DNA of 33,938 nt from Endomicrobium sp. (lineage in GTDB: Bacteria; Elusimicrobiota; Endomicrobiia; Endomicrobiales; Endomicrobiaceae), in assembly GCA_031290155.1 (NCBI GenBank), contig JAITOB010000018.1, positions 1 through 33,938 on the forward strand. Reading direction: 5' to 3'. This document shows positions 1 through 33,938 of the stretch, one piece after another (the stretch's first letter is position 1; each line of letters begins with the position of its first letter). The position numbers were made by a program, and so were the translations under genes. The notes under the pieces are model-generated. The model was not told where the DNA came from. It saw nothing but the letters and a program-made list of their open reading frames with translations, and ran no database searches.

Positions 1-114
1 TGCGCTGCCTGTTCCTAAAAATAATCCTGTGCCTATTACGCCGCCAAAAGCAATAAACTGAATATGTCGATTTTGTAGTTTGCGTTTTAATTCGCTTGAC
101 TGAGTTTGTCTCAT
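1..114 (-). CDS. Amino acid permease, N-terminal part (cut by window edge)
   Basis: The 38 codons visible on the minus strand begin MRQTQSSELKRKLQNRHIQF and continue into a glycine-rich stretch, IAFGGVIGTGLFLGTGSA. This is the hallmark first transmembrane helix of the amino acid/polyamine/organocation (APC) permeases of the LysP/AroP/GabP type, where the GxxIGTGLFxG loop lines the substrate site. The start is supported by a GGAG Shine-Dalgarno sequence about 6 bases upstream on the minus strand. The rest lies beyond position 1, so substrate and intactness cannot be judged. It is transcribed divergently from the dead kinase that follows. Uptake of host amino acids would fit a host-dependent organism, but that is inference. 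Confidence 0.85.
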   Translation of the reverse strand, partial: MRQTQSSELKRKLQNRHIQFIAFGGVIGTGLFLGTGSA

Positions 115-539
115 AATAACTCCAGTTAAAGATATTTTGATGTCCTTGCATATGATACCATTTTATTTAAAATATTTATATATGCGGAACAGAATTATTA
201 ATACTGATGCGTCGATTTTTTAAGAAGGAAATTTTTTATTTTATATTTCATTTATGAAGCGGGCAATTAAATTAAAAATATTTGATTGTATTTAAAAATT
301 TTGAAAAACTAGTATAACTAGCAAAATAGATACAAAGATTTGTACCATTATTATAACGAGCGCATATTTAATAGATAAATTTTATAAATTATTAATTTTA
401 ATGAGTATTGCGATTTGATATAATAAATTAAAGTCGTACTGATACCTAGACATCGCTATGTTGAAGTTATATTTTGAAGCCACCTAACTTTATGTCCTTG
501 AAAGTTCAATGTGTCTAAGAAGTACCGCAAAGTATCTAA
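115..539. other. AT-rich intergenic region with no gene
   Basis: No convincing coding sequence is seen on either strand. The region must hold the minus-strand permease promoter. It contains a short inverted repeat, TACAAA-GA-TTTGTA, at 331-344 and a CTAG-rich direct motif just before it at 309-321. From about 470 onward some codons might belong to the far-decayed sensor domain of the next pseudogene, but the match is too weak to claim. Confidence 0.5.
331..344. repeat. 14-bp inverted repeat, possible operator
   Basis: TACAAA-GA-TTTGTA is a 6-2-6 inverted repeat in the intergenic region upstream of the permease. Size and symmetry fit a dimeric repressor site, but in such AT-rich DNA a 12-base symmetric match can arise by chance. 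No regulator gene lies nearby. Confidence 0.2.
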
Positions 540-1716
540 AGTTTTTATTTTAAAAAATTTGATCCAAAATCACGGAAAACGTCAGTCGATGTTATGGAAA
601 TAAGGAAACAGATAATTGTTGAGGAAGAATATCGGGAACTAATTATCTTTCAATAAAAGCTCCGTTGATAATAAATGATAAAGTTGAGAGAGTAATAGGG
701 CTTGCAGTTGACATAACAGACAGAAAAAGAGCGGAACGGTCGTAAGCAGAACAATTAGAATTAGAAAATAAATTATATGAAAGCACTAAAAATCTTGCAA
801 AACAAGTAGCTCACGATATTCGTTCCTCGCTGGCTGCTTTGTCCATCTTTATACAGTATTGCCAAAATTTATCCGAGAAAGAACATACAATGTTAAGAAA
901 TATAACTACAAGCATTGAAATCATTACAAGCACGCTGCTTGAAAAATATAATACAGACCCTGTTATCAACAAAGATACAGAACAATACGTGCGTGTTAAT
1001 TTCAATTTACACAATGTACTCAAAATATAAAATACCAATACAAAGAATCAAAAATAGTATTTAACTATTTTCCAAATTCAGCTTATAAGCTTGTATTTGT
1101 AAAGGGATATTTTTCTGATCTTACAAACAATGCTGTTGAGGCTATAGAAGGAAAAGACGGAGTTATAGATATTGACTTTAGTGTAAAGAAGGTAAAGTTA
1201 AAATTATAGCAAGAGATGGCGGCAAGGGTATGTCAAAAGAAATGGTCAACAAAATTATAAACGATATTGATATAGGTACTACAAAAGAAAGCGGATATGG
1301 TATCGGCTTGCAGCAAATAAAATGCTAAAATGCTTATTGAATCTAGAGAAAATACCGGTACCGAAATAACACTAATATTTCCTGAATCCAAGCCTCCGGA
1401 ATGGTTTGCCGATAAAATTATATTGCATAAAGGTGATACGGTAATAATAGACGATATATCTATTCACGATATTTGGAAAAATCGTCTGCAGAATTATTTA
1501 GGCGGTATTACTATAAAATATTTACCTAGGGTTTAGAAGCTGTTGAGTATATAAATTCAATACAGGAAAAGGATAAAATCTTTTTACTTGCCGATTATGA
1601 ATTAAGAAATCAAAATATAAACGGTATAGATATTATAGAAAAGTGTAAGTTTATTAAAATAAATCATATATAAACGATATCTCTATAATATTTGAAAAAA
1701 GAGAAAACAAATAAAG
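540..1716 (+). pseudogene. Decayed PAS-type hybrid sensor histidine kinase
   Basis: Fragments in order match one kinase. The end of a PAS/PAC domain reads YLSIKAPLIINDKVERVIG then DITDRKRAER. The H-box region follows (KQVAHDIRSSLAALSI, phospho-acceptor in VAHDIRS). The ATPase N-box is DLTNNAVEAIEG at about 1116-1150, with G-boxes IIARDGGKGM and ESGYGIGLQQIK. A C-terminal receiver-like tail reads GDTVIIDDISIHDIW and LADYELRNQNINGIDIIEK. The reading frame is broken by an in-frame TAA at 743-745, a stop at 1028-1030, frameshifts near 1195 and 1325, and a further shift near 1535. The tail resembles a kinase family with a C-terminal receiver-like domain after the ATPase. It cannot encode a working sensor and is a clear case of lost signal transduction. 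Confidence 0.88.
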
Positions 1717-1805
1717 TTTTGATTATTTTTGTCTTGACTAACTGCCGAAGTAAGTTTTTGTATTTTTCAACTTATCTAACCTAATACAATTTTTATTTCA
1801 TTTTG

Positions 1806-1811
1806 TATAAT
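1806..1811 (+). promoter_or_regulatory. -10 box immediately before recG start
   Basis: A perfect TATAAT ends 6 bases before the ATG at 1818, so transcription would begin at or next to the A of the start codon. No good -35 hexamer is present at 16-18 bases. The same spacing recurs in front of other genes in this window, which raises confidence above that of a lone hexamer in AT-rich DNA. Confidence 0.45.
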
Positions 1812-1817
1812 ATTGTC

Positions 1818-3920
1818 ATGCTAACTCTGGACAGCGAAGTACAATATTTAAAAGGTATCGGACCTAGGCGTTCGCGTGCATTTGCAAAACTAGGGATAAA
1901 AACTTTAGAGGATATGGTTACTTTTTTCCCGGTTCAATATCAGGACAGAACCAACGTTATTTCAATAAAAGATATTTGTGAACAGCTGCAGGGCTGCATA
2001 TTTGGCAGGGTAGGGAAAAATTATGAAAGAGTATTCTCACAAGGACTTTGCCTTTTAGACATAGAAATATTTGATGATGTTTCTATGTTGCATGCCCGTT
2101 TTTTTAGAAAAAAAAATCCGTATTTCAATATAGATATTTTTGCTGCTTTAAAAAAATCTTTTGCAATTGGAGCTTTTGTTTATATTTACGGAGATGTTAA
2201 AATAGAACGCGGAATTAAGTTTATAGTTGTAAATGATTATGAAATTGTTAAAAATTATAATGATAAATCGCTGTCTTTTAACAAAATTATACCGGTATAT
2301 TCTGCAACTGAGGAACTAAATCAAAAATTTATAAGAAATACGGTTAAAAATGTATTGGATACGACCGGCGGGCTGTATCCGGATATGTCAAATTTAATTC
2401 CGGATTTTAAAAGTATTCCTAAACTAAAATCTTCGTTTGCGGTTCAAAAAATTCATTATCCTGATACTTTAGAAGAAGCTGAAAATGCAAGGAGGGCTTT
2501 TGCCTTACAGGAATTTTTTGTTTTGGAATCTGCCCTTTCGTTATCAAGAAATAATGTCAAGAAAAATCCTAAAATACAAAGATACAAAATACGAAAGACG
2601 CTGCTTACAGCATTTAAAAATAATTTAAAATTTGAATTTACAAAAGATCAAAGAAAAGCCATAAATGAGATTTTTTTTGATATGCAGAGCATATACCCAA
2701 TGAACAGAATGCTAATGGGGGATGTGGGTTCCGGCAAAACTGTTGTGGCGTTAAGCGCTGTTTTGTTTGTTGTAGAAAATCGTTATCAGACTATGATAAT
2801 TGCTCCTACTGAAATTTTGGCTGAACAACATTATCTTACGGTGTCAAATATCCTTGCAGGTCTTGATATTAAGACTGTGCTAGCAACTTCTTCCGAACTA
2901 AAGAAAAAAAGTGAAAGAGAAAAAATATTGGCAGGTTTTGAAAACGGCGATATTAAGATCGCAATTGGCACGCATTCATTAATAGAAGAAAGAATAAAAT
3001 TTAAAAATTTGTCATTGGTAGTGGTTGACGAACAGCACAGGTTTGGAGTTATGCAAAAACTTGCTGCGCTTGGGAAGGCGCAGTCTCCCGATATTTTGAT
3101 GATGACGGCGACACCTATTCCAAGATCTCTTGCAATGACTATATACGGCGAAATGGATATGACTACGATTATGCAGCTGCCTCCCGGGAGAATACCTGTA
3201 AAAACTTATTCCTCAAATGAACAAACTGCTTATAAAAATGCGATTGCTGAACTTAAAAAAGGAAATCAGGTGTATATTGTATATCCTCTTATAGATGAGT
3301 CGGATAAACTTGCTTTAAAATCCGCAGTACAAGAATCAGAAAGATTATCGCAGACTTGGTTCAAGGATTTTAAAGTTGGCTTGCTTCATGGAAAAATGAA
3401 GCCGTCGCAGAAAAATGACACGATGAAAAAGTTTAAAAACAAAAACCTTGACGTTTTAATATCTACAACCGTCATTGAAGTAGGAATAGATGTTCCTGAT
3501 GCTACAATAATGATAATACAAAATGCTGAAAGATTCGGGCTGTCAGCGCTTCACCAGTTAAGAGGAAGAATAGGCAGAAGTTCTAAGCAGTCTTATCTAT
3601 ATCTTATCGGCAATTTAAAAAGCGTTAATGCCCGCAGGAGATTTTCAATTATGATTTCCACAAACAACGGATTTAAAATTGCAGAAGAAGACCTTAAATT
3701 GAGAGGCCCCGGAGAATTAATTGGGACAATACAGCATGGTTTCCCCGAATTTAAAGCAGGCGACTTAATAAAAGATGCCGATATTATTGAATTTACAAAA
3801 AATTCTGCTGAAAAAGTTATAGCGGACGATCCTAACCTTAGCAAAGATAAGAATAATATATTAAGAAAGCTTATACATAAACGTTTTTCAGACAAGATAA
3901 AGCTGATCAATGTAGGCTGA
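1818..3920 (+). CDS. recG: ATP-dependent DNA helicase RecG
   Basis: RecG reverses stalled replication forks and branch-migrates Holliday junctions. The N-terminal wedge/OB region starts QYLKGIGPRRSRAFAKLGI, the usual helix-hairpin entry of the family. The helicase core follows with Walker A MGDVGSGKT, Walker B box VVVDEQHRFG (DEQH), motif III MTATPIPRSLA, motif V TTVIEVGIDVP and motif VI QLRGRIGRSS. The C-terminal TRG-type region is present. Length is about 700 residues, normal for RecG, with no disruption. A TTG at 1803 is in frame but lies within the TATAAT box; the ATG at 1818 gives the standard N-terminus and is preferred. There is no Shine-Dalgarno sequence, in keeping with a leaderless transcript. 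Confidence 0.97.
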   Translation: MLTLDSEVQYLKGIGPRRSRAFAKLGIKTLEDMVTFFPVQYQDRTNVISIKDICEQLQGCIFGRVGKNYERVFSQGLCLLDIEIFDDVSMLHARFFRKKNPYFNIDIFAALKKSFAIGAFVYIYGDVKIERGIKFIVVNDYEIVKNYNDKSLSFNKIIPVYSATEELNQKFIRNTVKNVLDTTGGLYPDMSNLIPDFKSIPKLKSSFAVQKIHYPDTLEEAENARRAFALQEFFVLESALSLSRNNVKKNPKIQRYKIRKTLLTAFKNNLKFEFTKDQRKAINEIFFDMQSIYPMNRMLMGDVGSGKTVVALSAVLFVVENRYQTMIIAPTEILAEQHYLTVSNILAGLDIKTVLATSSELKKKSEREKILAGFENGDIKIAIGTHSLIEERIKFKNLSLVVVDEQHRFGVMQKLAALGKAQSPDILMMTATPIPRSLAMTIYGEMDMTTIMQLPPGRIPVKTYSSNEQTAYKNAIAELKKGNQVYIVYPLIDESDKLALKSAVQESERLSQTWFKDFKVGLLHGKMKPSQKNDTMKKFKNKNLDVLISTTVIEVGIDVPDATIMIIQNAERFGLSALHQLRGRIGRSSKQSYLYLIGNLKSVNARRRFSIMISTNNGFKIAEEDLKLRGPGELIGTIQHGFPEFKAGDLIKDADIIEFTKNSAEKVIADDPNLSKDKNNILRKLIHKRFSDKIKLINVG

Positions 3921-4327
3921 TTTAAATTAAGATATGGTCTGTATGTGGTTTAAATATGGGGTTTAACTGTCTAGCATATGATATTTCGATAAGCGGTTTT
4001 TAGAATGTATATACGATAATAAGTGATTCAATAATATTGCTAAAGAATTAAAAGATATTTTAAACAGTTCTTAAAAAAATAATGTAGCGGCTATTTTTTA
4101 TCTTACAAATCGATATATTTTATACTGCGTGAATGCAGTGCTTTCAAAGTCTAATATGCAAGAGATTCTGCACTAAATTGAACTCCTTAAACTTAAATGC
4201 TATCATTACGTGGTTTGCCGTGCATGATTGTTCTGACTGTAATAAAGGAATACAATACGGTAAATTTTAAATAACCGGCGGTTTAAAGTCTAAAATATTA
4301 TTTAGAGCTGAAAATAAGGAAGTTAAT
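3921..4327. other. Decayed intergenic DNA between recG and rbfA
   Basis: No open frame longer than about 40 codons. Short protein-like patches exist on the plus strand, for example a frame with IAKELKDILNSS then NNVAAIFYLTNRYILYCVNA, and another reading VHDCSDCNKGIQYGKF with a CxxC pair, separated by stops. They look like the last traces of one or two genes but I cannot assign a family. The AAGGA at 4316-4320 is the ribosome binding site of rbfA. Confidence 0.5.
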
Positions 4328-4681
4328 ATGGCATTTTCATATAAAAGATCAATAAGAGTCGGGGAACTTATACAACAGACTGTTTCTAAATTAATAAGAA
4401 ATATTGAAGAGTTGAATACAGAACTTGTTACGATTGTGGGAACTAAGATTACAGATGATTTATTGAGCTGCAGAATTTATTATTCGGTACTTGGTTCACA
4501 AGAAGATAAAAAAAAAGTAAATGAGATTTTAAGGAAAAATACAAAAGAAGTAAGACATCAGCTGGCTTTGCATTTAAATTTAAGACGTACTCCGGAGATT
4601 TCGTTTATTTATGATGCTACCAACGAGAATGCTGCAAAAATATTCAATATTCTTAAACAAATAGAAGAGGAGAAGAATTAA
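4328..4681 (+). CDS. rbfA: Ribosome-binding factor A
   Basis: RbfA binds the 30S subunit during late 16S rRNA maturation. The 117-residue product begins SYKRSIRVGELIQQTVSKLI, the conserved N-terminal helix. It carries the KH-like core with LVTIVGTKITDDLLSCRIYYSVLG and the LNLRRTPEISFIYD segment that ends RbfA proteins (usually LRxxPxLxFxxD). An AAGGA ribosome binding site sits 7 bases before the ATG. In many bacteria rbfA follows infB; here that neighbour is missing and decayed DNA lies upstream. It leads a run with nrnA, truB and ribF, the common rbfA-nrnA-truB-ribF order. Confidence 0.95.
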   Translation: MAFSYKRSIRVGELIQQTVSKLIRNIEELNTELVTIVGTKITDDLLSCRIYYSVLGSQEDKKKVNEILRKNTKEVRHQLALHLNLRRTPEISFIYDATNENAAKIFNILKQIEEEKN

Positions 4682-4771
4682 AGAAGTATTTTCTTACGAC
4701 ATATTCCTCGTTATTATATAAATAAATATTACGATATTAGGAGATACGATTTTATTGTTTGATAAATAAAA

Positions 4772-5785
4772 ATGAAAGAAAAAATAAAAACCAATTTGTC
4801 TGCATTAAAGAAAATTTCTGCTATTTCAAAAATAATAAAACAATCAAAAACGTTTTTTATCGCTGGGCATGTAAAAACTGACGGCGATAGTCTGGGATCA
4901 GCATTAACGCTTGGTTCAGTTTTAACCAGACTTGGTAAAAAAGTTTCTGTTTATTATGACGATGAAATACCGGACTTTTTAAACTTCCTCAAAGGCTCTG
5001 ACAAGATAAAAAAGTCAGTAAAAAAAACTGATATGTTTGACTGCGCTATAATTCTAGAATCATTTAATTTTGCAAGAATGGGAAATATAATTTCACCCGA
5101 GCAGGTAAAAAAGATAATAAATATAGACCATCATTTATCCCACACAAATTTTGGAATAGTTAATTATATAGTGACCTCGTCAGCCTCAACAGCGGAACTT
5201 ATATTAAATATTTTAGAATATATGAAAATTAAACTTACAAAAAACGAAGCTGAAAATCTTTATACCGGCATATTAACTGACACGGGCTGTTTTAGGCAAA
5301 CAAATACTACGCCGGATACGCATATTGCATGCGCAAAACTTATGCGTTACGGCATAAACGTAAATGAAATTTATAAAAAAGTTTATGAAAGAGGTTCTAT
5401 CAACTCTTTAAAATTGCATGGAATGGCTCTTTGTAATATAAAAACAATCATTAATAATAAGGTTTCTTATATTGCTTTGACAAAAGATATGTTTAAAAAG
5501 AGCGGCGCAAAAGATGACGACTCTGATGGCATAATAAATTATACTTTAAAAATAAAAGGCGTAAAAATAGGCTGCCTTTTTAAAGAAATAGACAGCAACA
5601 CTACGAAAGTCAGCTGCCGTTCGGTAAAAAATTTTGATGTTCTTAAAGTCGTGCGTGTATTTGGCGGCGGCGGACATAAAAATGCAGCAGGCGGAATTAT
5701 TAATTCTGGAATAACTGGTTCAATTAAAATAGTAAGCGATATTTTAAAAAAGTATTTTGACAACGAGGATGCAGTTGTTCAATAG
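4772..5785 (+). CDS. nrnA: DHH-family nanoRNase / pAp phosphatase
   Basis: A bifunctional oligoribonuclease that finishes RNA decay to mononucleotides and hydrolyses pAp. Of 337 residues, the DHH domain shows motif I GHVKTDGDSLGSALTLG, motif II as IILESFNFARMG (Glu where many members have Asp), the signature NIDHHLSHTNFG and motif IV GILTDTGCFRQTNTTP. The DHHA1 substrate domain ends in GGGGHKNAAGG. Position between rbfA and truB is typical. The ATG has no Shine-Dalgarno sequence; a GATAAA box ends 5 bases upstream, similar to the leaderless pattern seen elsewhere in the window. The 3' end overlaps the possible starts of truB. Confidence 0.94.
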   Translation: MKEKIKTNLSALKKISAISKIIKQSKTFFIAGHVKTDGDSLGSALTLGSVLTRLGKKVSVYYDDEIPDFLNFLKGSDKIKKSVKKTDMFDCAIILESFNFARMGNIISPEQVKKIINIDHHLSHTNFGIVNYIVTSSASTAELILNILEYMKIKLTKNEAENLYTGILTDTGCFRQTNTTPDTHIACAKLMRYGINVNEIYKKVYERGSINSLKLHGMALCNIKTIINNKVSYIALTKDMFKKSGAKDDDSDGIINYTLKIKGVKIGCLFKEIDSNTTKVSCRSVKNFDVLKVVRVFGGGGHKNAAGGIINSGITGSIKIVSDILKKYFDNEDAVVQ

Positions 5786-6557
5786 AAGTCTGCAGCTTAA
5801 AGCCATTTGGCTTACAAAACCAGTAATGAGGAGAGTAAAAATCAAAAAAAGCAATTCTTTATATAACGATTTTTCAGGATTGCTGCTTTTAGATAAACCG
5901 CCGGGCATTACTTCGTTTAAAGCCGCTCATAAAATAAAAAAAGTTTTAAACGTTAAAAAAACAGGACATTGCGGTACTTTAGATCTTGCTGCCAGCGGAC
6001 TTTTGCTTATCCTTATAGATAAAGCTACAAAACTGCAGGATAAATTTATGAAAAAAGATAAAGTTTATACAAGCTCTTTCTTTTTAGGCACTGTTACCGA
6101 TAGTGGTGATTTAGACGGTAATGTGATTTCAAAAATGGATATTATGAATATAAATATTGATAAGATAAAAAAAGCGGCCAAAACATTTGAGGGAGAAATT
6201 TCTCAGATACCTCCCATGCATTCAGCTTTAAAATATAAAGGCAAAAAACTTTATGAACTTGCAAGACAGGGGATTGAAGTCGAAAGATCGCCTAGAAAAA
6301 TTACAATAGAACAATTTAACGTACTGTCTTATAATGGAGGTATTGTAAAAGTAACAATAAAATGTTCAAGCGGAACGTATATAAGAACTTTAGCGTATGA
6401 TTTAGGAAATATTTTGGGCTGCGGCGCGGCGGTTAAGACTTTAAGAAGGGAAAAGATAGATATATTTGATGTTAAAGATGCTTTAAAATTTGAAGATACA
6501 GATAATATTGATATGATAAAGAAGAAAATTATAAGGTACGAAGAACTCATAAAATGA
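5769..6557 (+). CDS. truB: tRNA pseudouridine(55) synthase
   Basis: TruB makes pseudouridine 55 in the T-loop of tRNAs. The core begins SGLLLLDKPPGITSFKA, followed by the catalytic-loop motif KTGHCGTLDLAASGLL, where the Asp of GTLD is the nucleophile. The next residue is Leu instead of the usual Pro. Also present are IPPMHSALKYKGKKLYELAR and CSSGTYIRTLAYDLG. The start is uncertain: in-frame TTG at 5757, ATG at 5769 (overlapping nrnA by 17 bases) and ATG at 5826 are all possible. The last gives an N-terminus closest to the family and avoids overlap. None has a well-placed Shine-Dalgarno sequence. The stop overlaps the ribF start in ATGA. Confidence 0.93.
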   Translation: MQLFNRSLQLKAIWLTKPVMRRVKIKKSNSLYNDFSGLLLLDKPPGITSFKAAHKIKKVLNVKKTGHCGTLDLAASGLLLILIDKATKLQDKFMKKDKVYTSSFFLGTVTDSGDLDGNVISKMDIMNINIDKIKKAAKTFEGEISQIPPMHSALKYKGKKLYELARQGIEVERSPRKITIEQFNVLSYNGGIVKVTIKCSSGTYIRTLAYDLGNILGCGAAVKTLRREKIDIFDVKDALKFEDTDNIDMIKKKIIRYEELIK

Positions 6558-7429
6558 TTAAAAAATCAGTAATAACTATAGGGACTTTTGACGGAGTGCA
6601 TAAAGGGCACAGGCTGCTTATAGGTAAAACTTTAGCCGCTGCAAAAAAATATAATTTAAAAAGCACAATAATTGTGCTTGAAAAGCCTTTCAGAAGCGTG
6701 CAAGGTCTTCTTACAACATATAAAGAAAAAATAGAAGAAATTAAGCTGTTTGGAGCAGACGAAATTTTTGTAATAAAAGTCCCTTCAGAAATTTTATTCT
6801 GCGGTCCTGACGAATTTTTTGATCAATTTTTGTATGAAACTATTAATACGGGTAAGATAGTGTGCGGTTCTGATTTTACTTTAGGTAAAAATAGAGAAGG
6901 CAGTATTGAATGGCTTAAAGAAAAAGCAAAAAAAAATAATATAACAATATATATAGTTGAACCTTTAAAATACGCTTCAAAACAAATTTCCTCATCTTAT
7001 ATAAGAACATTAGTTGAAAAAGGCGATATTAAAAGCGCGGCTAAACTGCTTGGCAGAAATTATTCTTTTACTGGAATTCCGTTTAAAGAAAAAGGACTTG
7101 CTAAAAAACTAGGATTTCCCACTGTTAACCTTCACGTATCCGTAGATAAACTGCTCCCCCGAGGAGTATATATAAGCGTTACGACTCAGAATAATATAAT
7201 ATATCCTTCAGTTACAAATATAGGAGTACGCCCGACTTTTAACAGAGGAAATAAGATTATTCCAGAAACGCATATTTTAGATTTTAAAAAGACATGGAAA
7301 AAATTACAAACTAAAGTAACGCTCTTAAAAAAAATAAGAGATGAAAAGAAATTCGCAAATGCCGAAGTTCTTAAAATTCAGATAACAAAAGACGTATCGG
7401 CTGCGCTGCGTTTTTTTAATTATACATAA
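6554..7429 (+). CDS. ribF: Bifunctional riboflavin kinase / FAD synthetase
   Basis: RibF phosphorylates riboflavin to FMN and adenylates FMN to FAD. The N-terminal nucleotidyltransferase half has GTFDGVHKGH at residues 10-19, GSDFTLGKNREG at about 105-116 and SSSYIRTLVEKGDI at 147-159. The C-terminal kinase half has GLAKKLGFPTVNLHV at 181-195, NIGVRPTF and ETHILDF. Length (291) is slightly below the usual 300-315. The stretch after the first strand is normally TFxPHP; here it is VLEKPF, so the PHP element is altered while the following LLTTYKEK is normal. Translation is probably coupled to truB through an ATGA overlap. Confidence 0.95.
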   Translation: MIKKSVITIGTFDGVHKGHRLLIGKTLAAAKKYNLKSTIIVLEKPFRSVQGLLTTYKEKIEEIKLFGADEIFVIKVPSEILFCGPDEFFDQFLYETINTGKIVCGSDFTLGKNREGSIEWLKEKAKKNNITIYIVEPLKYASKQISSSYIRTLVEKGDIKSAAKLLGRNYSFTGIPFKEKGLAKKLGFPTVNLHVSVDKLLPRGVYISVTTQNNIIYPSVTNIGVRPTFNRGNKIIPETHILDFKKTWKKLQTKVTLLKKIRDEKKFANAEVLKIQITKDVSAALRFFNYT

Positions 7430-7469
7430 TAGCGTTAACGAAATAATATAAACTTTAAGTTACTATGCT

Positions 7470-7475
7470 TATAAT
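7470..7475 (+). promoter_or_regulatory. -10 box before mnmE
   Basis: A perfect TATAAT ends 9 bases before the mnmE ATG at 7485. Predicted transcription start is 2-4 bases before the ATG, leaving no room for a Shine-Dalgarno sequence. No convincing -35 element is seen. Confidence 0.4.
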
Positions 7476-7484
7476 ACAGCAGTT

Positions 7485-8864
7485 ATGAACTATTTAAAAG
7501 AAGATACTATTGCCGCGTTGTCAAGCGCTGTGGGAAAGTCTGCGATAGCCGTTATAAGATTATCCGGTGAAAATTCATTTCAAATCATAAATAAAATATT
7601 TAAAACCATATCAAAATCAGAACAACAAGTTAAATACGGTTATATACTAGACGGAATAGAAAAGAAAGACCAAGTAATATGTACTTTTTTTAAAAAACCT
7701 TATACATATACGGGTGAAAATTTAGTAGAAATCGCAGCGCACGGCAATCCGGTAATAATAAACGAAGTTTTGCAGCTTTTGTATAGAAACGGCGCAAGAC
7801 CCGCAGAAGCTGGAGAATTTACTTATAGAGCGTTTTTAAATGGTAAAATGGATCTTGCAGAAGCGGAAGCAGTTTGCGCTCTAATAACTAGTAAAACGGA
7901 AATATCTGCAAAAGCTGCTTTAAAGAATGTCTCGGGGGAATTCTCTTTAAAGATAAAAAATATTAACGATACTCTTACAAATCTTATTGCTTTTATGGAA
8001 GTCAATTTAGATCATCCTGAAGAGGACATTATATTTTTATCGCGTAGCGAAAAACTTTCAAGGATTGATTCTTGCATAGAAAATATACAAAATCTTTTAA
8101 ATTCGTATAAAATAAGCAGGGCTTTGCATCAAGGAATAAAAGTTGCTATTGTAGGTAAACCTAATACGGGTAAATCCTCTTTATTGAATGCAGTTTTAGA
8201 CAAAAACAGAGCTATTGTTACAGATATTGCGGGAACTACAACAGATACTATAGAAGAAACAATAGACTGTAACGGTATTCCGCTTACAATCATAGATACC
8301 GCCGGTATAAGATCTCATAGCGAAAACTTGATAGAATTTTTAGGGCAGGAAAAGACTAGAGAAGCGGCCGTTAAAGCAGACATGTTAATATGTCTGCTGG
8401 ATAATTCTTTAGAGCTGGATCAAAATGACACCAAAATAGCGGACTTTTTAATAAAATCAGCTATAAATATACCTGTTATAGGCGTATTAAACAAATGCGA
8501 TCTGCCGTCAGCCATATTTTTAAATGGCAATTCCGTTTTAAACTTCACTTTTGCAGATGTTGTTAAAATTTCTGCTAAGACTAAAGCCGGCATTTCTGAT
8601 TTATTAGATACAATTGCTAAATTTGCTGGAGCAGCAGATTGTGAAAATGATTATTTAATGATAAATTCCCGTCATTTTATGCTGCTGCAAAATGCTTTTG
8701 AAGCTTTAATGCGGACAAAAAAGACATTATGCTCAGGAAATGCTGATGAGATTGCATGCTTTGAAGCCGCAGCTGCCCAAACATTGCTGAATGAAATTTT
8801 AGGCATAAATGTTAAGCAGGATATTCTGGACACAATTTTTTCTACTTTTTGTATAGGTAAATAG
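7485..8864 (+). CDS. mnmE: tRNA modification GTPase MnmE
   Basis: MnmE, with MnmG, installs the cmnm5 group on wobble uridine 34. The N-terminal folate-binding domain starts EDTIAALSSAVGKSAIAVIR and has ARPAEAGEFTYRAFLNGKMD. The G domain has P-loop GKPNTGKSSLLN near residue 224, switch I DIAGTTTDTIEE, G3 DTAGIR and G4 NKCDL. The C-terminal CIGK (residues 456-459) is the CxGK motif needed for modification chemistry. Length 459 is normal. rsmA starts 3 bases after the stop, so the two share a transcript. The start codon lacks a ribosome binding site and follows a TATAAT box. Confidence 0.97.
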   Translation: MNYLKEDTIAALSSAVGKSAIAVIRLSGENSFQIINKIFKTISKSEQQVKYGYILDGIEKKDQVICTFFKKPYTYTGENLVEIAAHGNPVIINEVLQLLYRNGARPAEAGEFTYRAFLNGKMDLAEAEAVCALITSKTEISAKAALKNVSGEFSLKIKNINDTLTNLIAFMEVNLDHPEEDIIFLSRSEKLSRIDSCIENIQNLLNSYKISRALHQGIKVAIVGKPNTGKSSLLNAVLDKNRAIVTDIAGTTTDTIEETIDCNGIPLTIIDTAGIRSHSENLIEFLGQEKTREAAVKADMLICLLDNSLELDQNDTKIADFLIKSAINIPVIGVLNKCDLPSAIFLNGNSVLNFTFADVVKISAKTKAGISDLLDTIAKFAGAADCENDYLMINSRHFMLLQNAFEALMRTKKTLCSGNADEIACFEAAAAQTLLNEILGINVKQDILDTIFSTFCIGK

Positions 8865-8867
8865 CTT

Positions 8868-9689
8868 ATGCGTCAAAAACACGGACAAAATTTTTTAACT
8901 GACAACAATATAGCAAATAATATTGTCAATGCTGCAAATTTAGAAAAACAAGACGAAATCTTGGAGATCGGGCCGGGCAAAGGCATTCTGACAAAAATCA
9001 TACAGCCTCGCGTTAAATGTTTAACTGCTGTTGAAATAGATAGCGAATTATCTCAACAACTGAGCCATTACTTTTCATTTTCTAATGTTCGAAATGTAAA
9101 AATTCTAAACAGGGATTTTTTAAAATATAAATCAATATCCCTGCAGTCCGATATCTTTGTAAGAGATTCAGACAATCGGGAGGGCGGTTTTAAAATAATT
9201 TCTAATCTGCCGTATAATATTGGTACGGCAATAATTCAAAAAGTCTTACCTTTAAAAAACTGGACTACTGCCGTTTTTATGCTTCAAAAAGAAGTCGCCC
9301 AGAGGCTTGCCGCTCAGCCATGCAACAGGAACTACGGGTATATTTCAATATTTACTTTATATTACGCCGACTGTAAAATTTTATTTGATGTTTCGCCAAA
9401 ATGTTTTAATCCGAGTCCTAAGGTTATTTCTTCGGTTATAAAATTAACTAATAAAGAAGCCAAGTCTCCGAAATTAATCTTTTTTAATTTGGTAAAATAC
9501 GTCTTCGGTATGCGTAGAAAAACAATTTTGAACGGGTTAAGCTCATTTGGAAACTTGGAAAAAAAACATGCCGCTGAAATTCTTAAATCCTGCGGATTAG
9601 ATCCGTTTTTAAGGCCTGACAGTCTCTCAATTTCAGATTTTCTACGCTTGACAAAGGAAATGCAACAATATATAATGTACCGTGCATAA
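8868..9689 (+). CDS. rsmA: 16S rRNA (adenine1518/1519-N6) dimethyltransferase
   Basis: RsmA (KsgA) dimethylates two adjacent adenines in helix 45 of 16S rRNA during 30S maturation. It begins MRQKHGQNFLTDNNIANNIV, the usual QxFLxD entry. SAM motif I is EIGPGKGILT at residues 33-42, the catalytic motif IV NLPYN is at 113-117, and the C-terminal NPSPKVISSVIKL segment is present. Length 273 is typical. It lies 3 bases downstream of mnmE and is the last gene before dnaA. It joins rbfA as a second 30S-maturation factor in this run. Confidence 0.96.
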   Translation: MRQKHGQNFLTDNNIANNIVNAANLEKQDEILEIGPGKGILTKIIQPRVKCLTAVEIDSELSQQLSHYFSFSNVRNVKILNRDFLKYKSISLQSDIFVRDSDNREGGFKIISNLPYNIGTAIIQKVLPLKNWTTAVFMLQKEVAQRLAAQPCNRNYGYISIFTLYYADCKILFDVSPKCFNPSPKVISSVIKLTNKEAKSPKLIFFNLVKYVFGMRRKTILNGLSSFGNLEKKHAAEILKSCGLDPFLRPDSLSISDFLRLTKEMQQYIMYRA

Positions 9690-9714
9690 AATTTAATTTT
9701 TAGAATAAAAAAAA

Positions 9715-9722
9715 GAGAGGAG
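9715..9722 (+). promoter_or_regulatory. Strong Shine-Dalgarno sequence far upstream of dnaA
   Basis: GAGAGGAG is one of the best ribosome binding sites in the window, yet it lies about 52 bases before the dnaA ATG. It is correctly spaced (9 bases) for an ATG at 9732, which opens a 27-codon frame running through the DnaA-box palindrome and ending at 9815 inside dnaA in another frame. dnaA itself has only a close GGGGA at 9766-9770. It may be a leader peptide or a relic. Confidence 0.3.
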
Positions 9723-9742
9723 CATGTACCAATGTTAATAAC

Positions 9743-9762
9743 TTATCCACAGCTGTGGATAA
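9743..9762. promoter_or_regulatory. Inverted pair of consensus DnaA boxes (perfect palindrome)
   Basis: TTATCCACAGCTGTGGATAA is a perfect 20-base palindrome made of two consensus 9-mer DnaA boxes, TTATCCACA and its complement, sharing the central GC dinucleotide. It ends 12 bases before the dnaA ATG. Known DnaA biology makes this an autoregulatory site and possibly part of an origin. The lone pair, with no box cluster seen around it, favours autoregulation. As RNA it would fold into a stem of about 8 pairs in the dnaA leader. Confidence 0.9.
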
Positions 9763-9774
9763 GTTGGGGATTAT

Positions 9775-11127
9775 ATGAGTATTTCTGTTTTAGATTTATG
9801 GAGCAAGATTGTTGATAATATTAAATTGTCGGTAACCCAGGAAACCTACAATCTATGGATTTCGCCATTAAAGCCTTTGACTTTTGAGAATAATATTTTC
9901 ACTGTTCAGGTGCCTAATGTTTATTTTTCGCAGTGGATAGAAAAGAATCAGAAAAACAACATTGAGCAGACTTTATTTGACTGCTGCGGACAGCAGATAA
10001 CTTTAAAATTGGAACCGCGTCAGGATATAATTGAAACTATAAAAAAAGTTGAAAATACGCCCGAGCATATAGATGTTCCAACGCCTATAATGCAGAAAGA
10101 TCAAATAAATCCTAAATATATTTTTTCAGGTTTTGTTATCGGTGCTTCAAACAGGTTTGCGCACGGATGCTCTGAAGGCGTTGCAAAAAATCCCGGTAAG
10201 CAGTTTAATCCTTTATTTCTTTACAGCGGAGTAGGGCTTGGCAAAACGCATTTGCTGCATGCTATAGGCAATTATATAAAGCAAGCGACTCTGAATTTAA
10301 AAGTTCTTTATGTTACTTGTGAAAAATTTGTTACTGAATTTATAGAATCAATTCGTTTTGATAAAATATCGTCTTTCAAAAGTAAGTATAGAAGTTTAGA
10401 TTGTTTATTGATTGACGATATACAATTTTTAGTCGGCAAAGAAAGTTCTCAGGAAGAATTTTTCCATATGTTTAATAATCTGTTCAATTCAAAAAAACAG
10501 GTGGTTATCTCTTCTGACAGACCTCCTAAAGAGCTTGAAGGCGTTGAAGAAAGGCTTATTTCAAGATTTGAATGGGGTATTATAGCGGACATACAGCCGC
10601 CCGATTGGGAAACAAGAATTGCAATTTTGCGTAAAAAAGCAGGAGAAGAAAAAATATATGTCCCAGATGATGTTATTTTATATATAGCAACGCAGGTTAA
10701 ATCAAATATAAGACAGCTCGAGGGATCTCTTTTAAGGGTAGCTGCTTTTTCAGCTTTTACAAGTACGCCGTTGACTGTTGATTCTGTTCAGAAGATGCTT
10801 AAAGATATTATTAAGACAGATAATTCAGCTCCTATAACGATAGAAAATATACAAAAAATAGTTGCCGATAATTTTAATATTGACATAAGAGATATGAAGT
10901 CAAAGCGCAGAACAGACGCCGTCGCATTTCCAAGACAAATTGCAATGTATCTTGCGAGGACATTGACTGACGAGTTCTCAACTAGTGCTATTGGAAACTC
11001 ATTTGGCGGAAGAGATCACTCAACTGTTATGCATGCCTGCAGCAAGATAAAAGAAAAGATAGATTCTGATCCGTATTTCAATGCTAAAATTAATCAAATT
11101 ATAAAAAAAATACGTAATGCAGAATAA
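9775..11127 (+). CDS. dnaA: Chromosomal replication initiator protein DnaA
   Basis: All four domains are present in 450 residues. Domain I (1-80, LWSKIVDNIKLSVTQETYNLWI) is the self-assembly/DnaB contact part, and domain II is a short linker at about 85-112. Domain III is AAA+ with Walker A GVGLGKT at 152-158, Walker B LLIDDIQ at 211-217 and the Arg-finger box RLISRF at 260-265. Domain IV carries the box-recognition motif GGRDHSTVMHA at 411-421. An in-frame TAA at 9760-9762 fixes the start at or after 9775. The gene stands alone between rsmA and a terminator, without dnaN, rpmH or gyrB nearby, so this is not the classical origin neighbourhood. The upstream box pair implies self-repression. 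Confidence 0.98.
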   Translation: MSISVLDLWSKIVDNIKLSVTQETYNLWISPLKPLTFENNIFTVQVPNVYFSQWIEKNQKNNIEQTLFDCCGQQITLKLEPRQDIIETIKKVENTPEHIDVPTPIMQKDQINPKYIFSGFVIGASNRFAHGCSEGVAKNPGKQFNPLFLYSGVGLGKTHLLHAIGNYIKQATLNLKVLYVTCEKFVTEFIESIRFDKISSFKSKYRSLDCLLIDDIQFLVGKESSQEEFFHMFNNLFNSKKQVVISSDRPPKELEGVEERLISRFEWGIIADIQPPDWETRIAILRKKAGEEKIYVPDDVILYIATQVKSNIRQLEGSLLRVAAFSAFTSTPLTVDSVQKMLKDIIKTDNSAPITIENIQKIVADNFNIDIRDMKSKRRTDAVAFPRQIAMYLARTLTDEFSTSAIGNSFGGRDHSTVMHACSKIKEKIDSDPYFNAKINQIIKKIRNAE

Positions 11128-11175
11128 AAATTATAGTGAGCATAAGTTCTTCCTAACTTGTTTAAAAAATTCGTC

Positions 11176-11202
11176 GACCCCCTTAATAGAGGGTCTTTTT
11201 TT
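11176..11202 (+). terminator. Rho-independent terminator after dnaA
   Basis: GACCC at 11176-11180 pairs with GGGTC at 11191-11195 around a 10-base interior that can add two further pairs, followed directly by seven T residues. It lies 49 bases after the dnaA stop and just before the Nudix promoter, separating the two transcription units. Confidence 0.8.
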
Positions 11203-11228
11203 GTTTGAATTCAAAAAAATGATAAAAT
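11201..11228 (+). promoter_or_regulatory. Promoter for nudix-aspS unit
   Basis: TAAAAT at 11223-11228 ends exactly 6 bases before the ATG at 11235, with a half-matching -35 (TTGTTT, 11201-11206) at 16 bases spacing. It directly follows the dnaA terminator, where a new promoter is needed. The predicted start site falls on or next to the ATG. Confidence 0.5.
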
Positions 11229-11234
11229 ATTAAT

Positions 11235-11774
11235 ATGAGTAAAATTATGATTGAGAAATCTATAAAAAAGAATCAAATATATCACGGCTCCGCGGTGGAT
11301 TTTTTCTGCGATGAGGTCGAACTTTTAAACGGCGCCACTGCAAAAAGAGAATATGTGCATCATCCTGGAGCTTCTGCGATTATTCCCTTTATTGATAAAA
11401 ACAGTATCGTTTTAGTAAAACAATACAGATATCCCGTCAATCAAATAACTTATGAAATACCTGCGGGTAAAATTGACAAAAATGAAACGCCGCTAGAATG
11501 TATAACCAGAGAACTAGAAGAAGAAACGGGATATAAATCCAAAAGGCTGGAAAAACTTTTGGCGTTTTATCCTACTACCGCTTTTTCAAATGAAATTATA
11601 CATATTTTTGCCGCTTTTGGACTTAAAGAGGGAAAACAAAATCCTGATGAAGATGAATTTGTTTCTAAAGAAATTATAAGTTTTAAAGAAGCTGTTGAAA
11701 TGGTAAAAAAAGGGAAAATAATGGATTCAAAAACAATTATTGCATTGTTATACTTTGATAGTATTTTAAAATAG
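11235..11774 (+). CDS. Nudix hydrolase, ADP-ribose pyrophosphatase-like
   Basis: A 179-residue Nudix protein of the ADP-sugar pyrophosphatase group (NudF type), which cleaves ADP-ribose to AMP and ribose 5-phosphate. The complete Nudix box lies at residues 78-100: Gly78, Glu84, Arg92-Glu93-Leu94, Glu96-Glu97, Gly99. The preceding VKQYRYPVNQITYEIPAGK is the typical ADPRase lead-in and LLAFYPTTAFSNEIIHIFAA follows as in that group. Substrate is inferred from family resemblance. aspS begins 19 bases after the stop and is probably co-transcribed. No Shine-Dalgarno sequence is seen at the start; a TAAAAT box sits 6 bases upstream. Confidence 0.92.
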   Translation: MSKIMIEKSIKKNQIYHGSAVDFFCDEVELLNGATAKREYVHHPGASAIIPFIDKNSIVLVKQYRYPVNQITYEIPAGKIDKNETPLECITRELEEETGYKSKRLEKLLAFYPTTAFSNEIIHIFAAFGLKEGKQNPDEDEFVSKEIISFKEAVEMVKKGKIMDSKTIIALLYFDSILK

Positions 11775-11793
11775 TAACATTAAAAAGGATTTT

Positions 11794-13560
11794 ATGAAGA
11801 GAAGTAATTATTGCGGTTATGTAAGAGAAAGCAGCGTAGGGGGGAAAGTTATTGTATGCGGATGGGTTCATTCGCGCAGAGATCACGGCGGAGTAATTTT
11901 CATTGATTTAAGAGACAGAGAAGGTATTTTACAGATTGTTTTTCAGCCGGAAAATAAAAATATATTTAAAACTGCAGAAAATTTACGCAGTGAATATGTA
12001 ATTGCCGTTGAAGGTTTGGTGAGGACCAGACCGGAAGGAACATTAAATCCTGATATGCCCACAGGTAATGTAGAGCTTGTAGTTACAGAACTTGAAGTGC
12101 TTAATGCTTCGCCTGCCCTTCCCTTTGAAATTTCAGATTATGATGACGCTTCTGAAGAATTGAGATTAAAATATAGATATTTGGATTTACGCCGCCCGCA
12201 TTTTCAGCGAAATTTTATAATACGTCATAAAATTTCGCAGGAAATAAGGAATTTTTTCAACGAAAACGGTTTTTTAGAAATTGAAACGCCCTTTTTGACG
12301 AAATCTACTCCGGAAGGAGCCAGAGATTTTTTAGTGCCTTCAAGACTTAATCATGGGAGTTTTTTTGCATTGCCGCAGTCTCCGCAGCTTTTTAAACAGA
12401 TTTTGATGGTTTCCGGTTTTGACAGATATTATCAATTTGCAAGATGTTTCAGAGATGAAGATTTACGCGCGGACAGACAGCTTGAATTTACTCAAATTGA
12501 TATCGAAATGTCGTTTATAGACGAAGAAGACGTAATGAATATTGCAGAGAGAATGCTTTCAAGAGTTTTTAAAGAAGTGTTAAGTATTGACATAAATACG
12601 CCTTTTGAAAAAATATCTTATGCGGATGCAATGTTGAATTATGGTTCTGACAAGCCTGATACAAGATTTGATATGAAAATAAAAGATTTCTCTCAAGAAC
12701 TTAAAAACAGCGGATTTACCGTATTTTCATCAGTTATAGCTAATGGAGGCATTGTAAGAGGTTTATGCATTCCAAAAGGGGCGGTTTTTTCCCGCTCTGA
12801 AATTGACGGGCTTATAAAATTTGCTGGCGAATATGGGGCGAAAGGTTTGGCTTGGATGAAAATTACAGATGCCGGCGCAGAATCAAATATAGTAAAGTAT
12901 TTTAAAGAAGCAGAAATAAAAGAAATTATCTCTAAACTTAACGCCGAACCCGGGGATTTAATTGTTTTTCTTGCAGATGAAGAAAAAATAGTTGCTCAAG
13001 GCTTAGGAGCATTAAGACTTAAAATAGGCAGGGAATGTAACCTTATTGATAAGAACAAATTTAATTTTTTGTGGGTTGTTGATTTTCCTCTTATGAAATG
13101 GAATAAAGAAGAAAATAGATGGCAATCGTTACATCATCCTTTTACAGCTCCTAAAGATGAAGATTCTGTCACAAAAGAAAATGCTGGAACCGCAAAAGCA
13201 AAAGCTTACGATATTGTTTTAAATGGCGTAGAGCTTGGCGGCGGTTCAATAAGAATATACAAAAACGGCACACAGAAAAAGATATTTGATATTTTGGGTA
13301 TTTCAGATGAATCCGCAGTTAAAAAATTTGGATTTCTGCTTGATGCTTTAAGCTATGGCGCTCCTCCGCACGGCGGATTGGCGCTTGGTTTTGACAGATT
13401 GTGCGCTTTAATTGTAAAAGAAGATTCAATAAGAGAGGTTATAGCATTCCCTAAAACGCAAAAAGCGATTGACCCCCTTTCAAATGCGCCTGCTCCGGTA
13501 AGTGATAAACAGTTAAAAGAGCTGGGCGTGCGTGTTGTCGTTAAGCAGTCTAAAAATTAA
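11794..13560 (+). CDS. aspS: Aspartyl-tRNA synthetase, probably non-discriminating (Asp/Asn)
   Basis: Class II synthetase of the bacterial type, 588 residues. The N-terminal OB anticodon domain holds CGWVHSRRDHGGVIFIDLRD. The catalytic core has motif 1 (FLEIETPFLTKSTPEGARDF), motif 2 (YQFARCFRDEDLRADRQ, EFTQIDIEMSF) and motif 3 (GLALGFDRL), with the bacterial GAD insertion between motifs 2 and 3. Residue 31 is His and residue 82 is Gly. In the family these accompany relaxed tRNA recognition, whereas discriminating enzymes such as E. coli have Leu and Lys-type residues there. This predicts Asp-tRNA(Asn) formation and a need for the GatCAB amidotransferase. An AAAGGA ribosome binding site precedes the ATG. 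Confidence 0.97.
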   Translation: MKRSNYCGYVRESSVGGKVIVCGWVHSRRDHGGVIFIDLRDREGILQIVFQPENKNIFKTAENLRSEYVIAVEGLVRTRPEGTLNPDMPTGNVELVVTELEVLNASPALPFEISDYDDASEELRLKYRYLDLRRPHFQRNFIIRHKISQEIRNFFNENGFLEIETPFLTKSTPEGARDFLVPSRLNHGSFFALPQSPQLFKQILMVSGFDRYYQFARCFRDEDLRADRQLEFTQIDIEMSFIDEEDVMNIAERMLSRVFKEVLSIDINTPFEKISYADAMLNYGSDKPDTRFDMKIKDFSQELKNSGFTVFSSVIANGGIVRGLCIPKGAVFSRSEIDGLIKFAGEYGAKGLAWMKITDAGAESNIVKYFKEAEIKEIISKLNAEPGDLIVFLADEEKIVAQGLGALRLKIGRECNLIDKNKFNFLWVVDFPLMKWNKEENRWQSLHHPFTAPKDEDSVTKENAGTAKAKAYDIVLNGVELGGGSIRIYKNGTQKKIFDILGISDESAVKKFGFLLDALSYGAPPHGGLALGFDRLCALIVKEDSIREVIAFPKTQKAIDPLSNAPAPVSDKQLKELGVRVVVKQSKN

Positions 13561-13630
13561 AGAAAATTAAAAACATATTAATATTTTCCGTTATATCTTA
13601 TTTATAAATTAAAGATACGATGTATTGTTT

Positions 13631-13644
13631 ATGTATTTATACAT
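13631..13644. repeat. 14-bp inverted repeat upstream of HD-domain gene
   Basis: ATGTAT-TT-ATACAT is a 6-2-6 inverted repeat ending 24 bases before the ATG of the PgpH-like gene. It could be an operator or a short RNA hairpin in the leader. A chance match is possible in AT-rich sequence. Confidence 0.25.
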
Positions 13645-13668
13645 GTATGTTTGTTAAGAGGCAATAAA

Positions 13669-15141
13669 ATGAATAATATACTTGAAAAAATAAGATTTTG
13701 GATAAGAGGCGTTCTTCTAGAATTTGCAAGAAAACTTAAAACGGAACATTCTAAGGATATTGTCGTAAGGACGCCGAATAATCTGTTTGCGAAAGAAATT
13801 AAAGTGCCGGTTTTTGTTTCTTTGATTTGTACGTTTGTTGTAATCTACGGAATGTTTATTATAGATTTCGGAATGAGTTATAAAACAATGATCGCGACTG
13901 CTATTTTCACTACAGCCAGCATAATTTTCTTTATTGCTCAGCCCCAAAGTGAAGAAAAAACAATTTTGAAAGATAACGATGCGGTTGTTTTAATGTGTTT
14001 ATTTTTTATAACCGCAATATTAACGTTTCAAATTGCAAAAGAATACATATCGCCTTTTGTGTCTCCGGTGGCTGCATTTGTTCTTATGGCTGGAATGCTT
14101 TTATCCCCTAGAATTGGAATTTTATACGCGATATGTTTAAGTTCGTCTATAGCTTTTTTAAACGATATGAGGTTTGATATTTTTCTTGTAATGCTTTGCA
14201 GCGGTATTATAGTTCTGACCAATGCAAAACATATACGCAGGAGGGTAGATTTTATAAATTCAGGTTTTAATGTTGCAGTTGCGAATATGGTAATAATGTC
14301 AATGTTTTATTTTTTTGACGCTTATAATATTACGCAGTTTAGGTCTAATCTTTGGTATGGAGTTTTAAACGGAGCGTTTGTAATTATTATTTTGCTTGTT
14401 TCTATGCCTTTATTTGAAAGGGTATTTTCAAGGACGACAAACATTAAATTAATTGAACTTTCAGACTTTAATAATACTTTGCTCAAAAAACTTATGGTTG
14501 AAGCCCCGGGCACATATCATCATTCGCTCATGGCGGCAGACATTGCAGAACAGGCCGCTAATATGATAGGTAATAATTCTCTGCTTGCAAGAGTAGGATC
14601 TTATTACCATGACATAGGAAAGCTTAACAGCCCTCACTATTTTATAGAAAATCAGACTTCCGGGGATAACCCGCATGATGAACTGACTCCAACTATGTCC
14701 AGCTTGATTTTGCTTTCCCATGTAAAAGACGGAGTTGTTTTGGCAAAAAAATATAACGTTGACGACGAAATTATTGATATTATTGAACAGCACCACGGAA
14801 CAACTCCTATGCATTCTTTTTATCACAGAGCTTTGGAAGTCAGTCCTGATGCCGATATAGAAATTTTCAGGTATCCCGGACCAAAACCGACTACAAAAAT
14901 TGCCGCAATAGTAATGATGGCTGATGCCTGCGAAGCTGCATGCCGCAGCATAGAGGAGCCTAGTACTGCAAGAATAAAAGATACTGTTGAAAAGATAATA
15001 AACAATAAATTTATTGACGGGCAGTTTTCAGATTGTCCTATAACTTTAAAAGATTTAGAAACCATAAGAGACAGCATAATTTCTACAATAATCGGTATTT
15101 ACCATACAAGAATTGAATACAAAGAAGAGGAACAGGAATAA
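13669..15141 (+). CDS. PgpH-like membrane HD-domain phosphohydrolase (c-di-AMP type), shortened
   Basis: The C-terminal half is a clear HDIG domain of the 7TM-HD/PgpH group. It shows YHHSLMAADIAE, SYYHDIGKLNSPHYFIENQ, ELTPTMSSLILLSHVKDG, IIEQHHGTTPMHSFYHRALE and a late MMADACEAACRS metal Asp. Related proteins degrade cyclic di-AMP. Ahead of it lie about seven hydrophobic segments (residues about 45-260). The long extracytoplasmic 7TMR-HDED domain of full-length members (over 700 residues) is absent, leaving 490. Start: ATG at 13669 has AAGAGG at 7 bases spacing; an in-frame TTG at 13651 lies upstream of that site and is rejected. ybeY follows, the conserved pgpH-ybeY order of many bacteria. 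Confidence 0.9.
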   Translation: MNNILEKIRFWIRGVLLEFARKLKTEHSKDIVVRTPNNLFAKEIKVPVFVSLICTFVVIYGMFIIDFGMSYKTMIATAIFTTASIIFFIAQPQSEEKTILKDNDAVVLMCLFFITAILTFQIAKEYISPFVSPVAAFVLMAGMLLSPRIGILYAICLSSSIAFLNDMRFDIFLVMLCSGIIVLTNAKHIRRRVDFINSGFNVAVANMVIMSMFYFFDAYNITQFRSNLWYGVLNGAFVIIILLVSMPLFERVFSRTTNIKLIELSDFNNTLLKKLMVEAPGTYHHSLMAADIAEQAANMIGNNSLLARVGSYYHDIGKLNSPHYFIENQTSGDNPHDELTPTMSSLILLSHVKDGVVLAKKYNVDDEIIDIIEQHHGTTPMHSFYHRALEVSPDADIEIFRYPGPKPTTKIAAIVMMADACEAACRSIEEPSTARIKDTVEKIINNKFIDGQFSDCPITLKDLETIRDSIISTIIGIYHTRIEYKEEEQE

Positions 15142-15170
15142 TAAGCTCACTGCTAAATATAAAAAGCTAT

Positions 15171-15176
15171 GATAAT
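15171..15176 (+). promoter_or_regulatory. -10-like box before ybeY
   Basis: GATAAT ends 6 bases before the ATG at 15183, the same spacing as for recG and the Nudix gene. TATGAT at 15168-15173 overlaps it as an alternative. There is no -35 and no Shine-Dalgarno sequence. Confidence 0.3.
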
Positions 15177-15182
15177 TTACAT

Positions 15183-15599
15183 ATGAAATTTATTGATTTT
15201 CAAAAACAGGATACAGCTTTGCTTCAAAAAGTCGCTTTCGCTGTTTTAGAATCAGAAAAGATAGAAAAATGTCAAGTAAATTTTATAATGGTAAGCAATA
15301 AAGAAATAAAAAAACTCAATACGAAGTATAGAAAAGTTAGGCGCATAACAGACGTTATATCTTTCATGGTAATGCCGGAATTGTTTATTGGAGATATTTA
15401 TATCTCAGAAAATCGTTCGCAAAAACAGGCAAAAAAATATAATAATACCTGGCGGCAAGAACTTACATATCTGGTAATTCACGGATTGCTGCATCTTTGC
15501 GGATATACAGATTACGATGCGGTAAATAAAACAAAAATGTTTGCTAAGCAGGACAGGATATTTAAATGTTTTTTTTGTCAGGATCAATTATTTTATTGA
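15183..15599 (+). CDS. ybeY: Endoribonuclease YbeY (16S rRNA maturation)
   Basis: YbeY is a metal-dependent endoribonuclease needed for 16S 3' end maturation and ribosome quality control. The 138-residue product has the strand-turn motif KLNTKYRKVRRITDVISF and a first metal pair HGLLHL (His100, His104). The family motif is HGxLHLxGYDH; here it reads HGLLHLCGYTD, so the third ligand His is replaced by Asp110, which could still bind metal. The following KMFAKQDRIF is typical. The C-terminus (FKCFFCQDQLFY) may be an extension produced by decay, because a DUF21-like start overlaps it from 15566. Location after the PgpH-like gene is the conserved arrangement. Confidence 0.9.
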   Translation: MKFIDFQKQDTALLQKVAFAVLESEKIEKCQVNFIMVSNKEIKKLNTKYRKVRRITDVISFMVMPELFIGDIYISENRSQKQAKKYNNTWRQELTYLVIHGLLHLCGYTDYDAVNKTKMFAKQDRIFKCFFCQDQLFY

Positions 15600-15800
15600 T
15601 ATTTTTACTTTTCTCAGTTTGGATTTTGGCAGCTGAAATTAGAACTCCCGATTTGTCAGAGTAATAAGAAAAAACTTATAGTTCAAACTTCAAAACTTTT
15701 TAAATCTTTGCCACTATGCCTTGAATGTCCTTGCTGCATTTCAATAATTATTTTAACTGCCGATATGTTTATAAATTTTTTTCTTTACATTCATTATTAG
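15566..15800 (+). pseudogene. Possible remnant of a DUF21/CorC-type membrane protein
   Basis: An ATG inside the end of ybeY opens a 32-codon frame, MFFLSGSIILLIFLLFSVWI then LAAEIRTPDLSE, stopping at 15662-15664. It resembles the first helix of DUF21 (HlyC/CorC) proteins, which typically read ILLILLSAFFSxSE. After the stop a second frame reads KLFKSLPLCLECPCCISIII then LTADMFINFFLYIH, which could be the next helix region, before a TAG at 15798-15800. CorC-type genes often sit beside ybeY, which supports the guess. Similarity is weak and no further domain (CBS, CorC_HlyC) can be traced. Confidence 0.35.
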
Positions 15801-16084
15801 GTTTGTTTTCTGCGCAATAAACAGAAATGCCATAAAATTGAAATCATAAGGAGCATAAACTATAATATCTTTTATTAGTTAGCCAATCCGGGCGTTTCTT
15901 TTTCATATCTTACTGCAGATGTGCGGTATTTTGAATAGGGTTTTTCAATAATTCTGGTTTATTATATTTACAATTGACAGTATTTTGTTTAAAACTTAAG
16001 CGAAATGTAATGTCTGAAAAACAGCTTTCTACAGTAATTTAGCGGTTTTAAAAATAAACTTATAATGAAATACAGCGAAATAAA
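15801..16084. other. Decayed DNA upstream of recO
   Basis: No frame longer than about 30 codons makes sense. The stretch may continue the DUF21-like remnant. A TATAAT at 16061-16066, 18 bases before the recO ATG, is the likely recO promoter -10 element, with a poor -35 (TTTAGC, 16038-16043) at 17 bases spacing. Confidence 0.45.
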
Positions 16085-16750
16085 ATGTACTATACAATAA
16101 AAGGATTGGTTCTCAATGCAAAAATACAAGGAGAACTTGATAAGCTTATAACTATTTATTCCTACGAGCGGGGGAAAATCCAGGCCGTTGTGCCAAGCGC
16201 AAAAAAAATTACTGCAAAACTTTCTTATGCTACTGAACCTTTGACAGAGAGCGAGTTTATAGTATTCAATAATCATTATGCCGTGAAGCCAAAAGTTACC
16301 GGCGCAAATATAATTAAAAATAATACAAAAATAAAAATTGATTTCAATAGAACGCTGTATGCGTTGTATGCTGCAGAGATAAGCGACAAATTTCTTCCTT
16401 TTCATCTTGCAAATACAAAAAAATACGATTTAATAACAAGAGTCTGGGAAATACTAGGCAATTGTAAATATCCAAGACGCGTCCTCATGGCATTTATTTT
16501 GCGATTTTTGAAATTATCCGGTTACGCTTTTTCAGATTATTTGAAATATAATGACACTTTTACAGACAAGGAAATAAAAAAAATTATAAACAAACTTTCA
16601 AATTGCGCTGGCAGCGATTTGGATTTAATTGAAAAACTAGAAGAGGAAAAAATATGGAACTATATTGAATCTTATCTTATAAACTACATATCCAGGCCGT
16701 CATTAAGTATTTTTATGAAAAAATCAGCCGTTCATAACAAATCAGGTTAA
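16085..16750 (+). CDS. recO: DNA repair protein RecO
   Basis: RecO loads RecA on SSB-coated gaps in the RecFOR pathway. The 221-residue product begins MYYTIKGLVLNAKIQGELDK and continues LITIYSYERGKIQAVVPSAK, the N-terminal OB fold of RecO. It has EPLTESEFIVFN and the helical domain NRTLYALYAAEISDKFLP as in the family. The C-terminal Cys-rich zinc motif of some RecO proteins is absent, and the length is at the short end of the family. The frame is intact. Neighbouring DNA on both sides is decayed or non-coding, so recO is probably expressed alone from the TATAAT at 16061. Confidence 0.88.
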   Translation: MYYTIKGLVLNAKIQGELDKLITIYSYERGKIQAVVPSAKKITAKLSYATEPLTESEFIVFNNHYAVKPKVTGANIIKNNTKIKIDFNRTLYALYAAEISDKFLPFHLANTKKYDLITRVWEILGNCKYPRRVLMAFILRFLKLSGYAFSDYLKYNDTFTDKEIKKIINKLSNCAGSDLDLIEKLEEEKIWNYIESYLINYISRPSLSIFMKKSAVHNKSG

Positions 16751-17038
16751 TAACCAGATACCATACTTTATTATACCCTGCCCCGAGTTACGTTTCTTTT
16801 ATTTCTAACTATATTTTAAATTTTTTATATTTAGTTTGTATTTATTATCATAATTTAAATGAACGATATTGACAAAATACAAAAAAGTTGTTATATCGCT
16901 CATATTAATTCTAGACATCATTTATGTGATAAGTATATATTTTACTTAATTTGACTATACAAAATAATAAAAAATGTAAATCATAAAGATACAGATATTT
17001 TTTAGCAATTATTGAATATTTTGCAAGGAGGCGAAAAA
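16751..17038. other. Intergenic region upstream of amtB
   Basis: No supported gene. A 26-codon TTG frame at 16869-16949 encodes a Lys-rich start followed by one hydrophobic helix (TKYKKVVISLILILDIIYVI), but its first codons coincide with a good promoter and it lacks a ribosome binding site. The region mainly holds the amtB promoter and AAGGAGG ribosome binding site. Confidence 0.5.
16869..16897 (+). promoter_or_regulatory. Sigma-70-type promoter upstream of amtB-glnB
   Basis: A consensus -35 TTGACA at 16869-16874 is followed by a 17-base spacer and TATATC at 16892-16897. It lies about 140 bases before the amtB ATG and could still drive the intact PII gene through the dead amtB. No sigma-54 GG-N10-GC element is apparent. 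Confidence 0.5.
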
Positions 17039-18236
17039 ATGTTTAGTACAGGAGATGTGGCCTTTATTCTTATTTGTACTGTGTTTGTTTTTATTATGAC
17101 GCCAGGACTTGCACTTTTTTACGGCGGATTAGGACGCAGAAAAAATATGGTTAACAATATGATGAATTCTGCGTTTATTATGGGACTTGGTATTTTTCTA
17201 TACACACTTATAGGCTATTCATTGTCATTTGGATATAAAGGCGGAAATTTTATAGGTTCATTTAAAAATATCGGACTTGCGGGCATTACAAAAGATTCTC
17301 TTACGGGGTCTCTGCCTACTTTTGTTTTTGTAGCATTTCAAATGATGTTTTCTCTTATAACGCCGGCAATTATAACGAGGTCAGTTGCTGGCAGAATGAA
17401 ATTTAAAGCATTGTGGTTGATAATTGTGTATTATCCTTTGGCTCATATGGTTTGGGGCAGCGGATTTATCGGTGGTACAATCAAAGCTCTTGATTTTGCA
17501 GGCGGAAATGTTGTGCATATAAGTTCAGGAATAACAGGTCTTATTCCTGCAGTTTTGTTAGGTAAAAGAGTCGCTTATGCGCATAATTCATACCGCCTGC
17601 ATAATGTTCCTTTTATTTTTTTGGGCATGGGACTTTTATGGCTTGGCTGGTTTGGGTTTAACTCAGGCAGCGCTCTTGCAGCGCATGCATTTATAACGAC
17701 AGCCATATCTGCTTCAGCAGCTATGCTGGTGGTGGATATTGATAGATTGTCTTGACAGCGGAAAACCCACGCTGATTGGAGCATGTACCGGCGTTTTAGC
17801 GGGATTGATAGGTATTACTCCTGCGGCAGGGTTTGTTGATATGTGGGGCGGCTTTAATTATTGGCATAACAGTGAGCCCCGTATGTTTTTTGGCATAGTA
17901 TTTATAAAAACGTACTTAAAATTGATGACGCTTTAGATGCTTTTGGATGTCACGGCATCGGCGGTATATGGGGCGGATTATTGACAGGCGTATTTGTAAA
18001 TCCGGCAATTAACGGTGGAAAACCTGGTCTTATTTTTTGGACAAGCTTCACAGTTGATAGCGCAGGTTGAAGGCATACTTGTAACTTTTGTAATAGTTAT
18101 CGCAGGAACTTTGTTATGCGCTGGAATTGTAACTATATTCACGCCTCTTCGTGTAGATAAGAAAGAAGAACTTATAGGTTTGGATATATCAGAACATGGG
18201 GAAAACGCATACCCGTCATTTACAGGATTAGATTAA
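17039..18236 (+). pseudogene. amtB: Ammonium transporter AmtB, frameshifted
   Basis: The first 240 residues are well preserved: MTPGLALFYGGLGRRKN, HMVWGSG and NVVHISSGITGL with the pore histidine region, ending AFITTAISASAAMLV. The frame then slips by one base in a GTGG repeat near 17728. The sequence continues out of frame as SGKPTLIGACTGVLAGLIGI then TPAAGFVDMWG. It slips again near 17850, near 17890 and near 17925, reads DDALDAFGCHGIGGIWGG, and shifts once more near 18025 into GQASQLIAQVEGILVTFVIV, ending DISEHGENAYPSFTGLD. So all eleven helices can still be traced but not translated as one protein. The AAGGAGG ribosome binding site at 17025-17031 is intact, and the in-frame TTG at 17012 is upstream of it. 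Loss looks recent. Confidence 0.93.
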
Positions 18237-18284
18237 ATTTGTCTTTTTACACTGTAAAGCTTTTTAGAAAGGAGGTTCTTAATT

Positions 18285-18629
18285 ATGATAAAAATTGAAG
18301 CAATAGTTCGTGAAGAAAAACTGGAAGATATAAAAGAAGCTCTTAATAAAGTTGAAGTAAATGGAATTACTGTTTCACAGGTTATGGGCTGCGGAAAACA
18401 AAAAGGATATAAAGAACTTGTACGCGGAACTGAAATTGATATAATAATGCTCCCAAAAATTAAATTTGAAATTATAGTTTCTTCTGAAGAATGGGAGCAG
18501 AAAACAATAAAAGCAATTCAGGAAGCAGCTTATACGGGTAATCCCGGCGACGGCAAAATATTCAGTTATGATTTGCGCACGGTTACCAGAGTACGCACCA
18601 AAGAAGTAGGAACCGCCGCAATAAACTGA
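18285..18629 (+). CDS. glnB: PII nitrogen-regulatory protein lacking the uridylylation tyrosine
   Basis: PII proteins sense 2-oxoglutarate and ATP/ADP and block AmtB. The 114-residue product has the family landmarks: MIKIEAIVREEKLEDIKEAL, GKQKGYKEL with Gln39, LPKIKFEIIV with Lys58, the B-loop TGNPGDGKIF and the C-loop TRVRTKE. In the T-loop, position 51, the Tyr that GlnD uridylylates in E. coli, is Ile, and position 46 is Val instead of Tyr, so classical covalent control is not possible. A strong AAAGGAGG ribosome binding site is intact. It sits directly after the dead amtB, the normal glnK-amtB pairing. GlnB and GlnK cannot be told apart from sequence alone. Its remaining target is unknown. 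Confidence 0.95.
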   Translation: MIKIEAIVREEKLEDIKEALNKVEVNGITVSQVMGCGKQKGYKELVRGTEIDIIMLPKIKFEIIVSSEEWEQKTIKAIQEAAYTGNPGDGKIFSYDLRTVTRVRTKEVGTAAIN

Positions 18630-18754
18630 ATAAAAAGTTAACCTTTCCTGTTATAGATAGTAATATTCAGTTGTTTGTAAATTTGATTAAATTAACCCAA
18701 AGATTAAAAATTTTGTTAAATGCCCAAGGATAGTTGTAAAAAGAATAATATTAC

Positions 18755-20212
18755 TTATCCATAAGGGGTCAAAAGACGGTATGCATTGTTTCTTATGCGT
18801 TTAAGAAACGGCAGATTTTTACATTCAAACGCAGTAGTAAGCTTTGCTTTTTGTTTTTTTGCTTCAACAATGCCGGAAAGTTCTTTTGCTAAACTTTTGC
18901 TAAAAATTTCTATATTGGATTCAAAATGGAGCTTAAAACTTCTTACGTCCCAATTTGCCGAGCCTAGAAAAATCCATTCATCGTCAACTATAAAAATTTT
19001 ACTGTGGTCAAAAGGAGGCGGAATACGATAAATTTTTACGCCGCTTTCAATTAAATATAAAAAATTAGGTTCAGATGCCCAGTTTATAAATCTGTGGTCG
19101 CTTTTATCTGGTATTATCATCTCAACGTCGACTCCTCTCATGGCAGCCATTTCAAGCGCTGTTAAAATATTGCTTTCCGGCAGAAAATAAGGCGTTGTTA
19201 TAAGAATTTTTTTTAGCGCGGTATTTATTGCTCCGTGGACAATAAGTTCTATAATTCCCCTTTTATTATCAGGTCCGTCTGGAATAATTCTTGCAGGAAT
19301 TCCGCCCGTTTTAATAAAAGGCAAATCTTTAGATAAGGATTGAAATTTTTTGCCTGTCGCAAATTCCCAGTCGTTTTCAAATATTTCTGAAATTTGGTCT
19401 ATAACGGGTCCTTCTATTTTGAAAGTAATATCTAAAATCCCTTTTTTTAAATCGTCAATTAAAACATTGTTTTTTGAAAGATTCATTCCTCCGAAAAAAG
19501 CTGTTTTTCCGTCTATTATCATAATTTTTCTGTGATTTCTTAAGTTTACAAAAGGCATTGCTATAGGAATTTGAGGAGGTAGAAATATGTCGTATTCCAA
19601 ACCTTTGATTTTTGAAAGTTTTTTTTCTATTGAACGGTGAAAAAATTTTAACGTGCCTATGCCGTCTACTAATATTTTTACTGCGGCGCCGTTTTTAATT
19701 GCTGTTTCCACGGCTTCTAAAAATTTGTCAGTCTCGCTGTCGCAATCAAAAATGTAACTTGAAATTAAAATTTCTTTATCTGCATTTTTTATAGTTTTTA
19801 TCATTTCAGGATAAGCTTCAACACCGTTTTGCAATGGTTTTACTGAATTGCCGAGAATAAAGTTTTGAGGATATACTTTATGACCGAAAGCTATAAACTT
19901 CTTGTAATTTATCGGAAAATTTTCAGCAATATTTTCTATTATTTCAAAAGAATATTCTTCAAATGCGATGTCGCTGTTCCTTAAACGAGCGCCTTTTCTT
20001 TTTACTCTGTTAATGCCTAGAAATATATACAGTACAGTTCCAAGGAACGGAGATAAAAAAACAAGAGCTATCCAGCCTATCGAACTTTTAACGTCATATT
20101 TATGCAGCAATATATGAATACTAGTACCGACAGACAAAGCGATATAAATGCCCGCCGCAAGGAAAGTATATAAGTTAGAATGGATAAAGTTTGAAAAGAT
20201 ATTTATAATCAT
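18755..20212 (-). CDS. cls: Cardiolipin synthase (phospholipase D family)
   Basis: Cls joins phosphatidylglycerol molecules into cardiolipin at the inner membrane. Two N-terminal helices (about residues 14-36 and 43-66) anchor a 485-residue protein with two HKD sites. The first has His227, Lys229, Asp234 in NHRKIMIIDGKTAFFGGMN; the second has His403, Lys405, Asp410 in DHSKIFIVDDEWIFLGSAN. Length and order match bacterial ClsA-type enzymes. It is the only intact full gene on the minus strand and is convergent with glnB. There is no Shine-Dalgarno sequence; reading on the minus strand, a TATATT box ends 4 bases before the ATG, again suggesting a very short leader. Confidence 0.96.
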   Translation of the reverse strand: MIINIFSNFIHSNLYTFLAAGIYIALSVGTSIHILLHKYDVKSSIGWIALVFLSPFLGTVLYIFLGINRVKRKGARLRNSDIAFEEYSFEIIENIAENFPINYKKFIAFGHKVYPQNFILGNSVKPLQNGVEAYPEMIKTIKNADKEILISSYIFDCDSETDKFLEAVETAIKNGAAVKILVDGIGTLKFFHRSIEKKLSKIKGLEYDIFLPPQIPIAMPFVNLRNHRKIMIIDGKTAFFGGMNLSKNNVLIDDLKKGILDITFKIEGPVIDQISEIFENDWEFATGKKFQSLSKDLPFIKTGGIPARIIPDGPDNKRGIIELIVHGAINTALKKILITTPYFLPESNILTALEMAAMRGVDVEMIIPDKSDHRFINWASEPNFLYLIESGVKIYRIPPPFDHSKIFIVDDEWIFLGSANWDVRSFKLHFESNIEIFSKSLAKELSGIVEAKKQKAKLTTAFECKNLPFLKRIRNNAYRLLTPYG

Positions 20213-20364
20213 TTACAATATATTTAGGGTATGTTATCAAAGTTAGTTTATTTTGGCAAGAAGATGTATTAAACATAGCACATTCCTATTTTATACGGAA
20301 CAGTAGTGAAAATAAATATATAAATTGCTGTTAAATAAAAAGAAAGGTGCAATAAACAATATCT

Positions 20365-20940
20365 ATGGAAATATTTTTATATTTATTGCAAATGAGTGAT
20401 AGAACTCAGATTCTTGCGATGACTTTTGCTTTGCGGTTTAAAGCTCTCTATGTTATTTTAGCGGTAATTGTAGCAACTGTTTTGAATCATTCGCTGTCTG
20501 TAATTGTTGGAAGAGTTATTTCCTCAATGGCGCCTTTGACAGTAACTCATTTGCTTGCCCTGGGCTTTTTATACTATTTGCTCTTTTGACTTTGTATAGA
20601 AACGGCGCTGATTATAAAAATAATGAAAAGAAGCTTATAATAAATCTGTTTTTACCATTGTAACAACTTTTTTTATTGCTGAAATTGGCGATAAAACGCA
20701 ATTTGCCACAATAACTCTCTCAATGAAATATACTACAGGAACTGTCTTAGTTTTAACGGACACCGTTCTCGGCGTTGTTTGCGCAGACGTTTTGGTTGTA
20801 ATAGTCGGAATTATAATGAGAAAAGCAGTTGATGCAAAAATCATTAAATGGATAGCCACTGCGGTATTTTCATTTACGGCGTATCGGGTATTTGGAACGG
20901 CTTAAACGAAGTTTGTGTACGCTCATATGCCGTTTTATAG
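20365..20940 (+). pseudogene. UPF0016/GDT1-family cation exporter, frameshifted
   Basis: GDT1/TMEM165-type proteins export Mn2+ or Ca2+ and carry two E-x-G-D-[KR]-[TS] motifs. The second is perfect here (TFFIAEIGDKTQFATITLSM), in a frame starting near 20655. The first has drifted to LQMSDRTQILAMTFALRFKA, losing the Glu and Gly. The frame breaks near 20570, again near 20655 and again near 20865, where the terminal IYGVSGIWNGLNEV lies in a third frame. All three pieces line up in the right order over about 190 codons, the family length, so this is one gene inactivated by at least three indels. Confidence 0.85.
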
Positions 20941-21012
20941 AAATATTCATAATACTGGCTACAGTGTTTAGCGGCTTTGATTATAATAAAAACAGGGGGG
21001 ATACCGTATAAA

Positions 21013-22193
21013 ATGATTAACAATATCAAAAAATTTCAATATACTGATATTTTGGCTGGTCAGTTTCAAGATGCGACAAGTTTTCAAACTGCAAAAGACA
21101 ATATTTTATGATTATTCTGCAAAATTTGATAAAGACATCCCTCTTGAAAAGATACAATTTTAAAAAATTAACTTCTAAAGCTTTAGAAACCGACAAGATT
21201 GTGCATGATATTATAAGAGATATGCTTAGAAGATATCGAGTGAGCGCAAAACCGTTAAATAAAGATAAATTTTTTAAATATTCTTTTGAGATGACGGAAA
21301 AATACTGTAATTCAAAAACTTTTTTTTGAACATTATTATAATAATGAAATAATTATAATTTCAGCAAAAAAAGCATGCGATATAATTCCTATTATAGTTT
21401 ACCTTTATCTGCAATATTGCGAAAAAAATGTTAAAATTGAAGATGACTTGATTGCAGAATTTATAAATACTGTGTAAATGAAACAAAGAATATGTACGAA
21501 TACCTTAAAGTCGGGGCCTAAAATATTATATTTATAAAACAGCTTTTAAAACTCGAAGTGGTAAATTTAGAGGTATAATTGGCGTTCTCATATAACCGTT
21601 ATTTTAGGATATACTCAGTTTAATGAGAGATAAAACGCCGGATGGTGAAACTGCAAAAGCGATAAAAAGTATGTATGACGCCGCTCAGAGAAGCCATAAT
21701 ATAATTAAAATATGTTTGGATTTGCTAGAACAGATTCCTTAAAAGTACAAGAAATAAATATAAATAATATCGTTGAACAAACTTTATTTATAGTTGAAAA
21801 AGATTTTTTTAAATCAAATATAAATTGTCAAAGATCTTACGGATCAATCTGTTTTTGTATTAGTAAATCCTATGCAAATCCAGCAGGTGATTTTAGATAT
21901 TATGTTAAATGCCTAAGATGCAATGCCTGACGGCGGCAAGCTTACTATTATACTACTGTAGAAAAAAGATAAGTATGTGTTGAGTTTGAAAGATACCGGT
22001 ATGGGCATTGAAAAAGACAACATTGCCAAAGTATTTGATCCGTTTTTACTACTAAAGAAGTCGGCAAAGGCACAGGGCTCAGACTATCAATATGTTACGG
22101 TATAATTAAGGGGCTTAAAGGCAAAATTTCAGTTGAAAGTACCGTTGAAAAGGTACGGTTTTCTACATGGAATTTCCTTTAAAAAAGATATGA
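21013..22193 (+). pseudogene. Decayed NtrB-like sensor histidine kinase
   Basis: The remnant starts with ATG at 21013 behind an AGGGGG ribosome binding site. Its N-terminal half is unassigned (YTDILAGQFQDATSFQTAKD; MTEKYCNSKTFF). It then shows kinase parts: ITVILGYTQF after a damaged H-box, RSHNIIK, an N-box region with LVNPMQIQQVILDIMLNA then DAMPDGGKLTI, G1 LKDTGMGIEK, F-box [16 protein letters not shown] and the closing [23 protein letters not shown]. At least six frame changes or stops interrupt it. Its stop overlaps the rmuC ATG as ATGA, so the pair was once translationally coupled. With the first kinase this makes two lost sensors in one window. No partner response regulator is visible. 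Confidence 0.85.
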
Positions 22194-23365
22194 ATATAAT
22201 AAGTTCGATATTGCTATTTATTATTGGGGTTTTAACGGGCGCCTGTTTATTGGTGTTTAAGTACATATCTGTTTTAAAAGATAATGCCGCAAAGGAACAA
22301 AAAATAAACAATTTGTCGGAAAATGCCGCTAAATATGCTCAGCTCAACGATAATTTAAGGGTTGAGTTTGAAAATATTGCCTCAAAAGTATTAGAAGAAA
22401 AAAATGCCAAAATTGCAGATTTTAATAAAAATTCTTTAGAAAATGTAATGATGCCTTTTAAAGTAAAAATTGACGAATTCAGAAATAAAATTGAAACTCT
22501 TCAAATTTATGAAGCTGAAAAACTGTCCGGGCTGCAAAATGAATTGGAAAAATTAATAAATCTCAATAAACAGGTAAGCGAAGAAGCAAATAATCTTGCA
22601 GGCGCTTTAAAAGGAGATAATAAGTTTCAAGGAATGTGGGGAGAATTAAGTATTGAAAGGATTTTTGAATATGTCGGAATGATTGAAGGCGTAAATTATG
22701 TATCCCAAAAACAGTTTAAAGACAACGATGGGAAAAAAATTCCGGATTATATAATAATTTTGCCGGATGAAAAACATATTGTAATAGATGCGAAAACTTC
22801 GCTTAATGCCTATGAAAGATATTATAATTCGCAGGATGAAGCTGAAAAAAAGATTTGCTTAAAAGAACATTCTGCAAGCGTAAAAAAACATATTGACGAG
22901 CTTGCTTTAAAAGATTATGCCAACTTGTCTGAACTTAATCAGCCGGAATATGTTTTGATGTTTGTGCCTGTAGAGGGAGCGGTTTCTCTTGCGCTTGCGG
23001 ATAAACCGGACATTATCGCTTATGCTTTTAAAAAAAATATAGTAGTTGTTACGCCGCCAACTCTTTTAGCTACGTTAAAAACAGTTGAGTATATATGGCG
23101 GCAGGAAAACCAGAAAAAGAATGTGCTTGAGATAGCAAAACAGGGCGGAAATCTTTATGATAAATTTGTTATGTTTGTTCAAACTTTAACGGAAGCTGAT
23201 AAAAAAATATCTGAAGCCAGAAGTAAAACGCAGGAAGCAATTAAAAGACTTTCTTCTTCCGATAAAAAGGGTGACAGTCTTATAGAAAGAGCACAAAAAT
23301 TGAAAGAGCTGGGTTCTTCGGCAAAAAAAGAAATATCTGAAAAATTGTTAAAAAATATACACTGA
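22190..23365 (+). CDS. rmuC: DNA recombination protein RmuC
   Basis: RmuC is a membrane-anchored, nuclease-fold protein that limits inversions at short repeats. The product (391 residues) has one N-terminal helix (ISSILLFIIGVLTGACLLVF), a coiled-coil stretch to about residue 140, and the RmuC domain. That domain reads GDNKFQGMWGELSIERIFEY, then DYIIILPDEKHIVIDAKTSL with the PD-(D/E)xK-like DAK, then MFVPVEGAVSLAL and VVTPPTLLATLKTVEYIWRQ. An open frame extends upstream to 22133, but those codons are the tail of the dead kinase read in another frame. The ATG at 22190 overlaps that gene's stop (ATGA) and gives the normal N-terminus. Coupling has probably been lost, since the upstream gene is no longer translated through. 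Confidence 0.94.
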   Translation: MNIISSILLFIIGVLTGACLLVFKYISVLKDNAAKEQKINNLSENAAKYAQLNDNLRVEFENIASKVLEEKNAKIADFNKNSLENVMMPFKVKIDEFRNKIETLQIYEAEKLSGLQNELEKLINLNKQVSEEANNLAGALKGDNKFQGMWGELSIERIFEYVGMIEGVNYVSQKQFKDNDGKKIPDYIIILPDEKHIVIDAKTSLNAYERYYNSQDEAEKKICLKEHSASVKKHIDELALKDYANLSELNQPEYVLMFVPVEGAVSLALADKPDIIAYAFKKNIVVVTPPTLLATLKTVEYIWRQENQKKNVLEIAKQGGNLYDKFVMFVQTLTEADKKISEARSKTQEAIKRLSSSDKKGDSLIERAQKLKELGSSAKKEISEKLLKNIH

Positions 23366-23443
23366 AAACAATACCTGTTTTATAAAATCAGCCGTAAGCT
23401 TATAAATTGACGTATATGTCTGAAATAAAAAAGAATTGTCTGT

Positions 23444-23452
23444 TGTTATAAT
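23444..23452 (+). promoter_or_regulatory. Extended -10 promoter before the RNase H gene
   Basis: TGTTATAAT is a perfect extended -10 (TGn-TATAAT), which needs no strong -35. Predicted start near 23459 leaves a leader of about 24 bases containing GAAGAG ahead of the ATG at 23483. Unlike recG or the Nudix gene, this transcript would carry a ribosome binding site. Confidence 0.55.
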
Positions 23453-23482
23453 ATTAAAAGAACAGTTTAGAAGAGAATAAAG

Positions 23483-24172
23483 ATGACGTTGTATAAGAAT
23501 GAATTAAAAAGTAAAGCTTTGGAACTGCAAAAAGCTCTTGAAAAACAAAATATATATGTTGCTTTTAAAGATAATTCTTTTAAAGATTATCTTGGCAAGC
23601 TCAGCATTAACGGCAGCGGCAGTTTATCAATTTATTATAAACCTACAAAAAATACTTATTCTTTAAAAAAACAGTTAAACAATTCTAAAATTGATATTAT
23701 TATTGATTCAGCGTGGGATCAAATAAACGGTTTTCAGATTTATTCTGCTGAAAGCGGTATTTACGAAGCGTTTGTCGACGGCTCTTATATTTCGGGTATT
23801 ACAGGATACGGGGCTGTTATTTATTTGGGAGATGGGGTTAAAACTGAACTTTCAGGAACTATTGCCGACACTCAGTTTAGACAGTTTGGAGGAGAATTGA
23901 AATCTGTAATTGAAACAATAAAATGGTGTCAGGACAACAGTATAAGAAAAATAAGAATTAATTATGATTATCAGGGTATAGAAAAGTTTGCAACCTCTGA
24001 ATGGAAAGCTAAAAATGATATTTCAAAAGAATATGTAGAGTTTGTTCTTAAAACTGAAATGGAAATTGAATGGCGCCATATAAAAAGCCATTCCGGCAAT
24101 GCAAAAAATGAAAGGGCCGATTTTTTAGCAAGAAAAGCTGCCGCAGAAAAACAAGTCGGGCGCTTTAAATAA
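23483..24172 (+). CDS. rnhA: Type 1 RNase H with an unassigned N-terminal domain
   Basis: The C-terminal part (residues about 93-225) is RNase HI, which cuts RNA in RNA/DNA hybrids. Asp99 in FVDGSY, Glu138 in GGELKS, Asp162 in NYDYQG and Asp213 in NERADFLARKAA form the catalytic DEDD set, and His203 in IKSHSGN matches the flexible-loop His. The first 90 residues (a Lys-rich helix, then VAFKDNSFKDYLGKLSINGS and IDIIIDSAWDQINGF) do not match the usual hybrid-binding domain, which starts with a short FYAV-type motif. I cannot name this domain. Length is 229. The gene lies between rmuC and dnaE, all on one strand. Confidence 0.88.
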   Translation: MTLYKNELKSKALELQKALEKQNIYVAFKDNSFKDYLGKLSINGSGSLSIYYKPTKNTYSLKKQLNNSKIDIIIDSAWDQINGFQIYSAESGIYEAFVDGSYISGITGYGAVIYLGDGVKTELSGTIADTQFRQFGGELKSVIETIKWCQDNSIRKIRINYDYQGIEKFATSEWKAKNDISKEYVEFVLKTEMEIEWRHIKSHSGNAKNERADFLARKAAAEKQVGRFK

Positions 24173-24228
24173 AAATTTTTTAGAATAGCTGTAATATACG
24201 GACAAAAATTTACAAACGGAGATTTTTT

Positions 24229-27200
24229 ATGACTGCAGAATTTGTACATTTACATAATCATACTGAATATTCTCTGCTTGACGGCGTATGCAGACTTATA
24301 GACGACAAAGGCAATCCCGGAAAACTTTTTAATCTTATAGCTAGAGATTATAAAATGCCTGCTCTTGCTATTACCGATCACGGGAATATGTACGGCGCTA
24401 TGGAATTTTACTGTGCCGCAAAACAAAGCGGTATAAAACCTATAATAGGCTGTGAAGTTTACGTTGCTGTAAAGTCTCGCTTTGATAAAAGCGCCGATAA
24501 GACGGCCGAATACGGCGCTAAGTATAATCATTTAACTCTGCTTGCGAAAGACTTTGAAGGGTATCAAAATCTTATGCGTATAGCAAGTATAGGGTTTTTG
24601 GAAGGTTTTTACTATAAGCCGCGTGTTGATAAAGAAGTTTTAAAAAAATATGCCAAAGGTCTGATTGCTCTTTCAGGATGTCTTGCAGGCGAAGTCCCGT
24701 CCTTTTTGCTTAAAGGAAATACTAAAGAAGCGCAAAATGCCGCAATAGAGTACCGCGATATTTTCGGTGTAGGCAACTTTTACATAGAAATTATGGACAA
24801 CGGTCTTGAAAGACAAAAGGAAATAATCCCAAAACTTATAGAATTATCAAAAAAAACATCAATTCCTGTTGTTGCGACAAACGACTGCCATTTTTTAAAA
24901 AAGGAAGATTTTGAAATCCATGATATTTTGCTTTGTATCGGCACCGGTAAAATGTTGGATGATGCCAAGAGACTGCGTTTTCAATCCGACCTCTTTTACT
25001 ATCGCAGCTCTGAAGATATGGTTAAAACATTTTCTTATATACCCGAAGCTGTTAAAAACACTTTAGCGATTGCTGAAAAAACCAATGTTGAAATTTCTAC
25101 GGACAAACTGCTTCTGCCGAAATTTCCGGTTCCTAAAGAATATAAATCTGATTCAGAATATCTTGAAACTCTTTGCCGCAACGGACTTTCGGCAAGATAC
25201 GGCGCTGTTCATACGGAACATGAAATAAGATTAAATCATGAGCTTTCAGTTATTGATAAAATGGGTTTTGCTTCTTATTTTTTAATAGTTTCCGATTTTA
25301 TTAAATATGCAAAAGACCACAGTATCCCGGTAGGACCTGGAAGAGGTTCCGGAGCCGGTTCTATGGTAGCGTATACTTTAGGTATAACGGATATTTGTCC
25401 TTTAAAATACGGGTTATTATTTGAAAGATTTTTAAACCCTGACAGACGCTCAATGCCTGACTTAGATATAGATTTTGCAGATTCAGGACGCGATGAAGTT
25501 ATAAAATATGTGCGTCAAAAATACGGCGAAGAAAAATGCGCTCAAATTATTACATTTGGCTCAATGCAGGCAAGGCTGGTAATAAAAGATGTGGCAAGGG
25601 TTATGGGGTTTACTCCCACCGAATCAAATAATATCGCAAAACTCATACCCTATAATGTAAGTATTGCTGAAGCTCTGCAGACTTCAATAGATTTGTCAAA
25701 GCTTATTAAAACGGATGCAAGGCTTGCAAAACTTATAAGCGTTTCGCAAAAGCTTGAAGGGTTAAAAAGGCATACTGGGGTGCATGCTGCAGGTATGGTT
25801 ATAGCAAGTGAAGAAATTACAAATTATTCGCCGCTTGCAAAAGGGTCAAAAAACATTATTACAACTCAATATGACGGCGTAGTACTGCCTCAGCTTGGAC
25901 TTTTAAAAGTTGATTTTTTGGGTTTAAGAACATTGACTATTATTGATGAATGCATTAAATTTATACATAAAAAAAATCCAGCGTTTAATTTGGATAATAT
26001 TCCATTTGACGACAAAAAAACTTATGACATGCTTAGCGAAGCCGAAACTATGGGCGTATTTCAGCTTGAAAGCAGAGGTATGAGAGATTTGATAATAAAG
26101 CTTAAACCCAGCAATATAGACGACATAATAGCTTTAATTGCTTTATATCGTCCCGGTCCGATGGGATCGGGCATGTTGGACGATTTTGTAAACCGTAAAC
26201 ACGACAGAACAAAAATAGTTTATGATCATCCTTTGCAGGAACCTATATTGAAAGATACATACGGCGTTATATTGTATCAAGAACAGGTTATGAAAACGTT
26301 TGTAGAGCTTGCAGACTTTACTCCCGGAGAAGCAGATAATTTGCGTAAAGCTATGAGTAAAAAAATACCTGAAGTTATTGAAAAACAAAGAGAAAAATTT
26401 GTAAACGGAGCTAAATCAAAAGGCATTGCGAAAAAAACTGCAGAAAAGATATTTAATAATCTTATAGCTTTTGCAGGATATGGTTTTAATAAATCCCATT
26501 CTGCTGCCTACGGTATAATTTCTTACAGAACTGCTTATTTAAAAGCTAATTACCCTTTGGAATATTTAACGGCTTTGCTTAACAGCGAAATAGGGCGTTC
26601 TGCGATAAAAGATAATGAAAAAAGTAAACTTGTAATGTACTTGGACGACGCATCGCTTTTTGAGATTAAGGTATTACCGCCTGACGTGCAGCATTCTAAA
26701 GGAGACTTCAGTATAGAAGACAGAAATATACGATTTGGGCTGCTTGCCGTAAAAAACGTAGGCGAAGGAGTAACAGAAGCTGTCGAGCAGGCAAGGACTG
26801 AAGACGGACAATTGAAAAAGTTTAAAAACTGGGGTGATTTTTTACATAGAATAGACTTAAAAGCGATTAATAAAAAAGCATTGGAAAGTCTTATAAAGGC
26901 GGGAGTTTTTGACTCTTTCGGCAAGGATAAACTTTCAATAAGAGCGGTTCTGATGCAGAATATGGATTTATCCGTTGATAACGCTGTAAAAATAAGACAG
27001 GACAGAGAGTCGGCGCAGGGATTTCTCTTTAACAGTTCGGACAGTATTCCAATTGTTTCGTCTTTACGGGAAATAAAACCGCTTGAACAGTTCGAAGCGT
27101 TAGATTTTGAAAAAGAAGTTTTAGGCTTTTATATTTCAGGACATCCGTTAAGTCAAAAAAAAAGAGATATTGCCGCTTACTCAAACTACAGGCTTGACCA

Positions 27201-27765
27201 ACTTCCAAGTCCTAAAGAGAACGTTGATTTTAAAACGGCTCAGGTTATACGTATTGCCGGTATGATAGCTTCCGTAAAAAAACTTGTTTCAAAAGCTAAA
27301 AAAGAACCTTATGCAAGATTTAAGATAGAAGATTTGTACGGAAGCGTTGATGTGATACTTTTTCCTAAAAATTTTGAAAAATTTAGTAATTATCTTACGC
27401 CTAACAATATTGTTGTCGTAAAAGGCGGACTAATGGGTTCGCAGGGGCAGCCAGAAATAATAGTTGAAAATATAATAACGTTAGATGAAGCAAAAAAGAA
27501 ATTTCCTCCCAAATGCAGTAAAGTGCATATAAAGCTTTCCATCACAAGGTACGATGATGCTTTAAGCGAAGAGCTTAAAAGAATTTTTAAGACGCATAAA
27601 GGGAAAGCAAAAGTTTATTTAGATTTGGAAGATTCAATACACGGCAGTTATTCTATAGAAACCGAATATATGTCAAATTGCTCCGACAATTTTATAAATG
27701 ACATTGAAACGGTAATCGGGTCAAAAGATTCGGTAGAATTGCACTATATGACCAGCCTGCCTTAA
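24229..27765 (+). CDS. dnaE: DNA polymerase III alpha subunit, with complete PHP metal site
   Basis: Replicative polymerase, 1178 residues, DnaE1 type. The N-terminal PHP domain keeps all nine putative metal ligands: His9, His11, Asp18, His51 (TDHGN), Glu76 (GCE), His101 (YNHLTLL), Cys151 (GCLAGE), Asp219 and His221 (NDCHF). The catalytic aspartates lie at about 410-414 in PDLDIDFADSGRDEVI and about 562 in KVDFLGLRT. The GPGRGSGAGS loop precedes them. QGFLF at about 930-934 fits an internal clamp-binding motif. The OB fold (VIRIAGMIASVKKL ... YGSVDVILFP) follows. A GGAGA ribosome binding site precedes the ATG. At 3.5 kb without an indel it is the best evidence that frameshifts elsewhere in the window are real. 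Confidence 0.98.
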   Translation: MTAEFVHLHNHTEYSLLDGVCRLIDDKGNPGKLFNLIARDYKMPALAITDHGNMYGAMEFYCAAKQSGIKPIIGCEVYVAVKSRFDKSADKTAEYGAKYNHLTLLAKDFEGYQNLMRIASIGFLEGFYYKPRVDKEVLKKYAKGLIALSGCLAGEVPSFLLKGNTKEAQNAAIEYRDIFGVGNFYIEIMDNGLERQKEIIPKLIELSKKTSIPVVATNDCHFLKKEDFEIHDILLCIGTGKMLDDAKRLRFQSDLFYYRSSEDMVKTFSYIPEAVKNTLAIAEKTNVEISTDKLLLPKFPVPKEYKSDSEYLETLCRNGLSARYGAVHTEHEIRLNHELSVIDKMGFASYFLIVSDFIKYAKDHSIPVGPGRGSGAGSMVAYTLGITDICPLKYGLLFERFLNPDRRSMPDLDIDFADSGRDEVIKYVRQKYGEEKCAQIITFGSMQARLVIKDVARVMGFTPTESNNIAKLIPYNVSIAEALQTSIDLSKLIKTDARLAKLISVSQKLEGLKRHTGVHAAGMVIASEEITNYSPLAKGSKNIITTQYDGVVLPQLGLLKVDFLGLRTLTIIDECIKFIHKKNPAFNLDNIPFDDKKTYDMLSEAETMGVFQLESRGMRDLIIKLKPSNIDDIIALIALYRPGPMGSGMLDDFVNRKHDRTKIVYDHPLQEPILKDTYGVILYQEQVMKTFVELADFTPGEADNLRKAMSKKIPEVIEKQREKFVNGAKSKGIAKKTAEKIFNNLIAFAGYGFNKSHSAAYGIISYRTAYLKANYPLEYLTALLNSEIGRSAIKDNEKSKLVMYLDDASLFEIKVLPPDVQHSKGDFSIEDRNIRFGLLAVKNVGEGVTEAVEQARTEDGQLKKFKNWGDFLHRIDLKAINKKALESLIKAGVFDSFGKDKLSIRAVLMQNMDLSVDNAVKIRQDRESAQGFLFNSSDSIPIVSSLREIKPLEQFEALDFEKEVLGFYISGHPLSQKKRDIAAYSNYRLDQLPSPKENVDFKTAQVIRIAGMIASVKKLVSKAKKEPYARFKIEDLYGSVDVILFPKNFEKFSNYLTPNNIVVVKGGLMGSQGQPEIIVENIITLDEAKKKFPPKCSKVHIKLSITRYDDALSEELKRIFKTHKGKAKVYLDLEDSIHGSYSIETEYMSNCSDNFINDIETVIGSKDSVELHYMTSLP

Positions 27766-27873
27766 TTCTAATTTTCAAATGATAATAATAAAAATTAAAA
27801 GAACTTTATTAAAACTAATATAACGCTTTAACTTACGCGGGGAACTGTATCAATATAAAATTTCCGATAAACG

Positions 27874-30800
27874 CTAGTATTCTTTGATTCCGTAGTAATC
27901 TTGCAAATTATCAAAAACAACATAATAGATATAATGAGTGCGTTTACTGTAATTATAAAAGGCATCAATTGGATTTATTGAATACAGTTATCGGTTTAAT
28001 TGATGAAATGCCAAAAGAGTTGCAAAACGTTAATCTTACAGTCTGCAGTACAGGTTCCGGCGCTATAGAATTATCGCAAAAAAAACAAATATAGATTTTG
28101 AGCAGGAGGTTATAGCCTGTACTAAAGCAATCAAAACTTTTCTTCCAGAAACTAATGTAGCAATAGAGCCTGGCGGCGAAGATGCCAAAATTACATTTTT
28201 TGACAATGTTTCAATAAATCAGATAATGAATGAAACTTGCGCAGGGGGCACAGGTTCTTTTATAGATCAAATGGCCCAGACTCTGCGAACCGATTCTGCA
28301 GGTATAAATGAGTTTTCAAAAAAACATAAAACTATTTATCCAATAGTCGCAAGATGCGGAGTTTTTGCAAAAACCGACATAATGCCGCTTTTAAATGAAG
28401 GAGCGGCAATAGAAGGTATAGCTGCCGGTATTCTGCAGGCTGTTGTTAACCAAACTATAGCGGGTTTGGCTAAAGGACGCACCATTAAAGGAAATGTATG
28501 TTTTCTTGGCGGCCCTCTTTTCTTTTTGTCGGAACTTAGAAATCGCTTTATAAAATCATTAAAATTAAAACCGGAAAATATATTTTTTCCTGTCAATGCG
28601 CATTTTTTTGTGTCTTTTGGAGCGGCTTTGTTAAGCAAAGGTGCGGAAACTACATTTTTACAGCTCAAAGAAAAATTTAAAAACCTAAAAGATTCTCCTG
28701 TCAATGCTAAATCTGAATTACTTGCTCCGTTGTTTGCAGACAACAAAGAATATGAAACATTTTTACAGCGTCATAATAAAATGTTTGCAGCCAAAACTAA
28801 ACTTGAAAATGTGAAAGGCAGTTTATTTTTAGGGGTTGATGCCGGAGACTACTAAAGCGGTTTTAATAAATGAAAATAAAGAAATAGCGTATTCTTATTA
28901 CGCTTCAAATAACGGGAATCCTTTGCAGTCTGTAGTAAATATTTTAAAAAGTATTTATTTAGAAATTCCAAAAAAATACGCAGATAGCAGGTTCTTGTGT
29001 TACCGGTTACGGCGAAGCTTTAATTAAGACAGCTCTTAATTTTGATGAAGGTGAAGTTGAAACGATAGCCCACTATAAAGCGACGCGTCATTTTAATCCA
29101 AATGTATCTTTTATTTTAGATATAGGCGGACAGGATATGAAATGCATATATGTTAACAATGGACTTATAAATAAAATAATTTTAAATGAGGCATGTTCGT
29201 CGGGCTGCGAGTCTTTTATACAAAATTTTGCCCAGTCGTTAAATTATACAGTGCAGGATTTTGCTAAACTTGGACTATTTGCAAAAAGACCTGTGGATTT
29301 AGGGTCAAGATGTACGGTTTTTATGAATTCTAAAATCAAGCAAGCTCAAAAAGAAGGCGCTGATGCGGGTGATATTTCTGCAGGACTCAGCTACTCTGTT
29401 GTCAAAAATCTTTGTACAAAGTTATAAAAATAAACATTCTGCTAGAACTTGGCGGCTGCATTGTTGTTCAAGGCGGCGCATTTTTAAATAACGGAGTTTT
29501 AAGGGCTTTAGAGATTATTTTGGATACGGAAATTATTCGTCCCGATATTGCAGGTCTTATGGGAGCTTTTGGTTCTGCCCTTATTGCTTTACAAAATAAA
29601 AAGGCTTCATCTTCTTTGATTTCAAAATCCAAACTGGAAGATTTTTCATATAAAATGAAAAATACGCGCTGTAAAGGCTGCGAAAATAATTGTCAATTGA
29701 ATGTTACTGTTTTTAATGACGGTAAAAATTTTATTTCCGGCAACAGGTGCGAAAAGGTTTTATACAATACCAAATTAAGAAGTTTCGCTTTCAATATGTT
29801 TAATTACAAATATAAACGTCTTTTTGATTATTATAAGCCACTTCCTTTATCAAAAGCTCCGCGAGGCGAAATAAGGCATACCGCGTGTTTTAAATATGTA
29901 TGAAAATTATCCTTTCTGGTTTGCTTTTTTACGAAACTTGGATTCAAAGTAGTTTTGTCGGATCATTCGTCCGAGACTTTGTTTAACAGCGGTCTTGACA
30001 ATATCCCGTCTCAAAGTATATGTTTCCCCGCAAAGATGGTTCACGGGCATATAACAAATCTTGCGGAAAAAGGCATTAAACTAATTTTTTATCCGTGCAT
30101 ACCGTATGAAGTGAAAGAATTCAAAGATTTCGATAATCATTATAATTGCCACATAGTAGGAAGCCATCCTGAGGTTATACGTTTAAACATGAGTATTTTG
30201 GAAGAAAAGGGAATAAAATTTTTATAGCCTTTTCTGCCTTTCGACAATACTAAAAGACTAATATACAGACTTGTAGAAGAGTTCAAAGGGCTTAAAAATT
30301 TTAATATAACAAAAAAGGATTTAGTCTTTGCAGTATTAAGGGCAAGAGCAGCGTTAGACTTATTTAAAAAAGATATAAGAAGACAAGGAGCTTTGTTAGT
30401 AAAAGAAATTAAAGGAACCGGTAAAGCAGCGGTTATTATTGCGGGTAGGCCGTATTATGTTGATCCTGCAATAAATCATGGTATTGCAGATTTAATTGCG
30501 TCGTACGGAATATGGTTTTAAGCGAAGATTCTATAGCGCATTTGTCAGGACCGCTTCCCAAAGTTAATTTCGTTGACCAATGGATGTATCATTCTCGTCT
30601 CTACCGCGCTGCTAATCTTGCCACGAACATAGAAAGCCTTGAACTTATACAGCTTAATTCTTTCGGCTGTGGTTTAGACGCTATCACAACTGAGCAGACT
30701 GAAGAAATTCTTTCCAAATCAGGTAAAATTTATACAGTTTTAAAAATAAACGAAGGCTCTAATCTTGGAGCGATCAAAATACGCATACGTTCGCTGCTTG

Positions 30801-32080
30801 CCGCCATAAAAGAAAGAAAAGGATTAAAATTTAAAGATAATATTTTTGAAAGTACTAATTTCTTGGAATTTACAAAGATATGAGGGATTCTTACACTATT
30901 TTATGTCCGCAGATGTCGCCTATTCATTTTTATCTTGCAGGGTCCGTTATGCGCAACCACGGAATAAAATTAGAAGTTTTGCCTAAAGTAAATAAATCCG
31001 ATATTGAAGAGGGGTTAAGATACGTCAATAATGACGCTTGTTATCCTACAATAGTTGTTGTGGGGCAGCTTATAAATGCTTTAAAATCCGGTAAATACAA
31101 TATAAATAAAATTGCAATGATAATATCTCAGACAGGAGGAGGCTGCAGGGCCACCAATTACGCTGGATTTTTAAGAAAAGCGTAGAAAAAGCAGGCTTTA
31201 AAAATGTGCCTGTAATTTCTCTAAGCACAACGGATTCTTCGCTTAATAAATCTTTGGGAATTTCTTTTTCAATGTTGAAAGCCTCTTTGCTTGTGCTGCT
31301 TTACGGCGATTTGCTTATGAGGCTTTCAAATCATATGCGGCCTTATGAGGTTGTTTCAGGACAAACTGACGTTTTGGTTGAGACTTGGCTTATCAGGCTT
31401 TCCAATAAAATAGGAAAAACATTTTATTTCAATTTCAAAAAAACTGTAAAAAAATTATTAAAGATTTTGAAAACATAGCCGTTCAAAAAATAAACAAACC
31501 GCGTGTAGGAGTTGTTGGAGAAATTTTGGTTAAATTCCATCCTGATGTCAACAATAATTTGGTTTCAACTTTGGAAAAAGAAGGCGCGGAAACGGTGGTT
31601 CCAGATATGACAGATTTTATCAATTACTGTATGTTTGACAACATATATAAACATAAATATCTTGCTGGAAGTTTTAAAAATAAAGTTATGTCGCTTATTG
31701 CAAGCGGTTATATAGAAAGACTTAGGTCTGTTATAAGAAAAATGCTGAAAAAAAGCAGTCATTTTAATTCATACCAAACTACAAACGCTTTGGCGCACAA
31801 AGCCTCCGATATTATTTCAGTATGCAATCAAACCGGCGAAGGCTGGCTGTTAACTGCAGAAATATTAGAACTTATAGAATACGGCGTAAACAATATCATT
31901 TGCGTGCAGCCTTTTGGATGTCTGCTCAACCATATAACAGGCAAAGGCGTTATGAAAGAGCTCAAACGTAGATATAAGAATATAAATATTACGGCAATTG
32001 ATTATGATCCAGGTGCGAGCGAAGTGAATCAAATTAACAGAATTAAACTTTTAATGAGCGTTGTTCATCAAAAAAATTGA
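27874..32080 (+). pseudogene. Giant acyl-CoA dehydratase activase-related protein, heavily frameshifted
   Basis: About 4.2 kb once encoded a protein of about 1400 residues. Two BadF/BadG/BcrA/BcrD (activase) ATPase units come first: NETCAGGTGSFIDQMAQTL and RCGVFAKTDIMPLLNEGA, then [20 protein letters not shown] and [20 protein letters not shown] Cys cluster follows (TRCKGCENNCQLNV, GNRCEKVL). Then come a DUF2229-like part (DNIPSQSICFPAKMVHGHI, AGRPYYVDPAINHGIADLI) and a terminal HgdB-like part (NNDACYPTIVVVGQLINAL, SQTGGGCRATNY, YDPGASEVNQINRIKLL). Roughly ten breaks are seen, near 27933, 28080, 28853, 28990, 29425, 29900-29960, 30225, 30515, 30880, 31180 and 31475. Related proteins activate 2-hydroxyacyl-CoA dehydratases of amino acid fermentation; the exact role of this large type is not established. 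No such dehydratase lies nearby. Confidence 0.9.
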
Positions 32081-32106
32081 AATAAAATGCCATAATATTG
32101 TAAAAT
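32077..32106 (+). promoter_or_regulatory. Promoter for tRNA-Ser
   Basis: TTGAAA at 32077-32082, overlapping the last stop of the dead activase gene, is followed after 18 bases by TAAAAT at 32101-32106. The predicted start near 32113 is about 12 bases before the tRNA 5' end, a normal short 5' leader. Confidence 0.5.
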
Positions 32107-32124
32107 CATGTTTCTTGTAATAAT

Positions 32125-32211
32125 GGAGAGATGGCCGAGCGGTTTAAGGCGATAGTCTTGAAAACTATTATAGGGGAAACTCTATCGGGGGTTCAAATCC
32201 CTCTCTCTCCG
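32125..32211 (+). tRNA. tRNA-Ser (anticodon TGA)
   Basis: An 87-base cloverleaf with a long variable arm. Acceptor strands GGAGAGA (32125-32131) and TCTCTCC (32204-32210) pair fully. The anticodon stem ATAGT/ACTAT encloses the loop CTTGAAA, giving anticodon TGA at 32159-32161. The T-arm has loop TTCAAAT with stem GGGGG/CCCTC (one G-T pair). The discriminator is G at 32211, as for serine. The long variable arm (TATAGGGGAAACTCTA) is the class II feature recognised by SerRS. CCA is not encoded; GAA follows. It decodes UCA and, with wobble modification, other UCN codons. Confidence 0.97.
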
Positions 32212-32374
32212 GAACGCATTTTTGTTTGTCGTCTTAAAAATTGTATGTTTTTCAAATTTGTCTATAAATAGTCTATTTTGCAGATAAATTAATCAGCAAA
32301 AACCTGTTAATTCTGTTGTAAGTATCAATGTGCAGCCAGGTAAATTAATTTCAAGGTTACAGGGAAAAAATTCT

Positions 32375-32403
32375 TTGTCGTCATTCTAAATATTCTGTAT
32401 AAT
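32375..32403 (+). promoter_or_regulatory. Promoter abutting the ABC-F pseudogene start
   Basis: TTGTCG at 32375-32380, a 17-base spacer, then a perfect TATAAT at 32398-32403 that ends 5 bases before the ATG at 32409. This is the best-formed case of the window's promoter-on-start-codon layout, with both hexamers and ideal spacing. No Shine-Dalgarno sequence follows. Confidence 0.6.
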
Positions 32404-32408
32404 ACTGT

Positions 32409-33754
32409 ATGTTAAAGCCTATTTTTTTAAATCGCATAAGCCTGTATTTCTCTAATAAAGTTTGTTTTGAAGATTTCTCAGCTCAAATACATTCAAACAG
32501 CTGTATTGCCGTTATAGGAAATAACGGGTCTGGAAAATCGTCTTTATTGAAAATTATTAAAGGTGATTTAGTGGCATCTGAAGGTGAAGTGCAAAATAAT
32601 AAAAATGTTTTTTTCGGTTATGTTCCGCAGATAATTTACGACTACGAAAATTTGAGCGGCGGAGAAAAATTCAATAAAGTTTTAAGCGCAGCTTTTTCAT
32701 ACTTTCCCGATGTTTTACTTTTAGATGAACCGACAAATCATTATTGAACTCTCGAGAAGTTCTATTAACACATTTTGGCACATAAATTATGGAACAATAC
32801 ATATTTTTAACGGTAAATATGATGACTATCGTCAAAGTATATTACAAAAGCGTCAAACTGTTGAATATGAACTTAATTTACTTACGAAAGAAAAAAAGAA
32901 AAATCATAAATCGTTAATGATAGAACAGCAGCGCGCAAAGAAAAGCAGACAAAGAGGCGAAAAATTTGTTGAACAAAAAAATGGCTCTCTGCGGTAGGAG
33001 ATTTAAAAGAAAGCTCTGCTAAAAAAAACGCCGGTAAAAACCAAAAAGCAATTGCGGATAAAAGGGAAATACTAACTGAGCGGCTTTCAAATTTAAGACT
33101 TCCTGAAATAATAAAACCTGCCTTTTCTTTAAGGGCTAAGGATATGGGTTCAAGAACGATTGTTTCAATAAGTTCAGGAGGAATTGGATATAAAGATAAA
33201 ATGATTTTAAAAAATATCAATTTATCAGTTTCAGGAAATGACAGGCTGGCAATAATCGGCAATAACGGTTCTGGCAAAACAACGCTGTTCAAGGGAATTT
33301 TAAATTGTCCTCAAATTGTAAAAACAGGAATTTGAGACGTACCTGATGCTAAAAACATAGGATATTTGAACCAGTATTATAGTTCTTTAGACGATACAAA
33401 AACGGTTTTGGAAACATTAACCGATATATTTTCTGAAAAAACGCACGCTGAGATAAGAGATTTTTTAAATGATTTTTTGTTTAAAAAAAATGAAGAAGTA
33501 AATAAACCAACATCGGTTTTATCAGGCGGAGAAAAAGTAAGACTGTGTCTTGCTAAGATTGCAGCACAAACGTTTAAACTGCTGCTTATAGACGAAATAC
33601 AAATAATATTGATTTGGAGACAAAAGAACACATTGCCCGAGTATTAAAAGAATATCCTGGAGCTGTAATAATAATTTCTCATGACAAAACATTTTTGGAA
33701 AATATAGGCATTACTCATTATTATGCCTTGCAATCATATATGCTACACCAATGA
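32409..33754 (+). pseudogene. ABC-F family ATPase, disrupted
   Basis: ABC-F proteins are soluble twin-ATPase factors acting on ribosomes. Cassette one has Walker A VIGNNGSGKSSLLKI, signature NLSGGEKFN and Walker B VLLLDEPTNH. Right there a deletion removes the D/H-loop region, and a stop (32744-32746) follows. A charged linker (KRQTVEYELNLLTKEKKKNH) leads to a slip in an A7 run near 32981. Cassette two has Walker A IIGNNGSGKTTLFKG and then TGA at 33333-33335 where Trp would fit. It continues with signature VLSGGEKVRLCLAKI, a Walker B damaged by a further slip near 33595 (LLLIDE, then TNNIDLETKEHIARVLKEYP) and H-loop IIISHDKTFLENI. Subfamily cannot be set. At least four lesions make it non-functional, although promoter and start remain good. 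Confidence 0.9.
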
Positions 33755-33781
33755 GAAACGTTAAAATTAAATAGGTATTGT

Positions 33782-33862
33782 ATGAAGATAAACGATATTA
33801 AATTAAGACAAAGGCGTAAAATATTGAAGATGGGTATAATGCTTTTATTTCTAGTTTTGTAA
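33782..33862 (+). CDS. Short ORF at window end, possibly a truncated membrane protein start
   Basis: ATG at 33782 opens 26 codons: a basic N-terminus (MKINDIKLRQRRKILKMG) followed by the start of a hydrophobic stretch (IMLLFLVL) and a TAA. This looks like the signal anchor of a longer protein cut short by a lesion. Codons downstream in another frame (AEVYKGIVCSY) may continue it beyond the window. No family is recognised and it may not be expressed. Confidence 0.2.
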   Translation: MKINDIKLRQRRKILKMGIMLLFLVL

Positions 33863-33938
33863 AAGTTTTAATGTTTTAACTAGTAAAGCGATTTTAATAA
33901 AGCGCAGAAGTTTATAAGGGAATTGTTTGTTCATATTG

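Follow-up and report, generated by a model that had tools for sequence, protein, structure and literature searches.

Promoter-like boxes adjacent to start codons point to a minority class of probably leaderless genes in Endomicrobiaceae

The window, i.e., the whole stretch of DNA analysed here, is 33,938 nucleotides long and makes up all of contig C36 in a genome of Endomicrobium sp., a termite-gut endosymbiont (1.11 Mb, 36 contigs, 85% complete). On its forward strand lies recG, which encodes an ATP-dependent DNA helicase (1818..3920; NCBIfam RecG, E 7e-234) and whose nearest relatives are the RecG proteins of Endomicrobium and Endomicrobiellum MAGs from termite guts (77% / 76% identity). The ATG of recG at 1818 is preceded by the hexamer TATAAT (1806-1811) at a gap of six, where the gap is defined as the number of bases between the end of a -10 box and the ATG. 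Directly 5' of the box is a conserved T-tract/TG (TTTTG-TATAAT, 1801..1811), and the six bases of the spacer occupy 1812..1817. Transcription starts about 7 bases past a -10 box. With TATAAT as a -10 box, the predicted transcription start is at or beside the A of the ATG, and the mRNA of recG is predicted to be leaderless.

The original prediction named seven genes in the window with boxes in such positions and without a Shine-Dalgarno (SD) sequence, namely recG, a Nudix hydrolase gene, mnmE, an ABC-F pseudogene, ybeY, cls, and nrnA. The positions given for the boxes all agree with the sequence, and inspection confirms that SD is absent before all seven genes and present at rbfA, aspS, amtB, glnB, and dnaE. 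As examples of leaderless genes, the seven are of unequal quality: recG is a strong case and the Nudix gene holds as well, mnmE is plausible, as is the ABC-F pseudogene, and ybeY, cls, and nrnA lack support.

The Nudix gene (11235..11774, forward strand), with NudE/AdpP-type matches under curated cut-offs, has TAAAAT at 11223..11228, which is a gap of six to the ATG at 11235. Between dnaA and the Nudix gene there is a terminator-like hairpin followed by a T run (11180..11203, forward strand), and from this follows that the Nudix gene, which is predicted to be leaderless, probably needs a separate promoter. In G024, a close relative with a 99% complete genome, the Nudix ortholog also has TAAAAT-N6-ATG, with a different coding start. 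The box of mnmE (TATAAT, 7470..7475, forward strand, gap nine, ATG 7485) would plausibly yield a very short 5' UTR or none, and a TANAAT box is absent at mnmE in G024 and in G001, a second relative that was compared in part only. The putative promoter of the ABC-F pseudogene (32375..32403, forward strand) consists of TTGTCG (32375-32380), N17, and TATAAT (32398-32403) at a gap of five to the ATG at 32409; its ortholog in G024 has no box, and a purine-rich tract takes its place.

At ybeY (forward strand, ATG 15183) there are two overlapping weak boxes, TATGATAAT (15168..15176): GATAAT (15171-15176) with a gap of six, and TATGAT (15168-15173), which has a gap of nine and retains the more important first T. 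The corresponding place in G024 is without an ATG. Only weak boxes precede cls and nrnA, and nrnA of G024 has an SD-like start. As leaderless genes, these three candidates lack support, their boxes being either unconserved or weak enough for chance.

To see how the boxes are distributed in whole genomes, consider the genes called by coding score in the window genome and in G024, about 93% of which was used in the counts, with the start defined as the first ATG and, for part of the genes, checked by orthology. A start is classified as SD-led when at least four matching SD bases precede the ATG. By this rule, 418 of 768 ATG starts in the window genome and 487 of 810 in G024 are SD-led, and the most enriched words before starts are SD-like hexamers. 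The anti-SD sequence of Endomicrobia is given as CCUCCUUU in PMC10783764; the pattern used for the 16S 3' end gave no match. CAGAGA, AGAGAG, and AGAGAA are over-represented at gap 5-7 before no-SD starts in both genomes, and are probably a GA-rich SD variant that the SD rule missed. In G024, starts are preceded far more often than expected by GACAAC(TA) at gap 5-7 and by GGATAG at gaps of 2, 17, and 22, a pattern that suggests a gene family or repeat whose leaders are almost identical.

The peak of TATAAT close to start codons that the original prediction asked for in the genome as a whole is present among the no-SD starts only. When all called ATG starts are pooled (n=695) there is no peak, with 8 exact TATAAT at gap 5-9 where the frequency at gaps 20-39 predicts 8.75, because the zone of gap 5-9 is taken up by SD, and a genome-wide count of TATAAT-N-ATG without regard to gene context is flat because coding-frame periodicity dominates it. 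At the no-SD starts, TANAAT at gap 5-9 occurs 34 times in the window genome and 27 times in G024, versus 11.7 and 9.5 expected from a position-specific first-order Markov model fitted to the same sequences, which is about 2.5-3 times the expectation in both genomes. A similar picture emerges when the 20 bases directly before the starts are put through dinucleotide shuffles, with 34 versus 13.3 and 27 versus 10.7, numbers that were reached in 0 of 300 shuffles. The TANAAT form was picked with the data in view; exact TATAAT, the motif of the original prediction itself, is enriched by the same shuffles as well (9 versus 3.8 in the window genome, 10 versus 3.2 in G024). The gaps peak sharply at six in G024, where only one hexamer-position pair before no-SD starts is more over-represented than exact TATAAT at gap 6 (6 versus 0.8); in the window genome they are scattered across 5-9. 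The excess corresponds to about 17-22 TANAAT genes per genome, or roughly 2-3% of called ATG starts.

Could TATAAT-like hexamers simply arise by chance in AT-rich leaders, where the selection of starts without SD raises A+T further? The GC content of 32.5% in the window genome and the lack of a peak over all starts are in line with such an origin. Furthermore, boxes within one mismatch show a smaller excess, just 64 versus 46, and from this follows that many single examples, some of the seven included, are due to chance. However, the controls that account for position-specific composition and dinucleotides in the same genes are exceeded, and chance leaves unexplained the sharing of boxes by orthologs, the -35-like elements at spacers of 17-18, and the constant spacing at recG. 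For the class of boxes, the chance reading is refuted by the controls, and overall it is highly improbable.

The start-adjacent boxes also have the surroundings of promoters. A TTGACA-like hexamer is found 16-18 bases 5' of 16 of the 61 start-adjacent TANAAT boxes in the two genomes. Other boxes have one in 23 of 333 cases (Fisher 4e-5), and starts that lack a box in 35 of 604 (Fisher 2e-6). Only spacers of 17 (18%) and 18 (7%) contribute to the excess, while all other spacers, and the controls, stay at about 0-3%; this spacing is strong, if indirect, evidence for the boxes as candidate sigma-70 promoters. The boxes are, moreover, about three times commoner at genes that do not lie tightly behind a gene on the same strand: 29 of 229 such genes versus 5 of 121 tightly packed ones have a box in one genome, and 24 of 231 versus 3 of 92 in the other.

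A+T-rich leaders can aid initiation. The box also overlaps the usual ribosome-binding zone, and it could in principle be a translation enhancer in a leader of normal length, either as an unstructured stretch or as a non-SD ribosome-binding element like those proposed for Bacteroidetes or S1-dependent mRNAs. A role of this kind is hard to reconcile with a -35-like element at 17-18 bases and with the avoidance of tightly packed downstream genes, which are features of promoters, or with a recG box that stays fixed at six bases while the sequence of the spacer drifts. It is given very little credence.

Between the window genome and G024, 461 pairs of orthologs agree in their ATG starts and N-termini, and 104 of these pairs lack SD in both genomes. 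Among these 104, 18 pairs versus 7.8 expected have in common a box at gap 5-9 with no more than one mismatch, and 10 pairs versus 2.8 expected have TANAAT there in common, while sharing of either form is at chance level at four control distances (15-34 bases). A core defined more loosely (TA...T, two mismatches) was dropped, because orthologs have it in common at two of the control distances too. The boxes conserved in both genomes include those of an 8-oxoguanine glycosylase (ogg-type) gene (C18:23316; Pfam Ogg-HhH; gap 6 in both), an HD-domain gene (C32:50665), a DNA methylase gene (C27:233), secG (C15, minus strand), and a small gene of unassigned family (C5:460), which has TTGACA-N17-TAAAAT-N6-ATG in both. 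Start-adjacent boxes were also seen at other genes of the family, in loci L200, L201, L202, L210, L222, L204, L207, L191, and L195, where the genes, named from their N-termini only, are polA-like, coaD-like, lspA-like (signal peptidase), and transporter permease-like.

The conservation extends furthest for recG. Exact TATAAT at gap 6 is present in 18 of 40 distinct sequences upstream of recG in Endomicrobiaceae, or 19 when L210 is included, whose start had been placed at a too early ATG; among the rest are one TATAAT at gap 7 and several near matches at gap 5-9. A few of the recG pairs are near-identical, and the 18 are therefore not 18 independent events. Within the 18, the box is 100% identical by selection of the sample; the five bases 5' of it, on which there was no selection, have an average pairwise identity of 80%, while identity is only about 35% in the spacer and in the DNA 5' of this short stretch. 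Compared with its position in the window, the ATG itself is displaced by -2, 0, or +1 codons, with the gap held at six. Some relatives have a recG without the box, and five of them (L188, L189, L191, L195, and L200) have an SD-like match instead. TATAAT-N6-ATG is also found at recG in L100, a more distant, class-level relative.

These displacements bear on the possibility that the boxes are promoters and the annotated ATGs wrong, so that translation would begin further downstream after a short leader. The starts are indeed predicted ones, and some genes have alternatives. However, the ATG of the recG orthologs keeps to six bases from the box through shifts by whole codons, and the ortholog pairs were picked by their matching N-termini; wrong starts are scarcely credible as the explanation. 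A bolder proposal, tentative and rather unlikely as it stands, is that selection keeps recG leaderless in much of Endomicrobiaceae, with box and ATG moving together at six bases and some lineages converted to SD, and that leaderless translation of recG, the ogg-type gene, and others may sustain expression when SD-led initiation is off.

The boxes are very probably sigma-70 promoters that give leaderless or nearly leaderless mRNAs from about 20 genes per genome, an estimate that counts TANAAT only and to which weaker boxes would add. The two classes of initiation put forward in the original prediction, an SD-led majority and a probably leaderless minority, gain support from the genome count, the conservation between orthologs, the -35 spacing, and the position of the genes. 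As the -10 element of an ordinary sigma-70-type promoter, the box would place the transcription start at the A of the ATG or immediately upstream of it, and the mRNA would be leaderless or begin with about three bases of leader at most, gaps of 8-9 allowing a leader of 1-3 bases. Such an mRNA could not make use of SD pairing, and initiation would probably take place at the 5'-terminal AUG by a ribosome to which initiator tRNA is already bound, like for other bacterial leaderless mRNAs. What the sequences show directly is the enrichment of the boxes, its conservation, and the -35 spacing; the start position, the lack of a leader, and this mode of ribosome recruitment are what we infer from them, and the leaderless minority would be old in Endomicrobiaceae.

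An arrangement with the -10 box adjacent to the start codon and a leaderless mRNA is known from Deinococcus and Mycobacterium. In Deinococcus-Thermus, where RNA-seq, sigma-factor interaction, and reporters are behind the ORF-adjacent -10 motif, the box likewise lies 6-7 bases before the ORF, SD-led genes exist alongside, and the box is conserved between orthologs (PMC12340547). There, however, it concerns nearly one third of the genes and a degenerate TANNNT with TACACT as its most frequent form, while in Endomicrobiaceae it would concern a few percent of genes, with a box near TATAAT and a -35 element in about a quarter. TA-like signals have been predicted in 207 of 953 genomes, chiefly Actinobacteria and Deinococcus-Thermus (Zheng 2011, PMC3160421). 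They share with the present boxes the form TANNNT with its first T about 12 bases before the start (gap about six) and, in low-GC genomes, the form TAtAAT, sometimes preceded by TG; Elusimicrobia are not mentioned in that paper, in which one genome appears only as unclassified. The leaderless class of GeneMarkS-2, cited in PMC9581028, is predicted for 21.6% of bacterial species; it resembles the present case in its mixture of leaderless and SD genes within one genome, and a relative may figure among its species. A search of mostly openly available literature found no earlier report on leaderless genes in Elusimicrobiota. The arrangement itself is known in bacteria, and its occurrence in Endomicrobiaceae is new as far as that literature goes. 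By this prediction, the low-GC, SD-dominated Endomicrobiaceae (Elusimicrobiota) would be added to the bacteria that have a class of leaderless genes, recG would exemplify a switch between leaderless and SD-like starts among the orthologs of a single family, and SD-based gene finders can place the starts of such genes wrongly.

It was also suggested that genome reduction in an endosymbiont had compacted promoters onto start codons, which is a claim about origin and compatible with leaderless mRNAs. The window genome is small and has many broken genes. Nevertheless, recG has the same arrangement in Praeruminimicrobium, from an anaerobic digester (lifestyles from PMC11257099), in an environmental Endomicrobiaceae MAG, and in Parendomicrobium and Proendomicrobium (gap 7), termite-gut relatives outside the endosymbiotic genus. 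For relatives in the family as a whole, genome sizes of up to 2.4 Mb are on record. Outside recG, TANAAT at gap 5-9 is found at about 12 of 164 starts in rumen/digester loci and about 10 of 167 in termite loci, counts that were hand-corrected for recG and in which a few orthologs enter more than once, versus 34 of 768 in the window genome. Since digester and environmental relatives carry the recG box and the rates of boxes are no lower in rumen and digester loci, the arrangement appears to predate reduction in this lineage and not to rise with it, and reduction as its cause is most improbable. The broken genes of the window (600-1650, 17006-18236, 20340-22160, 28034-32080, and 32403-33700) are typical of a decaying endosymbiont genome; they comprise amtB, an activator/dehydratase-like long gene in pieces, ABC-F, and sensor-kinase-like fragments, all identified by eye except ABC-F.

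One further element of the window lies upstream of dnaA. A perfect palindrome of two DnaA-box-like sequences, CTTATCCACAGCTGTGGATAAG (9739-9762), reaches to within about a dozen bases of the dnaA ATG (9775), and a similar element is kept in G024 and G001. It possibly serves autoregulation or is part of the origin.
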